NCBI GenBank assembly: GCA_002716945.1
Contig: PBCF01000003.1
Coordinates: 18,937 to 82,936 of the forward strand
Origin: Gammaproteobacteria bacterium
Lineage (GTDB): Bacteria > Pseudomonadota > Gammaproteobacteria > GCA-002705445 > GCA-002716945
Reading direction: 5' to 3'
DNA: 64,000 nt
Shown: one piece after another, positions 1-64,000 of the stretch
How the letters are laid out: each line of letters begins with the position of its first letter
Position numbering within the stretch: position 1 is the first letter of the stretch
Translations under genes and position numbers: made by a program
The notes under the pieces: model-generated
Databases searched by the model: none
Seen by the model: the letters and a program-made list of their open reading frames with translations, nothing else
Told to the model about the DNA's origin: nothing

Positions 1-129
1 TAGACAGTATAGTCAGTATACCTCGAATCAACAAAAAAAAGATAACAATTAAATAAATATTTTATTTTATTGTATACAAGCTCTCCCCATAAGCAGTATA
101 ATGTTTATGAATGCCGAACAGGGGGCAAC

Positions 130-357
130 ATGAAAAACTTAAAATTAATGGGTATCGCAATGTTGACTGTTATATTGACGTCTTGTGGTGGTGTAGGAAC
201 ACCTCCAAGTCAGTATACGGCTAAAATTTATCCAATAGAGAATGATTTCGAAAGCTATGAAACACATGGCCCGTTCTCTTCAAGAGATGAATGCACAGCT
301 AAAGCTCAAGAGATGAACGCTGCTGCATATGCTTGCGAACCTCATTCAGCGAAATAA
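130..357 (+). CDS. Small lipoprotein, unknown function
   Basis: MKNLKLMGIAMLTVILTSCGG: signal peptide with lipobox LTSC. Internal ATG at 130 preferred over the ORF-track start at 70. Confidence 0.65.
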   Translation: MKNLKLMGIAMLTVILTSCGGVGTPPSQYTAKIYPIENDFESYETHGPFSSRDECTAKAQEMNAAAYACEPHSAK

Positions 358-374
358 TTGCAATTATTTTGAAT

Positions 375-404
375 AAACCACCCCTTTTTTGGGGTGGTTT
401 TTAC
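375..404 (+). terminator. Rho-independent terminator of the lipoprotein gene
   Basis: ACCACCCC-TTTTTT-GGGGTGGT perfect 8-bp stem followed by TTTT. Confidence 0.85.
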
Positions 405-454
405 TGTAAATTTTTACTATAAATAAATACAAAAAAACTATATGATGAACATAT

Positions 455-694
455 ATGCATAAGGATAACTGTCATTTCTATCCAACAACTTTTCAACATG
501 ACGATCATAGCCATCAATGTGGTTGCGTAAAATGTTATATCACTAGCGTCATTACTCTACCTATATTTGAATTCGTTTGGTTATATGATTGTTATTCTCA
601 ATCATTCAATGTCTTTAACTTAGATAAAAACACACTACATTCATTTAATCTTTATATTTTATCTAATCCACGATCACCACCATTTTCTTTATAA
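455..694 (+). CDS. Possible His/Cys-rich small ORF upstream of a ZnuD-like receptor
   Basis: 79-aa ORF starting MHKDNCHFYPTTFQHDDHSHQCGCVKCY; no strong SD; may be leader sequence only. Confidence 0.25.
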   Translation: MHKDNCHFYPTTFQHDDHSHQCGCVKCYITSVITLPIFEFVWLYDCYSQSFNVFNLDKNTLHSFNLYILSNPRSPPFSL

Positions 695-735
695 ATACTA
701 CTTACATAAAAAAATAATTTATAAAGGAGATTAAA

Positions 736-2685
736 ATGTATAAATATACATTACTAATTCCTCTTTTAGTTGTATGTTCAAGCGTCTCATTTGGTGAGAC
801 CACAAGTGATGTAAATGTATCTTCACCTATATTTACTAACTCCATATATGAGAGTAAATATCCATCTCATGCAATTAATAAAGAGGAAATAAATACCTAT
901 CAAAGTATAGGTAGCAATTTAAAGAAGTATTCAGGCATATCTAATGCTGATTATGGTAATGCTATAGGTCAACCTGTGATACGTGGATTGACAGGTGATA
1001 GGACTAGAGTACTCTCAGATGGTATTCAATTAAATGACCTCAGTCATATTAGCGCTGATCATGCTAATAATGTAAACTTAAATAATATTTCATTTATTGA
1101 AGTTATAAAAGGACCCTCTTCTCTATTTAGTTATGGAGCTACAAGCGGCGGAATTATAAACGTAGTTTCAGATATAATTTCAAATGCAAAATATGATAGT
1201 TTATTTAAGATAGATTATTTAACGATAAATAATGGGTATGGACATAATCTTCTAATCAAGGAACATTTGCTAAATACAAATTTATTTTTTTCTTTTAGTA
1301 ATAAACACCTAGATAATTATAGTCTTCCAGATGGCGCATTATTTGAGGAAGGCGTTAAGAAAAAAACAAAATCTAATTCAGATTATAAAAACCAAAATTT
1401 CAAACTAGGGTTATCCTTCCCAAGAGAATGGGGATATTTTGGTATAACGTTTGAAAATACTGACGGTGTTTATGGAATACCATTCCATGCTGAAGAGGAA
1501 GAGGAGCATGAGGAAGAGGAGGAACATAGAATTTTCTCAAAAGTAGAATCTGAGACTTATACCTTGAAAGGAAAATATAATCATCCTATTTTCTTTAATT
1601 CTATTGATTATTTCTATAAAGATTCTAATTATTTCTTAAAAGAGCATGAAGAAGATGGATCTGCATCTTTAAATAATAATAGTAAAGAACTTTCTATTAA
1701 ATTTGATTTAGATAATGAAAGATTCGAAAGAAAATTACTCATGCAATATAATCATAGGAAATCTCCGATGACGAACGCATATCTTCCTTCATCAGAATCT
1801 TATGAAAGATCTGTTTCTTATTTTACTAGAACAAAAAACAAATCATATGAAATTGATTTTGCTGGAAGATATGATTCTAATGTTAGATATACTCGAGAAA
1901 CTCAACGCTACGGAGATACATCTTTAAGTTTTGCAACAAGCTATTCGAGTAAGCTAAATACATCTCTTTTCTATACTGTTGGGTATGCTCACACATCAAG
2001 AAGCCCGGCCATATCAGAATTATTTGCTAATGGCTCACATGGTCCTACTCAAAGATTTGAAAGAGGAGATAGTAAACTGAACAGGGAAGTCTCAAGAAAT
2101 ATTGAACTTGGTCTGCAATATAATGTTAATGATATTGACATAGTTTTTAATTTATACAGAAATAATATCAATGATTACATTTTCTTAGCCGATCAATCTA
2201 CTTCAACTAATGGCAAAACTGATGCTAATTGGAGTCAAAAGAATGCTGTCTTTCAAGGCTTTGAAGTGTCTGTATCTAAAGAATACATCACTGATAATGG
2301 TATTATTGAAATAAAATTAAGTAGAGATGATATTTCTGCAACCTTCGATGATAATACGTATGTCCCAAGAATAACACCAGCGAGAAACATCCTCTCAGCT
2401 AAGTATAATGATAGTGATAATACTCAATACTCATTAAACTTAATTCATGCTGAATCACAGGGAGATTTCTCATCAATTGAAAAAAAGACAAACTCTTACG
2501 TCAACCTAAGCGCTGGAGTGACTAAGATATTTCCAATAGGCACTAATCAAAATCTTACTTTAGATATTCATGCTAACAATCTTCTAAATAAAACTATAAG
2601 AAATCATGAATCATTCGTTAAAGATAATGTCCCTACACCAGGTGCACAATTTGGAATGTTTTTAAGCTTTGATTACGATTATTAA
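736..2685 (+). CDS. TonB-dependent receptor, ZnuD-like (probable zinc uptake)
   Basis: Plug motifs GQPVIRGLTGDRTRVLSDGIQLNDLSHISADHANNVN..EVIKGPSSLFSYGATSGGIINVVSD; acidic/His loop HAEEEEEHEEEEEHR; C-terminal aromatic YDY. Confidence 0.85.
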   Translation: MYKYTLLIPLLVVCSSVSFGETTSDVNVSSPIFTNSIYESKYPSHAINKEEINTYQSIGSNLKKYSGISNADYGNAIGQPVIRGLTGDRTRVLSDGIQLNDLSHISADHANNVNLNNISFIEVIKGPSSLFSYGATSGGIINVVSDIISNAKYDSLFKIDYLTINNGYGHNLLIKEHLLNTNLFFSFSNKHLDNYSLPDGALFEEGVKKKTKSNSDYKNQNFKLGLSFPREWGYFGITFENTDGVYGIPFHAEEEEEHEEEEEHRIFSKVESETYTLKGKYNHPIFFNSIDYFYKDSNYFLKEHEEDGSASLNNNSKELSIKFDLDNERFERKLLMQYNHRKSPMTNAYLPSSESYERSVSYFTRTKNKSYEIDFAGRYDSNVRYTRETQRYGDTSLSFATSYSSKLNTSLFYTVGYAHTSRSPAISELFANGSHGPTQRFERGDSKLNREVSRNIELGLQYNVNDIDIVFNLYRNNINDYIFLADQSTSTNGKTDANWSQKNAVFQGFEVSVSKEYITDNGIIEIKLSRDDISATFDDNTYVPRITPARNILSAKYNDSDNTQYSLNLIHAESQGDFSSIEKKTNSYVNLSAGVTKIFPIGTNQNLTLDIHANNLLNKTIRNHESFVKDNVPTPGAQFGMFLSFDYDY

Positions 2686-2744
2686 TTTAGATACATCTAT
2701 ATGAGTGTTCATAAGACTATATACCGAGTGAACACTCATTTATC

Positions 2745-3596
2745 TCAATATTGATTTATATAGTCATTCATAATCTTATATGCGTCTAAAGTAAATTTTC
2801 CTACTTTGCCTGACCCAATTGATATATCATCAATGGTCACAATTGGAACTACCGGATTTGTAGAGCTTGAGCACCAGATTTCTTGAGCACTTAAAACTTC
2901 TTCTTTAGAAATATCACACTCTGATACCTCGATTGTATTTTTTCTAAGTAAGTCTATTAATAGATTTCTCGTAACTCCTGATAACAATTTATAACTCAGT
3001 TTTGGAGTCTTGATGATATCTTTTGACAGAATAAATACATTACTTGCAGAACCTTCTGTGAGTTTATTATCTCTTATGAGAATAGCCTCATATCTATTCA
3101 TTTTGGTTGCTAAATTCTTTAGCATTACATTTGCAAGCAATGACGTAGATTTTATATTAGCTTTAGTCCATCTATAGTCATCTTGAATACATGCTGTAAA
3201 TCCTTTTTCTATTTCAGACACACAATATTTTTTATATGGCTGCCCCATTATCAGAACTGTTGGTTTGTTGTTTTTATCAAAAATATGTTGACGTGCCTTA
3301 TCAACACCTCTAGTAATTTGAATATATATAGAATGTTCTTTGTATTGATTAACAGATATGAGCTCATTAATGGCATCATTAATTTCAGAAAAGTTTATTT
3401 GCTCTTTTGTAATACCAATTAAATTTAAACTAATTTCCAATCTATCTAAATGTTGATCCAAAAGAAAAGGCTTTGATTTATAAACTGGAATCAATTCATA
3501 TACTCCATCACCAAAAAGGAAACCTCTGTCCATTACTGAAATTTTTGCTTCTTCTGAAGGGAAAAAAGATCCATTCAAATACAGTATTTCTTGCAT
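2745..3596 (-). CDS. dat: D-amino-acid transaminase (class IV PLP aminotransferase)
   Basis: YLNGSFFPSEEAKISVMDRGFLFGDGVYELIPVY and LTEGSASNVFIL motifs. Confidence 0.85.
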   Translation of the reverse strand: MQEILYLNGSFFPSEEAKISVMDRGFLFGDGVYELIPVYKSKPFLLDQHLDRLEISLNLIGITKEQINFSEINDAINELISVNQYKEHSIYIQITRGVDKARQHIFDKNNKPTVLIMGQPYKKYCVSEIEKGFTACIQDDYRWTKANIKSTSLLANVMLKNLATKMNRYEAILIRDNKLTEGSASNVFILSKDIIKTPKLSYKLLSGVTRNLLIDLLRKNTIEVSECDISKEEVLSAQEIWCSSSTNPVVPIVTIDDISIGSGKVGKFTLDAYKIMNDYINQY

Positions 3597-3601
3597 ATTT
3601 T

Positions 3602-4732
3602 TTATTTAATAAAAGAATCTATTGTTCTTCTTAACATATTTCCAGTTTTGATATCTTGGAGAGCTACTAACTTCGCCGTGCTTAAAGTTTTATTTTTTAA
3701 CTTAATTGCAATAAATCCTACAACGTCATTTTTAGCAACTGGGGCAGTTAATTTTTTATCAATTATAAATTCTTTTGTGATATTTTTATATTGTCTTCTT
3801 GGTATAGAAATAAAATAATCCTCAGTAAAACCTACTGGCAGCATTGTTTCATCTCCTGCATATACTCTTGCTTTATGTACTTCTACATCTTTTTTAAAAA
3901 CTTTATGAGTTTCAAAAAATCTAAAACCATATTCCAAAAGAGATTTTGATACTTGAATTCTCTGTCCTGGATTTTTTGCCCCTAAAACAACTGAAATAAG
4001 TCTTCTACCCCCGCGTTTTGATGAACTGGCTAAACAATAACCGGCCTTCTTGGTAAATCCTGTTTTTATTCCATCTACAGAATCATCCATATGCATTAGT
4101 TTATTTCTGGAGTATTGTTTGATTTCATTAAATATATATTCTTTTTGTCGATACATTTTATAATATCGAGGAAAGTCCTTAATTAAAGCTCGAGACAAAA
4201 TCGCAATATCTCTCGATGTCGTATAGAGTTGTTTGTCTGGTAAACCTGTCGAATTTGCATAATTAGTATTATTTAAATTCATACTTTGTGCTGTCTGATT
4301 CATATAATTCACGAAAGTTTCTTCATCACCAGAAATGTATTCAGCTAATGCTACACTGGCATCATTTCCAGAACTTACAATGACACCTTTAAGTAAATCT
4401 GAAACTTTTACTTTTTTCCCTACTTCTATAAACATTTTAGACCCACCCATCTTCCATGCCTTTTTACTAATAACAACTTCATCATCCATACTAATTGCTT
4501 TATCTTTTAATTCAGTAAAGGCTAAATATGATGTCATTATTTTAGTGATACTTGCTGGTGGAAGCATTAAATCAGGATTTTTAGAAGCTATGATCATACC
4601 ACTGTCATAATCCATAAGAACATAGGAGCTGATTTTTGGATTTGGAGCTTTAGGTATAGGCCCCGCAACTGAAAATGTAGTACCAATAAAACTGACTGTG
4701 GTTAATAAAAATAAAATTTTTGTAAATTTCAT
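3602..4732 (-). CDS. dacA: D-alanyl-D-alanine carboxypeptidase (PBP5/6 family)
   Basis: SxxK PPASITKIM, SGN motif VSSGNDASVALAE, KTG motif DGIKTGFTKKAGYC; signal peptide. Confidence 0.92.
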   Translation of the reverse strand: MKFTKILFLLTTVSFIGTTFSVAGPIPKAPNPKISSYVLMDYDSGMIIASKNPDLMLPPASITKIMTSYLAFTELKDKAISMDDEVVISKKAWKMGGSKMFIEVGKKVKVSDLLKGVIVSSGNDASVALAEYISGDEETFVNYMNQTAQSMNLNNTNYANSTGLPDKQLYTTSRDIAILSRALIKDFPRYYKMYRQKEYIFNEIKQYSRNKLMHMDDSVDGIKTGFTKKAGYCLASSSKRGGRRLISVVLGAKNPGQRIQVSKSLLEYGFRFFETHKVFKKDVEVHKARVYAGDETMLPVGFTEDYFISIPRRQYKNITKEFIIDKKLTAPVAKNDVVGFIAIKLKNKTLSTAKLVALQDIKTGNMLRRTIDSFIK

Positions 4733-4776
4733 ATTCTTTAATATTTGTTTGTGATTATATCACATATTATAATTTT

Positions 4777-5805
4777 CTAGTTCTGTTTTATCTTATATGA
4801 TTTGATATTTTCTCCGAGAAAATAAACTGCTAGCGCGTAAAGCCTACTTCTATTGTATCGTGTTATAGCATAAAAATTTTTATGCCCAAAACTATAAACA
4901 TTTCCACTTAACTCTTGTCTTGCAATAACTGAAATCAGATTGTTTTCATAAATATGCTCATTAGAATTTATGTTCTTTTCTTTAAAAAACTTATATCTAG
5001 TATGTGGTTTGTAAGATTTTTTTGATATATCATGCACGAATTCAGCGGAATCTTCATCAAATATCATTCGAGATAATATTAAATCATTTTTCTTCCAACC
5101 ATGTTTTTTTAAATAATTTGCAACACTGCCTATTACATCAGCATTCGAATTCCACAAATCAACTTTGTTATCATTATCAAAATCAATAGCATAATTTCTA
5201 TAACTGCTCGATATAAACTGTGGCTTGCCCAAGGCACCTGCATAAGATCCTTTGATTTTCGAAGGATTAAGATTATTTTCATCGCACAATAATAAGAAAT
5301 TAATCAATTCAGATTTAAAAAACTTTGCTCTCCTTCCTTTGTTCGGACCTAAGGATAGAGATGCTAGTGTATCAAAGGTTTTGAAACTTCCTGTTCTCTG
5401 TCCGAATTTAGTTTCAATACCAATAATAGCTGTGATAATTTCAGGCGGTACCCCAAAAACTTTATATGCCTTATTTAAAATTTGTTTATTTTCATTCCAA
5501 AATTTTCTTCCTTGTTTTATGTGGCTTATATTTACAAAAAGATTTTTATAATTTGTGCAATTGATATCTGTTGTATTACAACCGTTCCAAGTCAAAGTTC
5601 TTTCAGGGGCTTTTTTAAAAAATTTCTTTAATCTAGATTCTGTTTTGACCTTATTAAAAAGGTTTTTTAATTTTTTTCGATCATACGCATGCTTATCATA
5701 CATATAATTAATAAATTCATTTACTTCCGAGGTCTCATAAGTGCTAGACGCATATATTGATGAAATATAGAAAGACAAAATAAATATAAACAAAAGTCTT
5801 ACCAT
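4777..5805 (-). CDS. mltB: Lytic murein transglycosylase B
   Basis: IIGIETKFGQRTGSFKTFDTLASL and SYAGALGKPQFISSSYRNYAIDFDNDNKVDLWNSNADVIGSVANYLKKHGW. Confidence 0.9.
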   Translation of the reverse strand: MVRLLFIFILSFYISSIYASSTYETSEVNEFINYMYDKHAYDRKKLKNLFNKVKTESRLKKFFKKAPERTLTWNGCNTTDINCTNYKNLFVNISHIKQGRKFWNENKQILNKAYKVFGVPPEIITAIIGIETKFGQRTGSFKTFDTLASLSLGPNKGRRAKFFKSELINFLLLCDENNLNPSKIKGSYAGALGKPQFISSSYRNYAIDFDNDNKVDLWNSNADVIGSVANYLKKHGWKKNDLILSRMIFDEDSAEFVHDISKKSYKPHTRYKFFKEKNINSNEHIYENNLISVIARQELSGNVYSFGHKNFYAITRYNRSRLYALAVYFLGENIKSYKIKQN

Positions 5806-5806
5806 A

Positions 5807-6928
5807 TTATTTCCTTAAAATTCTTTGATGAGATTTTACAGACATTATTATTCCAAGTGCAGCAAATACAGTTACCATGGACGTTCCTCCATAGCTCATA
5901 AAGGGTAGTGGCGCACCAACAACTGGCAATATACCAATTACCATTCCAATATTTACAATTACGTAAAGAAAAATTGTTAAACTCAACGTACCAGATAATA
6001 TTCTTGAAAAATTATCTGTAGCTTTTATGGAAATGCTTAATCCTCTTAATACAATAAAAAGATATAAAAACATCAAAATCAAAATTCCAATAAACCCAAA
6101 TTCTTCACCAAAAGCAGAAAATATAAAATCTGTATGATTTTCAGGTAAAAATTCTAATTTCGATTGAGTACCATTCATGTATCCTTTTCCAAATAAACCC
6201 CCAGAACCAAGTGCTATTTTAGATTGAATTAAATGATAACCAGTTCCTAGTGGATCAGATTCTGGTTCAAAGAAGGTTAAAATTCTTTGTTTTTGGTATT
6301 CGTGAAGGTTATACCATAAAATTGGTAAAGTGGCGGTTAATAGTACTGTTGATCCAATAAAGAATCTTATCGACATTCCTCCCAATAAAATTGCTATCAC
6401 ACCTGACATTCCTATCAATAACGCAGTGCCTAAATCTGGTTGTTTCATAATCAAAAACATTGGAATAAGTATTATTAATGACGCGATAACCAAATATTTA
6501 AACCTGGGCGGCAAAGGTTTATCATAATAATAAGAAGCTAACATTAGTGGCACGAATATCTTCATAAGTTCAGATGGTTGAAATCTAATAAAATATAAAT
6601 CTAACCATCTATCCGCACTTTTTCCTACTCCAAACAATAAAACCAATATCAGTAATAAAAGACAAATATAATACAACCCAGGTGCAAATAATCTAAAAGT
6701 GTCGGGATGTATTTGTGCCAAAAAAACCATCGCTGTCAAACCAACTAGAACTCTGATTATCTGTTTCATAACCAAGCTCGTATCTCCATATGAAATACTA
6801 TAAATAGTGATCACTCCAACAAAAACAATTATCATGACAACCACAAATAGTTTGGTATCAATTTTTAAAAAATTACTTATTCCAGAAACAACTCTACTCG
6901 TGTCATTAGGGTTAGAAAGTCTTATCAT
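5807..6928 (-). CDS. rodA: Rod-shape determining SEDS protein RodA
   Basis: Multi-TM; FIRFQPSELMKI, KQPDLGTALLI, LPENHTDFIFSAFGEEFGF, MSYGGTSMV. Confidence 0.95.
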   Translation of the reverse strand: MIRLSNPNDTSRVVSGISNFLKIDTKLFVVVMIIVFVGVITIYSISYGDTSLVMKQIIRVLVGLTAMVFLAQIHPDTFRLFAPGLYYICLLLLILVLLFGVGKSADRWLDLYFIRFQPSELMKIFVPLMLASYYYDKPLPPRFKYLVIASLIILIPMFLIMKQPDLGTALLIGMSGVIAILLGGMSIRFFIGSTVLLTATLPILWYNLHEYQKQRILTFFEPESDPLGTGYHLIQSKIALGSGGLFGKGYMNGTQSKLEFLPENHTDFIFSAFGEEFGFIGILILMFLYLFIVLRGLSISIKATDNFSRILSGTLSLTIFLYVIVNIGMVIGILPVVGAPLPFMSYGGTSMVTVFAALGIIMSVKSHQRILRK

Positions 6929-8826
6929 TTCTTAGCAACCTCACTGGCTTGTTTGAAATATTTATTAATTATATCTCTAGCAATAGGTGCTGCAACAGAA
7001 GAACCTCCGCCACCATTTTCAACTATTACAGATACAACTATTTCTGGATTTTCATAAGGGGCAAAACTAATAAATAATGCATGGTCTTGGAGTTCTTTAG
7101 CGCCTAATTTTCCTTTATCAAGCGAATAAACTTGTGCCGTACCAGTCTTACCAGCTATTTCAATATTTTTGACTTTATTTAAATGCGCTGCTGTTCCAAC
7201 GCCAGATTGGTTTACAACTCTCCACATGGCTCTATTAACAACATCTAAATTTTCTAATTCCATAGGAACCGAAATTCTATTCTGATCATAATTATAGTTA
7301 TTAATTTGATCTGTTATTATGTTGTGACTTCTCAAAAACAAGTGAGGGACAAATGTCTCACCTTTCCCAGCCAAAATAGATGTTGCAACAGCTAATTGAA
7401 TAGGTGTTGTTAACATATAACCTTGTCCAATACCAATATTAAGTGTCTCACCTGGATACCAAGGCAATTGTTTGGTTTTTCTTTTCCAATCACGATCTGG
7501 CATTAATCCTGATGATTCGCTATATAAATCGATATATGTCTTTCTACCAAATCCATATTTGGGTAATTTGGTACTCAACATATCTATACCAGTAACTTCA
7601 GCAAGTCTATAAAAAAATACATCACATGATTGTGTAATCGAATATGCCAAATCCGAATCTCCATGTCCTTCTTTTTTCCAACATTTGAATGGTCTTTTGT
7701 GATTCTTTAATTTATATTTACCACCACAAAATACTGATGTTGTTTTTGTAAAAATATTTTCATCTAATGCTATTAGCCCAACAAATGGTTTGATAGTTGA
7801 GCCTGGTGGATATAAACCTGCAATAGAACGATTGATTAAAGGTTTATCTTTCCGGCTTATTAATTTTTTATAATCTTTGGTTGTAAGTTTCTTTGTGAAC
7901 AGATTTGTGTCATACCCTGGTGCACTAACCATTGCCAATATATCTCCATTATTTGGATTCATTACTATTACAGAGCCTGCTTTATCTTTCATTTGTTCGT
8001 AAGCATAAATTTGTAAGTCTAAATCAATGGTAAGATGAATATCTAAGCCACGTTCTGGATCGGATTTATCTATTATTCGTACAACTTCACCTTGAGCATT
8101 TGTTTCTAATCTTTCATAGCCAGGCTTTCCTACTAATAAATTTTGATAAAATTTCTCCACACCAAGTTTGCCAACTTCCGTCATTCCTTCTCGGATATCT
8201 ATGACACCAGATTCAATATCACTTTCAGATAACTTTGCAATATACCCTACAACATGTGCAAGAGCTTCTGGATGATTATAAATTCTCTTTGATACTGGTG
8301 TTATCTCTAACTCTGGAACAATATGTTGATCAACCGAGATTTGAGAAAATTCCTTTAGAGATATATTTTCCGTAATAACAACATCTTTAAGTCTTCTATT
8401 TTTAAATTGTTTTTTTATAATTTCCATTTTCTCATTCGAAAGTTTTAATAATTTTTGAATATTTTTATAAAATAAGTCGATATCATTTACTCTCTCTTTT
8501 TTAACTATCAAATCGAAAGTATTATAATTCTCTGCAAGAGTCTTGCCATGGCGATCTAGAATCAACCCCCTAAATGCTTGGATTGGTCTTATTTTGATTC
8601 TATTATCTTCGGCTTTCACTAGATAATATTCATGTTCTGAAACTTGTAGCTGATACAGTTTAGATATATATGTTCCAAACACAAAAATTACTAAAACAAT
8701 AGCAATTATTACTCTGCTACTGTGTGATTTTCTTTCTTCATCAGAATCGCTCATCCTATCCCAACCATATTTTTCTTCTATATTGAGCCTTTTTCTGATA
8801 GAGTCTTTTCGAGCTTTAGTACTCAT
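6925..8826 (-). CDS. mrdA: Penicillin-binding protein 2
   Basis: PGSTIKPF (SxxK), SCD, AGKTGTAQ (KTG); 4-bp overlap with rodA. Confidence 0.95.
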   Translation of the reverse strand: MSTKARKDSIRKRLNIEEKYGWDRMSDSDEERKSHSSRVIIAIVLVIFVFGTYISKLYQLQVSEHEYYLVKAEDNRIKIRPIQAFRGLILDRHGKTLAENYNTFDLIVKKERVNDIDLFYKNIQKLLKLSNEKMEIIKKQFKNRRLKDVVITENISLKEFSQISVDQHIVPELEITPVSKRIYNHPEALAHVVGYIAKLSESDIESGVIDIREGMTEVGKLGVEKFYQNLLVGKPGYERLETNAQGEVVRIIDKSDPERGLDIHLTIDLDLQIYAYEQMKDKAGSVIVMNPNNGDILAMVSAPGYDTNLFTKKLTTKDYKKLISRKDKPLINRSIAGLYPPGSTIKPFVGLIALDENIFTKTTSVFCGGKYKLKNHKRPFKCWKKEGHGDSDLAYSITQSCDVFFYRLAEVTGIDMLSTKLPKYGFGRKTYIDLYSESSGLMPDRDWKRKTKQLPWYPGETLNIGIGQGYMLTTPIQLAVATSILAGKGETFVPHLFLRSHNIITDQINNYNYDQNRISVPMELENLDVVNRAMWRVVNQSGVGTAAHLNKVKNIEIAGKTGTAQVYSLDKGKLGAKELQDHALFISFAPYENPEIVVSVIVENGGGGSSVAAPIARDIINKYFKQASEVAKK

Positions 8827-8882
8827 CTGTCTAATTATATGTAGACTTCTGTTAAAAAAATATAAAAAATGGAGAAAATTAT

Positions 8883-10922
8883 ATGATTACAATCAATTTC
8901 AGCTTTATACCAATATTATTAGGCATATCAGGGCTTATAGCCGCATTTGCATTATATAGATATATTCTTAGTTTCCCGACTGGAGAAGGTAAAATTCTCG
9001 AAATTTCAGAAGAAATACATCTAGGGGCTATGTCATTTATTAAAAAAGAATATTCAATACTGTTTTTATTTGCATTGGTTCTAATTTTTGGAATTTATTA
9101 TGGTTTAGGTTTTGATAGTACAATTGCATTCATTGTTGGGGCTTTAACATCATCGCTAGCAGGTTTTATTGGAATGTATACTTCTACTAAAGCTAATGTT
9201 AGAGCTACAAATGCCGCACATACAGAAGGAATGAACAGAAGTTTAACTGTTGCATTTTTTGGTGGATCCATAATGGGATTGACCGTTGCAGCAATGGGAT
9301 TAGTAGGTTTAGGAATATTATATTTTTTATATGGCCAAAATCCAGCTACAGCATCTGTAATTCATGGATTTGGAATGGGGGCGTCGACAGTTGCTTTGTT
9401 CTCAAGAGTAGGTGGAGGAATATTTACTAAATGTGCAGATGTAGGTGCTGATTTAGTTGGAAAAGTTGAAGCAGGAATCCCTGAAGATGATCCTAGAAAT
9501 CCTGGAGTGATTGCTGATAACGTAGGTGATAATGTTGGGGATGTTGCTGGAATGGGTTCAGATATCTTTGAATCATATTGTGGTTCAATAATTGCCTCAA
9601 TAGCTATAGCTTCGACACTGAATATAGTTTTAGTTGAACAGTTAGGTTTGAGATCTAATTTAATGTTTCTTCCTTTGGCTTTGGCTTCGATTGGAATTGT
9701 TTGTTCTTTATTAGGAATTCTTTTAGTAAAAATCTTATCAGATTCATCGTCAAGTAATGTAAATGTCAGCACTGCATTAAGAAGTGGAACATTTGCAGCT
9801 TCTATTGTCTTCATATTAGCAGCATATTTTATAATAAGTTTTCTTAATTTGAATTCTGATTTGTGGGTTGCAGTTTTAGCCGGTTCTGTTGGAGGGGTTA
9901 TTATAGGACTTACAACAGAATTTTATACAGGCGGTGAACCAGTCAGAAAAATTGCAAATCAAGGTAAAACTGGTCCTGCAACTATAATCACTACTGGATT
10001 ATCCGTAGGAATGGAATCAGTAGTGATCCCTATACTATCAATTGTAAGCATTATATTTATTTCGAATATTTTTGCTGGTTTATATGGGGTTGCAATTGCA
10101 GCAGTAGGTATGCTTGCAACGGTAGGAATAACCATGGCTATAGACGCATATGGTCCAGTTGCAGATAATGCTGGGGGTATAGCAGAAATGGCTGGGTTAG
10201 GCGAAGAAACTAGAAAAATTACGGATAGTCTAGATCAAGTAGGCAATACAACTGCAGCAATTGGTAAAGGTTTTGCAATTGGCGCAGCAGCATTAGCAGC
10301 ATTAGCTATAATTACAGCATTTATAGAAGAAGTGAATCATACCAGAATGGAACAAGGCAGAGAAGCTGTGGAACTACTTCTTACAAATACAAATGTTTTA
10401 ATAGGATTATTTTTAGGCGGAATGATTCCATATTTAGTTGGTTCTTTAACTATTAAAGCTGTAGGAGATGCAGCTTATGAGATGATTAATGAAATAAGAA
10501 GACAATTTAAAGAAATTCCGGGACTATTAGAAGGTACCGGTAAACCAGACAATAGTCGTTGCGTTGAAATTGCAACGGCAGCAGCCATTAAGAGAATGGT
10601 ATTACCTGGAGCGATTGCAGTATTCTCACCTGTCATTATTGGTTTTGGTTTTGGTGCAGAAATGCTTGGTGGTCTTTTGGGTGGCGGTTTAATAAGTTGT
10701 GTTTTATTGGCATTAACAATGTCTAATGCTGGTGGTGCGTGGGATAACGCAAAAAAATTTATTGAACAAGGTAATCTAGGCGGCAAGGGATCTGAAACCC
10801 ATAAAGCTGCTGTTGTAGGTGACACTGTTGGCGATCCGTTAAAAGATACATCTGGGCCATCAATGAATATATTGATAAATGTAATGGCTATAGTAAGTCT
10901 TGTTATAGCGCCTTTGTTATAA
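8883..10922 (+). CDS. hppA: Membrane-bound ion-translocating pyrophosphatase, K+-dependent type
   Basis: [80 protein letters not shown] (A/G at the K+-dependence positions). Confidence 0.96.
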
Positions 10923-10944
10923 ATTATTATAGGAGTAAACATTT

Positions 10945-11583
10945 GTGAACATTTTATTTCTAGGCGCACCCGGTTGCGGGAAAGGTACTCAGTCAAAAAT
11001 GCTTATTAAAGAATATGGTATTCCGCAAATTTCAACAGGTGATTTATTGCGCTCAGAAATTTCATCTAAATCTGAACTTGGAAACCAATTAAAAGATATT
11101 ATATCTCAAGGTAAATTTGTAAATGATGAAATAGTCTTAGAATTAGTCTCTAAAAAAATTAATTCACCAGAATGTAAAAAGGGGTTTATATTAGATGGTT
11201 TTCCTCGTAATTTATCTCAAGCAAAAAGCTTAGATAAGTTACTTAATACAATTAATATACAAATTAAATATGTATTCTTTATTGATGTACCATCAGAACT
11301 TCTGATTAAAAGGTGTGTAGGAAGAATTACTTGTGACACATGCGGCAGAATTGAAAATGAATATTTTTCAGATTTTAAAGAAGGTGATAAATGCGGTGAT
11401 GGTGTATTTGTTAAAAGAGCCGATGACAATGAGAAAACCGTAACAAATAGATTAAAAGTATATACAGAACAAACTGAACCAATAATTGATTACTACAAAG
11501 AAAAAAATATTCTACATACTATTATTGGTGGCGAGGGCCCCGCTACAGAATTAACAAATCAAATATTTGATATACTAAGTTGA
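10945..11583 (+). CDS. adk: Adenylate kinase (GTG start, Cys-containing LID)
   Basis: [51 protein letters not shown]-type SD upstream. Confidence 0.95.
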
Positions 11584-11674
11584 TTAAAACGCCTATTTAT
11601 AAAAAAACATAACCTCTCATCACAAATTAAGTGATATAATTGTTTTCGATAATATTAGGGGTTTTCAGATTTTT

Positions 11675-14416
11675 ATGAAAAATAAATTTTTAGTATTCTT
11701 AACATTATTTTTTGTATCTAATCCTGTTTATTCAGGATGGATACCTGATGAGTGGTTTCCAGATGATTTGATACCTGATATTAGTATACCCCAACAACCT
11801 GTAATGAAAATCCTGGAAGGTGACATTGACATCCTTCCTAAGACATATAGGATACCTATAGATCAAGGATTATTGTTGGATCAAAAAAAACTTAATCAAT
11901 TACAACCCGGACTAACAAGAGAACAGGTTGAATTCCTTTTAGGCACGCCAACATTCATAGATCCTTTCCACTATGATAGATGGGATTATATATATTATTC
12001 AGTTGAAAAAAATAAAGTAAAAAAAACAAAAAGATTAATAGTTTATTTTAAAAATGAAATAGTTTATTCAATACATGATCAAAAAAAGGTGGTAAGACAA
12101 CAAGGATTGAAGTCGGATGCAGTATTTGCTGATGCTCCAGTAATTGAAAAAATTCCAGTCAAAAAAAATCTTTCAGTGCCTGAAATTGTAATAGCCAGAA
12201 GAGAAGATTACCTGTCCTATAAAAAAACAAAAGGTCTCCCTGTTTGTATTGATAACGAAATAGAGACATATGAATCAGAAAGAACTTTGGTTAACGCAGA
12301 CGAAGACACATTAGAAATAAGATCAGATAAACAGAGTCAAGATGATCAAGGTATTTATTATGCATCAGGAAAAGTACAAATAGAACGTGCAGATGATTTA
12401 ATAAAGTCTGAAGAGGCGGAGTACGATTCTGAAACAGGAATATTAACAGCAAAAGAGAATGTTACATATCTAAATAAAGATATCACAATTAAGGCTTTAC
12501 AAGGTGGTTATAATAGTCAAACGAACACAGTCAATTTTAATAAAGCAACTTATAGTTTTGTCTCTCAAGATAGACCAGGAACCGGAAAATCTAATGATAT
12601 TTTTGTGGATGAAAAAGAAGTAATTCATTTGACTCCTTCAACTTACACAACATGTAATATAAATGATCCAGATTGGGAGCTGAGTTCTTCAAAAACTGAA
12701 CTCTATAGAGATATAGATAGAGGGCATGCATATAATTTGGTTCTCAAATATAAAGACTTACCTATTCTTTATACACCTTTTCTTAGTTTTCCATTGACGG
12801 ATCAAAGACAAACAGGATTCTTGTTTCCAAGAATTGGTAATTCTAAAGAAAGTGGAGTAGTACTCTCGTCCCCATATTATTTTAATCTGGCACCTAATTA
12901 TGATTTAACTTTCATACCTACTAATTATTCTGGTAGAGGTCAAATGTATGAAATACAAACTAGACATAAATCTATATACAGTGATACTGAGATACAATTA
13001 GCTACACTTAAAGATGATGATATTAAAAGAGATGACAGGCATGCCTTTTTTATAAAAGACAATAGAGTTTTTTTAAATACTATGAAGTTAGAAAATAATT
13101 CATGGGATGGAACTAGAATAACTTCTAAAATTGATGTAGGTGGTGTATCTGATAAAAAATATTTTGATGATTTTAGTAGTTCTGTGGCCGGCATAGGGAG
13201 ATCTCACATTTTAAGAGAAATGAGACTAGCAAGAACAGATAGAGGAAAATTTGGTGAATTAAATATGGAGTTACTCACCCAATCTTACCAAGTTGCAAAG
13301 GAAGGGCTAAATGAACAATATAAAACTTTACCTAAATTTACTGTCAACTATCAATCGTTGAAAAAAAATTATGATTTTGGATATAACTTTGAAGGTGAAT
13401 ATGCAACATTTGATCACACTCTTCCAACAGAATCTGAAGGATCTAGATATACTATATATCCATCAGTTGAATATTTAATTAATGAACCAGGTTGGATGAT
13501 CAAACCTAAAGTGGGATTTAAATATACAAAATATGAATTATCTAATGCTGAGCCTGAGGCAAGAACAAGAAGTACAGCTATCGCAAGTTTATACGGAAAA
13601 ATGGTTTTAGAAAAAAGGATTAAGAATAATATACTACAAACTCTTGAGCCTCAATTATATCTTCTTTACATACCAGTAGGGCAACAAGATGATATCCCGT
13701 TATTTGATACAGGTTTGAATGATTTTAAATATACATTATTTAGTGAGAATAAATTTTATGGCGAAGATAGACTAAATGATGCTAAACAAATAACTTTAGC
13801 TCTGACATCTAGAATGATAAATGCATCAACTGGGGTAGAAATGATTAATGGAACTATTGGCCAAATCTTCTATTTCGACGATCGCGATGTTCATTTGACG
13901 GCAGATACTAAAGAACATTCTGACTCCTCAAATATTCTTGGTATCGTCAACGCTAGATTATCTGATAATTGGAGATTATCGGCTGAATCGATATTCAATC
14001 CTCATGCTGGATATGGTGAAAAAAATGCTGTCCGAGTTATGTATAAAGATAAAAGCCTTGGAGCTCAACGTATATTCAATGCTAGCTACAGATTCAATAG
14101 AGGATCTCAAGAAGAAATTGATTTATCTGGAGTAGTTCCTATAAATAATAGACTATCTTTTATAGGTAAATATAATTACTCATTCAATAATGAGAGAAGT
14201 AATACAGAAGATTTATTAGAATCTATGATGGGATTTGAATATGAAAGTTGTTGTTATGGTTTTAAATTCGTAGTGAGAGATTACTGGGATGGAAATAAAT
14301 CTGCCAACGCCATATATTTTGAATTCTTACCTAAGGGTTTAGCTACTTCTAATAATCAGACCTCACAATTATTGAAGAGAGGGATACTTGGATACCAAGA
14401 TGTGTATGATTACTAG
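11675..14416 (+). CDS. lptD: LPS-assembly protein LptD with N-terminal BamE-like domain
   Basis: Residues ~47-137 resemble BamE (IDQGLLLDQKKLNQLQPGLTREQVEFLLGTPTFIDPFHYDRWDYIYY..LIVYFKNEIVYSI), followed by OstA/LptA domain and LptD barrel (PYYFNLAPNYDLTFIPTNYSGRGQMYEIQTRH). Followed by surA-pdxA-rsmA. Confidence 0.9.
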   Translation: MKNKFLVFLTLFFVSNPVYSGWIPDEWFPDDLIPDISIPQQPVMKILEGDIDILPKTYRIPIDQGLLLDQKKLNQLQPGLTREQVEFLLGTPTFIDPFHYDRWDYIYYSVEKNKVKKTKRLIVYFKNEIVYSIHDQKKVVRQQGLKSDAVFADAPVIEKIPVKKNLSVPEIVIARREDYLSYKKTKGLPVCIDNEIETYESERTLVNADEDTLEIRSDKQSQDDQGIYYASGKVQIERADDLIKSEEAEYDSETGILTAKENVTYLNKDITIKALQGGYNSQTNTVNFNKATYSFVSQDRPGTGKSNDIFVDEKEVIHLTPSTYTTCNINDPDWELSSSKTELYRDIDRGHAYNLVLKYKDLPILYTPFLSFPLTDQRQTGFLFPRIGNSKESGVVLSSPYYFNLAPNYDLTFIPTNYSGRGQMYEIQTRHKSIYSDTEIQLATLKDDDIKRDDRHAFFIKDNRVFLNTMKLENNSWDGTRITSKIDVGGVSDKKYFDDFSSSVAGIGRSHILREMRLARTDRGKFGELNMELLTQSYQVAKEGLNEQYKTLPKFTVNYQSLKKNYDFGYNFEGEYATFDHTLPTESEGSRYTIYPSVEYLINEPGWMIKPKVGFKYTKYELSNAEPEARTRSTAIASLYGKMVLEKRIKNNILQTLEPQLYLLYIPVGQQDDIPLFDTGLNDFKYTLFSENKFYGEDRLNDAKQITLALTSRMINASTGVEMINGTIGQIFYFDDRDVHLTADTKEHSDSSNILGIVNARLSDNWRLSAESIFNPHAGYGEKNAVRVMYKDKSLGAQRIFNASYRFNRGSQEEIDLSGVVPINNRLSFIGKYNYSFNNERSNTEDLLESMMGFEYESCCYGFKFVVRDYWDGNKSANAIYFEFLPKGLATSNNQTSQLLKRGILGYQDVYDY

Positions 14417-15686
14417 AAAGTTTTATTTATATGTCAGCTTTGCGTCATTAATACTAATAAATATTTGTAGTATTAATGTTTCATATTCAGCAGAAATTAA
14501 AGATAGAGTGGTTGCGATTGTAAATGATGGCGTCATTCTAGAATCAGAATTAATTGAAGAAATCAAAAATATCTCTAAAGGACCTAAAATTAATGAGTAC
14601 TCTAATTTAAATGATGAACAACTAATAAAAAAAGTTTTAGATAAACTTATTTTGAATAATTTACTCATTCAAGCAACAAAAAGATTTGGTATTAATGTTT
14701 CAGATATCGTTCTAGAAAGAGGTCTAAGACAGATTGCGCAAAACGAAAATGTCCCTTTACCTAAATTAAGAGAAGTTATCACTTCTAAAGGGCTCGAATA
14801 TTCTAAATATATTGAAATAGTCAGAAATAAAATGGCAGTGGATGAATTATTTAGAACACAATTTTACTCAAGAGTATATGTAACTACAGGCGAAATTGAT
14901 AATTATATCAAAAATCAAATGTCTGATTATGATAAACAGATTAAATATGATTTGACTGAATTAGTTATTATAGATGAAGACAAAAAATTAAGTCAAAAAG
15001 TTATTGATAATATTTATTTAGAACTAGAAACATTAAATTTCATTGAAATAAAAAAAACTAATACAAATTTAAATATTGAAATAAATGAATTAGGTCAAAA
15101 TACAGTTGATATATTACCTGATGTTTTTGTAAAAGCTCTGAAAAAAATTTCCAAAGGCAAATTAAGTGAAATCATATCAAGTCCAAGAGGTTACCATATC
15201 CTTAGACTAAATAATATTTCTAATGATTCACAAGTTTTTGTTACCGAATATAAAGTTAGACATATACTTATGGTAACTGATGTTATGACATCAGAAGAGG
15301 TTATAAAAAATCAACTGCTGAAAATAAAAAATGAGTCTGAAAATATAGATGATTTTATTTTAAAAGCTAAACAATTTTCTTCTGATAAAGCTTCTGGTTT
15401 TAAAGGAGGTGATATTGGTTGGGTTCGCAAAGAATCCGTAGTTCCAGAATTCTCAAAAGTTATGATTAAAACTCCAATAGATACGATTAGTGATCCGTTT
15501 AAGACTCAGTATGGTTGGCATATTCTGTTTACAGAAAATATCAGAACTATTGATGATACAGATGCACGTCTAAGAAAAAAAGCTGAACTTGAAGTTAAAA
15601 GAATTAAAGCTGATAGACAAAAAAATGAATGGATTGCAAAATTAAAAGATCAAGCATATATAGAAATCAAGGACATACAGTATTGA
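14388..15686 (+). CDS. surA: Periplasmic chaperone / PpiC-type peptidyl-prolyl isomerase SurA
   Basis: DRVVAIVNDGVILESELIEEI; rotamase domain VRHILMVTD..KGGDIGWVRKESVVPEFSKVM; start may be 14400 (MITRKF). Confidence 0.92.
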   Translation: MDTKMCMITRKFYLYVSFASLILINICSINVSYSAEIKDRVVAIVNDGVILESELIEEIKNISKGPKINEYSNLNDEQLIKKVLDKLILNNLLIQATKRFGINVSDIVLERGLRQIAQNENVPLPKLREVITSKGLEYSKYIEIVRNKMAVDELFRTQFYSRVYVTTGEIDNYIKNQMSDYDKQIKYDLTELVIIDEDKKLSQKVIDNIYLELETLNFIEIKKTNTNLNIEINELGQNTVDILPDVFVKALKKISKGKLSEIISSPRGYHILRLNNISNDSQVFVTEYKVRHILMVTDVMTSEEVIKNQLLKIKNESENIDDFILKAKQFSSDKASGFKGGDIGWVRKESVVPEFSKVMIKTPIDTISDPFKTQYGWHILFTENIRTIDDTDARLRKKAELEVKRIKADRQKNEWIAKLKDQAYIEIKDIQY

Positions 15687-16657
15687 ACAAAATTGCAATA
15701 ACTCTAGGGGAGCCTGCTGGTATTGGTCCAGATTTAGGTGTTTTATTGTCCCAAAAAACTTTAAAAAAGAATCACATCATTGTAACTGATCCTAGATTAT
15801 TAATCGCTAGTGCAAAAAAATTAAAAAAAAAGATTAATATTAATATTCTGAAAGATATTAATGATAAAACAATATCTGGGAATAATATTTTAAATATATT
15901 ACCAGTCAAATTAAATACAAAAAATATACCTGGCACTATGAATCCTAAAAATTCTGAATTTGTTATAAATACAATTAAAAAGGCAGCAACATTATGTATG
16001 AATAATCAGGTAAAAGCGATGGTAACAGGGCCAATAAGCAAATCTGTTTTAAATGATGGTGGATATAAAATTTCTGGACATACAGAGTTTTTGGCAAATT
16101 TATGCAATTCTAAATCAGTTATGTTATTGATGAACAAAAAAATTAAAATTGCTTTACATACTATTCATATACCGTTGAAAGAAGTACATAAACAAATAAA
16201 AAAAAATAAAATAATTCACACAGTTACAATTGTTAATAATGACATCATAAAAAAATTTGGCATAAAAAAACCTAAAATCTTAATAACAGGATTAAATCCT
16301 CATGCGGGTGAAAATGGATTATTAGGTAAAGAGGAATTAAATGAACTAATTCCAGCAGTACGTGAACTTAGAAAAAGAAATATTTTAATTGATGGTCCGT
16401 GTCCTGCTGATACGGCATTCATTAGAAAAAATATAGATTTTTATGATGTCTTTATTACTATGTTTCATGATCAAGGGCTTCCTGTCATAAAATTTGATAA
16501 TTTTAAAAAAACTGTAAATATTACATTAGGATTACCAATAAATAGAATTTCAGTAGATCATGGAACTGCTTTAGAATTAGTAGGTACAGGAAATATTGAT
16601 ATATCTAGTTTTAGAGAAGCATTAAGAATTGCAAAGTCATTAAATGATTCAACTTAA
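15683..16657 (+). CDS. pdxA: 4-hydroxythreonine-4-phosphate dehydrogenase
   Basis: IAITLGEPAGIGPDLG, VTGPISKS, SGHTEFLA, GLNPHAGENG, MFHDQGLPVIK. TTG start at 15683 overlapping the surA TGA is more plausible than the track start 15629. Confidence 0.93.
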   Translation: MNKIAITLGEPAGIGPDLGVLLSQKTLKKNHIIVTDPRLLIASAKKLKKKININILKDINDKTISGNNILNILPVKLNTKNIPGTMNPKNSEFVINTIKKAATLCMNNQVKAMVTGPISKSVLNDGGYKISGHTEFLANLCNSKSVMLLMNKKIKIALHTIHIPLKEVHKQIKKNKIIHTVTIVNNDIIKKFGIKKPKILITGLNPHAGENGLLGKEELNELIPAVRELRKRNILIDGPCPADTAFIRKNIDFYDVFITMFHDQGLPVIKFDNFKKTVNITLGLPINRISVDHGTALELVGTGNIDISSFREALRIAKSLNDST

Positions 16658-17405
16658 AAAAAGACTGGGACAACATTTTTTACATGATAAAAATATTATT
16701 AATAAAATATTAAAGCATGTAAAACCAGAAAAAAATCAACATTTTCTGGAAATTGGTCCAGGTAATGGAATTCTATCTAAACCTCTATACAATAAAATCA
16801 AATCATTAATTCTAATAGAAAAAGACAAAAAATTAATACCAATCTTAGATCAAGTGTTCTACAACCAAAAAAATATAAATATATATAACAAGGATATATT
16901 GAAATATAATTTTGAAAATATTAGTAAGAAAATTAGAATTATAGGCAATCTTCCATACAATATTTCTACTGAGATTTTATTCAAAATATTGAATATCTCT
17001 GAAAAAATTATTGACGTACATTTTATGTTACAAAAAGAAGTAGTTGATAGAATAATCGCAAAACCTAACAGTAAAATATATGGGAGGTTATCCGTGATGT
17101 GTCAAGTTTATTTTAATATAGAAAAATTATTCGAAATCTCTCCAAATGTTTTTTATCCTAAACCCAAAGTTCAGTCAGCATATATCAAGATGATTCCCTA
17201 TCAAACTAGATTTCATAATAATAAACATGAAAAAATGTTTTATGATATTGTAAAAACAACGTTCGAATCTAGAAGAAAAATGATAAAATCTACACTAAAA
17301 GACAAAATGGATTTAAAAATTTTAGAAAAATTAAATATCAACCCAAATCAAAGGCCTGAAAAGATATCTGTAGATGATTTTTTAAATATTTCAAAAGCAT
17401 TATGA
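16644..17405 (+). CDS. rsmA: 16S rRNA dimethyladenosine transferase
   Basis: KKRLGQHFLHDKNIINKI, FLEIGPGNGILSKPL, IIGNLPYNIST. Confidence 0.95.
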   Translation: MIQLKKRLGQHFLHDKNIINKILKHVKPEKNQHFLEIGPGNGILSKPLYNKIKSLILIEKDKKLIPILDQVFYNQKNINIYNKDILKYNFENISKKIRIIGNLPYNISTEILFKILNISEKIIDVHFMLQKEVVDRIIAKPNSKIYGRLSVMCQVYFNIEKLFEISPNVFYPKPKVQSAYIKMIPYQTRFHNNKHEKMFYDIVKTTFESRRKMIKSTLKDKMDLKILEKLNINPNQRPEKISVDDFLNISKAL

Positions 17406-18067
17406 AGAGTTTTGTTTGTATATTTCTATTTTTATATTCCATATATAATTATTTTAATTTTTTCTCTTGGTATTTAGGCCCAAATCAAAAAATTATTGAA
17501 GAAGCATTGCACTTGTCTTTATTGGCAAGTATACCTCTTTTCATAATGATTATTATCACGCATATTTATTTTTATCCTAAAAATGTGGATGATCATGCGC
17601 AGGTGATTTCTTTTCCACCTATAATAATGTTGTTTTCAGTAAATTTAGCTTTCTTTGTAGGTTCCCTGAATAGATATTATTTCCAAATTTATGATCTTCC
17701 AGAATTTCTTGATATATTAAGAGATCCAGTTATAGGCGTAATTTTAATTATATTAGCTTTCTTAATCATTATATCGGCCATAAAAGAATTCAAAAACATC
17801 AACGAAGATCCGATGCCCACAACATCATCTCAAAATCTAATACGAAATAAAATTTATAAATGGACAAGAAATCCAATGTATCTTGGGATTCTAATATTTC
17901 AAGTTGGACTGGGTATGTCTTTAAGCTATATCCATATAACATTGTTTAGTTTATTTACATTTATCATTTTTCACTATCTTGTAGTGAAAAGAGAGGAGAT
18001 TTATTTAGAAAAGCAGTTCAAAGAGAAATATTTATTGTATAAAAAAGAAGTACGAAGATGGTTATGA
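17402..18067 (+). CDS. Isoprenylcysteine carboxyl methyltransferase-family membrane protein
   Basis: TM protein with NLIRNKIYKWTRNPMYLGILIFQVGLG..VVKREEIYLEKQFKEKYLLYKKEVRRW. Confidence 0.75.
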   Translation: MKSFVCIFLFLYSIYNYFNFFSWYLGPNQKIIEEALHLSLLASIPLFIMIIITHIYFYPKNVDDHAQVISFPPIIMLFSVNLAFFVGSLNRYYFQIYDLPEFLDILRDPVIGVILIILAFLIIISAIKEFKNINEDPMPTTSSQNLIRNKIYKWTRNPMYLGILIFQVGLGMSLSYIHITLFSLFTFIIFHYLVVKREEIYLEKQFKEKYLLYKKEVRRWL

Positions 18068-20653
18068 TGCTGCTTCCATAGTTGATGTATTTTTAAAAAT
18101 TATCTTATCCTTTTCTAGAGAAACTGTAACAGTTTTAATGTCGACTAATTCATTATTCAGAATTTTCTTAGAAATCTCATTTTCTAATAAATTTTGAATT
18201 TTTCTTTTTATTGGTCTTGCACCAAATGATGGGTCGAAACCTAATTTTGCAATATGCTTGATTACTTGTTTTGTTACATTAATCTTTATGTTTGTTATCT
18301 TATTAATTCTCTCGCAGAGCACAGCAATTTGATTATGTGTAATCTCTTCAATAGTTTCTTTTGAGAGAGGTTTGAATGCAACTATATCATCTATTCTGTT
18401 TAAAAATTCAGGTCTAAATTTATTTTCTAATTCATCTCGAATATTTTGTCTGACTTTATTACTATCATCTGTATCTGTATGATAATCATGTCCTAAATTT
18501 GAAGTCATTATGATAATGGTATTCTTAAAATCTATAACTCTACCCTGCCCATCTGTTAATCTTCCATCGTCAAAGATTTGTAAGAGTAAATTTAGAACTT
18601 CAGTATGAGCTTTTTCAATTTCATCAAGTAATATTACTGAATATGGTTTTCTTCTTATAGTTTCAGTCAGACAACCGCCTTGTTCATAACCAACATAACC
18701 TGGAGGTGCACCTATCAATCTAGAAGCATTATGTTTTTCTGTGTATTCTGACATATCAATACGAACTAATGATTCTTCTGAATTGAATAAAAATTGTGCA
18801 AGTTGTTTAGAAAGCTCAGTTTTCCCAACTCCAGTTGGTCCTAAGAATAAAAAAACACCATTTGGTTTGGTAGGATCAGAAATTCCTGCACGTGATCTTC
18901 TTATAGCATTCGATATAGCTGATATTGATGCAGATTGTCCAATAACAAATTTAGATAAAAAAGTTTCTAGGTTTAATAACTTTTCTCTCTCGCTCTGAAC
19001 AATTGTATTTACAGGTATTCCAGTCCATTTAGAAACAATATCAGCAACAATATTTTCTGTAACTTTATTTCTTAATAATTTTAAATCACTAGATGTATTT
19101 GTTTCTGAATGTTTTATTTTATTTTCTATTTCAGGTATTAATCCATATTGTAGTTCTGACATTTTAGTTAAATCATTTTTTCTGCGCGCATTTTCTAATT
19201 CTTGTTTAGCATTTTCTAATTTCGTTTTGAGTTTCTTAGAGTCTGTAACCAAGCTCTTTTCTTCAATCCAAATTTTTTCTAAATCATTATACTCTTTAGA
19301 TAGAGAATCCAAATTTTGTTCTAATTCTTTTTTTCTTGCGTCAGAGTCTTTATCTGAATCTTTTTTTAATGCTTCAATCTCAATTTTTAGTTTAATAATA
19401 TTTCTGTCTAATCTGTCCATCTCTTCAGGTTTAGAATCAATTTCCATTCTAATCAAACTTGCAGCTTCATCAATCAAATCAATAGCTTTATCTGGTAGAT
19501 TACGATCTGTAATATATCTTGCAGATAGGTTAGCAGCAGCAATTATTGCATTGTCAGTTACAGTGACACCATGATGTATTTCATATCTTTCTTTTAATCC
19601 TCTCAAAATAGCTATAGCATCATCTACGCCGGGTTGATTGATTAAGACCTTTTGGAAACGTCTTTCTAACGCTGCATCCTTTTCGATATTTTGTCTAAAT
19701 TCATCAAGTGTTGTAGCACCAATACATCTTAAATCTCCTCTTGCAAGTGCTGGCTTCAACATATTTCCTGCATCCATAGAACCTTCGGATTTACCAGCTC
19801 CAACCATCATATGAATTTCATCAATAAAAATAATATATTGATCTTTTTTCTTAGTTAGTTCTTTTAAAACATTTTTTAATCTTTCTTCAAATTCACCACG
19901 AAATTTTGATCCTGCTACCATTGCACTCAAATCCATTTGTAAGAGTTTTTTATCTTTCAAGCCTTCTGGCACCTCATTATTAATAATTCTTTGAGCTAAT
20001 CCTTCTGCTATTGCTGTTTTCCCAACACCAGGGTCACCAATCAGAATAGGATTATTTTTAGTTCGCCTCTGAAGCACTTGTATAGATCTTCTGATTTCTG
20101 TATCACGTCCAATGACAGGATCTAACTTACCTTGTTCAGCTAAATTCGTTAAATCGATTGTATATTTTTTTAGAGAATCACTTTCTCCTTCATAATCTTC
20201 TGAATCAACTGAAGAGTTTAATCTAGCTTTTTTAACCAATTCTTTGATTTCTGATACATCATATCCTGCTTGTTTCAATATATTTGCAATTACATCATTA
20301 TCAAAACACGCCACTAAAACTGTATCTGTTGCTATAAATTGATCTGAATATTCTTTCATTATTATTTCAGCTTTTTGTAATACTTGTAATAATGATTTAG
20401 AGAATTCTGTGATAGTGTTTTCACCATCTACAGTATTTAGTTTTTCAATTTCTAAATTCACTGCTTGATGTGCTGCAAAAATATTACCATTTATTTTAGC
20501 CAGAAGTTGTTTTGCTATATTGTCATTATTTATCAAGGCATACAATAAATGACAAGGTTCAACAAATTGATTCTTATTGATGAATGCTACATTTTGAGCT
20601 TCAGTAAGAATTTCTCTTAATTTCTTAGTATATTTATCTACATTTATTGCCAT
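18062..20653 (-). CDS. clpB: ATP-dependent chaperone ClpB
   Basis: Two AAA+ modules (GDPGVGKTAIAEGLAQRI, GPTGVGKTELSKQLAQFL), middle coiled coil, N-terminal Clp repeat. Confidence 0.97.
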   Translation of the reverse strand: MAINVDKYTKKLREILTEAQNVAFINKNQFVEPCHLLYALINNDNIAKQLLAKINGNIFAAHQAVNLEIEKLNTVDGENTITEFSKSLLQVLQKAEIIMKEYSDQFIATDTVLVACFDNDVIANILKQAGYDVSEIKELVKKARLNSSVDSEDYEGESDSLKKYTIDLTNLAEQGKLDPVIGRDTEIRRSIQVLQRRTKNNPILIGDPGVGKTAIAEGLAQRIINNEVPEGLKDKKLLQMDLSAMVAGSKFRGEFEERLKNVLKELTKKKDQYIIFIDEIHMMVGAGKSEGSMDAGNMLKPALARGDLRCIGATTLDEFRQNIEKDAALERRFQKVLINQPGVDDAIAILRGLKERYEIHHGVTVTDNAIIAAANLSARYITDRNLPDKAIDLIDEAASLIRMEIDSKPEEMDRLDRNIIKLKIEIEALKKDSDKDSDARKKELEQNLDSLSKEYNDLEKIWIEEKSLVTDSKKLKTKLENAKQELENARRKNDLTKMSELQYGLIPEIENKIKHSETNTSSDLKLLRNKVTENIVADIVSKWTGIPVNTIVQSEREKLLNLETFLSKFVIGQSASISAISNAIRRSRAGISDPTKPNGVFLFLGPTGVGKTELSKQLAQFLFNSEESLVRIDMSEYTEKHNASRLIGAPPGYVGYEQGGCLTETIRRKPYSVILLDEIEKAHTEVLNLLLQIFDDGRLTDGQGRVIDFKNTIIIMTSNLGHDYHTDTDDSNKVRQNIRDELENKFRPEFLNRIDDIVAFKPLSKETIEEITHNQIAVLCERINKITNIKINVTKQVIKHIAKLGFDPSFGARPIKRKIQNLLENEISKKILNNELVDIKTVTVSLEKDKIIFKNTSTMEAAS

Positions 20654-20694
20654 AAATGAAATATATGTTCTAAATCAAAAAAAACAAGAAGAAA

Positions 20695-21207
20695 TTAATG
20701 CATGTGATGATTTATGCTTTCATTGGATTTGCGCGGGTCTATCACTTTAAAATGCAACATATATCTCACTTCATTTCTATCATATGCGACAACCTTTATT
20801 ACTTCACCAATTTGCAAATCTCTACGCTTACCTAAAAACATAACGTGTTTAGCGCCATGATCTAATTGTATTGTATTTTTTGCTGGAATTGATAATGATT
20901 TTAAATGTCTCATTTTTGCTGTTCCAGAGCTTGAGATTTCCGTAGTATGTAACTCAGTTTTATCAAAGACTGGTGATGTAAGTTTATATATTTCTATATT
21001 TTCATCACTATTATTTTCAAAAACTCCATATCCAGCAAAAACATTCGTGTTTTTAGGACCCATATGGATAACACCTTTTCTAATTTCTAGTTTTTGGCCG
21101 CCATCCTTATGTACATCAACTCCACTCATAAATGCATGTGTTTTAGTTCCTATAAAAACTACAAAGACAATTGCAAAAAATTTTGTTAATAAGTTAGATG
21201 TATTCAT
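20695..21207 (-). CDS. PCu(A)C-family periplasmic copper chaperone
   Basis: GPKNTNVFAGYGVFEN..TELHTTEISSSGTAKMRHL..IPAKNTIQLDHGAKHVMFLG..; signal peptide; His/Met tail NHHMH. Confidence 0.8.
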   Translation of the reverse strand: MNTSNLLTKFFAIVFVVFIGTKTHAFMSGVDVHKDGGQKLEIRKGVIHMGPKNTNVFAGYGVFENNSDENIEIYKLTSPVFDKTELHTTEISSSGTAKMRHLKSLSIPAKNTIQLDHGAKHVMFLGKRRDLQIGEVIKVVAYDRNEVRYMLHFKVIDPRKSNESINHHMH

Positions 21208-21263
21208 CGCGAATCATTATAAACTATGCTTGCATTTTTTCAATCTTTAATTATATTTTAGAT

Positions 21264-21467
21264 ATGAATAAATTCTTGCTCAGCATGCTTATGTGTCCAC
21301 AATCAGGTGGCGAACTACATTATGATGAAAAATCGAATGAATTGATATGTTATAAATCAAAACTTGCATATCCAATTGAAAATGACATACCTATTATGTT
21401 GATAGATTCAGCAAGACAATTAAAAGATGAAGAGTTAAATGAGGAAGATAGTAATGGCAAAGATTAA
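21264..21467 (+). CDS. Trm112 family protein
   Basis: MNKFLLSMLMCPQSGGELHYDEKSNELICYKSKLAYPIENDIPIMLIDSAR; internal ATG at 21264 is the natural start. Confidence 0.85.
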   Translation: MNKFLLSMLMCPQSGGELHYDEKSNELICYKSKLAYPIENDIPIMLIDSARQLKDEELNEEDSNGKD

Positions 21468-21924
21468 TTTAGGCACAAAAATAAAAGACAGTAAAATTCA
21501 ATGCACAGATGCAACAAAAACAAAATTATCAGATTTCTTTGATAAACAAATCATTTTTTATTTCTATCCGAAAGATATGACACCAGGCTGCACGACAGAA
21601 AGCATAGAATTTAATTCAAATTTATCTAAGATCAAAAAACTAGGTTTTAATATAGCTGGTATATCTAGAGATTCTCTAAAATCTCATACAAAATTTATTG
21701 AAAAATACAAATTCAAATTTCCACTCATTTCTGATGAAGATGAGAAAATTTGCAAAATATTTAATGTAATCAAAGAAAAAAGTCTTTATGGTAGAAAATA
21801 TATGGGTGTTGATAGAAGTACTTTCGTATTAGATAAAAAAGGAACAATAAAGTATATTTGGAGAGGTGTTAAAGTTAAAGGGCACGTCGACGAAGTTATT
21901 AAGACAATCAAAGAGATAAAATAA
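21454..21924 (+). CDS. bcp: Peroxiredoxin (BCP/PrxQ-type)
   Basis: FYFYPKDMTPGCTTESIEFN; start taken at MAKINLG. Confidence 0.9.
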   Translation: MAKINLGTKIKDSKIQCTDATKTKLSDFFDKQIIFYFYPKDMTPGCTTESIEFNSNLSKIKKLGFNIAGISRDSLKSHTKFIEKYKFKFPLISDEDEKICKIFNVIKEKSLYGRKYMGVDRSTFVLDKKGTIKYIWRGVKVKGHVDEVIKTIKEIK

Positions 21925-21925
21925 A

Positions 21926-22159
21926 ATGATGCAAATTATTACTCTTCTATTTATTTTATCAATCTTATATTATTTTATCTTATTCAATAAACAATTAGAG
22001 TTGCAAAAAAGACAGAATGAATTATTAGAAAAAATATTAGATACAAAAAAATTAAATCCACATGAAAATGAAGCAATAGAAGATGCAATGCCTCATACTG
22101 AAATTGAAAAATTGAAAACTGAATTTATGAAAACTCATTATAAACCACCAAAAAAATGA
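21926..22159 (+). CDS. Small membrane-anchored protein, unknown
   Basis: N-terminal TM then charged tail; tightly packed between bcp and hinT. Confidence 0.55.
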   Translation: MMQIITLLFILSILYYFILFNKQLELQKRQNELLEKILDTKKLNPHENEAIEDAMPHTEIEKLKTEFMKTHYKPPKK

Positions 22160-22494
22160 CAGAAAATATATTTGAGAAAATTATAAAAAAAGAAATACCA
22201 GCAGATATTATTTATGAGGATGATTTGGTTTTGGCTTTCAATGATATTAGTCCTCAAGCACCAACACATATACTTGTTATCCCAAAAAAAAATATACCTA
22301 AACTATCGGACAGTAAAAATGAAGATAAAGATTTATTAGGTACCTTATTGCTAACTGCAAAAAAGATTGCAAAAGATAATAATATTAACAATTACAGATT
22401 GGTTATAAATAATGGCAGTGAAGCTGGACAAACCGTTTTTCATTTACATATTCATATCTTAGCAGGGAGAGATTTTGGTTGGCCACCTGGTTAA
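22156..22494 (+). CDS. hinT: HIT family protein (HinT-like)
   Basis: IFEKIIKKEIPADIIYEDDLVLAFNDISPQAPTHILVIPKK and HLHIHILAGRDFGWPPG. Confidence 0.93.
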   Translation: MTENIFEKIIKKEIPADIIYEDDLVLAFNDISPQAPTHILVIPKKNIPKLSDSKNEDKDLLGTLLLTAKKIAKDNNINNYRLVINNGSEAGQTVFHLHIHILAGRDFGWPPG

Positions 22495-23267
22495 TTCCTC
22501 TTACCAAAAAAAGACATAATTTTATCAATCAAATCCTGTAATGGATTGATACGTAATTTTTCTGATTCTACTGCTATTTCATCAATACACTTTACTGATC
22601 TAGCAGGATATGGTCCATGTGAAGTCTCTTGATATAGAGCAATCACATCAAAACCTTCCTCAAGAGTATGTCCTATTTCAAAATTCTCTTCACGTGATTG
22701 AACTTGTCCTTTCATTAAAGTTGGCATTTTAGCAAGATACATAGGTTCGCAATCATTATCTTTTGCTTTTTGCACAATATTTTCATTTACAATTTTTTTT
22801 GAATCAATTTCTATCATTGCGAAATTAGAATTTTTATAAAATTCTTCTAAATCAGATGTATCGTCATCCTCTTGCACCCTAACTCCTACTTGAATTTGAT
22901 CGCCAAGCTGATTTTTAGCATCAATTATTTTTTCTAGTCCTTGTTTTTTCATGACAGTAAAATATTTAGGCTGAATCTCTTTAGCAAAATTGATATATGA
23001 TGTCCATTCTTCTAAATTTACATTATCTGTATCTAAATAAATATGAGTTTTGCAATCTCTTTTTTTTGATTCTTTTCTAAAATTCTCTACGCGTTGTTTA
23101 GATATATCTGATCCATCACTAAATAATATTCTTGCTATATCTACACCATCTGTCCACTGTCTTGCTATTCCAGCTATTATCATGGTTTTTAATTCTTTCT
23201 CATCATCAGTGGAAGGTCCTAGAGTTGCAATTATCAAGCTTTGTCTATGTCGTTCTTTAGTGGCCAT
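22491..23267 (-). CDS. Pyruvate-kinase-like protein, shortened/divergent
   Basis: SLIIATLGPSTDDEKELKTMIIAGI..ARILFSDGSD and HTLEEGFDVIALYQETSHGPYPARSVKCIDEIAVESEK resemble pyruvate kinase N- and C-terminal motifs; only 258 aa. Confidence 0.65.
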   Translation of the reverse strand: MATKERHRQSLIIATLGPSTDDEKELKTMIIAGIARQWTDGVDIARILFSDGSDISKQRVENFRKESKKRDCKTHIYLDTDNVNLEEWTSYINFAKEIQPKYFTVMKKQGLEKIIDAKNQLGDQIQVGVRVQEDDDTSDLEEFYKNSNFAMIEIDSKKIVNENIVQKAKDNDCEPMYLAKMPTLMKGQVQSREENFEIGHTLEEGFDVIALYQETSHGPYPARSVKCIDEIAVESEKLRINPLQDLIDKIMSFFGKRN

Positions 23268-23342
23268 ATGAATAATAATATCTTATCAATAGAAGTATAT
23301 TATAATATCCTAGATACAATAAACATCTTTTGATATTAATTT

Positions 23343-24137
23343 ATGATTGAAGCACTACCAAATATTCAGACCATATTTTTTATAATGATATTTATTATTA
23401 TGTACATTATTGAATTTTATTGTCCGAATAGAATATGGCAAACAGCTAGATATAAAAGACTTTTCACTCATCTCATAGTTGCTATTATTAATTCAATAAT
23501 TTTATACATACCTAGATTGATATTCTTGATACCCATTTTACTTTTAATAGAGGAAAAACAACTTGGTTTGTTAAATAACATGGATCAATTTTATTTTATA
23601 GAAATATTATTAGGTTTTCTTTTTTTTGATTTTGCATATTATTGGTGGCATAGATTCAATCACACAATACCTTTTTTATGGAGGTTTCATAGTTTTCATC
23701 ACTTAGATACTCATTTAGATGTAACAACATCATTAAGATTTCATTTTGGTGAGCTTGTACTGTCGGTTATATATGATATTTTTTTGATTATTATAATTGG
23801 CGCGCCACTGGAACTGTATATCTTTTATAAAATCATTTTGACTTCATCAAGTCATTTCCATCATTCTAATATTAAACTTCCTGAGAGAATAAACGATTTA
23901 TTAATATATTTTATAGTAACACCTAAGTATCATACAAATCATCATACAGTTGAAAAAAATACAAGGAATGCAAATTATACTTCAATCTTTACTATATGGG
24001 ATCGTTTATTCTTAACGTGTAAAGACTCTAACGATGCAGATAGAACACTGATGGGATTAGAAAACAGAGATTTAGAGCTTGATTTAGTTAAGAGTCTAAA
24101 ACATCCATTTCAAAAAAAATCAAATGAATTACTATAA
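23343..24137 (+). CDS. Sterol desaturase / fatty-acid hydroxylase family protein
   Basis: His clusters HRFNH, HSFHHLDTH, HFHHSN, HTNHH in a multi-TM protein. Confidence 0.87.
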   Translation: MIEALPNIQTIFFIMIFIIMYIIEFYCPNRIWQTARYKRLFTHLIVAIINSIILYIPRLIFLIPILLLIEEKQLGLLNNMDQFYFIEILLGFLFFDFAYYWWHRFNHTIPFLWRFHSFHHLDTHLDVTTSLRFHFGELVLSVIYDIFLIIIIGAPLELYIFYKIILTSSSHFHHSNIKLPERINDLLIYFIVTPKYHTNHHTVEKNTRNANYTSIFTIWDRLFLTCKDSNDADRTLMGLENRDLELDLVKSLKHPFQKKSNELL

Positions 24138-24145
24138 AATAAGAA

Positions 24146-24172
24146 ACCCCCTCTTCCTTGAGGAGGTATTTT
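24146..24172 (+). terminator. Probable intrinsic terminator after the desaturase gene
   Basis: ACCCCCTC-TTCCTT-GAGGAGGT (one mismatch) followed by ATTTTGT. Confidence 0.65.
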
Positions 24173-24373
24173 GTCAACTTATTTATAGACATGATATAAA
24201 ATATATTATTATTGTCTAATATATTCTTATATAAGTATATTTTGTCTATACATTGTCCATAACAATACCATGACAAAGTATAAATTTCAACCAGTTTTAA
24301 GTAATTCTTACAATTATGGTCTGCTTTTTTTGATATGAGATGTCTAGAAAGCTGTAGTAATAAAAATCTTATA

Positions 24374-24401
24374 TTGACATAACTAATTGATTTTGTTTAA
24401 A
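24374..24401 (+). promoter_or_regulatory. Putative sigma70 promoter of the riboswitch transcript
   Basis: TTGACA (24374-24379), 16-bp spacer, TTTAAA (24396-24401); predicted TSS just before aptamer 1. Confidence 0.55.
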
Positions 24402-24408
24402 TGAATTC

Positions 24409-24493
24409 ACGCCGATTTGAACATCAGCTTGCCGGCGTAAAATAGCTAAAGCGATCGGTAACCATCATAGCTTTAGCGTGATGGTTTTTTTTT
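24409..24493 (+). ncRNA. SAM-II/SAM-V-superfamily aptamer 1 with expression-platform terminator
   Basis: P1 ACGCCG(24409-24414)/CGGCGT(24433-24438), loop ATTTGAACATCAGCTTGC, 3' AGCTAAA(24444-24450); terminator AACCATCA(24460-24467)/TGATGGTT(24479-24486)+T tract; antiterminator GCTAAAGC(24445-24452)/GCTTTAGC(24470-24477). Confidence 0.75.
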
Positions 24494-24549
24494 GGCATTT
24501 GATCTTCAGCTTGTGTGCCAGACCGATCAGGTAAAACACTAAAGAGGAG
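24493..24549 (+). ncRNA. SAM-V-like aptamer 2, overlapping the Shine-Dalgarno
   Basis: P1 TGGCA(24493-24497)/TGCCA(24516-24520), loop TTTGATCTTCAGCTTGTG; 3' CACTAAAGAGGAG overlaps SD GAGGAG (24544-24549), 6 nt before ATG at 24556. Confidence 0.75.
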
Positions 24550-24555
24550 TACAAA

Positions 24556-24939
24556 ATGAAAATTTTTAAAGATGGTATATTCGCAAATATTGCATCCCAT
24601 ACCAGCCTTTTCTCTCAAAATAAATCTCTTGTAGAGATATTTCTTTTGTCGAGTAGCTTAGGGGCTAATATCCCATTAGTGCAGTTAAATAACGACATAA
24701 GGGAATACTGCTGCGAGAATAAGGTTGATTGGTCTATTAAGAACCTTTCATCAACGGTAAATATAGGTAAAGAAAACACACATTGCTACGTTATCAAATT
24801 TAATACAGGTATCAGTAGTAATGTCGCAGATGATTTGATTTACAAACTAGCTTGTCACCTCGGTTTGAAATATAAATGTGTCCAATGCGCTTATCATTAT
24901 CGTGATAAAGAGAGAAAGATATCATTACATTACGATTAA
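24556..24939 (+). CDS. Uncharacterised 127-aa protein downstream of tandem SAM-type riboswitch
   Basis: ATG with strong SD GAGGAG; MKIFKDGIFANIASHTSLFSQNK...LGLKYKCVQCAYHYRDKERKISLHYD; no family recognised. Confidence 0.75.
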   Translation: MKIFKDGIFANIASHTSLFSQNKSLVEIFLLSSSLGANIPLVQLNNDIREYCCENKVDWSIKNLSSTVNIGKENTHCYVIKFNTGISSNVADDLIYKLACHLGLKYKCVQCAYHYRDKERKISLHYD

Positions 24940-24961
24940 GGTATTAGAAATATAAAAGTTG

Positions 24962-25210
24962 TTATTTGCCTTTTGTATATTTTTTTCGGAACTTGGCGAT
25001 TCTACCTTCTTTTGTCTCAATTCTACCTTTACCGGTATAAAAAGGATGAGATTCTGAAGAAGTTTCGACCTTGAATACTGGGTATTCTTTACCATCTTCA
25101 TATTTCATCTTTTCTTTAGGGTTAAGAGTTGAAGAGATCAAGAAGCTCTTATTACATGAGACATCATGAAATATAATTGGTTGATATTCTGGATGTGTGT
25201 CCTTTTTCAT
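24962..25210 (-). CDS. rpmE2: 50S ribosomal protein L31 type B
   Basis: MKKDTHPEYQPIIFHDVSCNKSFLISSTL..YPVFKVETSSESHPFYTGKGRIETKEGRIAKFRKKY; lacks the CxxC zinc site. Confidence 0.93.
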   Translation of the reverse strand: MKKDTHPEYQPIIFHDVSCNKSFLISSTLNPKEKMKYEDGKEYPVFKVETSSESHPFYTGKGRIETKEGRIAKFRKKYTKGK

Positions 25211-25249
25211 AGTCTGATAATATAACATATAATTGAATAATAAAAAGAT

Positions 25250-26002
25250 ATGACGAACATTAATTTAATACAGATTACAGATTTACACCTAACTAAATCA
25301 AAAAATACTATAATTCAGGGTGTTAATACTTATGTTTCAGCCAAAAATGTAATTAATGAAATCAAAACTAAACAAAAAAAAATTGATAGTTTAATACTAA
25401 CAGGAGATTTAGTTGATGATGAAACAGATCTTGGATATCAAAATTTAAAAACACTTTTGTTTGGCATTAAATGTCCAATTTATCTGATACCCGGAAATCA
25501 TGACTCGCCAGCAGCTATAAAATCAATATGTGATGATAGAATAAAGTTTACAAATAGTTTTATTTTAAATAACGACTGGGTGATGTTTTTATTTAATACC
25601 AAGAAAATTGGTACTCATTCAGGAATATTTAGTGAAGATGATATTGAAAAATTAAATAAATTACTGGAAAAACATACAGAAAAAAATTTCATTATTTTTT
25701 TACATCACCCACCAATCAGTATAAATTCACCATGGATGGACACCATGTCTATAATGAATCCTAATGAATTATATTCTTTAACAAAAAAATACACTTCAAT
25801 CAAAGGTATATTTTGTGGGCATGTGCATCAAGAATTTGAATCTACTATTAATAATGCAAAATTTTATACAACCCCATCAACATGCCATCAATATAAACCT
25901 AAGGCTGATAAATTCAGCTTAGATTTAAATTTGAATGCTGGTTATAGATATATAACTTTAAAAAATGATGGGGAAATAATAACTTCAGTCTTCAGATTAT
26001 AA
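25250..26002 (+). CDS. cpdA: Metallophosphoesterase, CpdA-like 3',5'-cyclic-AMP phosphodiesterase
   Basis: LIQITDLHLTKS, LTGDLVDD, PGNHDSP, FLHHPP, FCGHVHQE. Confidence 0.82.
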   Translation: MTNINLIQITDLHLTKSKNTIIQGVNTYVSAKNVINEIKTKQKKIDSLILTGDLVDDETDLGYQNLKTLLFGIKCPIYLIPGNHDSPAAIKSICDDRIKFTNSFILNNDWVMFLFNTKKIGTHSGIFSEDDIEKLNKLLEKHTEKNFIIFLHHPPISINSPWMDTMSIMNPNELYSLTKKYTSIKGIFCGHVHQEFESTINNAKFYTTPSTCHQYKPKADKFSLDLNLNAGYRYITLKNDGEIITSVFRL

Positions 26003-26071
26003 AAGTTTTGATACTATTATAACTATTTTATGTAATCTTTATTTTCAATTTAAAGCATAATATTCACACTC

Positions 26072-26105
26072 CGTTATACCCTTTTAAAAAGGATATAACG
26101 AAGTT
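26072..26105. terminator. Bidirectional terminator between cpdA and amtB
   Basis: Inverted repeat CGTTAT..CCTTTTAAAAAGG..ATAACG between convergent genes. Confidence 0.65.
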
Positions 26106-26128
26106 TTTAGAGTGAGTAAATTGTATTT

Positions 26129-27436
26129 CTAGTTATTGTATCCGCTTTCACCATGTCCGGTGAGATCAATTCCTGTTTGTTCATCTTCTTCAGATACTCT
26201 CAAGCCTCCGGTTAGAGAATCAACTATTTTGAGTGTCACAAAAGTAAGAACTCCACACCAAATTATGGTAAATAAAACACCTTTTATTTGAATTATAACT
26301 TGATCGATAATGGAATTATCTAACCCCATACCTCCCCAAGCACTAGATGCAAAAACACCAGTTAAGATTGTTCCTAATGCTCCTCCAACTCCATGTACAG
26401 GAAACACATCAAGTGAATCATCTATACTCAAAACCTGCTTTATATATTGGGTAGCTTCATAACATATTACGCCAGCTAATGATCCAATAATTAAAGCTCC
26501 TACAGGGCCAACAAAGCCTGATGCAGGAGTAATTGTACCTAATCCTGCAACCATACCAGTTACTATACCTAAAACGCTAGGCTTGCCCTTTTTCATCCAT
26601 TCTCTAAACATCCAACCAAGAGAACCTGTGGCAGCGCCAATATGTGTTACCAACATAGCCATACCTGCTGACTGATCTGCTGCTAAGGCTGAACCAGCAT
26701 TAAAACCAAACCAACCAACCCATAACATTGATGCACCCGCTACAGTCATTGCAAGATTATGTGGAGGCATAGGTGTTGTAGGGAATCCATTTCTATTTCC
26801 TAAATACATTGCAGTAACAATTGCCGCTACTCCAGCATTAACGTGAACAACAGTTCCACCAGCAAAGTCCATCAAACCCATATCACCTAACATGCCACCT
26901 CCCCAAACCATATGGCATATAGGTGCGTATACTAATACCATCCAAATCATACTGAACAATATCATAGAAGGAAATTTCATTCTTTCAGCAAAGCCTCCAA
27001 CTATAAGTGCAGGTGTAATGATAGCGAATGTTAACTGAAACATTGCAAAAACAGTTTCTGGAATATCACCAGATAAACTTGATGCTGTTACAGGTGATAG
27101 AAATAGATAATTTAAGTTTCCGATAAATGCATTCATTGATCCACCGTCTCCAAATGCTAATCCATATAAAACTACAACCCATAAAACAGTCACTAAACAC
27201 GTAAGAGAAAAACACTGCATTAAGACTGACAATACATTTTTACTTCTAACTAATCCTGCATAAAAAAATGCTAATCCAGGAATTGTCATAAATAAAACTA
27301 ATACTGATGACGTTAATATCCAACTTGTATTTGCAGCAGATATTTTACCCTCATGCCCATCAGCCATTGAAATTTCTGGCATAAACACAAATATCAATGG
27401 TGTTAATGCCATTAAATAAGATAATTTTTTAAACAT
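26129..27436 (-). CDS. amt: Ammonium transporter
   Basis: MTIPGLAFFYAGLVRSKNVLS, DFAGGTVVHVNAGVAAIV, GWFGFNAGSAL, HGVGGALGTILTG. Confidence 0.95.
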   Translation of the reverse strand: MFKKLSYLMALTPLIFVFMPEISMADGHEGKISAANTSWILTSSVLVLFMTIPGLAFFYAGLVRSKNVLSVLMQCFSLTCLVTVLWVVVLYGLAFGDGGSMNAFIGNLNYLFLSPVTASSLSGDIPETVFAMFQLTFAIITPALIVGGFAERMKFPSMILFSMIWMVLVYAPICHMVWGGGMLGDMGLMDFAGGTVVHVNAGVAAIVTAMYLGNRNGFPTTPMPPHNLAMTVAGASMLWVGWFGFNAGSALAADQSAGMAMLVTHIGAATGSLGWMFREWMKKGKPSVLGIVTGMVAGLGTITPASGFVGPVGALIIGSLAGVICYEATQYIKQVLSIDDSLDVFPVHGVGGALGTILTGVFASSAWGGMGLDNSIIDQVIIQIKGVLFTIIWCGVLTFVTLKIVDSLTGGLRVSEEDEQTGIDLTGHGESGYNN

Positions 27437-27594
27437 TTTAATACTCCTCTGCTACATTTACATGCATAAATTGTGCCAAAAGAGTGAATTCTATTTTTTA
27501 TGATGAAAGTAAATGAATTTGTTATACTATCATCTAAAATTAGATCAAAATGCAATAGAAAATAAATTTGTAATGCATTATTTTAGGACATTAT

Positions 27595-28722
27595 ATGCAC
27601 TATTTTGATACACAAGAAATTAATGAATTTGATGTCATTATTGTGGGGGCAGGACCATCTGGATGCGCCTGTGCTCATGAATTAGATAAATTTAATAAAA
27701 AAATTCTATTAGTTGATAAACATAATTTTCCAAGACATAAGCCATGCGCTGGAGGAATTACAATCAAAGCTTTAAATCAGTTACCAATAGATATATCTCA
27801 TTTGATACAACATCATTCATATGATATGACTTTTGAATTTGATGAAAAGTATAAAATTAAATTAAACAATCAAGATGGTTCTTGTGTAATGGTTATTAGA
27901 GAAGATTTTGACAAATTCTTTTTTGATGAAACTTTAAAACTTGATATAAACTTTCTTAAAATTAAAAATATTCAAAATATTAAAAAAAATAATAATAAAA
28001 TATTTCTAGAAATTGATGATAAAAAATTTCGATGTAATTATTTAATTGGAGCAGATGGCGCTAATAGTGTAATTAGAAAAATGACAACCTCATTGTCATA
28101 CAAAAATCCAGTTTATGCGTTTGAAGGAATAGTGAAAAAAAATCAACTTAATAAGGACTCGGTTACCGAATTTGTTTTTAATAATCGTGGATATGGCTGG
28201 ATATTTCCTAAGAAAGATCATTTAAATGTTGGAATTGGAAACTTGATCAACCGGAATAATGATACAAAACCAAATAAAAAAGATTTATATGATTTTGTTC
28301 AAAAAAAATTAAATACTGATGAAATTTCTAATATTACAGGATTCCCTATTGGTACAGAAGGTGATAATTACCATTCTACAGAAAATATATTTTTAGTTGG
28401 TGACGCTGCAGGATTATCAGAATCATTATTAGGAGAAGGAATCTACAATGCTATAATTTCTGGTCAATATGCTGCTAAATCTATTATTGCGGGTGAAAAA
28501 CATAATACGTCAGATGCTAAACATTTTTATAATACTTTCTTATATAAATTAACCAAAGAATTGAGATTATATAGAAAAGGATCTAACCTATTGTACAATT
28601 ATCCAAAACTAACATATTTTTTAATGAAATTTGGTCTTGGTAAAAAATTTATGGATGGCTATTCGCAAGGAAAGACTCTGACAGAAATTATAAAAAAAAC
28701 TAAATTACTCCCTAATTTTTAA
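27595..28722 (+). CDS. FAD-dependent oxidoreductase, geranylgeranyl-reductase family
   Basis: DVIIVGAGPSGCACAHEL, PRHKPCAGGIT, GADGANSVIRK, FLVGDAAGLSESLLGEGIYNAIISG. Confidence 0.87.
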   Translation: MHYFDTQEINEFDVIIVGAGPSGCACAHELDKFNKKILLVDKHNFPRHKPCAGGITIKALNQLPIDISHLIQHHSYDMTFEFDEKYKIKLNNQDGSCVMVIREDFDKFFFDETLKLDINFLKIKNIQNIKKNNNKIFLEIDDKKFRCNYLIGADGANSVIRKMTTSLSYKNPVYAFEGIVKKNQLNKDSVTEFVFNNRGYGWIFPKKDHLNVGIGNLINRNNDTKPNKKDLYDFVQKKLNTDEISNITGFPIGTEGDNYHSTENIFLVGDAAGLSESLLGEGIYNAIISGQYAAKSIIAGEKHNTSDAKHFYNTFLYKLTKELRLYRKGSNLLYNYPKLTYFLMKFGLGKKFMDGYSQGKTLTEIIKKTKLLPNF

Positions 28723-29691
28723 CTAACCATCTCTTGTACTACAATACCGCGCCAGATTAATCAGGATTTGTTTAGCTTTGCTATCCTTAAATATATCTAG
28801 TTGTTTAATTGCCTTCTCATTTAATTGTTTAATTTTTGATTGAATATATTTATCTACATCAGAACTCAGCATTATATCTAGAATGAGATTAATTTTTTTT
28901 AAATCTCTATTTATAAAAGTATTTTTAATTATTTGTTTAGACTTTTTATCAGTATTTTGTATCGCATATATGATTGGTAACGTTGGTTTACCTTCAGCAA
29001 AATCTTCTATAATATTTTTACCTGTATTGTTTTTTTCACCAAAATAGTCTAAATAATCATTTCGTAACTGATATGCCAATCCAAAATAATTACCAAAACT
29101 TGCTAGGGCTAAGTTTTGATTTTCATTATTAGCCGCAAGAACACTCCCAATTTCACATGACGCCTCAAATAATTTGGCTGTCTTTCGAGATATGATTTCA
29201 ATATACAGGTTTTCAGTCATATTAATGTTATTTAAATTCATTAACTGCAATACTTCTCCCTGGGAGATGATGTTTGTTGTTTTAGCTAATATTTGATAAA
29301 TTTTTGGATTATTAATTTCTACTATAATTTCAAAAGCTCTTGAATATAAAAAATCCCCAACAAGTACGGCTCCTTGATTACCCCAGATACTATTTGCGGT
29401 TTCCTTGCTATGTCTCATCTTAGATTTATCCACTACATCATCATGTAATAGTGTTGCGGCATGTATAAATTCAACGACCACTGAAGCATCAATGATATGT
29501 TGTTTATTTTTTTTACATAATTTATTAGCTAAAATTAAAACGATAGGTCGTAATCTTTTACCCCCACCTTTGAGTATATGCTTGCTTAAGGTATTTATTA
29601 GATTTACTTTTGTTTTCGTACGCTCTAAAATTTCAGATTCTAGATTTACAAGGTCTTTTTCAAGGTAGTTTTTGAGAAATTCTAACTTCAT
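28723..29691 (-). CDS. ispB: Polyprenyl (octaprenyl) diphosphate synthase
   Basis: GGGKRLRPIVLIL, LLHDDVVD, LRNDYLDYFG; start at internal MKLEFLKN. Confidence 0.92.
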   Translation of the reverse strand: MKLEFLKNYLEKDLVNLESEILERTKTKVNLINTLSKHILKGGGKRLRPIVLILANKLCKKNKQHIIDASVVVEFIHAATLLHDDVVDKSKMRHSKETANSIWGNQGAVLVGDFLYSRAFEIIVEINNPKIYQILAKTTNIISQGEVLQLMNLNNINMTENLYIEIISRKTAKLFEASCEIGSVLAANNENQNLALASFGNYFGLAYQLRNDYLDYFGEKNNTGKNIIEDFAEGKPTLPIIYAIQNTDKKSKQIIKNTFINRDLKKINLILDIMLSSDVDKYIQSKIKQLNEKAIKQLDIFKDSKAKQILINLARYCSTRDG

Positions 29692-29787
29692 ATATATATA
29701 ATACTCCAAAGTTTTCAGTTTTTTTTAACAAAAGTATTTATTAAATGACTAATAAACGCTAAAATCATGGTCTTTAAGGAAACTATC

Positions 29788-30096
29788 ATGTTAGCAGTAT
29801 TTGAAAATGGTTCAAAACAATATAAGGTGTCAGTGGGCGATTTGATTAAAATAGATCATGTTAATTCGCCTGAAGGTACAAAAGTATCTTTTGATAAGAT
29901 TTTAATAGCATTTGACGATAAAAATACTGAGTTGAATTCAACAAAATTATCAAAAATGAAGGTCACGGGCACTATTAAAAGACATGGTAGACATAAAAAA
30001 ATAAGTGTGATTAAATTCAAAAGACGTAAGCATTATATGAAAACACATGGACATAAACAGACGTTTACTGAAATTAAAATAGAATCAATTAAATAG
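29788..30096 (+). CDS. rplU: 50S ribosomal protein L21
   Basis: MLAVFENGSKQYKVSVGDLIKID..KFKRRKHYMKTHGHKQTFTEIKI. Confidence 0.95.
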   Translation: MLAVFENGSKQYKVSVGDLIKIDHVNSPEGTKVSFDKILIAFDDKNTELNSTKLSKMKVTGTIKRHGRHKKISVIKFKRRKHYMKTHGHKQTFTEIKIESIK

Positions 30097-30105
30097 GTAT
30101 AAGTT

Positions 30106-30372
30106 ATGGCTCATAAAAAAGCTGGTGGTAGTACAAAAAACGGTAGGGATTCAGAATCTAAGAGGTTAGGTGTAAAAAAATATGGCAGCCAGTATGTTAA
30201 AGCAGGTAACATAATTATTCGTCAAAGAGGCACACCTGTAAAAGCAGGTATGAATGTTGGCTGTGGTAAAGATCATACTCTGTTTGCTAAATCAGATGGT
30301 TTTGTATTATTTCATAAAAAAGGACCAAAGAAACATGCTTATGTCAGCGTCCACCCCACAAAAAATAATTAA
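30106..30372 (+). CDS. rpmA: 50S ribosomal protein L27
   Basis: [27 protein letters not shown]. Confidence 0.97.
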
Positions 30373-30378
30373 ACATAA

Positions 30379-32168
<1,790 letters not shown>

Positions 32169-32175
32169 TTGTTAA

Positions 32176-32451
32176 TTAAAGTGTTTTGATCTGTTTGTTT
32201 AATCTAGATTTATGCCTTGAAGCTTTATTTTTGTGTATCAATCCTTTTGCAACTAATTTATCAATTACAGATGTTGCCTCTTTAAAATATTCTTTTGACT
32301 TATCTTTATCTCTATCAGATATGGATTTTAATACTTTTTTTATACTAGATCTAAATTTAGTCTTCTGAGACATATTTCTCACTCTAGATTTATTAGATTG
32401 TCTAATTCTTTTTTTTGCCTGTGCGGTATTTGCCAATGTAATCTCCTTCAA
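32176..32451 (-). CDS. rpsT: 30S ribosomal protein S20
   Basis: ANTAQAKKRIRQSNKSRVRNMSQKTKFRSSIKKV; start probably the internal codon before LANTAQAKK. Confidence 0.95.
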   Translation of the reverse strand: MKEITLANTAQAKKRIRQSNKSRVRNMSQKTKFRSSIKKVLKSISDRDKDKSKEYFKEATSVIDKLVAKGLIHKNKASRHKSRLNKQIKTL

Positions 32452-32516
32452 TTAAAGGTAAAATAAAACAAGATTATCTCAATGATAATAGGGACTGTCA
32501 ATATAAAGATACTAAT

Positions 32517-34085
32517 ATGGTCGCAGAAAATACAAAGAATAATACAATACTTAAATCGTCATATGTAGTTGGAGGTATGACTTTTGTATCTAGGATAACT
32601 GGATTCGTACGTGATGTGATTTTTGCAAATATTTTTGGTGCATCGCCAAGTACTGATGCATTTTTCGTAGCATTTAAAATACCAAATTTTTTCAGGAGAT
32701 TGTTTGCAGAAGGGGCATTTATTCAATCATTTGTTCCTGTTTTATCCGAATATAAAACAAAATACCCAGAAAAATTGAAAGAATTTTTACAATATATTTT
32801 CGGAAATTTAATGTTAGTGTTGTTTATAATAACTTTTTTAGGCATCATATTCTCCGATTTTATAATAAATATTTTTGCTCCTGGATTTTCAAACGATGAT
32901 GGAAGATTTCTTTTGGCATCTGATATGTTAAAAATTACATTCCCATATCTTTTTTTTATTTCACTGACAGCATTTTGTGGTGGTATTTTTAATACCTATG
33001 ATAAATTTTTATTACCATCAATCACACCTGTCATACTGAATATATCATTAATTTCATCTGCATTATATCTTTCAAACTTTTTTGATGAACCAATTAAAGC
33101 GTTAGCATATGGAGTTTTGATTGCAGGTATACTTCAATATATTATTCAATTCCCATCTCTCCTTAATTTGAAATTATTAGTTTTACCTAAGATTGGGTTT
33201 GCAATTAATGGGGTTAATAAAGTATTAAAACTTATGTTGCCAGCAATACTAGGGACCGCAGTAGTTCAAATAAATTTAATTATTGATTCTATTGTAGCCT
33301 CATTACTTGCTGCTGGAAGTATAAGTTGGCTTTATTATTCTGATAGACTCGTAGAGTTTCCATTAGGGATTTTTGGGATAGCATTAGCAACTGTTATTTT
33401 ACCTACACTATCTAAACAGTTCTCTTCTAATGATTTAAAAAATTATAAAAGAACAATACATAACGCATTGTCGCTCGCTTTAGTATTTAGTTTTCCTGCT
33501 ATGTTTGGATTGATAATTCTCTCTAAAAATATAATTATAAGTTTGTTTCAATATGGTAGTTTTACAGTTGATGATACATTGATGTCGTCTCTCAGTCTCA
33601 TTGCATATTCTGTTGGTTTACCTGCATTCATTTTAATGAAAGTTTTATTAACTGGCTTTTTTTCTCGTCAAGACACTAAAACTCCAGTCAAATATGCTAT
33701 CTATGCAATTATTTTTAATATTATAATGAATCTATCAGTTGTTATTTATTACTCAAATAATCCTTTCGCAGGCGCTCATGCATTACTAGCATTGGCTACA
33801 TCCTTGTCAGCTTGGATTCAAGTAATCTTGCTTTATCAGAATCTTAAAAAAAATAATATAATCAAGACAAGTTTATTCTTCAATACTCTGAGTTTCAAAA
33901 CAATAATAAGCTCAATTCTTATGTCAAGTTTATTATTTTTAATAGTGTCCCCTGTTGAGGATTGGAATGCATTTAGTTTCTATGTAAGAGGTTTTTTATT
34001 AATTATGTATATTGGAATTGGTGGAATTATATATGTCTCCGTTATGTATATCCTAGGTTTCAGATACAAAAAATATAGTATATGA
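32517..34085 (+). CDS. murJ: Lipid II flippase MurJ
   Basis: GGMTFVSRITGFVRDVIFANIFGASPSTDAFFVAFKIPNFFRRLFAEGAF. Confidence 0.96.
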   Translation: MVAENTKNNTILKSSYVVGGMTFVSRITGFVRDVIFANIFGASPSTDAFFVAFKIPNFFRRLFAEGAFIQSFVPVLSEYKTKYPEKLKEFLQYIFGNLMLVLFIITFLGIIFSDFIINIFAPGFSNDDGRFLLASDMLKITFPYLFFISLTAFCGGIFNTYDKFLLPSITPVILNISLISSALYLSNFFDEPIKALAYGVLIAGILQYIIQFPSLLNLKLLVLPKIGFAINGVNKVLKLMLPAILGTAVVQINLIIDSIVASLLAAGSISWLYYSDRLVEFPLGIFGIALATVILPTLSKQFSSNDLKNYKRTIHNALSLALVFSFPAMFGLIILSKNIIISLFQYGSFTVDDTLMSSLSLIAYSVGLPAFILMKVLLTGFFSRQDTKTPVKYAIYAIIFNIIMNLSVVIYYSNNPFAGAHALLALATSLSAWIQVILLYQNLKKNNIIKTSLFFNTLSFKTIISSILMSSLLFLIVSPVEDWNAFSFYVRGFLLIMYIGIGGIIYVSVMYILGFRYKKYSI

Positions 34086-35008
34086 AAATAATAAGAGGTC
34101 TAAAAAATATTAATAAAATTATTGGTCCTTCTACAGTAACCATAGGGAATTTTGATGGCTTTCATAAAGGACATCAGAAATTAGTTAATGAGGTCATCAA
34201 AACAGCTAAACAAAAATCAACACTTTCTACCATTATAACTTTCGAACCTCTTCCAGAGGAATATTTTAAAATTAAAGATTTCAGAAGGCTAATGAGATTA
34301 AAAGATAAATTAAGAATGTTTCAAAACCTTGGTCTAGATCAAGTATTATGTATTAACTTTAATAGTAATTTTTCCAAAATATCTGCAGATGCTTTTATTG
34401 AAGATCTCCTAATTAAAAAAATTCATGCTCAATATCTCATAATAGGTGAAGACTTCAAATTTGGATCATCAAGAAAAGGTGACTATGAATTGTTACAAAA
34501 CTACAAAAAAATGATAAATATAATCAAGATAGAATCTCTTCTAGAAAATCAAAAAAAAATTAGTAGTACACTAATAAGAAAAGCTCTTACCAAGGGGCTT
34601 ATTGAAGAGGCAAATAATATGATAGGCAGACCATATTCAATATCAGGAAGAGTAACACAAGGAGAAAAACGTGGACGTGAACTTGGGTATCCTACAGCTA
34701 ATATTGACATATATAAATCTTATGCAATAAGTGGTATATTTTTAGTTAAAGTTTTGATGGAAAATAATCAGAAATATCATGGTCTCGCAAGTTTCGGCAA
34801 TAAACCAACATTCTCAGGAAAAAACACTGTCTTAGAAGTATATATATTCAATTTTGATGAAAATATTTATGATAAAAATATAGAAATTATATTTTTCAAA
34901 AAACTCCGAGATCAAATAAAATTTGAAAATACCAAAAATTTAAAAGATCAAATGGATTTAGATTATGAAAATGCTCTTGAAATAATTAACAAAAAAAATG
35001 AATTATAA
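34082..35008 (+). CDS. ribF: Bifunctional riboflavin kinase/FAD synthetase
   Basis: STVTIGNFDGFHKGHQKL, IGEDFKFGSSRKGD, GRPYSISGRVTQGEKRGRELGYPTANI. Confidence 0.96.
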   Translation: MKIIRGLKNINKIIGPSTVTIGNFDGFHKGHQKLVNEVIKTAKQKSTLSTIITFEPLPEEYFKIKDFRRLMRLKDKLRMFQNLGLDQVLCINFNSNFSKISADAFIEDLLIKKIHAQYLIIGEDFKFGSSRKGDYELLQNYKKMINIIKIESLLENQKKISSTLIRKALTKGLIEEANNMIGRPYSISGRVTQGEKRGRELGYPTANIDIYKSYAISGIFLVKVLMENNQKYHGLASFGNKPTFSGKNTVLEVYIFNFDENIYDKNIEIIFFKKLRDQIKFENTKNLKDQMDLDYENALEIINKKNEL

Positions 35009-37784
35009 AGATACTTTAAATCTTCCAAGCACTAAATTCCCAATGAAAGGTAACCTTCCACAAAAAGAGCCTGAAATATTGCAGTTCTGGCAAGATATTA
35101 ATTTGTATCAAGAAATAAGAAGTCATAGAAAGAAATCCAAAAAATTCTTATTGCATGATGGGCCTCCGTATGCTAATGGAGATATTCATATAGGGCATGC
35201 TGTTAATAAGATTTTGAAAGATATCGTTATTAAAAGTAAAACACTCTCAGGTTATGACTCACCATATATACCAGGATGGGATTGTCATGGATTACCAATA
35301 GAATTAAATGTAGAAAAAAAATTTGGCAAATCAAAATTTAAAGACAATAAAAATGCTTTTAGAAAAACTTGTCGTGAATATGCGCAAAAACAAGTTGAAA
35401 AGCAAAAAATAGACTTTATTAGATTAGGAGTCTTAGGAGATTGGGATAATTATTATACAAGTATGGATAAGAATTTTGAATCTTCAATTGTAAAAAGTCT
35501 TTCAGAAATTATAAAAAATAAGCACATATATTATGGGTCAAAACCAGTTCATTGGTGTATAGAGTCTGAATCTGCGCTGGCGGAAGCTGAAGTAGAATAT
35601 AAAGATATTACTTCAAATGCAGTTTACGTAATGTTTAAGATATCTGATAAAGATTCAATAAAAAAGATTTTTAATATTAATGATATTGACGATTGTAATG
35701 CTGTCATATGGACAACTACGCCATGGACTTTACCAGCTAATCAAGCATTAGCGGTAGGTGCAGATATAATGTATTCAATGGTTACCATGGAAGATAATTC
35801 TTTTATTATCGCAACAGATTTAATCGATAAAGTTACAACTAAAATAGGCGCTACAGATTACAAGATTATAGGTAAAACCCTTGGAAAAGATCTTGTTGGT
35901 TTAATTGCTATGCATCCATTTTATGAAAAAGAAATACCAATAATTATAGCTAATCATGTAACAACTGAAGATGGAACTGGTTTAGTTCATATAGCACCTG
36001 GTCATGGACAAGAAGATTATATTGCTGGCATTGAAAATAATCTTGATATATTCAACCCTGTTGACGACAAAGGTAAATACATAAAGACATTAGAATTATT
36101 TGGTGGTTTATCAGTTAGAGAAGTTGATCCTCAAATAATTGATGTCTTAACAAAAAATAATAAACTATTGTTCCAAGAAAAATATAATCATAGTTATCCA
36201 CATTGTTGGAGATATAAAACTCCATTGATTTTCAGATCTACACCACAATGGTTCATAAGTATGGATAATAATAATTTAAGAGAAAAAATTATAAAATCTC
36301 TATCAAATACAGAATGGCTACCAAGCTGGGGCTTAGAACGCATTGAAAACATGATTAAAAATAGACCGGATTGGTGTATTTCTAGACAAAGATTTTGGGG
36401 TGTACCTATGCCTTTATTTATACATAAAGAGACAAAAAAGCTACACAGTAAAACAGATAATATTTTACAAAAAGCAGCTGAAATTATTCAATTATCTGGG
36501 ATAGAGGGATGGTTTGATTATGATAAACAAAAATTATTAGGTTCAGATGCATCAGAATACGAGTTAACTTCTGATATTCTTGATGTATGGTTTGATTCTG
36601 GAGTAACACATATATGTGTGATGCGTGATAGAAATCTCGGAGATGTTGCGGATTTATACTTAGAAGGATCAGATCAACACAGAGGATGGTTTCAATCATC
36701 ATTAATTACAGCATTAGCAACAACTGGCAAACCTCCATATAAATCGGTTTTAACTCATGGTTTTGTAGTAGATGCTGATGGGCAGAAAATGTCTAAATCT
36801 ATTGGAAATATTATTTCACCACAAGATGTAATAAAGAAAAAAGGATCTGATATTTTACGTTTGTGGGTGGCTGCGACTGATTATACCAAAGAAATGAATA
36901 TTTCAGATGATATTTTAAATCAAGTTTCAGAATCTTATAGAAGAATCAGAAATACTGCAAAGTTTCTGCTTTCTAATATAAATGATTTTGATATAAATAA
37001 AGATAAACTTGATTTAAATGATTTGCTCTTATTAGATAAATGGATTATACAAAAATCCATAAATCTTCAAAAAAATATCATTGAAAATTACACCAAATAT
37101 AAATTTCATCAAATTACCCAAGATATACAAAACTTTTGTACAGTTGAATTAGGTGGTTTCTACTTAGATATAATAAAAGATAGACTATATACAACAAAAA
37201 AATCTGGAACAATACGAAGATCTTGTCAAACAGCTTGTTATATAATTTTAGAAATGCTTTCAACATGGATAGCGCCACTCATTTCATTTACTGCTGAAGA
37301 AATCTATCAATCTATGAAATCTAAAGAAAATGATTCTATATTTCTTAAAGAATGGATAGATTATAAAATAAATATGACTGAAGAAGAAATTGATATCTGT
37401 CATAAATTATTTCAAATTAGACACACAATTTCCAAAGAATTAGAAAGTTTAAGAAATAAAGGTGAAATTGGGTCGTCGTTAGATGCTGATGTAAAATTAA
37501 TGGTAAATAAAAAATATTTCGATCTATTAAAAAATTATTCAAATGAATTAAAATTTATATTCATAACATCAAATTGTTCATTAGATGAATTAACATCTAC
37601 ATCTGATGTAAATACTATCGATAATCTCAAATATAATATAATTGTGGAGAAGACTAGTCATCTCAAATGCGAAAGATGCTGGCATAGAAATGATACAGTA
37701 GGTTTCAATAATAAATATCCGGGTTTATGTGAAAGATGTTATGACAATATACATGGTGATGGAGAAGCTAGACAGCTTGGATAA
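34998..37784 (+). CDS. ileS: Isoleucyl-tRNA synthetase
   Basis: LHDGPPYANGDIHIGHAVNKILKDI, GWDCHGLPIEL, DGQKMSKSIGN, C-terminal CERCWH/CERC. Confidence 0.98.
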   Translation: MNYKDTLNLPSTKFPMKGNLPQKEPEILQFWQDINLYQEIRSHRKKSKKFLLHDGPPYANGDIHIGHAVNKILKDIVIKSKTLSGYDSPYIPGWDCHGLPIELNVEKKFGKSKFKDNKNAFRKTCREYAQKQVEKQKIDFIRLGVLGDWDNYYTSMDKNFESSIVKSLSEIIKNKHIYYGSKPVHWCIESESALAEAEVEYKDITSNAVYVMFKISDKDSIKKIFNINDIDDCNAVIWTTTPWTLPANQALAVGADIMYSMVTMEDNSFIIATDLIDKVTTKIGATDYKIIGKTLGKDLVGLIAMHPFYEKEIPIIIANHVTTEDGTGLVHIAPGHGQEDYIAGIENNLDIFNPVDDKGKYIKTLELFGGLSVREVDPQIIDVLTKNNKLLFQEKYNHSYPHCWRYKTPLIFRSTPQWFISMDNNNLREKIIKSLSNTEWLPSWGLERIENMIKNRPDWCISRQRFWGVPMPLFIHKETKKLHSKTDNILQKAAEIIQLSGIEGWFDYDKQKLLGSDASEYELTSDILDVWFDSGVTHICVMRDRNLGDVADLYLEGSDQHRGWFQSSLITALATTGKPPYKSVLTHGFVVDADGQKMSKSIGNIISPQDVIKKKGSDILRLWVAATDYTKEMNISDDILNQVSESYRRIRNTAKFLLSNINDFDINKDKLDLNDLLLLDKWIIQKSINLQKNIIENYTKYKFHQITQDIQNFCTVELGGFYLDIIKDRLYTTKKSGTIRRSCQTACYIILEMLSTWIAPLISFTAEEIYQSMKSKENDSIFLKEWIDYKINMTEEEIDICHKLFQIRHTISKELESLRNKGEIGSSLDADVKLMVNKKYFDLLKNYSNELKFIFITSNCSLDELTSTSDVNTIDNLKYNIIVEKTSHLKCERCWHRNDTVGFNNKYPGLCERCYDNIHGDGEARQLG

Positions 37785-38251
37785 TGAAATTTCTTTCCCC
37801 AATAATAATTCTACTTATTATTATTTTTGATTTAATAACTAAAAATAAGATTGCTGACAATCTAAATGATGGGGTATATGTTATTAATAATTATTTAATT
37901 TTTAATAAAACCTTAAATAAGGGTATAGCTTTCAGTTTTTTGGAATCAGAATCTATATACATAAATTATATGATTACTGTGCTTGTGAGTATAATCATTT
38001 TTGTATTAATTAATTATTTATATAAGAATTTTGCAAGCTTCAAGAAAATGGAAATATTGGCGTTAAGTATGATAATAGGTGGAGGATTATCTAATTTATT
38101 AGATAGAATATATGACAATTCCGTAATTGATTTCATTATTATTCATTATAAAGATATATTTTTTCCAGCAATATTCAACTTAGCTGATTTTTTTATATCG
38201 TTGGGTATTTTATTATTATTTTTAAATTACTATATTGTTAGAACTAAATGA
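37784..38251 (+). CDS. lspA: Lipoprotein signal peptidase
   Basis: NKGIAFSFL, GGGLSNLLDRIYDNSVIDFI, FNLADFFISLGI. Confidence 0.95.
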   Translation: MKFLSPIIILLIIIFDLITKNKIADNLNDGVYVINNYLIFNKTLNKGIAFSFLESESIYINYMITVLVSIIIFVLINYLYKNFASFKKMEILALSMIIGGGLSNLLDRIYDNSVIDFIIIHYKDIFFPAIFNLADFFISLGILLLFLNYYIVRTK

Positions 38252-38685
38252 TTAAATTCAATTCAAAAGTTAAAATGCACTACTCAATTGCTAATACAGA
38301 TAAATTTGAATATGAAACCACATTTGAAAAAGATGCTATTACTTTCAATATAGGTGATGGAGTTATTCCGCAGCGATTAGAAGCAATATTATATGGATTA
38401 AAAGAAGGTGATGAGCAGGAGTTATATTTAAAACCAATAGATGCTTTTGGTTTGCGTGATGAAAAAAACATACAAATCATTCCCATAGATAAGTTTTCAA
38501 ATTCTTCTATGCTAAAAATTGGTAATGTAATTGAGTTTAATGCAGAGTATAAAAATGGAAAAAATAATCTAGGACTTGGAACTATCTTAAAAATTGATGA
38601 TAATAATGTAACATTAGATTTAAATCATCCTTTGGCGGGATTTGAAGTAATTTTTAAAGTAAAAATTTTGAAAGTAGATGAATAA
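38248..38685 (+). CDS. fkpB: FKBP-type peptidyl-prolyl isomerase (SlpA/FkpB)
   Basis: IGDGVIPQRLEAILYGLKEGDEQELYLKPIDAFG..DLNHPLAGFEVIFKVKIL; between lspA and ispH. Confidence 0.9.
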   Translation: MIKFNSKVKMHYSIANTDKFEYETTFEKDAITFNIGDGVIPQRLEAILYGLKEGDEQELYLKPIDAFGLRDEKNIQIIPIDKFSNSSMLKIGNVIEFNAEYKNGKNNLGLGTILKIDDNNVTLDLNHPLAGFEVIFKVKILKVDE

Positions 38686-39628
38686 AGAATTAGAAAACGT
38701 CAATTTAATTTTAGCCAACCCACGTGGTTTTTGTGCTGGTGTTGAAAGGGCAGTAGATATAGTAAACAGAGCGTTAACCTTATTTGATGAACCAATATAT
38801 GTCAAACATGAAGTTGTTCATAATAAATATGTAATTCAAGATATGAAAAAAAGAGGGGTAACCTTTATAGAAGATATAGATGATGTCCCCAAAGGTTCAA
38901 TATTGATATTTAGCGCGCATGGTGTATCAATTGATATAAAAAATAAAGCTGAAGAAAAAAAATTAAAAATTTTTGATGCCACATGTCCACTAGTTACAAA
39001 AGTACATATGGAAGTTCACAAATATGCATCTGAAAATAGGGATGTAATTTTAATTGGTCACAAAGGACATCCAGAGATTGAAGGAACCATGGGACAATAT
39101 ATCTCTCACACCGGGACAATATATCTAGTTGAAAATGAGAATCAAATTGATAATATTACTACAAAAAATAAAAAAATCGCCTATGTAACTCAAACTACTT
39201 TATCTGTAGATGACACTAAAAAAATCATAAATAAAATTAAAAAAAGATTTCCAAAAATTATTGGTCCTTCTAAAGATGACATATGTTATGCAACCCAAAA
39301 TAGGCAAGATGCAGTAAAAGAAATACTCAAATCCTGTGACTGCCTAATCGTTGTCGGTTCTAAGAATAGTTCAAATTCAAGACGATTAACAGAATTAGCT
39401 GAAAAAAGAAATATACCAACATATCTAGTTGATAATAAATATGATCTTGAAATTAATAAAATCAAAAGAATGAATACTATTGGAATAACTGCAGGCGCAT
39501 CAGCACCAGAAATATTAATTAATGAAATTCTTCAATATTTAGAAGACTTTGGAGCTTCAATAACAAATTCTAATACTAAATTGATTCAAGAAAATATAAC
39601 ATTTACATTACCAAAAGAACTAAGATAG
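38678..39628 (+). CDS. ispH: 4-hydroxy-3-methylbut-2-enyl diphosphate reductase
   Basis: NLILANPRGFCAGVERAVDIV, SAHGVS, DATCPLVTKVH, GITAGASAPEIL. Confidence 0.97.
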   Translation: MNKELENVNLILANPRGFCAGVERAVDIVNRALTLFDEPIYVKHEVVHNKYVIQDMKKRGVTFIEDIDDVPKGSILIFSAHGVSIDIKNKAEEKKLKIFDATCPLVTKVHMEVHKYASENRDVILIGHKGHPEIEGTMGQYISHTGTIYLVENENQIDNITTKNKKIAYVTQTTLSVDDTKKIINKIKKRFPKIIGPSKDDICYATQNRQDAVKEILKSCDCLIVVGSKNSSNSRRLTELAEKRNIPTYLVDNKYDLEINKIKRMNTIGITAGASAPEILINEILQYLEDFGASITNSNTKLIQENITFTLPKELR

Positions 39629-39635
39629 AAAAAAA

Positions 39636-39989
39636 CTATAAATCATGAGTAGTGTTGTTATCTAAATTTTTATCTGATGGAGAATAATTTGGATCATTTG
39701 GGTTGATGAAAATAAATTGAAAATTATTTTTTTCTAGTTCTACATAATCAAGTACACAATTTTTTAAATGCATCATAGAGTCTGGTGATATGATTATTTC
39801 TATATTGTGTATCTTAAGTCTTAAATCTTCTTCTTTGGATTGATCAAAACCCATTAGATAATTAAATTTACCAGAAGAATCAACACTGACTCCAATTCTT
39901 AAAGGCCAGTTTTCTGAATTACTATCCTTAGCAGATTTCAAAATCTGTTCACAAGCATTATCACTTATATCAAAAATTTTTTTATTCAT
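39636..39989 (-). CDS. dsrR: DsrR, A-type iron-sulfur carrier-like protein
   Basis: IscA-like fold features (LRIGVSVDSSGKFNYLMGFD..IIISPDSMMHLKNCVLDYVE) and position downstream of dsrN. Confidence 0.8.
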   Translation of the reverse strand: MNKKIFDISDNACEQILKSAKDSNSENWPLRIGVSVDSSGKFNYLMGFDQSKEEDLRLKIHNIEIIISPDSMMHLKNCVLDYVELEKNNFQFIFINPNDPNYSPSDKNLDNNTTHDL

Positions 39990-41352
39990 TGTTTCTCTGG
40001 TTGAAGATAAAAGTCAGAAAATTTTTTATCCATAATGACTGTCTTGTATCTCTCATATGACTATAGGTAGCAATTAAATTTTTATATAAAAGACCATCAG
40101 ACTTACCATTAATCCCATGTCCTCTCTTAACATTATATGCAAACTTGTATTTTTTTTTAGCAAATTTAATATCAGAATAATGAAATTCATGTGCATTAAT
40201 ATTTTTCTTACTTATTGGCCATAAATGGTTATTTGTACAATTTAATACAACATATCCTCTCCCAATAGGTTTTGCAAACATATTGATTTTTGCATCTATT
40301 ATTCCAACCATAGGATAGTTTGACTTTTGATAGTTAATATTTTTACATAAATACATTAATCCTCCACATTCAGCATAAACCGGCCTACCATCATCAATAA
40401 AAGCATGTATATCATTCATCAGTGATTTATTTTTAGAGATTTTACTTGCAACAGTTTCGGGAAAACCACCACCAATAAAGAGGGCATCTACATTAGGTAA
40501 TTTTTTATCTAACAAAGTATTAAAAAATTTAACAGATACACCATAATTTCTTATTTTCTCAATATCATCTGGATAATAGAATCCAAAAGCATTATCTAAT
40601 GCTACACCCAAAGTAATTCCACTAAATTTTTTTGTATTGATGTAAATTTTTGAAATACTATTCTTTAATTTTTTCTTTGGATCTGGCCTTAGAATTTTTT
40701 TTATATCTACAGAGTTTTTTATAATTTTTGTTATTTTAGTAATAATTTTTTTTGATTTATTATTTTGAAACGCCGGCTCTAAACCTAAGTGTCTTTCTAT
40801 AATAGTTAATTCTTTATTTTTATGTATGGACCCAATCACATCGAAATCAGTATATTCCTTAATTGCATTAATTGCTTTATTCTCATGTCTATCTCCAGCT
40901 ATATTGTTTAAAACAACACCGTGATATTTGATTTTCTTATCAAAAATTTTATAACCTTGTAATAAAGGAGCTATACCTCTTGTTGTACCAATACAATCAA
41001 TGATTAATATTACTGATAAATTTAATAACTTTGCTAATTGCGCATTACTGTCTTTGCCAGAAACGCTCAATCCATCAAATAGTCCTTTATTTCCCTCGGT
41101 TAATGCAAGGTTGGCATTAAATGTTTTTTCTTTAAATAATTTAAGTATTTCTGCTTCTGACATGGTAAAAAAATCTAAATTATAACAAAAAGTTTTGCTC
41201 GCTTGAGTAAGCCATAAAGGATCAATATAATCTGGACCTTTTTTAAATACAGCCACATTTTGGTTCAAATTAGCTGCTAGTCCAGTTAGACCTATTGTAA
41301 GTGTAGTTTTACCAGATGATTTTTTAGTTGATGAAACAAGATAAGAATTCAT
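39982..41352 (-). CDS. dsrN: DsrN, cobyrinate a,c-diamide synthase-like (siroheme amidase)
   Basis: SSTKKSSGKTTLTIGLTG, KGPDYIDPLWL, YAECGGLMYLCKNI, RGHGINGKSDGL; CobB/CbiA family in dsr order. Confidence 0.88.
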   Translation of the reverse strand: MNSYLVSSTKKSSGKTTLTIGLTGLAANLNQNVAVFKKGPDYIDPLWLTQASKTFCYNLDFFTMSEAEILKLFKEKTFNANLALTEGNKGLFDGLSVSGKDSNAQLAKLLNLSVILIIDCIGTTRGIAPLLQGYKIFDKKIKYHGVVLNNIAGDRHENKAINAIKEYTDFDVIGSIHKNKELTIIERHLGLEPAFQNNKSKKIITKITKIIKNSVDIKKILRPDPKKKLKNSISKIYINTKKFSGITLGVALDNAFGFYYPDDIEKIRNYGVSVKFFNTLLDKKLPNVDALFIGGGFPETVASKISKNKSLMNDIHAFIDDGRPVYAECGGLMYLCKNINYQKSNYPMVGIIDAKINMFAKPIGRGYVVLNCTNNHLWPISKKNINAHEFHYSDIKFAKKKYKFAYNVKRGHGINGKSDGLLYKNLIATYSHMRDTRQSLWIKNFLTFIFNQRNNE

Positions 41353-41357
41353 AATAA

Positions 41358-42524
41358 TTAATATTTATTTTCATCAATAGGAATGAATTTAAGATTGGCT
41401 ATAGCAGCAAGAATTATAAATAATGTTAATGCAATACTTCCTAGCCCTAGAGCAATTTCATATAGTGAAGGTGTATATGGATAAACTCCTGAATCATAAA
41501 AAGAGCTTTCTACAATCTCATGGTTAGGAAACATATTCAGTGGATATGCTTGACCTCCAATAATTATTACCCAGATACCTATAAAACCACCAACAATTAC
41601 TAATAACGATGAAATAGACATATTTTTATTAGATAAAACTAAAATTGGAATTATAATGCCCAACAAAATCTGTCCAAGCCAAAATAAGAATGTGTAAATG
41701 CCTCCATTAAATAAAATAAATAACTCATAATCGATGTGTTTTGAAATGTATATATTTGTGAGATGATATAATATTAAAAAATACAGATTTATATAAAGAA
41801 ATATTCTTAAGAGCTTTATGAAATTTTGAGTAATTTCTAAAGAAATTATCTTTTTATTTAATTTACATATTAAATTATATAATAAATAATAAATTGCAGT
41901 TCCATATAAAAGCGACATAACAATGAATAAAGGGGCTAATATTGCAGTCGCATATGCTTCTCTTGCTATTAAAAAACCGAAAATAGAACCGGTACCAGTA
42001 GTTAAAACAATTCTCCAAATAAAAGCAAAAGTGCCTACTGCTTTTGAATGTTTTTTGACAGTAAAATCTAACATTGACCAAATATATATTACTAGTATTG
42101 CAAAAAACCCACTGTATAGAAAAATATTCCATGCAAATATTGATTTAAAATTATATACCGTCATAGCTACCACTAAACGATCCGGTCTTCCTAGATCTAA
42201 AACTAGTATCAATAATCCGGAGATAAGAAATGCCACAGCGAAAAGAGCTGATAAAGGTGCCAGTGGTTTGAATAAGGTTTTATCAAAAACAGATGATAAT
42301 GTTGCAGTATTCAAAACTCCAGATGATATAATAATTAACATTACTGCAAATACATGCGGCAACCCCCAAATTATTTGGTTATTCATTCCAGTAATATGAT
42401 GGCCTTCTTCTTCCATTATATGGGCACTAAAAAATCCCACTAATATAAAAAGACCTAAAATCGATAACAAAAACCAAAATAATTTTTGATTGATTTCAAG
42501 TTTTGACATTAAACTACTTCGCAT
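41358..42524 (-). CDS. dsrP: DsrP, NrfD-type integral membrane subunit
   Basis: NrfD/PsrC-like multi-TM protein (LVLDLGRPDRLVVAMTVYNFKSIFAWNIFLYSGF) downstream of dsrO. Confidence 0.9.
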   Translation of the reverse strand: MRSSLMSKLEINQKLFWFLLSILGLFILVGFFSAHIMEEEGHHITGMNNQIIWGLPHVFAVMLIIISSGVLNTATLSSVFDKTLFKPLAPLSALFAVAFLISGLLILVLDLGRPDRLVVAMTVYNFKSIFAWNIFLYSGFFAILVIYIWSMLDFTVKKHSKAVGTFAFIWRIVLTTGTGSIFGFLIAREAYATAILAPLFIVMSLLYGTAIYYLLYNLICKLNKKIISLEITQNFIKLLRIFLYINLYFLILYHLTNIYISKHIDYELFILFNGGIYTFLFWLGQILLGIIIPILVLSNKNMSISSLLVIVGGFIGIWVIIIGGQAYPLNMFPNHEIVESSFYDSGVYPYTPSLYEIALGLGSIALTLFIILAAIANLKFIPIDENKY

Positions 42525-42526
42525 TT

Positions 42527-43264
42527 TTAAAATCCAGTATAAGTAACTCTTTGATTGAGTTTTAAGTCTGCTCTTAATTTGATAGATGGTGATTGTTTTA
42601 AGCTTGTATTAACTCTACTTAATGGTTTTGCTAGGTCACCAAATGAGATTGCATGGTGTCCTTCTTTTATACACGCCTCTTCACAAGCTGTCATTTCCTT
42701 GCCCGAATCTAATCTACCAACACAAAAATTACAACTCTCAACACAGCCTTTGCCTCTTGGAGCGGTAGTTAGTTGTTGGGTTAAGTTTTCGTGCACAAAT
42801 GATCTGGCTTTGAATGGGCATGCCATCATGCAATATCTGCATCCTATACACGTGTGTTGGTTAACCATAACTATACCGTCAATACGTCTAAATGATGCTC
42901 CTGTAGGGCAAACATCACAACACGGTGGGTTCTCACAATGCTGGCATAACATAGGTAGGGTCGTAACTTTGTCTGTATTTATATCCTTTATTTTAATTTT
43001 TCTTATCCATTGTGGATCTGTTTTAGGTCTATTAAATCCATACAGTCCATTCTCTTCGTTGCAAGCATCTACGCAAGCAGTGCAGCCATCTGCACATTTA
43101 GCAGCATCAATATGCATAGCCCAACGGGTCTTATTGGATACTTTTTGTGATGGAGGTTTTGCCGCCAGTGTTTTATTGGATAAGGCAGGTATGATATATA
43201 TAACAGCAGCAGCTGAAATAGATTTAATTAAAAACTGTCTTCTGCTATTCGATATACTGTTCAT
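42527..43264 (-). CDS. dsrO: DsrO, periplasmic ferredoxin-like iron-sulfur protein
   Basis: SRRQFLIKSISAAAV signal; four-cluster pattern CADGCTACVDAC, CQHCENPPCCDVCP, CIGCRYCMMACP. Confidence 0.92.
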   Translation of the reverse strand: MNSISNSRRQFLIKSISAAAVIYIIPALSNKTLAAKPPSQKVSNKTRWAMHIDAAKCADGCTACVDACNEENGLYGFNRPKTDPQWIRKIKIKDINTDKVTTLPMLCQHCENPPCCDVCPTGASFRRIDGIVMVNQHTCIGCRYCMMACPFKARSFVHENLTQQLTTAPRGKGCVESCNFCVGRLDSGKEMTACEEACIKEGHHAISFGDLAKPLSRVNTSLKQSPSIKLRADLKLNQRVTYTGF

Positions 43265-43724
43265 GATATTTAATATGTGAATCTTTATTTAATTCTGAAT
43301 GTATTTGAGAAACCATGCTTATTTTATTTATCTTGTTATATATAGATTTTTTGCTATATCTAGGTATAGTTGCATGACATGTAAAACAATCAATTTTTGT
43401 AGCTGTTTCAATATGACAAGTATAACAAAATTGACCTTCACTGTTTATAGGTATTGCTATTCCATTAGAATCATAAGATACATGACAATCAATACAATTA
43501 GCCAAACTATGTTGTTTTGTTCTAATACCGTCAATGACAGTCAAATCTCTTTGATGATATAAAAATTCAAAGTGTTTTTTTCTCATGACATCAGTGGGTT
43601 CTACGCATTGATTTAAATCGTCTGCTTTAGATTTTCCTTCATGATGTTTTTGATTGTCATGCGAAAATGAAATAGATGGGACAATCATTGCTAGTATTAA
43701 GATAGTTCTAACAACTGAAATCAA
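43245..43724 (-). CDS. dsrJ: DsrJ, triheme cytochrome c
   Basis: Three CxxCH motifs: CIDCH, CYTCH, CFTCH; N-terminal hydrophobic signal/anchor; in dsr order. Confidence 0.92.
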   Translation of the reverse strand: MISVVRTILILAMIVPSISFSHDNQKHHEGKSKADDLNQCVEPTDVMRKKHFEFLYHQRDLTVIDGIRTKQHSLANCIDCHVSYDSNGIAIPINSEGQFCYTCHIETATKIDCFTCHATIPRYSKKSIYNKINKISMVSQIHSELNKDSHIKYHEQYIE

Positions 43725-43747
43725 TCATTTTCTCCGACGTTTAAAAT

Positions 43748-45721
43748 CTATTCGCCAAGACCCATTTTAATATAACCTGTTGGGCAAACATCAGCACAGA
43801 TATGACAACCTATACATTTGTCATAATCAGTATCAACATATCTTCCCATTGTTGATGAATCTTTCTTTACTCTAAAAACAGCGTCTTGCGGACAATAAAT
43901 CACACAGTTATCACATTCAAAACACATACCACAACTCATACAACGTGAAGCTTCTTTAATGGCATCTTCTTCTGTCAATCCAATAATTCTATCTTCATGG
44001 TGATCTATTACATCATCGCCTGATGGTACTGCCTCACCTCTTTTAACTCTATCTTCATGTTTAAAATGCCCTAAAAATAATTCTGAATGAGGTATAACTT
44101 CTTGCGATGATCTGTCTTCATAGTTATGTACTACAGCTTTGCTGCTATCGGTACCTCTTTGGTCATCTGGATTTTCTAATGCAGGTTTGTAATTATCTGG
44201 TTGTAAATCAGTTTCTCTTAATTTTTCCAATAGATTAAAATGATGTACATCAACTTTAGGTCTTCTCTTAAAGTCCTTGTTTTCAAAGTAACTTTTAATA
44301 GATTGAGATGCTATGGAACCTTGTCCAATTGCTGTTGTTAATAAATGTGGTCTGATAATATCTCCTGCAACAAAATGACCTTCTTTTGTTTTGTGCCTAT
44401 AAAATTCATCAACCTCAAAAAAACCCTTATCATTCCCTAAATCTTCCAAACCTTCAATATCAGGTGATTGTCCTATAGCAGATACAATCAAATCAGCCTC
44501 TATTTTTTTCTCTGTTCCATCAACTGGTTTAGGAATATTATCTTCAAATTTACAATCAGCTACATATATAGCAGTTGCTCGATTTTTATCATCTTTTTCA
44601 ATTTTTGTTGGCATTACACCATTTAAAATTGTGACACCTTCATGCACCGCATCATTTACTTCTTGTTCTGCTGCTGTCATTTCTTCCTTTTTAAATAAGG
44701 ATGTTAAAGTTACATCTGCTCCTACTTTCATTGCAGTTTCTGATACATCCTGAGCTACATATCCATGTACAATACTTTCTGGTTTATCTTGAGGTTTTAA
44801 ACTTGAAATATGTCCTAATCTTCTAGCGACGGAAACTACATCAATAGATGTATCTCCTCCACCCACACAAACTACTTTTTTTGAACCAACTTTTAATCTA
44901 CCATCACAAAAAGCTTCTAGGAAGTCGACACCACTAATACAGTTTACAGCATCTCCACCATCCACCGGTAAAGCTTTTCCATTCCAACAACCTATAGTCC
45001 ACAAAACTGCATCATGTGATTTCTCTATATCTTTAAGTTCTATATCCTTACCGACTCTTTTATTAAGAACAACTTCAATATCTCCCAAATCTAATATTCT
45101 TTGAATTTCTTTATCTAAAAGATCTCGCGGAGTTCTATAACCTGGAATTCCATACTTCATCATTCCGCCTAGTTCAGACCTTTCCTCAAAAATTGTAGAT
45201 GCATATCCCATTTTTCTTAATTGAAATGCAGCTGATAGTCCAGCAGGCCCACCACCTATAATAGCTACTGTTTCTTTTTTTAATTTTGGTGCTTCTTCAA
45301 ATTTATAATTCTCTTTTAAAGCTGTGTCTCCAATATATTGTTCAACAGCATTTATGCCTACATAATCATCCACTTCATTTCTGTTACATCCTGTTTGACA
45401 AGGCGCCGGACATACTCTACCCATTTGAGATGGAAATGGGTTTGCAGTTGTTGATCTTCTAAAAGCATATTCTGACATGGACACATCAGTTGGCGGTTTT
45501 TCAATACCTCTAACAATCTGTAGCCATCCTCTTATATCTTCACCAGACGGACAACTACCCTGACATGGAGGTGTTTTATGGATATAGGTAGGACATTTAT
45601 GAGATTTATCTTCATTAAATATTTGTTCAGAAAAATCATCGTATACATGATCGCCTTCTTCATATCGACGATATGTATTATCTATTTTCATTAAATTTAT
45701 TTTTTTATCTGTATCTGCCAT
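43748..45721 (-). CDS. dsrL: DsrL, FAD/NAD(P)-dependent iron-sulfur oxidoreductase (glutamate synthase small-subunit-like)
   Basis: IIGGGPAGLSAAFQLRKMGY, CVGGGDTSIDVVSVARRLG, C-terminal two [4Fe-4S] motifs CMSCGMCFECDNCVIYCP and CIGCHICADVCP. Confidence 0.94.
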   Translation of the reverse strand: MADTDKKINLMKIDNTYRRYEEGDHVYDDFSEQIFNEDKSHKCPTYIHKTPPCQGSCPSGEDIRGWLQIVRGIEKPPTDVSMSEYAFRRSTTANPFPSQMGRVCPAPCQTGCNRNEVDDYVGINAVEQYIGDTALKENYKFEEAPKLKKETVAIIGGGPAGLSAAFQLRKMGYASTIFEERSELGGMMKYGIPGYRTPRDLLDKEIQRILDLGDIEVVLNKRVGKDIELKDIEKSHDAVLWTIGCWNGKALPVDGGDAVNCISGVDFLEAFCDGRLKVGSKKVVCVGGGDTSIDVVSVARRLGHISSLKPQDKPESIVHGYVAQDVSETAMKVGADVTLTSLFKKEEMTAAEQEVNDAVHEGVTILNGVMPTKIEKDDKNRATAIYVADCKFEDNIPKPVDGTEKKIEADLIVSAIGQSPDIEGLEDLGNDKGFFEVDEFYRHKTKEGHFVAGDIIRPHLLTTAIGQGSIASQSIKSYFENKDFKRRPKVDVHHFNLLEKLRETDLQPDNYKPALENPDDQRGTDSSKAVVHNYEDRSSQEVIPHSELFLGHFKHEDRVKRGEAVPSGDDVIDHHEDRIIGLTEEDAIKEASRCMSCGMCFECDNCVIYCPQDAVFRVKKDSSTMGRYVDTDYDKCIGCHICADVCPTGYIKMGLGE

Positions 45722-45780
45722 ATCTATATAAGTTTATTCTACTTTTCTAATAAAGACATTATATCATAAGAAAATGGCGT

Positions 45781-47280
45781 CTAAACCTCTTTTTTATTCA
45801 TAATTAAGGCGTTTCCTACCAATTGATGTAAGCTCACTATCTGGTCAAGTTCTAACCCATAGTACTGAAAAACCTTAGAAAATTGGCTTTTACAGATTGC
45901 ACATATAGCAGCCATATGAGTGACACCTTTCTCATCAACAACTTGCTTTAATGCTTCCATTCTTGGCAGTGCACCTTTTACTCTCAATTCAATAAGATCA
46001 TCTGTTAGGAGTCCACCACCTCCACCACAACAATAAGTCTTTTCTTTGATGGTTTCTTCATCCATATCAAAATAATTATTTGCGGCAGCTTTGATAATTT
46101 TTCTGGGTATGGAAAATTGTCCCCCCATAATACCTCCCATATTAGATGCTCGAGCTACATTACATGAATCATGATAAGTTAGAGTCATATCATCATTAGC
46201 TGATTTATCAAAATTCAAAACTTTTTTATCTATCAAATCATTAGTTACCTCACAAATATGTTGAGGGACTGGGTATCTGCTATCAAGAAAATCAAAAGGG
46301 CCTGCTAATGTATTTAAAAAACTATAAGCTACTCTCCAAGCATGACCACATTCACCAAAAACAATTCTTTTTACATTCAGTTCTAATGCTGCCTCTCTAA
46401 TCCGCAAAGCTAATTTTCTCATGTTCTCATAACTACCTATGAACATACCAAAATTTGCTGCCTCACTTGCATGAGAACTTAAAGTCCAACTAATTCCCGC
46501 CTGGTGAAATACCTTTGCGTATCCTATCAGTCCATCTACATGTGGTTCTGCAAAAAAATCTGCAGAAGGTGTAACTAATAATACGTCAGCACCTTTCTGA
46601 TCAAGTGGAAACTTAACATCAATTCCAACCTCATCTACAACGTCTTCTTCAAGTCCTTCTAAAGTATCTTCTAAGGCTGGTTCGGGTAATCCTAAATTAT
46701 TTCCAATTTTATGAACTTTACCTATAATTTCATTACAATATTTTTGGCCTACACCTATTGAATCCATAACTTCTCTAGCGGCCATTGATATTTCAGCCGT
46801 ATCAATTCCAATGGGGCAAAAAACAGCACATCTGCGACATTGTGAACATTGATGATAATATGAATACCATTCATCTAATACTTCTTTTGTTAAATCCTGC
46901 GCACCTACAAGTTTAGGGAAATATTTGCCAGGCAAAGTAAAATATCTTCTATAAACACTTCTCATTAAATTTTGTCGACCTACAGGCATATTATTTGGAT
47001 CTTTAGTGCCAAGATAATAATGACATTTATCAGTACAAGCACCACATTGCATACATGAATCAAGATAAACTCTTAATGATCTATATTTTTTTAATAAATC
47101 ACCCATTTTATCCAATGCTTTTTCTTGCCAATTATCAACAAGTTCACCAGGATAACCTAGTGATGACTGAAATTCTTCTTTAGATTTAAATGGCGCTAAA
47201 TGTAATGTAGCTTCTTTCTCTAAAGCAGGAATTACAGGATATTCTCTTATTTGTGGTGTATTAAATTTATTTTCAGCCAT
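45781..47280 (-). CDS. dsrK: DsrK, HdrD-like iron-sulfur subunit
   Basis: CMQCGACTDKCHYYLGT, CSQCRRCAVFCPIGID, CCG domain YCCGGGGGLLTDD. Confidence 0.94.
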   Translation of the reverse strand: MAENKFNTPQIREYPVIPALEKEATLHLAPFKSKEEFQSSLGYPGELVDNWQEKALDKMGDLLKKYRSLRVYLDSCMQCGACTDKCHYYLGTKDPNNMPVGRQNLMRSVYRRYFTLPGKYFPKLVGAQDLTKEVLDEWYSYYHQCSQCRRCAVFCPIGIDTAEISMAAREVMDSIGVGQKYCNEIIGKVHKIGNNLGLPEPALEDTLEGLEEDVVDEVGIDVKFPLDQKGADVLLVTPSADFFAEPHVDGLIGYAKVFHQAGISWTLSSHASEAANFGMFIGSYENMRKLALRIREAALELNVKRIVFGECGHAWRVAYSFLNTLAGPFDFLDSRYPVPQHICEVTNDLIDKKVLNFDKSANDDMTLTYHDSCNVARASNMGGIMGGQFSIPRKIIKAAANNYFDMDEETIKEKTYCCGGGGGLLTDDLIELRVKGALPRMEALKQVVDEKGVTHMAAICAICKSQFSKVFQYYGLELDQIVSLHQLVGNALIMNKKEV

Positions 47281-47295
47281 ATCATTACATTAAAA

Positions 47296-48027
47296 TTAGT
47301 TTTCTATTTCTCTTGCCCATTTTGAAATGTGTCTTTTTTCCCTTGCTGTATCTGTTTGATTTCTGGTTGGACTAAAAAATAATCCGGGCGCATGGAGTAG
47401 TTTACTGTATGGAAAAATTATCATTAATAATATTACTAAACTTAGATGTATCAAAAGCATAAAATCATTAGGTAATTCTGATAGTTGGAAATACATTAAA
47501 CCTAGAAAAAATTGTCTGACAGCCAAAATATCTGTTTGAAACCATTTCATCATTAAACCAGTTAAGGCTATCGAAATTATAAGTATTAAAATTAAATAGT
47601 CTGATGGAGATGATATATATCTTACTCTATCTACAAAAATTCTTCTTCCTAGTAATCCTAATAATCCAAAAATCATGACATAAGCACCATAATGTCCCGC
47701 TGCTTGAACTATATCAAATGAAACCCAAAACCAAACTGGATCAGTAAAATACTTCAGATGTCTAAATGCTGCAAGTAGTAATGCAAAATGAAAAAGCCAA
47801 CTAAACAACCATGTCCACTTTGTTGCTGAAAAAAGACTTTCAAACAAAACGACTTCTTTAAAGAATCTAAAAATGACACCTCGTTGTGTTTGAGGTGCTG
47901 GCGGCGTTGGTATCTTAAGTGGAGCTGGTATTATAGAATATTCATATATTCTGTAAGCCAAACCTACAAAGAGAATTATTGCTGCGACATAGAACAAAAC
48001 TGCATACAGTATCGTCACAAATGACAT
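47296..48027 (-). CDS. dsrM: DsrM, heme b membrane subunit (NarI-like)
   Basis: NarI-like TM protein with conserved His, upstream of dsrK. Confidence 0.92.
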   Translation of the reverse strand: MSFVTILYAVLFYVAAIILFVGLAYRIYEYSIIPAPLKIPTPPAPQTQRGVIFRFFKEVVLFESLFSATKWTWLFSWLFHFALLLAAFRHLKYFTDPVWFWVSFDIVQAAGHYGAYVMIFGLLGLLGRRIFVDRVRYISSPSDYLILILIISIALTGLMMKWFQTDILAVRQFFLGLMYFQLSELPNDFMLLIHLSLVILLMIIFPYSKLLHAPGLFFSPTRNQTDTAREKRHISKWAREIEN

Positions 48028-48054
48028 AATATGTTCTCCCTGCTTTTTGAGTTT

Positions 48055-48387
48055 TTACACGCAACCTGTTGGCTTAGGTAATCCAGCAAATTTACACGCT
48101 TGTTTCCCCGGTCCATATGGAAATAGTTCATACAAATATTTACTATTGCCTTTATCTTTACCAAGTTTTTTAGCTACAGCTTTTGTTAAAACGCGAACAG
48201 CAGGTGCAATTTGATATTCTTCATAGTATTCACGAAGAAAATTTATGATTTCCCAGTGATCATCACCTAAAGTAATATCTTCAGCTTCAGCCATCACACT
48301 AGCTACATCTTTTTCCCAGTCATTCAGATTAGAAAGATAGCCTTCTTCATCCGTTTCGAGCGATTTACCATTTACTTCGATAGTCAT
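48055..48387 (-). CDS. dsrC: DsrC, sulfur-carrier with both C-terminal cysteines
   Basis: LNDWEKDVASVMAEAEDITLGDDHWEIINFLREYYEEYQIAPAVRVLTKAV..LYELFPYGPGKQACKFAGLPKPTGCV. Confidence 0.97.
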   Translation of the reverse strand: MTIEVNGKSLETDEEGYLSNLNDWEKDVASVMAEAEDITLGDDHWEIINFLREYYEEYQIAPAVRVLTKAVAKKLGKDKGNSKYLYELFPYGPGKQACKFAGLPKPTGCV

Positions 48388-48401
48388 TTTAGCCTCCTAT
48401 T

Positions 48402-48704
48402 TTATAACCATGTTTGAGTTTTTTCATTTTCAACTGTAAGTTTTACAAATCCCTTATAACTTATAATCTCTATATTAGGGATTAGAGAATTTTTATCAAG
48501 CCCTCTAGCCTTTAAATCGGCTTCTAATACATAGAATTTGAAATTACTCGGGTTTTCTTTGATAAGTTCTGATATTTTAGTGTTATCAATAGCTGCATAT
48601 ACGCCGTCTTCTATAAGCAAAATAGATGATTCTGCTGCAGCTAGTCTCATGCATGTTTCAAAGCTATTTTTTTCATATGGTGATTTATTAATAGTATGTA
48701 ACAT
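48402..48704 (-). CDS. dsrH: DsrH
   Basis: TusB/DsrH fold; FETCMRLAAAESSILLIEDGVYAAI with conserved Cys. Confidence 0.92.
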   Translation of the reverse strand: MLHTINKSPYEKNSFETCMRLAAAESSILLIEDGVYAAIDNTKISELIKENPSNFKFYVLEADLKARGLDKNSLIPNIEIISYKGFVKLTVENEKTQTWL

Positions 48705-49087
48705 TAGAAATTAAAAATAACCTCGCTTGCTGTGATTAATTTTTTCATATCATTTGATGAAATAATTTCAACATCAACGGACAAATCATCTTCTTTTAAT
48801 CCTCTTTCATCTAACGATTCTTTTTCCACAAAAATCTTTTCAACATCATAGCCTTCTAGAGCAGAATAGATTTTTGAAAAATTCTTTGTATTTATATCAG
48901 CTGTATCTTGGTTTTTCTTTAATTGATATACACCGTCATCTATGAACGCTAAGGTTACATCTTGTTCAAATGCAGCTGCAATTAATACAACTTCAAGTGC
49001 TTCATGTGCATATATAGAACCATGTGGCGCTCTCCTATTGACATAGAGAAATTTTTTTACAATACCACTTTCTGCTTGCTCTTCCAT
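48704..49087 (-). CDS. dsrF: DsrF
   Basis: TusC/DsrF fold; APHGSIYAHEALEVVLIAAAFEQDVTLAFIDDGVYQL. Confidence 0.92.
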   Translation of the reverse strand: MEEQAESGIVKKFLYVNRRAPHGSIYAHEALEVVLIAAAFEQDVTLAFIDDGVYQLKKNQDTADINTKNFSKIYSALEGYDVEKIFVEKESLDERGLKEDDLSVDVEIISSNDMKKLITASEVIFNF

Positions 49088-49480
49088 TCAATCACCAAAT
49101 GTAATTAATCTATCCGATTGTATGCCGGCTTCAATCAGTTGTCCTAAACCAGAAATTCTAAAATTATCTGCAATATTATGGGCGTCTTTTTGATTACGCT
49201 TCATTTCATCTGGATCAACCATGCCTCTACGCTGTGCGGCAGCAACACACAATACTAAATCTAGTTTATATTCCTTTGCTAATTCAGACCATCTATTGGG
49301 AATATGTCGATCGTCTTGAGGTGGTGTAGCTAGTCTTGTGCCGTTATTAACACCATCATGATAGAAAAAAACTCTATAAATTTGATGTCCTTCATCAAGT
49401 GCTGCTTTTACAAAATGGTAGGCGGTATCAGATGCTTGATGCGTATACGGTCCTTCGTTGACTAAAATACCAAATTTCAT
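49088..49480 (-). CDS. dsrE: DsrE
   Basis: KFGILVNEGPYTHQASDTAYHFVKAALDEGHQIYRVFFYHDGV..LVLCVAAAQRRGM with active-site Cys. Confidence 0.95.
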   Translation of the reverse strand: MKFGILVNEGPYTHQASDTAYHFVKAALDEGHQIYRVFFYHDGVNNGTRLATPPQDDRHIPNRWSELAKEYKLDLVLCVAAAQRRGMVDPDEMKRNQKDAHNIADNFRISGLGQLIEAGIQSDRLITFGD

Positions 49481-49492
49481 ACCTTGCTATCT

Positions 49493-50596
49493 TTAAAATC
49501 TTATATACGTAGATGAATTTAATGTTTTTCTTCCGCCACGCCAGTTATCAATATGATATTTAGTGAAAGGTAATTCAGTTAGTTCAAAGAATCTTGGCCA
49601 ACCTATTCTATCTATCCAGTCATTAATTCGTTCCCAATCTCTAGCATCTTCTTTGTATGCTTGGAGAATTCTTTTGACTATTGCTGTTGCTTCTGGCCAT
49701 CTTGGTGGGTTATTTGGTATACCAGCAGCCACTAATTTTTGAAAAGTTGGCTTACTTCTAGCGTTAGAATGATTTCCTCCAACCCAAATAGCTAATTTAC
49801 TATGTTCAGGATCATTAATCTGCATTGGTGGGCAAGGAGGATAACAGGCTCCACAACAAATACATTTTTTTTCATCAACTTCTAAAGATGGCTTGCCATT
49901 AACCATTGCAGGTCTAATCGCAGCAACAGGGCACCTTGCCACTACCGAAGGTCTTTCGCAAACGTTTGATACTAAATCATGATTAATTTTTGGTGGTTTC
50001 GTATGTTGAATGTTGATTGCTATATCACCTTGACCTCCACAATTAATTTGACAACATGATGTGGTCATATGCACACGATTAGGCATTTCATTATTTTTAA
50101 ATTCATCAATTAACTCATCCATCATAGCTTTAACTACACCTGATGCGTCTGTACCAGGTATATCGCAGTGTAACCAGCCTTGAGTATGCGAAATCATCGC
50201 AACAGAATTCTTAGTTCCACCAACAATAAATCCTTCTTTCTCTAACTCTTTTATTAATGGGTCAACTTTATTGGCATCTTTTACCATATATTCAATATTG
50301 CTTCTGATAGTGAATCTTACATAACCATCGGCATACTTATCGCCAATGTCACATAGTTTACGAAGTGTAAATACATCTAGAATTCTTTGGGTACCTGCTC
50401 TAACGGTCCATATTTCTTCACCACTATTAGCAACATGTTTTAATACACCTGGTTTTGGGTGTTCATGATATTTCCATTGTCCAAAGTTTTTACGCATAGT
50501 TGGATGCATATACTGAAAGCCATCAGGGCAACCTGTTTCGATCGGGGTTCTAGGTTTAGCTTTTTCTTCAACTTTTTCTGGTGTTTTATCGGTCAT
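49493..50596 (-). CDS. dsrB: Reverse dissimilatory sulfite reductase beta subunit
   Basis: HVANSGEEIWTVRAGTQRILDVFTLRKLCDIGDKYADGYVRFTIRSNIEYMV; CCQINCGGQGD siroheme/FeS; CICCGACYPPCPP. Confidence 0.97.
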   Translation of the reverse strand: MTDKTPEKVEEKAKPRTPIETGCPDGFQYMHPTMRKNFGQWKYHEHPKPGVLKHVANSGEEIWTVRAGTQRILDVFTLRKLCDIGDKYADGYVRFTIRSNIEYMVKDANKVDPLIKELEKEGFIVGGTKNSVAMISHTQGWLHCDIPGTDASGVVKAMMDELIDEFKNNEMPNRVHMTTSCCQINCGGQGDIAINIQHTKPPKINHDLVSNVCERPSVVARCPVAAIRPAMVNGKPSLEVDEKKCICCGACYPPCPPMQINDPEHSKLAIWVGGNHSNARSKPTFQKLVAAGIPNNPPRWPEATAIVKRILQAYKEDARDWERINDWIDRIGWPRFFELTELPFTKYHIDNWRGGRKTLNSSTYIRF

Positions 50597-50598
50597 TA

Positions 50599-51876
50599 TT
50601 ATGCAGTTTCCTTCTTATCAGCTTTTTCATACCACTTAACAGCTTCTTGATCCCAATCATCTGTTCGGACATAAGAGCTTTCTCTTGGGTTTGCAACCAT
50701 ATTTGGATCAACATCAATTCCTATTCCGTCTAGGAAATTAACTAGTCCAATTCTTTCAATCATCTCTCCACATCTTTCATGTTCTAATGCATTATCAGCC
50801 CAAAAATCGATTGTGTTTTCAGCTATTTCGACAAGTTTTTCCCAATCTTCATCTTTTTCAAGTTTCATAAATGGAACAATTACTGTCCCCATTAAATCAC
50901 CTATTTTCAAAGTTCTCTTACCACCTATTAAAACTGTAGCGCCCCGATCATCACCAGGGTGAAGAGCCTTAGGAACTACATTCAAGCAGTGCATACATTT
51001 AACGCAATTCTTGTTATCTATTTCAATAGAATCATCATCATTCAAAGATATGGCGTTTGTAGGGCATCTTGTAATTATGTTATCTATAATATATTTGCGT
51101 CCTTTCAATTTTGCATATTTTTTAAATTCCTTTTGATCTACTTTGATATCATCTTTCCATGTTCCTATTACAGACATGTCTGCTCTCTCAATAGAATTCA
51201 TACAATCATTTGGGCATCCTGAAACTTTAAATTTAAATTTATATGGTAATGCTGGTCGATGCATATCATCTACAAAATTATTTACTAATAATCTATGGGC
51301 TTTATGTTCATTGATATTAGACATTTCACATCTACCTGCGCCAACACATGACATTGCTGTTCTAACACAAGGTCCTGCTCCACCCAAATCAAATCCATAG
51401 TTATTAATATCATCAAAAAAATGTTGGGTGGCTTCTGTTGTAGCACCAATAAACATTATATTCCCAGTCTGGCCATGAAATGTTACTAAACCAGAACCAT
51501 GTTTTTCCCAACTATCAGCGAGTCTTCTTAACATGGAAGTTGAGTAATAATTACCAGCTGGTGGTTGTACTCTTAACGTATGAAATTCTTTAGATGCTGG
51601 AAAAGCTTGTCCTACCTCTGAAAATCTAGGAATAATTCCACCACCATATCCATAAACACTAACTGTGCCACCTTTCCAATAACCTTTTCGAGTTTCATAT
51701 GAATGCTCCAACTGACCTAACAAATCATTAGTCATATCATTGATTCTTTTATCAGGATGTTTGTCTCGTAAAGTCTTTATGCCGCTGATAAAACTAGGCC
51801 ACGGGCCTGTTTCCAAATCATCAAGCATTGGTGTATCATGTTTTTTCATAAAATCAGCATCCCCATTGGATTTCAA
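50599..51876 (-). CDS. dsrA: Reverse dissimilatory sulfite reductase alpha subunit
   Basis: LETGPWPSFISGIK, YGYGGGIIPRFSE, CVRTAMSCVGAGRCEMS, SGCPNDCMNSIERADMSVIGTWKDDI, CVKCMHCLNVVPKALHPGDDRGATVLIGGK. Confidence 0.97.
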   Translation of the reverse strand: MKSNGDADFMKKHDTPMLDDLETGPWPSFISGIKTLRDKHPDKRINDMTNDLLGQLEHSYETRKGYWKGGTVSVYGYGGGIIPRFSEVGQAFPASKEFHTLRVQPPAGNYYSTSMLRRLADSWEKHGSGLVTFHGQTGNIMFIGATTEATQHFFDDINNYGFDLGGAGPCVRTAMSCVGAGRCEMSNINEHKAHRLLVNNFVDDMHRPALPYKFKFKVSGCPNDCMNSIERADMSVIGTWKDDIKVDQKEFKKYAKLKGRKYIIDNIITRCPTNAISLNDDDSIEIDNKNCVKCMHCLNVVPKALHPGDDRGATVLIGGKRTLKIGDLMGTVIVPFMKLEKDEDWEKLVEIAENTIDFWADNALEHERCGEMIERIGLVNFLDGIGIDVDPNMVANPRESSYVRTDDWDQEAVKWYEKADKKETA

Positions 51877-51969
51877 CGTATATTATTTTATCATTAGTTT
51901 CTAATATATGTCTAAATATTTATTTTAAGCCATTTTTTATAAATGTAAACTCAATATAAGGATAAAATT

Positions 51970-52827
51970 ATGGATGTATTAGAAACTAATAAAAACGTAT
52001 ATAAACGGTGGGCAGCCAATAAACTCGAGGCTTTTACAGCAAATATCAATGATTTATTGGTTGAAATTAGCAATCCAAAACATCCAAGCAATGCTGAAAT
52101 AGGCAAAATAAAGGGTATTATGGAGTCTTATAACATAGTTTTTTATGAATTTTCCAAGCCTAACAGTGAAAACACTAAAAATTCACTAATTCGCCTTTTA
52201 AATAGCTTAGAAATCACTGATTTTGCTCAAGATTCAAAATCAGACGCAAATGGTGTTACACCGATTGGGGTGAACCCAGATTCTAATTCAGAAGAAGAAT
52301 ATATTCCATATACAGATAAATCTCTTAATTGGCATACAGATGGATATTACAACCAGGCAGATGAAACAATCTATTCGTGGCTTTTGCATTGTTCTCGGTC
52401 GGCTTTAAATGGTGGCGTTAATTCTTTTATTGATCATGAAATTGCCTATATTCTATTTAATGAATTGACAAATAAAATCAATTCTTTGATGAGTCAAGAT
52501 GCGTATATAATCCCAGAAAATAAAAAGAATGGTAGAAAAGAAATTAAAAGTTATGTTTTTTCATATAATAACCCATATAAAAAATTACATATGAAATTCA
52601 CAATGAGAGAAAAAAATATTATATGGAATCAAAATGATAATGAAGCAATCCAAATATTAAAATCTATAATTGAAAATAATAATGACTACAAAATAAAATA
52701 TAAACTCAAACCGAATCAAGGTGTAATAACAAACAATGTTATTCATTCCAGGACAGCATTTACAAATGATATAAATCATCATAGGCTGATATATAGAATT
52801 AGATCAAAACAAAGAATAAATCTATAA
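51970..52827 (+). CDS. TauD/TfdA-like Fe(II)/2-oxoglutarate dioxygenase
   Basis: NWHTDGYYN (HxD) and VITNNVIHSRTAFTNDINHHRLIYRIRS (distal His and Arg). Confidence 0.82.
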   Translation: MDVLETNKNVYKRWAANKLEAFTANINDLLVEISNPKHPSNAEIGKIKGIMESYNIVFYEFSKPNSENTKNSLIRLLNSLEITDFAQDSKSDANGVTPIGVNPDSNSEEEYIPYTDKSLNWHTDGYYNQADETIYSWLLHCSRSALNGGVNSFIDHEIAYILFNELTNKINSLMSQDAYIIPENKKNGRKEIKSYVFSYNNPYKKLHMKFTMREKNIIWNQNDNEAIQILKSIIENNNDYKIKYKLKPNQGVITNNVIHSRTAFTNDINHHRLIYRIRSKQRINL

Positions 52828-52828
52828 C

Positions 52829-53020
52829 ATGTTGTATTTAAGTAGTTTGTTAATTGAATATAAAGAAGTTGAAACATTTGATGAGTTAATAGAAGTTGTC
52901 AAAGAAAAAGCCAAGCTTGGCGAAATATTCATCAAAATGGATTTAAAGCCACCTTATCCAGATACACCTGATGATTGGGAAGAAAAAATTGAATCAGCAT
53001 TTAGTGGTTATCAAAAATAA
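52829..53020 (+). CDS. Small protein (63 aa), unknown
   Basis: Packed between TauD-like and Cas6-like ORFs (1-2 nt gaps) in the same orientation. Confidence 0.65.
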   Translation: MLYLSSLLIEYKEVETFDELIEVVKEKAKLGEIFIKMDLKPPYPDTPDDWEEKIESAFSGYQK

Positions 53021-53022
53021 TT

Positions 53023-53697
53023 ATGTGGGAATCAGAAGAAAAAAAAGTAATTGAAAGTAAAGCTGAAATGATTGATGTTTTATATACGATAGAATGTACT
53101 ACACTGCCGTACGACCATGCTTTTGATTTGTCTAATGAAATAACAAAAAAATTACCATGGTTAATTAAAAATGATTTGAACGGTATTCAAACTTTACATG
53201 GTCCAGAATCAGGTAATGGTTGGACCAGAGCTGAAAATGAAACAATCTTCTTATCTAAAAGAACTAAATTGACTTTAAGGATTTCAAAAGACCAAATTGA
53301 AAATGCTAAAGAATTAGAAAATATTAAAATCAATATTGCAGGAAATATTTTAAAAATTAAAAACCTAACTCTTAAACCATTTTCTATTTCAAGAGTTCTC
53401 TTTTGCAGATGTGTTTTAAGTGATGAAAATATTGGAGAAAATGAATTTTTAGATAATACATTTAATCAATTGAAAAACTATAATATAACAATCAAAAAAT
53501 CACTATGTGGAAAAAGCAGATCTATAACTCTAGATGGTAAAAATAATTTTACTAGAAGTTTGATGTTAGCAGGCTTATCAAGGGAGGATTCAATTAAATT
53601 GCAAGATATAGGAATTGGAAGGGGAAGAATTTTTGGATGTGGTATTTTTTTACCTCACAAATCTATCGACGCTGTAGATAATTTCAAAGAAGAATAA
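53023..53697 (+). CDS. Cas6/Cmx6-like RAMP protein (orphan)
   Basis: LPYDHAFDLSNEITKKLPWL, GIQTLHG..WTRAENETIFLSKRTKLTLRI; C-terminal Gly-rich motif LQDIGIGRGRIFGCGIFLPHKSI. Confidence 0.72.
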   Translation: MWESEEKKVIESKAEMIDVLYTIECTTLPYDHAFDLSNEITKKLPWLIKNDLNGIQTLHGPESGNGWTRAENETIFLSKRTKLTLRISKDQIENAKELENIKINIAGNILKIKNLTLKPFSISRVLFCRCVLSDENIGENEFLDNTFNQLKNYNITIKKSLCGKSRSITLDGKNNFTRSLMLAGLSREDSIKLQDIGIGRGRIFGCGIFLPHKSIDAVDNFKEE

Positions 53698-53778
53698 ATT
53701 TTGCATTGTTTGATATAGACTTATAGTTCTCAGTATATTAGAATTTTGCAATATAGCTTAACTGTTAAAATAAATATT

Positions 53779-54117
53779 ATGAAACTAGATTTAGATGGAA
53801 AAGAGATAGAACTCACAGACACTGGATTCTTAGCCAATATTGATGATTGGAATGAAGATATTGCTAAACTACTTGCTGAACAGGAGAAAATAGAACTTAC
53901 CGATAAACATTGGGATGTTATAAATTACTTGAGAGATGAATTTATAAATAATAAAGAGAATCAACCTAATACAAGAAATATGGTTAAGGACTTAGGGAAA
54001 CTTTGGAACGAAAAAATTGATACAAAAGCACTTTTCGACTTGTTCCCAGGTAATCCTAGCAAACAAGCAGGAAGAATTGCTGGGCTGCCTGAAAGCAGAA
54101 GAAAAGGTGGTTATTAA
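53779..54117 (+). CDS. TusE/DsrC family paralog lacking both C-terminal cysteines (RspA-like)
   Basis: LTDTGFLANIDDWNEDIAKLLAEQEKIELTDKHWDVINYLRDEF..ALFDLFPGNPSKQAGRIAGLPESRRKGGY versus DsrC ...KQACKFAGLPKPTGCV. Confidence 0.92.
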   Translation: MKLDLDGKEIELTDTGFLANIDDWNEDIAKLLAEQEKIELTDKHWDVINYLRDEFINNKENQPNTRNMVKDLGKLWNEKIDTKALFDLFPGNPSKQAGRIAGLPESRRKGGY

Positions 54118-54350
54118 TGAGTGATGCTAAAAATACGAAAGCTCTTGAAGAAGAAAGAAAAAAAATCATAGCACGATTGTTGGAAATACAAAAAAAATTT
54201 ATGGAACTTGAAAGAGAAAAAGGCGTGACTGAAAAAGATATACATCACAACCCTGAAGGAATTATAAAAGAATATAAAGATGAACATGAGAAATTAGCTA
54301 ATCGTCTTGTAGATATAGCGCATGAATTAAAAGGCTCTATACGCACGTAA
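54117..54350 (+). CDS. Small charged coiled-coil protein (77 aa), unknown
   Basis: Overlaps the DsrC paralog stop; EEERKKIIARLLEIQKKFMELEREKG. Confidence 0.65.
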   Translation: MSDAKNTKALEEERKKIIARLLEIQKKFMELEREKGVTEKDIHHNPEGIIKEYKDEHEKLANRLVDIAHELKGSIRT

Positions 54351-54544
54351 TGAATAAAGACTATTTTGATAAAATAACTGAATTGGAAAAAATGAATGTA
54401 TCTGAAGAATATATTCTTGGATGGCAAGAAGGTTATCAAAAAAGCCCAAAAGTTGAAGAGCAAAATTTATCAGATGCCTACGAAGCTGGATATGAAGACG
54501 GGGAAAATCAATCCATAGATAATGCTCAAAAATTCAAGAAATAA
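54350..54544 (+). CDS. Small acidic protein (64 aa), unknown
   Basis: Translationally coupled to the previous ORF; two GY(Q/E)xG-type repeats (LGWQEGYQKSP, AYEAGYEDGE). Confidence 0.6.
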   Translation: MNKDYFDKITELEKMNVSEEYILGWQEGYQKSPKVEEQNLSDAYEAGYEDGENQSIDNAQKFKK

Positions 54545-54546
54545 AA

Positions 54547-55110
54547 TTATTCTTTTGTAATTGACTCAAAAGTTTCAATAATTTTTTTACAAATATCCTT
54601 AGCATCAATATCTACTATCTGATCCATAATCCACTTGTTAGTTTGACTCAAACCCATAGCATCTTGAATTTTTTTAGCTAAGTGTCTATAAATGGAATAA
54701 TTATTTTCTTTTTTTCCAAATGAGTATTCTGAATATTCTGTTGATCGCAGATTTAAAGTATTTATATATCCTTTCTTGTAATCACCCTGCCCAAATAAAT
54801 CTTCACAGTTATCTTGCATAATACGTGCTGATTGACTGCCTAAAGCATTCATAATACTTAAACGATTTTCATCTGAAGACGAACTAAGATATAAAAGACG
54901 ATCGATTATATGTATTTGAAAAGACATATACTCAACTATTACCGTCACTCTTTGATGGTCAGAATTATATTCATAATCATCGCCATGGAGTTGCCTTGCT
55001 CTATCAAGAGCAATTTTCCATGATATGTATGATAAGGCACTAGCAATATCATCAGCGCTTTTTTTACCTTTAGCGGTTTTAGACCATTTATTCTTAATTC
55101 TTATAGCCAT
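54547..55110 (-). CDS. Hypothetical protein
   Basis: Long ORF opposed to neighbours, reasonable composition; start at MAIRIKNKW preferred. Confidence 0.6.
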   Translation of the reverse strand: MAIRIKNKWSKTAKGKKSADDIASALSYISWKIALDRARQLHGDDYEYNSDHQRVTVIVEYMSFQIHIIDRLLYLSSSSDENRLSIMNALGSQSARIMQDNCEDLFGQGDYKKGYINTLNLRSTEYSEYSFGKKENNYSIYRHLAKKIQDAMGLSQTNKWIMDQIVDIDAKDICKKIIETFESITKE

Positions 55111-55178
55111 TATTAATTGATATTTTCCCAACAAAAATGCATCATTTTATACTATAGATTTATCAGAAAATTACACAA

Positions 55179-55772
55179 ATGAACATACAAATACAAAAAA
55201 GATTAATTGAAGTAAAATCAGGTACATTTATTTTCGAATTTAATGATTCTATAGACAAATCAAAATGCGAAGAAATGATCGAAAGATTTGAAAAATCAAA
55301 AGATGAACATTATAAAGGTCGTATTGGACAAAACATGAAAGAGGATCCCGATGTAAAACGTTCTACAGATATGGTTATCAGTGGAAAAGATAATTGGAAA
55401 GACATTGATGAATTATTATTTACTAGTTTATCCAAAGCCTTGAGTGCTCTGAAAAAAGAATATGATTTTTTTAAAGGATCATTTAAGGATGTTGGGTATG
55501 CAATCCAAAGAACAGAACCTGGAGAATTTTTCAATTGGCATATAGATAGTGGAAGTCATCAACTTAGTGATCGACAATTAGTTGCAATCTGGTATTTAAA
55601 TGATGTTTCCGGTCCAGGTGGTGAAACAGAATTTTTAAATCAAGATGTTAAAATAAAACCTGAAATTGGTAAGTTAATATTATTTCCTCCATTTTGGACA
55701 CATGAACATCGTGGTGTTAAACTTCAAAATGGAATTAAATATATCGCAACTACTTGGATTGTATTTAAATAA
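55179..55772 (+). CDS. Prolyl-4-hydroxylase-like Fe(II)/2OG dioxygenase
   Basis: FFNWHIDSGSH..AIWYLNDVSGPGGETEFLNQDVKIKPEIGKLILFPPFWTHEHRGVKLQNGIKYIATTWI. Confidence 0.87.
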   Translation: MNIQIQKRLIEVKSGTFIFEFNDSIDKSKCEEMIERFEKSKDEHYKGRIGQNMKEDPDVKRSTDMVISGKDNWKDIDELLFTSLSKALSALKKEYDFFKGSFKDVGYAIQRTEPGEFFNWHIDSGSHQLSDRQLVAIWYLNDVSGPGGETEFLNQDVKIKPEIGKLILFPPFWTHEHRGVKLQNGIKYIATTWIVFK

Positions 55773-56893
55773 TGAATATGTCAAATATACAAAAATTATC
55801 AGCTGATGAATTAATGAAATCTGTAATTCAAAAAATAGCTACAGGCCCCACTCAAAGTAAAGACATAAGCAGGGAAGAAGCAAAACAATGTATGTCAAAT
55901 ATTCTTGATAATAAAATTGATGAAGTAAGAACTTCTATATTTTTAATTGCATTACGGATGAAGAGAGAAACAGATGACGAGAATTTAGGTATTCATGACG
56001 CAATAATAGAGACGACTAAAACCGAAAACATTTCAATTAATAATTTAGTTAACATTGCAGATCCTTATGATGGTTTCACTAGGCATATTCCTTCTTCAGC
56101 ATTTATACCTCCAGTGTTAGCCGAACTTGAATTACCAACTATTTCTCATGGTTTAGAAACCGTAGGGCCTAAATATGGTTGCACGCATCATATGACTTAT
56201 AAAGAACTTGGATTAAATCCAAACTTAACTCACGATCAAAATATTGAAAGATTGTTAGATCCTAAAATTGGATGGGGTTACATTGATCAAAGTCAATTTA
56301 ATAACAAATTGTTTAATTTAATGCCGCTTAGAAAGAAAATAATAAAAAGACCTGCTATCACTACAGTTGAAGTATTGGTTAAACCAATATCTGCTAAAAA
56401 AAATCATTTTGTTACTGGATATGTTCATAAAGCATATCCTCCTGTCTATTTGAAACTAGCAAGAAATGCTGGGTTTGATTCTTCGATAGTCTTAAGAGGT
56501 ACTGAAGGAGGAATAATCCCTTCTTTAAGCCAAACCAGTAAAGCATTTTATTATAAAAATACGAATGAAGATGATCAAATCGAACAATATAACCCTAAAA
56601 AAGACTGTGGAATAGATCAATCAATTAGGGCGGTAGAGATACCAAAAAATGCATCTACAACATCTGCTGTTGATAAGATTGAATCTAAAATAGAACCTCT
56701 TGATATAGCAAAGGAAAGTGTTAAACAAGGAATGGATGCTCTTAAAGGTAAAGATGGCCCAATGAAAGACTGTATAATATTTGGGGCATCTATTATTTTG
56801 AGCAAAATAACTGGACATGATATAAATCATAGTAAGAATGAAATTAAAAAAGTTTTAGATTCTGGAAGTGCAGTTGAGAGAATGAAAATATGA
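55772..56893 (+). CDS. Anthranilate phosphoribosyltransferase-like protein (TrpD2/glycosyltransferase family 3)
   Basis: ISREEAKQCMSNILDNKIDEVRTSIFLIALRMKRETDDE.. and VLRGTEGGIIPSL; not in a trp context. Confidence 0.75.
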   Translation: MNMSNIQKLSADELMKSVIQKIATGPTQSKDISREEAKQCMSNILDNKIDEVRTSIFLIALRMKRETDDENLGIHDAIIETTKTENISINNLVNIADPYDGFTRHIPSSAFIPPVLAELELPTISHGLETVGPKYGCTHHMTYKELGLNPNLTHDQNIERLLDPKIGWGYIDQSQFNNKLFNLMPLRKKIIKRPAITTVEVLVKPISAKKNHFVTGYVHKAYPPVYLKLARNAGFDSSIVLRGTEGGIIPSLSQTSKAFYYKNTNEDDQIEQYNPKKDCGIDQSIRAVEIPKNASTTSAVDKIESKIEPLDIAKESVKQGMDALKGKDGPMKDCIIFGASIILSKITGHDINHSKNEIKKVLDSGSAVERMKI

Positions 56894-57330
56894 ACGATAT
56901 AATCGCATTTAATTGGCAGGATAGAGATACATGGAATAAATCTGCATACAATACATTATGGTGTTTGATTGGTTGTAGTATAGGTGATTTAGGAACTATT
57001 TATTATTTTCAAGTGACAGGCATTCCATGGACAACAATGTCAATAATGCTATTAGCTATGTTTAATGGAATTCTTACAAGTATTATTTTAGAAACAATAA
57101 TACTTCTGAAACAAATGACTTTTGTTATTGCACTTAAAACCGCTATGGGTATGAGTTTAATTTCTATGATAAGTATGGAATTGGCAATGAATCTTGTAGA
57201 TGTAATCATAACTGGTGGAGCAAGATTAAATTTTTATGTTGTGCCGATTATGTTGATTGCTGGATTTATAACACCTTGGCCATATAATTATTGGAGACTT
57301 AAGAAATTTGGATCGGGTTGTTGTAATTAA
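56890..57330 (+). CDS. DUF4396-like membrane protein
   Basis: Multi-TM; ending FITPWPYNYWRLKKFGSGCCN. Confidence 0.65.
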   Translation: MNDIIAFNWQDRDTWNKSAYNTLWCLIGCSIGDLGTIYYFQVTGIPWTTMSIMLLAMFNGILTSIILETIILLKQMTFVIALKTAMGMSLISMISMELAMNLVDVIITGGARLNFYVVPIMLIAGFITPWPYNYWRLKKFGSGCCN

Positions 57331-57956
57331 TTAATATTGGCGGTAAATATTTGTGTTACATAGTTTTCAATATTATTTTTCAGTTTATTAGTGAGAGATC
57401 GAAACCACGCTTCACAAATTACAATTGGTATGGCAACACTCAAACCTGCTGCAGTTGTTAATAAAGCCTCCCAAATACCACCTGATAACATTGATGGATC
57501 AACGTTCTTACCTGCTACTTCCATTTGTTGAAAAGCATCAATCATACCAAATACAGTACCTAATAGTCCTAGGAGTGGAGCTATTGTTGCTATAACCTGT
57601 AATGAATCAAGTTTCTGATTATAAAATTCTAATCTCTCATCACATAGTCTGGTAACTTCTTCTCTGATATCACTCTCTTGTTTTTCTGTGAGTTTTTTAT
57701 TTTTTAATAATTGATACATTGTAAATGATAGAACTTCTGCTACAGGATGCATAATATTTTGAATAGAATCATAAGCGTCATTCTTATCATCCTCTACCCA
57801 TGCTTGAATGCTTTTATCGATAGTTGCATGTTCAAAAAAGTTCGTGAGATAAAACTGATGAAATTTGTATAAAATTACGGCTAAGGCAAATATAGATAAC
57901 AATAATAGTATGATTATTATTGGTCCGCCAAGTTCTAATAATGCATTAATTTCCAT
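57327..57956 (-). CDS. exbB: ExbB/TolQ/MotA-family proton channel
   Basis: LLELGGPIIIILLLLSIFALAVILYKFHQF..LQVIATIAPLLGLLGTVFGMIDAFQQM..GGIWEALLTTAAGLSVAIPIVI. Confidence 0.92.
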   Translation of the reverse strand: MEINALLELGGPIIIILLLLSIFALAVILYKFHQFYLTNFFEHATIDKSIQAWVEDDKNDAYDSIQNIMHPVAEVLSFTMYQLLKNKKLTEKQESDIREEVTRLCDERLEFYNQKLDSLQVIATIAPLLGLLGTVFGMIDAFQQMEVAGKNVDPSMLSGGIWEALLTTAAGLSVAIPIVICEAWFRSLTNKLKNNIENYVTQIFTANIN

Positions 57957-58050
57957 ATATATTCAGGCTCAATGGTTGAATTAGTAATGCTAGATTAGCT
58001 TAAATAATAACTTTTTCAACCATTAATCCTGACTTTATTTGCACTAATAC

Positions 58051-60138
58051 TCAAAAATCATAAATAACAGATCCCCAAAAACTTCTACCTGGCTCATCGA
58101 CTCTATCGGCATCAGAATCAACTGCGTTGGTGGTGTTTAAATGGGTTGCATATCGCTTATCTGTCAAATTAGTGACTCCTAGGGTAAATTTATAATTAGG
58201 TGTTGGTTCAAAACCTGCGTAAAGATCATAAACCACATAACCTCCTGTTTTTCCTACATCATAGACACGAGTATCAACCTTTCCTTGGGTATCAGCAAAG
58301 CGCGCTCTAATACCATAATTACTTGATACGGTCTTATAATCGATACTCATGTCACCAGATAAGGGCATAATTTGTGGTAATGCAATATTAGTCGAATCAT
58401 CATCCCCACGCGTATAGTTTAAATTTAATGTAGTTGATAATTGCGGAGACAATGATTTAATGATAGATAATTCATATCCCCATATAGTTGCATCTACGTT
58501 TTTATATTTTTGCGCATCAGTTGCATCATTATCAAAAGTTGTATCTGTTGCGCTCATTGATGCACGATAGGTTGTGACATAATCATCTACATCATTATGA
58601 TAGATAGAAGTTATGACATTGGCATTCATTATATTGCCAGTGTAACCAAACTCGAAAGTATTATGAGTTTCTTCTTTTAAATTTGGATTACCAATGTTTC
58701 TTCTTCTATATTTTCCTGCCATCATCATAGAAGTCTTAGCTGAATATAATTCAGTAGCATCTGGAGTTCTTTGATTTCGACTAAATGAAATATAATATTT
58801 ACCATCGTTAGTATTTTTGGCATATCTTAAAAATCCACTTAGATTATTAAAATCTCTTTTCTCTGCAGTTACTCCGTATAGACTATTAGCGGTAACTTGG
58901 AGAGCATGATCACTGCCAGGATCATCTGCAGCTCTTGTAGCGTGAGTTTCTATTTGATCAAGTCTTAATCCATAACTCATAGTTGTGTTCGTGTTTAACT
59001 TGTTATCTTTCTCTAAGAAAATTCCAAGTTTTTCGATTTCAACTCCTGGCCATAAATAAGTCAAATGATAATTAGTACCACTGATCATCATGTTTTGTTC
59101 AGCATCTCGAGTATTTTCTTCATAATCTATTCCTACTCGAATGTTATCGCCTATAGTTCCAATTATTCTGCCACCATGTGTATCGGACGCAGCTGGAGTT
59201 TTCATTTTCATTTCACTAGCTCTTTCTGCATCAGATCTGACGGTAAAATTATCCATAAAGTGATCCATGTCAGATTGAAATAATTCAATGTTCAGATTGC
59301 TGAACGGCCCAACTGGGTTAGGATTACGATATTTGAAGCTGTAAACATCTGTATAACTGTAAACTATATCCATTAGTAAACCAGCATACTCAACATTTTC
59401 TTGTTTATTATTGTCATATATAAATTCAATTTTTGTTCCATCTAATGACTTTTGTCCCAGGATAATTGCATAGTCAGATGTTCGGTATCCAGTACCTGGT
59501 TTAATGCCTGTCCCTGTTTGGTATCTATCAGCATCAGAGTATGAACCATTGAATCTTATATATGTATTACCACTTCCCAATGTAATATCACCTATAGTAG
59601 TCGCAGCTTCCGAATTACTATCAAACGTCTGACCTAATTTTAAGTTATAAGATTTTTGTTTTCTTGAATCTTTATTGGACGTTATAAATGGAAGTGGTTC
59701 TGTGATACGTTCAAAACTTAATATACCTCCAGGCCCTCCTGCTCCAAACATTACAGATTGTGTTCCTTTTATTAAAGTAACGGAATCATAGTTTTCAATA
59801 TTTACATAGGTTGAGGCTGGATCCATTTTAGATGAACAAGAACCATATACCATGGCTCCATCCATAAATGTATTCAGTCTTTGATCACTCATGCCTCTGA
59901 TAGAAATATCTAACCCGTGCCCACCTCTTCTTATGGTTTCAACGCCATTGATATTTTTCATTAAGTCTCCACCATCTACTGGATTAAATGTTTTTATATC
60001 TTCAATGGCTTCGATTGTATTCATGGTGTCTTTTATAGCTGGGCCTATTATTTTAATCCCAGTTAATTTTTCATCAGCCATAACATTCATGTTTATACAT
60101 AAAATTGTGGCTATAAATATATTAAGTTTTTTTAGCAT
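58051..60138 (-). CDS. TonB-dependent receptor, copper receptor (OprC) type
   Basis: IRRGGHGLDISIRGMSDQRLNTFMDGAMVYGSCSSKMDPASTYVNIENYDSVTLIKGTQSVMFGAGGPGGILSFERITEP; C-terminal F. Confidence 0.88.
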   Translation of the reverse strand: MLKKLNIFIATILCINMNVMADEKLTGIKIIGPAIKDTMNTIEAIEDIKTFNPVDGGDLMKNINGVETIRRGGHGLDISIRGMSDQRLNTFMDGAMVYGSCSSKMDPASTYVNIENYDSVTLIKGTQSVMFGAGGPGGILSFERITEPLPFITSNKDSRKQKSYNLKLGQTFDSNSEAATTIGDITLGSGNTYIRFNGSYSDADRYQTGTGIKPGTGYRTSDYAIILGQKSLDGTKIEFIYDNNKQENVEYAGLLMDIVYSYTDVYSFKYRNPNPVGPFSNLNIELFQSDMDHFMDNFTVRSDAERASEMKMKTPAASDTHGGRIIGTIGDNIRVGIDYEENTRDAEQNMMISGTNYHLTYLWPGVEIEKLGIFLEKDNKLNTNTTMSYGLRLDQIETHATRAADDPGSDHALQVTANSLYGVTAEKRDFNNLSGFLRYAKNTNDGKYYISFSRNQRTPDATELYSAKTSMMMAGKYRRRNIGNPNLKEETHNTFEFGYTGNIMNANVITSIYHNDVDDYVTTYRASMSATDTTFDNDATDAQKYKNVDATIWGYELSIIKSLSPQLSTTLNLNYTRGDDDSTNIALPQIMPLSGDMSIDYKTVSSNYGIRARFADTQGKVDTRVYDVGKTGGYVVYDLYAGFEPTPNYKFTLGVTNLTDKRYATHLNTTNAVDSDADRVDEPGRSFWGSVIYDF

Positions 60139-60221
60139 GTTATTTCCCCCCTTGGATTTAGTTTCGTTATATACACAATCAATAGATATGTGTAATCGTT
60201 ATTTAACTTTTAAAAAGAATT

Positions 60222-60542
60222 TTACAAGTGTAGGGGTGGAGAACGTTCTCTTGTTAGAATGAAAATATTAGAAGAGTCATGTTCTGTATATGAATTTAAA
60301 ATTAAACTATAGTTAGTCAATAACTTTATCTTTTCTGTTACAGACTTATCATTTTCATAATAAAAATCTGCGTTAATATTTAGATTAAGGTAATTATCTT
60401 GAATATCAGATAATTTACATATTGAATAATTAGACTCAAGTTTTGAAATATTATCAAAATTAGCATTGCTGGAATTTGCAACTAAGATAAAACTAATACC
60501 TAGTAGTAATACAAGAATGTAATTTATTGATATATTTCTCAT
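60222..60542 (-). CDS. Small exported protein, unknown
   Basis: MRNISINYILVLLLGISFILVANSSNA signal peptide; GGGG-type SD upstream; precedes the copper-type receptor. Confidence 0.55.
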   Translation of the reverse strand: MRNISINYILVLLLGISFILVANSSNANFDNISKLESNYSICKLSDIQDNYLNLNINADFYYENDKSVTEKIKLLTNYSLILNSYTEHDSSNIFILTRERSPPLHL

Positions 60543-60587
60543 GAATAACCCCACTGACTAGTCTATATAATTTATGAGGATTTTCAA

Positions 60588-60623
60588 GTGTAGCAGGTTA
60601 CTTTTCACCATAACCTGCTACAC
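60588..60623 (-). terminator. Perfect 13-bp hairpin (terminator- or attenuator-like)
   Basis: GTGTAGCAGGTTA - 10-nt loop - TAACCTGCTACAC; no clear U tract. Confidence 0.55.
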
Positions 60624-60627
60624 AACT

Positions 60628-60654
60628 TCACATCGGAGAATGATGAAAGTTCTT
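60628..60654 (-). repeat. 27-bp direct repeat, copy A
   Basis: TCACATCGGAGAATGATGAAAGTTCTT, identical to copy B at 60874-60900. Confidence 0.95.
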
Positions 60655-60742
60655 TGCAATTTTTTACAGGGTCGTCCTAGGGAAAGTTACTAGTTCTAAT
60701 ACAATATCGTAATAATTCGACAAAACACCCTGCATTTAACTG

Positions 60743-60761
60743 CAAATGAGAATCATTATCA
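60743..60761 (-). promoter_or_regulatory. Fur-type box overlapping a -10 element
   Basis: CAAATGAGAATCATTATCA; overlaps TATGAT (60758-60763 complement) of TTGACA-N17-TATGAT. Confidence 0.82.
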
Positions 60762-60786
60762 TATAAGAATTGTCTTGTTCTGTCAA
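60758..60786 (-). promoter_or_regulatory. Consensus-like sigma70 promoter on minus strand
   Basis: TTGACA (complement of 60781-60786), 17-bp spacer, TATGAT (complement of 60758-60763). Confidence 0.8.
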
Positions 60787-60828
60787 TAGGGATTGTAAGT
60801 TTTTTGAAATATTGACTCTAAAATAACA

Positions 60829-60854
60829 CAACCAGCTGAATATTCAGCTGGTTG
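60829..60854 (-). terminator. Terminator of the TonB receptor gene (26-bp perfect palindrome)
   Basis: CAACCAGCTGAATATTCAGCTGGTTG followed on the minus strand by TGTTATTTT. Confidence 0.82.
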
Positions 60855-60873
60855 CATCACGTATAACTAACAC

Positions 60874-60900
60874 TCACATCGGAGAATGATGAAAGTTCTT
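60874..60900 (-). repeat. 27-bp direct repeat, copy B (3' UTR of TonB receptor gene)
   Basis: TCACATCGGAGAATGATGAAAGTTCTT immediately at the receptor stop codon. Confidence 0.95.
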
Positions 60901-63142
60901 AGAAATCAAATTTACCCCCAGCCATAAAGGTCTGTGGTTTATTAGGTCTTTTACCATAGTTGTGTTCAGAAGCTACAATTGTTTTATCTAATAAATTATC
61001 TATATTAATAAAACCAACAGCTTGTGTAACACCACCAACACGTATTGGTAAATTCATACTTGAATGTAAGTCAAAGATCCATGCTTTACCAGTTTTGTAT
61101 GTATTCGATGCATTGGTGAATGTATCATCATGATATTTAGCACCTAATGTCACAGCCCAGTTAGGAGTTTCAGCTCCAAGTGAGACATACATTTGAAAAT
61201 CTGGTACATAAGCAATACTTTTACCCAATTGGTTTAGTTCATCATCTGTATTTGTTAAATATTCAGAATCTTGAAGTATACCACTTACAAGCAATGGGTA
61301 TTTTATTGACTTCATAGTTGATTGACCTTTCATTGCAGGTGCAGCGAAAATATCAGCTAGTCTGTATTGAAACTCAATACCTTTTATTTCAGCTTTACCA
61401 GCATTATTTGAATCACCAATATTACCAGTACATCCGTTGGCAATTAAGCATGATTCTAACAAGTTCTCGTAATCTACATAGAATGCGATAAGTTCTATGA
61501 AGCTATCAGGTGAACTCATTCTTAGTCCTACTTCATAGTTATCAGATTCTTCAGGAGTAGCATCTGCTGAGGTTCCAGCACCAATTGGTGAATAACCTTG
61601 ATGGTAACCTGCAAATATTTGTGCTCCACCCTGTATTTGATAAACAGTTGCTGCACTAAGCATAGTTTCATCATCATTAACATCTTGTTTTGAGTTACCT
61701 GGATTAGCTTCAGTTCCATCGTTAGATTCAGTATCTTCATATCTTAATCCAAGAGTGGTTGTAAAGTTTCCATGTGTAATGATGTCTTTGATGTGCCATG
61801 ATTCAGCATCGGTGTCTTTTAATTCACCAGCGCCATCTGTAGCACCTGTTTCTGATTTAAATGACAAGGTATTATTAGAATCAAGACCATATTTACGTAT
61901 AAAGCCACTATCTTCTCTTAAACGATAGTCTTTATGACGTCTATAGCCAATTTCTATGTCATGGTTGCCCATTTGTTTATTATATACAAACTGAATACCT
62001 GTCATTCCATAATCTCTGTGTCCCATAGCCATTTCTAGATATTCATTTGCGGCAGTAGCAGTAGTACCTGTAATAATATTACAAGCTCTAAGTTCATTTC
62101 CTGCATCTGCTCCACACGCACCTTGCATGTCTAGAGCTGATAGAGATACAGAACTAACTGATCCACTACCATTACCTTGTGGGTCAACATATACCTTACC
62201 CATCTTAGCCCAGAGTCTACTAAATCTTGTTTTATAAAGTTTTGTAGTAAGTCTAGATGTAGAAGAAGGTTCCATGTAGTGTGTAAAAATATAACGGTGA
62301 TAATCTGCATCCATTTGATCGGCAGCACTAGCTCCATATCTTTGGAATGGATCTGAGTGAAACGCCGCTGTAGTTAATCCAATGTATGTTTCATTAGATG
62401 TTTCTTCAGTATTTTGACTTGAAAGTTCAAAATATTGATTCCACTTACTTCCAACTGGCGTATATCTGATTTTAAATAAATCACTTGTTTTATCAAAACC
62501 AGTATCACCTGGATTACTTGTACCTTTTATACTTTTAAAACCATCGGCACGATAGTCATGCACTTCGAAAACATAACTTATAGATGGTGAAAGTTGTCCA
62601 CCATAGTAAGCATGATTTCTGCTAAAACCATCATCGCCTAATGTAAACGAATAATGTCCTTTTGTCCCTTGAGTTGGTACTGTTCTTGATATCCAGTTTA
62701 CTGTACCTGCAGTAGTTTTAGGTCCCGTACCTACAGCTGCTGGTCCTTTTAGAACTTCAACGCCTTCCATACGTCCAGTATCTGGATAAAAGTACATACT
62801 AAAGTTTGAATATTGAGCAGGTCCTTGAAGAACACCATCTTCCATAGTGTTAATCTTCGATGTCCTTAATGGGTTTACACCTCTCATTCCTATGTTAGTA
62901 CGTAAACCATATCCATCTTCAGTTTGGGAATACACACCAGGTATACGAGATAATATTCTCTCTGGATCTGTGTAGTTCCATTTTTTTATTTCATCATCAC
63001 CTATAAAGTGAGCGGAACCAGCTTGTTGAGTCTCATCTTGAGAACCAAATACACTGACGGCGCCTAAATCTTCGGCATATGTAACGTTCGCTGAAAGCGC
63101 CAACACCGCACTTATAGATAACAATTTACCTATATTGTTCAT
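60899..63142 (-). CDS. TonB-dependent receptor, FecA-like (probable iron siderophore/chelate uptake)
   Basis: MNNIGKLLSISAVLALSANVTYA signal; NIGMRGVNPLRTSKINTMEDGVLQGPAQYSNFSMYFYPDTGRMEGVEVLKGPAAVGTGPKTTAGTVNWISR; C-terminal GGKFDF. Confidence 0.88.
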   Translation of the reverse strand: MNNIGKLLSISAVLALSANVTYAEDLGAVSVFGSQDETQQAGSAHFIGDDEIKKWNYTDPERILSRIPGVYSQTEDGYGLRTNIGMRGVNPLRTSKINTMEDGVLQGPAQYSNFSMYFYPDTGRMEGVEVLKGPAAVGTGPKTTAGTVNWISRTVPTQGTKGHYSFTLGDDGFSRNHAYYGGQLSPSISYVFEVHDYRADGFKSIKGTSNPGDTGFDKTSDLFKIRYTPVGSKWNQYFELSSQNTEETSNETYIGLTTAAFHSDPFQRYGASAADQMDADYHRYIFTHYMEPSSTSRLTTKLYKTRFSRLWAKMGKVYVDPQGNGSGSVSSVSLSALDMQGACGADAGNELRACNIITGTTATAANEYLEMAMGHRDYGMTGIQFVYNKQMGNHDIEIGYRRHKDYRLREDSGFIRKYGLDSNNTLSFKSETGATDGAGELKDTDAESWHIKDIITHGNFTTTLGLRYEDTESNDGTEANPGNSKQDVNDDETMLSAATVYQIQGGAQIFAGYHQGYSPIGAGTSADATPEESDNYEVGLRMSSPDSFIELIAFYVDYENLLESCLIANGCTGNIGDSNNAGKAEIKGIEFQYRLADIFAAPAMKGQSTMKSIKYPLLVSGILQDSEYLTNTDDELNQLGKSIAYVPDFQMYVSLGAETPNWAVTLGAKYHDDTFTNASNTYKTGKAWIFDLHSSMNLPIRVGGVTQAVGFINIDNLLDKTIVASEHNYGKRPNKPQTFMAGGKFDF

Positions 63143-63168
63143 AATTAACCTCATTTTTACGTTAAAAT

Positions 63169-63188
63169 GCAAATAATTCTCATTATCT
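63169..63188 (-). promoter_or_regulatory. Fur-type box 1 upstream of the FecA-like receptor
   Basis: Complement reads AGATAATGAGAATTATTTGC. Confidence 0.75.
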
Positions 63189-63213
63189 TACACTAAATCG
63201 TTAAATAATCAAT

Positions 63214-63234
63214 AATAATGAGAATCATTATCAT
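63214..63234. promoter_or_regulatory. Fur-type box 2 in the receptor/exbD divergent intergenic region
   Basis: AATAATGAGAATCATTATCAT, close to the GATAATGATAATCATTATC consensus. Confidence 0.82.
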
Positions 63235-63334
63235 CTTAAAATATTCGATATATCTTTTAAATATTGAGATATATTCTGTTATCAGCAATAATTTGATACA
63301 ATTTTGGGATTATTCAGAGAAAAGTGAGTAAAAT

Positions 63335-63721
63335 ATGGTCCGAATCAGCCTAACCCCTATCATAGATGTGGTATTTATATTATTGATATTTTTTATGTTG
63401 GCTACAAATTTTCAACAGTTCAATAAGATGAATATTAAATTATCTACAGAATCATCTAGTATTTCTACTAGTGATAAAAAGATATTTGTAATTAAATTTA
63501 ATCAAGATGGTAATTATCTATTAAACGACACTCCAGCCACCCTTGATGTAATTGAGCAAAATATCCTATCTACTGATTTAGATGATAATGAATATTTGGT
63601 TGTTATCAAACCAGAGAAAAACACCCACTTACAAAAAACATTTTCAGTTATAGAGAGTCTCAATAATAAAAAAATTGAAAACATAACATTAGGTATCACC
63701 AAAAATGAAAATGAAGAATAA
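63335..63721 (+). CDS. exbD: ExbD/TolR family protein 1
   Basis: MVRISLTPIIDVVFILLIFFMLATNFQQFNKMNIKLS. Confidence 0.92.
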   Translation: MVRISLTPIIDVVFILLIFFMLATNFQQFNKMNIKLSTESSSISTSDKKIFVIKFNQDGNYLLNDTPATLDVIEQNILSTDLDDNEYLVVIKPEKNTHLQKTFSVIESLNNKKIENITLGITKNENEE

Positions 63722-64000
63722 TAAAACTATAAAATTAAATGATAGTAATTTACTACCATTAGTTAATATTATTTTTCTTTTATTAATTTTTTTTATGATG
63801 GCAGGAATTATAGAAAAAAAGAAAGATTTATATAATGTAAAACTAGCAAATGCAACAATTGAAAGTTATGTAGAAGAAGATAAAACTATTTTATATTTAT
63901 ACAATAATGGAAAAATTAGGCTAAATGATAAAATAATTAAAATAAGAGATCTAAAAGAATCATTGACCGATGATGATAAAAAAGATTTATTAATTGCGGC
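63705..64000 (+). CDS. ExbD/TolR family protein 2 (truncated by window end)
   Basis: My translation: MKMKNNKTIKLNDSNLLPLVNIIFLLLIFFMMAGIIEKKKDLYNVKLANATIESYVEEDKT...; overlaps the 3' end of exbD1. Confidence 0.85.
   Translation, partial: MKMKNNKTIKLNDSNLLPLVNIIFLLLIFFMMAGIIEKKKDLYNVKLANATIESYVEEDKTILYLYNNGKIRLNDKIIKIRDLKESLTDDDKKDLLIA

Follow-up and report, generated by a model that had tools for sequence, protein, structure and literature searches.

A predicted SAM-II/SAM-V tandem riboswitch in the leader of an orphan gene from marine Gammaproteobacteria

In a 64,000-nucleotide stretch of gammaproteobacterial DNA, referred to here as the window, the leader of one gene very probably comprises a SAM-II aptamer followed by a SAM-V aptamer, a tandem that is predicted to bind SAM and to switch expression at two levels, transcription and translation. 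The regulated gene (24556-24939, plus strand) encodes a 127-residue orphan protein with a predicted ferredoxin/GlnB-like fold. Tandems of this kind are already known, and the original paper on the bhmT tandem of 'Candidatus Pelagibacter ubique' is reportedly that of Poiata in 2009. Among sequenced organisms the pairing has been reported from 'Ca. Pelagibacter' (PMC5069961), and a review from 2022 puts the number of tandems at 149 (PMC9481103); in the literature searched, a set without the original 2009 paper, no report of a SAM-II/SAM-V tandem in Gammaproteobacteria was found. New here are the gammaproteobacterial family, the orphan target, a longer mask over the Shine-Dalgarno (SD) sequence and a predicted helix between the two aptamers. 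Throughout a family of marine Gammaproteobacteria, the tandem is conserved in front of one and the same gene.

All elements of the locus lie on the plus strand. The upstream gene, of the fatty-acid-hydroxylase family, ends in its own terminator (24150-24166), so the riboswitch gene forms a separate transcription unit. A putative promoter at 24375-24403 comprises TTGACA (24375-24380), a 17-nt spacer and TTAAAT (24398-24403), with SAM-II P1 starting 5 nt on, a placement from which the transcript should start about at P1. Although absent from the matches of a simple consensus scan, the promoter recurs across 18 leaders of the family: TTGACA with the 17-nt spacer is found in all 18, with TGTAAT, TTAAAT or a similar −10 box that lies 5-7 nt before SAM-II P1 in the aligned leaders, as anchored by our script. 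The SAM-II aptamer (24409-24452) has P1 arms ACGCCG/CGGCGT (24409-24414/24433-24438), a UUUGA..CAGCUUGC loop and a P2 3' strand, GCUAAAGC in RNA and GCTAAAGC as DNA, at 24445-24452. Directly after this tail comes GAUCGGU (24453-24459), the 5' strand of the candidate inter-aptamer helix. An intrinsic terminator follows (24460-24493; folding z −2.84), with arms AACCATCA/TGATGGTT at 24460-24467/24479-24486 and a T9 run at 24485-24493; its loop holds the antiterminator partner GCUUUAGC (DNA GCTTTAGC; 24470-24477), which is complementary to GCUAAAGC. The SAM-V aptamer (24494-24549) is built from P1, (U)GGCA/UGCC(A) at 24494-24497/24516-24519, and P2, in which GUG (24513-24515) pairs with CAC (24537-24539), the latter running into CUAAA (24539-24543). 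Its P2a anti-SD strand UCUUC (24503-24507) can pair with GAGGA (24544-24548) of the SD GAGGAG (24544-24549), and the ATG at 24556 lies 6 nt downstream of the SD.

The first-pass annotation of this DNA had described two adjacent modules built around a shared repeat, and the repeat is indeed present: ATTTGAACATCAGCTTG (24415-24431) and ATTTGATCTTCAGCTTG (24497-24513) are identical at 15 of 17 positions. A check of the sequence likewise located, at the coordinates given above, the P1 stems, the CTAAA tails, the terminator with its T9 and the antiterminator that it had listed, and the tail of the second module does sit on the SD, CACTAAA (24537-24543) adjoining GAGGAG. The annotation had overlooked the predicted 7-bp helix between the modules.

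The annotation had proposed an Rfam cmscan as a check, which gave a divided answer. At gathering thresholds (36 bits for RF00521, 41 bits for RF01826) the scan of the 64-kb window was empty, both modules falling short; a permissive scan of 24200-24700 matched both aptamer models with order, strand and spacing as expected of the tandem: SAM_alpha (SAM-II) at 24399-24470 (23.1 bits, E 0.0046, plus strand) and SAM_V at 24484-24552 (29.1 bits, E 0.011, plus strand). Matches to PyrR, CRISPR-DR43, Bp2_287 and R2 in the same permissive scan were at chance level and were set aside. Sub-gathering scores, and a downstream gene with no known link to methionine metabolism, would be expected of a non-functional copy that has decayed or been relocated, or of a regulatory RNA of like shape that does not sense SAM. 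We consider either highly improbable. The SAM-II modules of SAR11 tandems themselves score 29.2-34.8 bits in two or three of four cases, under 36, so the cut-off has no discriminating power for this subgroup, and the SAM-II of the HTCC1062 bhmT leader is left unreported by SAM_alpha at E<=1. SAR11 SAM-V modules exceed the RF01826 gathering score; SAM_V reaches up to 40.1 bits in the family relatives and 31.7-40.3 bits at viral and other alphaproteobacterial loci. Further against a decayed or unrelated RNA, a covariance model of SAM-II plus terminator (R1), with a training set of 16 SAR11 leaders only, matched 24408-24493 at 44 bits (E=5e-9 in the 64 kb, 8.7e-8 in the genome). The site is the only significant match genome-wide, with the runner-up at 13.9 bits, and R1 scores 34-48 bits in all 18 family leaders with a complete module, a result that points to module 1 as a SAM-II of the SAR11 tandem type. 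In layout, this module has P1, the UUUGA/UUGC loop and the GCUAAA P2 strand in pseudoknot order; the core of module 2 has GGCAUUUGA, UUGUG, CACUAAA, P1 and P2, with the SD within its 3' end. On sequence grounds, the subclasses that the first-pass annotation had left open can be assigned as SAM-II (RF00521) for module 1 and SAM-V (RF01826) for module 2.

Conservation within the family also speaks against decay. The promoter, both aptamers, the terminator and antiterminator, and the SD mask are preserved in the 18 leaders, compensatory changes included, as are the promoter spacing and the UUUGA, UUG and CUAAA motifs of known SAM-II and SAM-V aptamers. In a hand-curated set of 14 distinct leaders, 96.3% of cells are paired, and 95.5% for the antiterminator GCUUUAGC/GCUAAAGC. 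Each of four helices shows a two-sided compensatory change: G-C to U-A in SAM-II P1, CG/UA in the terminator arms, C-G to U-A in SAM-V P1, and a GC/AU exchange with a GU intermediate in the inter-aptamer helix. None of 500 shuffles and none of the slid controls reaches the joint covariation score. P2a measures 4-5 bp in 18 of 18 gammaproteobacterial leaders, either as the 5-bp UCUUC:GAGGA or, in one clade, as the 4-bp CUCU:AGAG in another register; none of the SAR11 leaders examined exceeds 3 bp. It is on sequence comparison and covariation that aptamer identity, terminator, antiterminator, SD mask and inter-aptamer complementarity rest.

We compared the leader with SAR11 tandems, taking genome G969 as 'Ca. 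P. ubique' HTCC1062 on the strength of its SAM-V sites, whose positions (1127359, 1005818 and 732787) place them in the intergenic regions listed for bhmT, metY and mmuM (PMC2704228). Shared with the HTCC1062 bhmT tandem are the order SAM-II then SAM-V, the terminator between them and the SAM-V CUAAA beside the SD; shared with SAR11 tandems including bhmT is a GCUAAAGC/GCUUUAG antiterminator with GCUUUAG in the terminator loop. The resemblance to marine tandems that the first-pass annotation had pointed to holds up in direct comparison, and its proposal of a tandem with dual control is supported by Rfam order, the SAR11-trained model, this comparison and the conservation across 18 leaders. The SAR11 bhmT tandem differs in its host, in its target (bhmT or metY rather than an orphan gene) and in having a spacer where the gammaproteobacterial terminator U-run abuts SAM-V P1; the gammaproteobacterial leader also has the predicted inter-aptamer helix in place of a local P3, and the longer P2a over the SD. 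Module 1 resembles the SAM-II family (RF00521; PDB 2QWY) as an H-type pseudoknot with a GAUUUGA loop, a UUGC/GCUAAA P2 and terminator control, but scores low against its model, and its GAUCGGU tail is predicted to pair with SAM-V L3. Module 2 has the GGCAUUUGA...UUGUG...CACUAAA core and the P2a over the SD of SAM-V (RF01826; PDB 6FZ0); it too scores low, its L3 would pair with the upstream module, and its P2a has 4-5 bp versus 2-3. A second tandem architecture was seen in four SAR11 metY leaders, where a SAM-II-like sequence runs straight into SAM-V without a terminator.

In the mechanism that we propose, SAM bound during transcription would hold GCUAAAGC in the SAM-II pseudoknot and allow the terminator to form; with SAM absent, GCUAAAGC would be free to pair with GCUUUAGC, in the loop of the terminator, and the polymerase would read through. 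On the read-through mRNA, SAM on the SAM-V aptamer would draw CACUAAA into P2, with P2a covering the SD. We infer SAM binding and the OFF direction, the latter from the SAM-V model (PMC6061858) and from SAR11, where sulfur limitation raises the expression of SAM-V genes (PMC5069961). RNAfold, whose predictions are for equilibrium and place the two pseudoknots outside the model, prefers the terminator over the antiterminator without ligand in nearly all gammaproteobacterial leaders, so read-through must depend on co-transcriptional kinetics; the order of events given here for the cell is a proposed one.

In SAR11 bhmT, the linker reportedly blocks SAM-II, which as part of the full-length RNA is unresponsive to SAM in vitro (PMC11508383). 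The same could apply to the gammaproteobacterial leader, with SAM-II masked by the linker, only SAM-V working in the full-length RNA and control mainly translational. We think this unlikely, as the masking strand is predicted to be almost never paired to SAM-II in the full-length gammaproteobacterial RNA, and the terminator arms and antiterminator are maintained, through compensation or through changes that are tolerated, a pattern that speaks for a functional switch at the level of transcription. For the full-length HTCC1062 bhmT leader, RNAfold gives the antiterminator a probability of 1.00 and the terminator 0.00, a preference that the gammaproteobacterial leaders reverse; SAR11 leaders as a group are mixed. 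In these models, an antiterminator that traps the SAM-II P2 strand offers an explanation for the unresponsive bhmT SAM-II, and the folding predicts that the gammaproteobacterial SAM-II stays SAM-responsive in full-length RNA. The two tandems lend themselves to direct comparison of why the full-length SAR11 SAM-II loses its SAM response.

The GAUCGGU that follows the SAM-II tail is complementary to ACCGAUC (24522-24528) in loop L3 of SAM-V. At 37 °C, RNAfold gives this helix a mean pair probability of at least 0.80 in 18 of 18 gammaproteobacterial leaders, and with the leader cut back to the SAM-V tail, 6-8 pairs still exceed p=0.3 in all 18; at 15 °C some leaders show a weaker helix. None of the 19 SAR11 tandems is predicted to form it, and in most of them a local P3 hairpin is possible at this place. 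One clade of the family has altered both strands, to GAUCAGU:ACUGAUC, a single clade-level compensatory change, and one of its members holds the G-U intermediate. Taken alone, the helix is equalled in covariation score by 20 of 500 shuffles and in percentage paired by 75, and by itself it is only moderately supported. Within L3, positions beside the complementary core vary and most of the core is conserved.

We propose that the 6-8-bp helix likely forms once SAM-V has been made and would take the place of the local SAM-V P3. The antiterminator and the helix together would make a pseudoknot without linking nucleotides; from their order along the RNA, the two should be mutually exclusive. The helix would tip the balance from the antiterminator to the terminator hairpin, thereby releasing the SAM-II P2 strand. 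Keeping L3 unpaired costs 3-6 kcal/mol in the predictions and raises the antiterminator probability from 0.05 to 0.66 in the window leader; in most of one clade it climbs to about 0.8, and several other leaders hardly respond.

The leader may instead work exactly as in SAR11, as two independent aptamers at two levels, with GAUCGGU/ACCGAUC incidental and L3 folding into its own P3 hairpin, ACC-GAUCA-GGU. Several observations fit this: SAM-V structures contain P3, which is noted in SAM-V and absent in SAM-II (PMC6061858), and a local P3 is possible in most SAR11 tandems; the gammaproteobacterial L3 can fold a local hairpin of 2-4 bp that covaries from ACC/GGU to ACU/AGU, so that the C-to-U change in L3 could also keep the local hairpin; and since GAUC is self-complementary, four of the inter-aptamer pairs come easily. 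At 37 °C, however, the local hairpin stays below a probability of 0.1 in the whole leader, L3 would be matched over all 7 bp by chance with a probability of about 0.8%, and independent aptamers leave unexplained both the conservation of GAUCGGU and the G-to-A change by which the SAM-II tail matches the L3 C-to-U of one clade. We regard independent operation as a somewhat doubtful prospect and lean towards the inter-aptamer helix being a working part of the leader. That the helix couples the two modules is not quite an even prospect. Tentatively, the SAM-II tail would replace SAM-V P3, and the resulting continuous structure would dissolve the antiterminator after read-through, leaving both SAM sensors active on one mRNA, in contrast to SAR11 bhmT with its linker-masked SAM-II. 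In this model, the new feature is a SAM-V loop paired with the SAM-II tail, set against the local hairpin of most SAR11 tandems.

The 127-residue protein has no Pfam or NCBIfam match. An AF2 model from 15 sequences (pLDDT 77.6, pTM 0.72) has a beta-alpha-beta-beta-alpha-beta-beta arrangement; a second, single-sequence model was of low confidence (pLDDT 37) and was left unused. With the first model, the top PDB matches in Foldseek are the phage SAM lyase structures 6zm9/6znb (Svi3-3/T3 SAMase; PMC7877911), at a marginal E of 1.9e-3 and a TM of 0.50. Comparison by hhalign with T3-type SAMases, a set without Svi3-3-type sequences, gave a probability of 0.1 on a percent scale, no match to PF23780 was found, and no conserved acidic residue occurs at the start of the strand that, by secondary-structure order only, matches the one bearing the catalytic Glu (Svi3-3 E69, T3 E68) described in PMC7877911. 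On the hhalign result and the missing Glu we reject membership of the SAM lyases, which Foldseek had suggested; repression by SAM would also be the wrong regulatory logic for a lyase. We therefore describe the protein as an orphan with a predicted GlnB-like fold. Its invariant residues include R49, C53, K97, K107, C111, H125 and Y126. PHROG gave weak matches without a known function, the best at E 0.0029, and no phage or viral homologue was found. A SAM-controlled orphan gene whose product has a GlnB/SAM-lyase-like predicted fold is a candidate new part of SAM homeostasis. In five of the relatives, the 3' end of the gene is overlapped, or immediately followed, by a second ORF in a shifted frame; this ORF is alike across these genomes (MVMKERYASIIEQLKWIPISYRHDGLQ...), has no Pfam family above cut-off, and has no counterpart in the window.

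Relatives of the protein come from uncultured marine Gammaproteobacteria. Within the host's family, 17 of 25 genomes, that of the window among them, encode a homologue; a profile search across the class detected the gene in 2 of 229 genomes, both belonging to this family. A single tandem is present in the window genome. A dsr cluster elsewhere in the window (43751-51849) encodes dsrA, dsrB, dsrE/F (tusD/tusC), dsrC and an NAD(P)-binding protein and marks the host as probably a sulfur oxidiser; with a genome of 1.09 Mb, it is probably a streamlined one.

SAM-V-like elements were also seen at other loci. A search of viral contigs with the pattern AGCTAAAGCGATCNGT returned only matches unlike the tandem. 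On six IMG/VR contigs, solo SAM-V-like riboswitches lie a few nucleotides before small phage ORFs, with Rfam scores of 40.3 bits on L110 and 31.7 bits on L092; such phage copies could serve in counter-sensing or help to spread the motif. Two alphaproteobacterial contigs carry SAM-II/SAM-V tandems with terminators, joined in one of them (L127) by a further solo SAM-V, before small unknown ORFs. In two alphaproteobacterial genomes, sub-gathering SAM-V matches (39.6 and 33.6 bits) precede an ORF starting MKKHIIKKLLTLIPILALVFFTS, the start of a secreted or membrane protein. One further solo SAM-V-like element (38.8 bits), on a possibly contaminant contig (G012:C7), stands before an ORF starting MATINLSESNDIIIPTND.

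Follow-up and report, generated by a model that had tools for sequence, protein, structure and literature searches.

The window, a 64,000-nucleotide stretch of gammaproteobacterial DNA, encodes an orphan protein of 127 aa directly behind a tandem SAM-II/SAM-V leader. On comparative evidence, the association of this known kind of RNA switch with a new protein family is strong and exclusive. What is new is not the type of riboswitch but the family that it targets and the wiring. We consider it probable, with some reserve, that the locus is a two-level SAM-repressed single-gene unit and that it encodes a small protein, of a ligand-binding or thiol kind, with a part in methionine/SAM homeostasis. 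The orphan protein would most likely act there as a low-SAM response protein, and the leader association lends support to the earlier note's suggestion of a new protein of sulfur, methyl or SAM homeostasis. The features of the locus are collected in Table 1.

Table 1. Features of the riboswitch-controlled locus, in window coordinates.
Feature	Position	Strand	Details
Upstream neighbour, fatty-acid hydroxylase/sterol desaturase family	23343-24137	+	PF04116, Pfam E 4.6e-27
Terminator of the fatty-acid hydroxylase gene	24146-24167		Follows the end of the hydroxylase gene
Sigma-70-like promoter	24374-24402	+	-35 TTGACA 24374-24379, 17-nt spacer, weak -10 TTAAAT 24397-24402; from sequence
SAM-II (SAM_alpha-type) aptamer	24409-24459	+	P1 24409-24414/24433-24438; P2 3' strand GCTAAAGC 24445-24452
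Antiterminator	24445-24477	+	GCTAAAGC (24445-24452) pairs with GCTTTAGC (24470-24477)
Long-range helix	24453-24528	+	GATCGG (24453-24458) with CCGATC (24523-24528)
Intrinsic terminator	24460-24493	+	AACCATCA (24460-24467)/TGATGGTT (24479-24486), then T9 (24485-24493)
SAM-V aptamer	24493-24549	+	P1 TGGCA (24493-24497)/TGCCA (24516-24520); P2 TTGTG/CACTAA
SAM-V pairing over the Shine-Dalgarno	24504-24549	+	CTTC 24504-24507 with GGAG 24546-24549
Shine-Dalgarno AGGAG	24545-24549	+	From sequence
ORF of the 127-aa protein	24556-24939	+	ATG start; orphan family; predicted b-a-bb-a-bb fold (AlphaFold)
rpmE2, type B ribosomal protein L31, convergent downstream	24962-25228	-	NCBIfam NF002462, 118 bits (cut-off 86)

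In the window the ORF forms a monocistronic unit, because it has a sigma-70-like promoter of its own, the upstream gene ends before its own terminator and rpmE2 is convergent. The earlier note had described it as the sole co-oriented gene behind a tandem SAM-type riboswitch with rpmE2 facing it, and the ORF, Rfam and NCBIfam results agree. The promoter was missed by a consensus scan that demands an A at the second position of the -10 element; TTGACA stands at the same distance in all orthologues with upstream sequence, and their -10 elements are mostly TGTAAT-like. From the placement of these elements, transcription is predicted to begin close to where the SAM-II P1 stem starts. Six nucleotides separate the AGGAG from the start of the ORF. 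The fatty-acid hydroxylase gene is the upstream neighbour also in the other loci with upstream sequence, and throughout the order it adjoins a gene for a truncated pyruvate-kinase-like protein (22491-23267 on the minus strand in the window; 258 aa), which retains only the N-terminal barrel part of PF00224.

The distribution of the leader was examined in 25 genomes of the gammaproteobacterial order to which the window belongs; the named relatives are MAGs and single-cell genomes of marine origin. The same leader stands directly before the ORF in each of the 17 orthologue loci read base by base, and also in a frameshifted assembly (L054 in genome G024), which answers in the affirmative the question raised earlier of whether homologues recur behind SAM riboswitches. 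The leader architecture is identical across the 16 loci that were aligned. A covariance model of the leader matches the window with an E value of 5e-35, at one real site alone, and the whole 1.09 Mb genome from which the window derives likewise has a single copy; other sites like CACTAAAGAGGAG with two mismatches were no more numerous than at the control level. Most genomes with an orthologue likewise have one leader copy by this model, adjoining an ORF of the 127-aa type. The exceptions are a duplicate in G012 that results from overlapping contigs, a leader in G021 that is cut by a contig end, and a few marginal matches. Comparison of the aligned loci establishes that the leader exists, that its helices are conserved and that it has a single detected target in the order, the orphan protein. 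A lone SAM-V-like leader was seen on a small contig of G012 (locus L079, G012:C7 976-3642) before an S-layer/repeat-like protein that starts MATINLSESNDI; this contig is possibly a contaminant.

A structured leader model also matches 142 of the 369 gammaproteobacterial genomes that were sampled, most of them at one site. The best-scoring matches outside the order, read singly, are lone SAM-II-plus-terminator leaders before metZ, metE or metN, in keeping with the earlier note's statement that SAM-II leaders usually precede methionine genes. The identities of metZ and metE were confirmed on one example each (metZ in L087, NCBIfam 693 bits). By this comparison, the order uses the same type of regulator with a second aptamer added and a different gene under its control.

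The leader is 141 nt long and consists, in order, of a SAM-II aptamer, an antiterminator/terminator and a SAM-V aptamer in which the Shine-Dalgarno is covered. It has the composition by which the tandem SAM-II/SAM-V (bi-mechanism) riboswitch is defined (PMC9481103), with SAM-II and a terminator first and SAM-V at the ribosome-binding site second on one transcript. Across the 16 aligned leaders, 94% of cells in the named helices are paired, and the P1 stems of both SAM-II and SAM-V as well as the terminator show compensatory changes. The mean column identity of the leader is about 80% at these 16 loci against 23-43% amino-acid identity to the window protein within the order; conservation is thus much higher in the RNA.

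The SAM-II half matches Rfam at 24399-24470 with 19.5 bits for SAM-II and 23.1 bits for SAM_alpha (RF01726, RF00521), under gathering thresholds of 44 and 36; the metN and metZ leaders of other gammaproteobacteria likewise fall just under Rfam gathering, at 35.3 and 31.5. The P1 stem and pseudoknot core are present as GAUUUGA...GCUUGC...GCUAAAG and are followed by the terminator. The first element of the core reads GATTTGA in the window and GTTTTGA in some relatives. The antiterminator, which is paired in 95% of cells in the 16 leaders, excludes both the SAM-II P2 and the terminator, and GCUAAAGC, a strand of the SAM-II pseudoknot, is complementary to GCUUUAGC within the terminator hairpin. 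The terminator stem is paired in 90-94% of cells and carries a compensatory C-G/U-A change in six sequences. The computed energies of antiterminator and terminator, -10.6 and -11.5 kcal/mol, are nearly equal, as a switch would need.

The strand opposite the leader (24377-24490, minus) matches RF02424 (Bp2_287, "Burkholderia sRNA"). The same family matches the strand opposite SAM-II metZ/metN leaders, at 1564-1689 of L087 with 36.1 bits and at 1472-1550 of L088; its scores outside L087 are 23.4 and 16.6 bits. RF02424 may be the reverse complement of a leader made of SAM-II and a terminator.

The SAM-V half matches Rfam SAM_V (RF01826) at 24484-24552 with 29.1 bits, below the gathering threshold of 41, and the relatives L008 and L016 score 39.6 and 37.8. 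Its P1 stem is paired in 100% of cells and shows a compensatory change. The P2a-type pairing over the Shine-Dalgarno is present in 16 of 16 leaders, in which CUUC, or CUCU in one genus, pairs with GGAG. The nucleotides of SAM-V that contact SAM are U8, U9, U10, A18, U19, U20, G21, U47, A48, A49 and A50 (PMC6061858), and the leader contains the H-type pseudoknot core with these nucleotides, as assigned by eye. By this assignment the equivalents of U9, U10, U19, U20, G21 and U47-A50 are invariant in all 16 leaders, the U8 equivalent is G except in one genus and the window, which have U, and the A18 equivalent is C in the window and A in one genus. The GATCGG/CCGATC helix joins the tail of SAM-II to the P3 loop region of SAM-V and is 100% paired in the 16 sequences. 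Its single variable pair changes from G-C to A-U in four sequences and to G-U in one. This long-range helix is suggestive but not proven, because it has one co-varying position and is partly shared with a local P3 hairpin.

From this architecture we infer a SAM-off logic. At high SAM, the SAM-II aptamer would capture the GCUAAAGC strand, the terminator would form, and transcription would stop within the leader. In transcripts that escape, the folded SAM-V aptamer would cover the Shine-Dalgarno. At low SAM, the antiterminator would form, the Shine-Dalgarno would be exposed and the 127-aa protein would be made.

The protein is encoded in 18 of the 25 genomes of the order, in four genera. Two genomes that are 90-92% complete, G010 and G013, have neither leader nor gene, so the gene either is not strictly essential or sits in assembly gaps. 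An orthologue was not found in the other sampled genomes of the class, all four matches in the class being of the same family. A phage, plasmid or viral origin was rejected: no homologue was found in the viral contigs, phages or plasmids searched, and 50 pattern matches in viral contigs were without the tandem leader.

The low identity of the proteins beside a much more conserved leader might be taken to mean that an orphan riboswitch here precedes a chance frame or the remains of a met gene. We regard this as scarcely credible and reject it on the evidence of selection and conservation. For most close pairs dN/dS is about 0.03-0.15, indicating strong purifying selection; non-synonymous change remains low where synonymous change is already saturated, a pattern expected of a real constrained gene and not of a decayed fragment. 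The length is kept at about 120-134 aa in four genera, and 13 alignment columns are invariant (M1, V42, R49, C53, I80, K97, G103, L104, K107, C111, I122, H125 and Y126). Poor conservation and descent from a decayed met gene were the two outcomes that the earlier note had said would speak against it, and both are contradicted, the one by the presence in 18 genomes under purifying selection, the other by dN/dS and the lack of any match to a met family. The note's emphasis on a CVQC (CxxC) motif did not hold up. The first Cys of CVQC is Ser in several orthologues, leaving C53 and C111 as the only invariant cysteines, and we rejected CVQC as a functional motif.

In some genera, a second conserved frame of 119 aa begins within the last part of the riboswitch-controlled ORF and overlaps it there (L051:8329-8688, L007, L009, L010, L012 and L054); the window lacks this frame. 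It matches no Pfam or NCBIfam family at cut-off, and from its position it is possibly translationally coupled to the riboswitch-controlled ORF.

The description of the protein as unrecognised also stands. It has no standout sequence match in Pfam, NCBIfam, PHROG or the PDB and no Pfam or NCBIfam match to the known methionine enzymes (MetH, MetE, BhmT, MmuM, MetY/MetZ and MTHFR), and a profile search of solved structures returned chance matches only. AlphaFold monomer models of two family members are of moderate confidence (pLDDT 66 and 68, pTM about 0.6), and both have the order beta-alpha-beta-beta-alpha-beta-beta, predicted to be a ferredoxin-like fold. The two best PDB matches of the window-protein model are the phage SAM lyase Svi3-3 (6ZM9/6ZNB; E 1.8e-4 and 2.1e-4, probability 1.00), with a TM score of about 0.4, and the SAM-AMP lyase 9GAB ranks ninth. 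With the second family member, SAM lyase appears only at ranks 20 and 42 (E 0.11 and 0.26). Ferredoxin-like folds are common.

These fold matches, together with a similar length, are what favour reading the protein as a genuine SAM lyase of the cell, like those of T3 and Svi3-3, converting SAM to MTA and homoserine lactone, a reading that we judge improbable. In SAM lyase three subunits with GlnB-like folds form a trimer, and the key residues of the Svi3-3 SAMase are G56-x-Y58, E69 and Q104 (PMC7877911). By eye, G56, Y58, E69 and Q104 have no conserved counterparts in the orphan-family alignment. Profile-profile comparison with seven phage SAMases gave a probability of at most 0.1%, and PF23780 was matched by none of 16 family members at E <= 10, while the positive control, T3 SAMase, reached 5.7e-42. 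The residues, the Pfam result and the profile comparison together led us to reject membership of the SAM lyase family, and a SAM-destroying enzyme produced only at low SAM would moreover be hard to rationalise. That the best fold match of the window-protein model agrees with the ligand of the riboswitch is attractive but weak, and we take it to favour a small GlnB-like ligand-binding protein and not a SAM lyase. Most likely, we infer, the product forms oligomers with a ferredoxin-like (GlnB/SAM-lyase-like) fold, and would sense or handle a compound of the methionine cycle and restore the supply of Met and SAM.

The methionine genes of the order bear on what the protein might supply. MetY-type enzymes occur in 25 of 25 genomes, and a representative scores as O-acetylhomoserine sulfhydrylase. 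The MetH/BhmT/MmuM S-methyltransferase family (PF02574) is found in only 3 of the 25 genomes, MTHFR (PF02219) in one and MetE-type proteins (PF01717) in none, and the few S-methyltransferase and MTHFR positives lie on small or foreign-looking contigs and may be contaminants. From this gene content the order appears to be essentially without MetH/BhmT/MmuM, MetE and MTHFR while keeping MetY. No SAM riboswitch precedes metY in the genome of the window or in eight relatives. A cobalamin-type MtgC/MtgD methionine synthase is known (PMC12478193), and methionine probably comes from direct sulfhydrylation, from uptake or from another route such as MtgC/MtgD.

The near absence of the known methionine synthases and MTHFR would suit a small methionine-supplying enzyme that replaces them, for example a thiol- or metal-dependent homocysteine methyltransferase or a partner of MetY, and so would the invariant C53, C111 and H125 and the control of metZ and metE by related SAM-II leaders elsewhere. 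We nevertheless hold it unlikely, as 127 aa is small, the fold searches gave no methyltransferase match, and MetY with methanethiol, uptake or a Mtg-type system are alternative sources. Slightly less likely still is a role in thiol/peroxide protection, in which the protein would be the functional equivalent of OsmC. In Ca. P. ubique, a SAM-V riboswitch lies upstream of a set of genes that includes osmC, and sulfur limitation strongly induces osmC (PMC5069961), a precedent to which the two invariant cysteines could be added; the orphan family shows no likeness to OsmC/Ohr in Pfam, NCBIfam or fold searches, and its Cys arrangement differs. A broader proposal, possible if doubtful, is that the orphan protein is a trans-acting element, whether a regulator or a new enzyme, that sustains Met/SAM supply without the classical synthases and MTHFR. 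If so, the riboswitch would work through a protein effector and not directly on met genes.

Riboswitches point to the metabolism of the genes under their control. With the same tandem leader at every orthologue and SAM-II before met genes elsewhere, a role in Met/SAM homeostasis is the natural reading of the orphan protein. When four genera keep a stringent, one-copy, two-level SAM-off switch before one and the same orphan protein, the guilt by association is unusually strong, and the protein becomes a good candidate for a component of methionine/SAM supply that has so far gone unrecognised in streamlined marine bacteria with small genomes.

Compared with known systems, the leader most resembles the tandem SAM-II/SAM-V riboswitch of bhmT (PMC9481103, PMC11508383), in which SAM-II also comes first and is followed by an intrinsic terminator, SAM-V controls the ribosome-binding site and the logic is SAM-off; the window leader differs in its host, a gammaproteobacterial order, and in its target, the orphan protein instead of bhmT. 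In the Pelagibacter tandem, the linker masks SAM-II according to one study (PMC11508383). The SAM-II leaders of metZ, metE and metN share a related aptamer core, the antiterminator/terminator layout and mostly one copy per genome with a match, but they have a single SAM-II before known met genes, whereas the window leader adds SAM-V and precedes an orphan gene. On the protein side, the Svi3-3/T3 SAMases (PF23780; 6ZM9, 6ZNB) provide the best fold match of the window-protein model, for which a ferredoxin-like fold is likewise predicted, and are of similar size; sequence and profile likeness are lacking, the key residues are not kept, and the orphan gene is cellular and, by its leader, SAM-repressed. 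The trimeric GlnB-like (PII/CutA) ligand-binding proteins show no sequence similarity that we could find, and have the same ferredoxin-like topology as that predicted for the orphan protein as a monomer.
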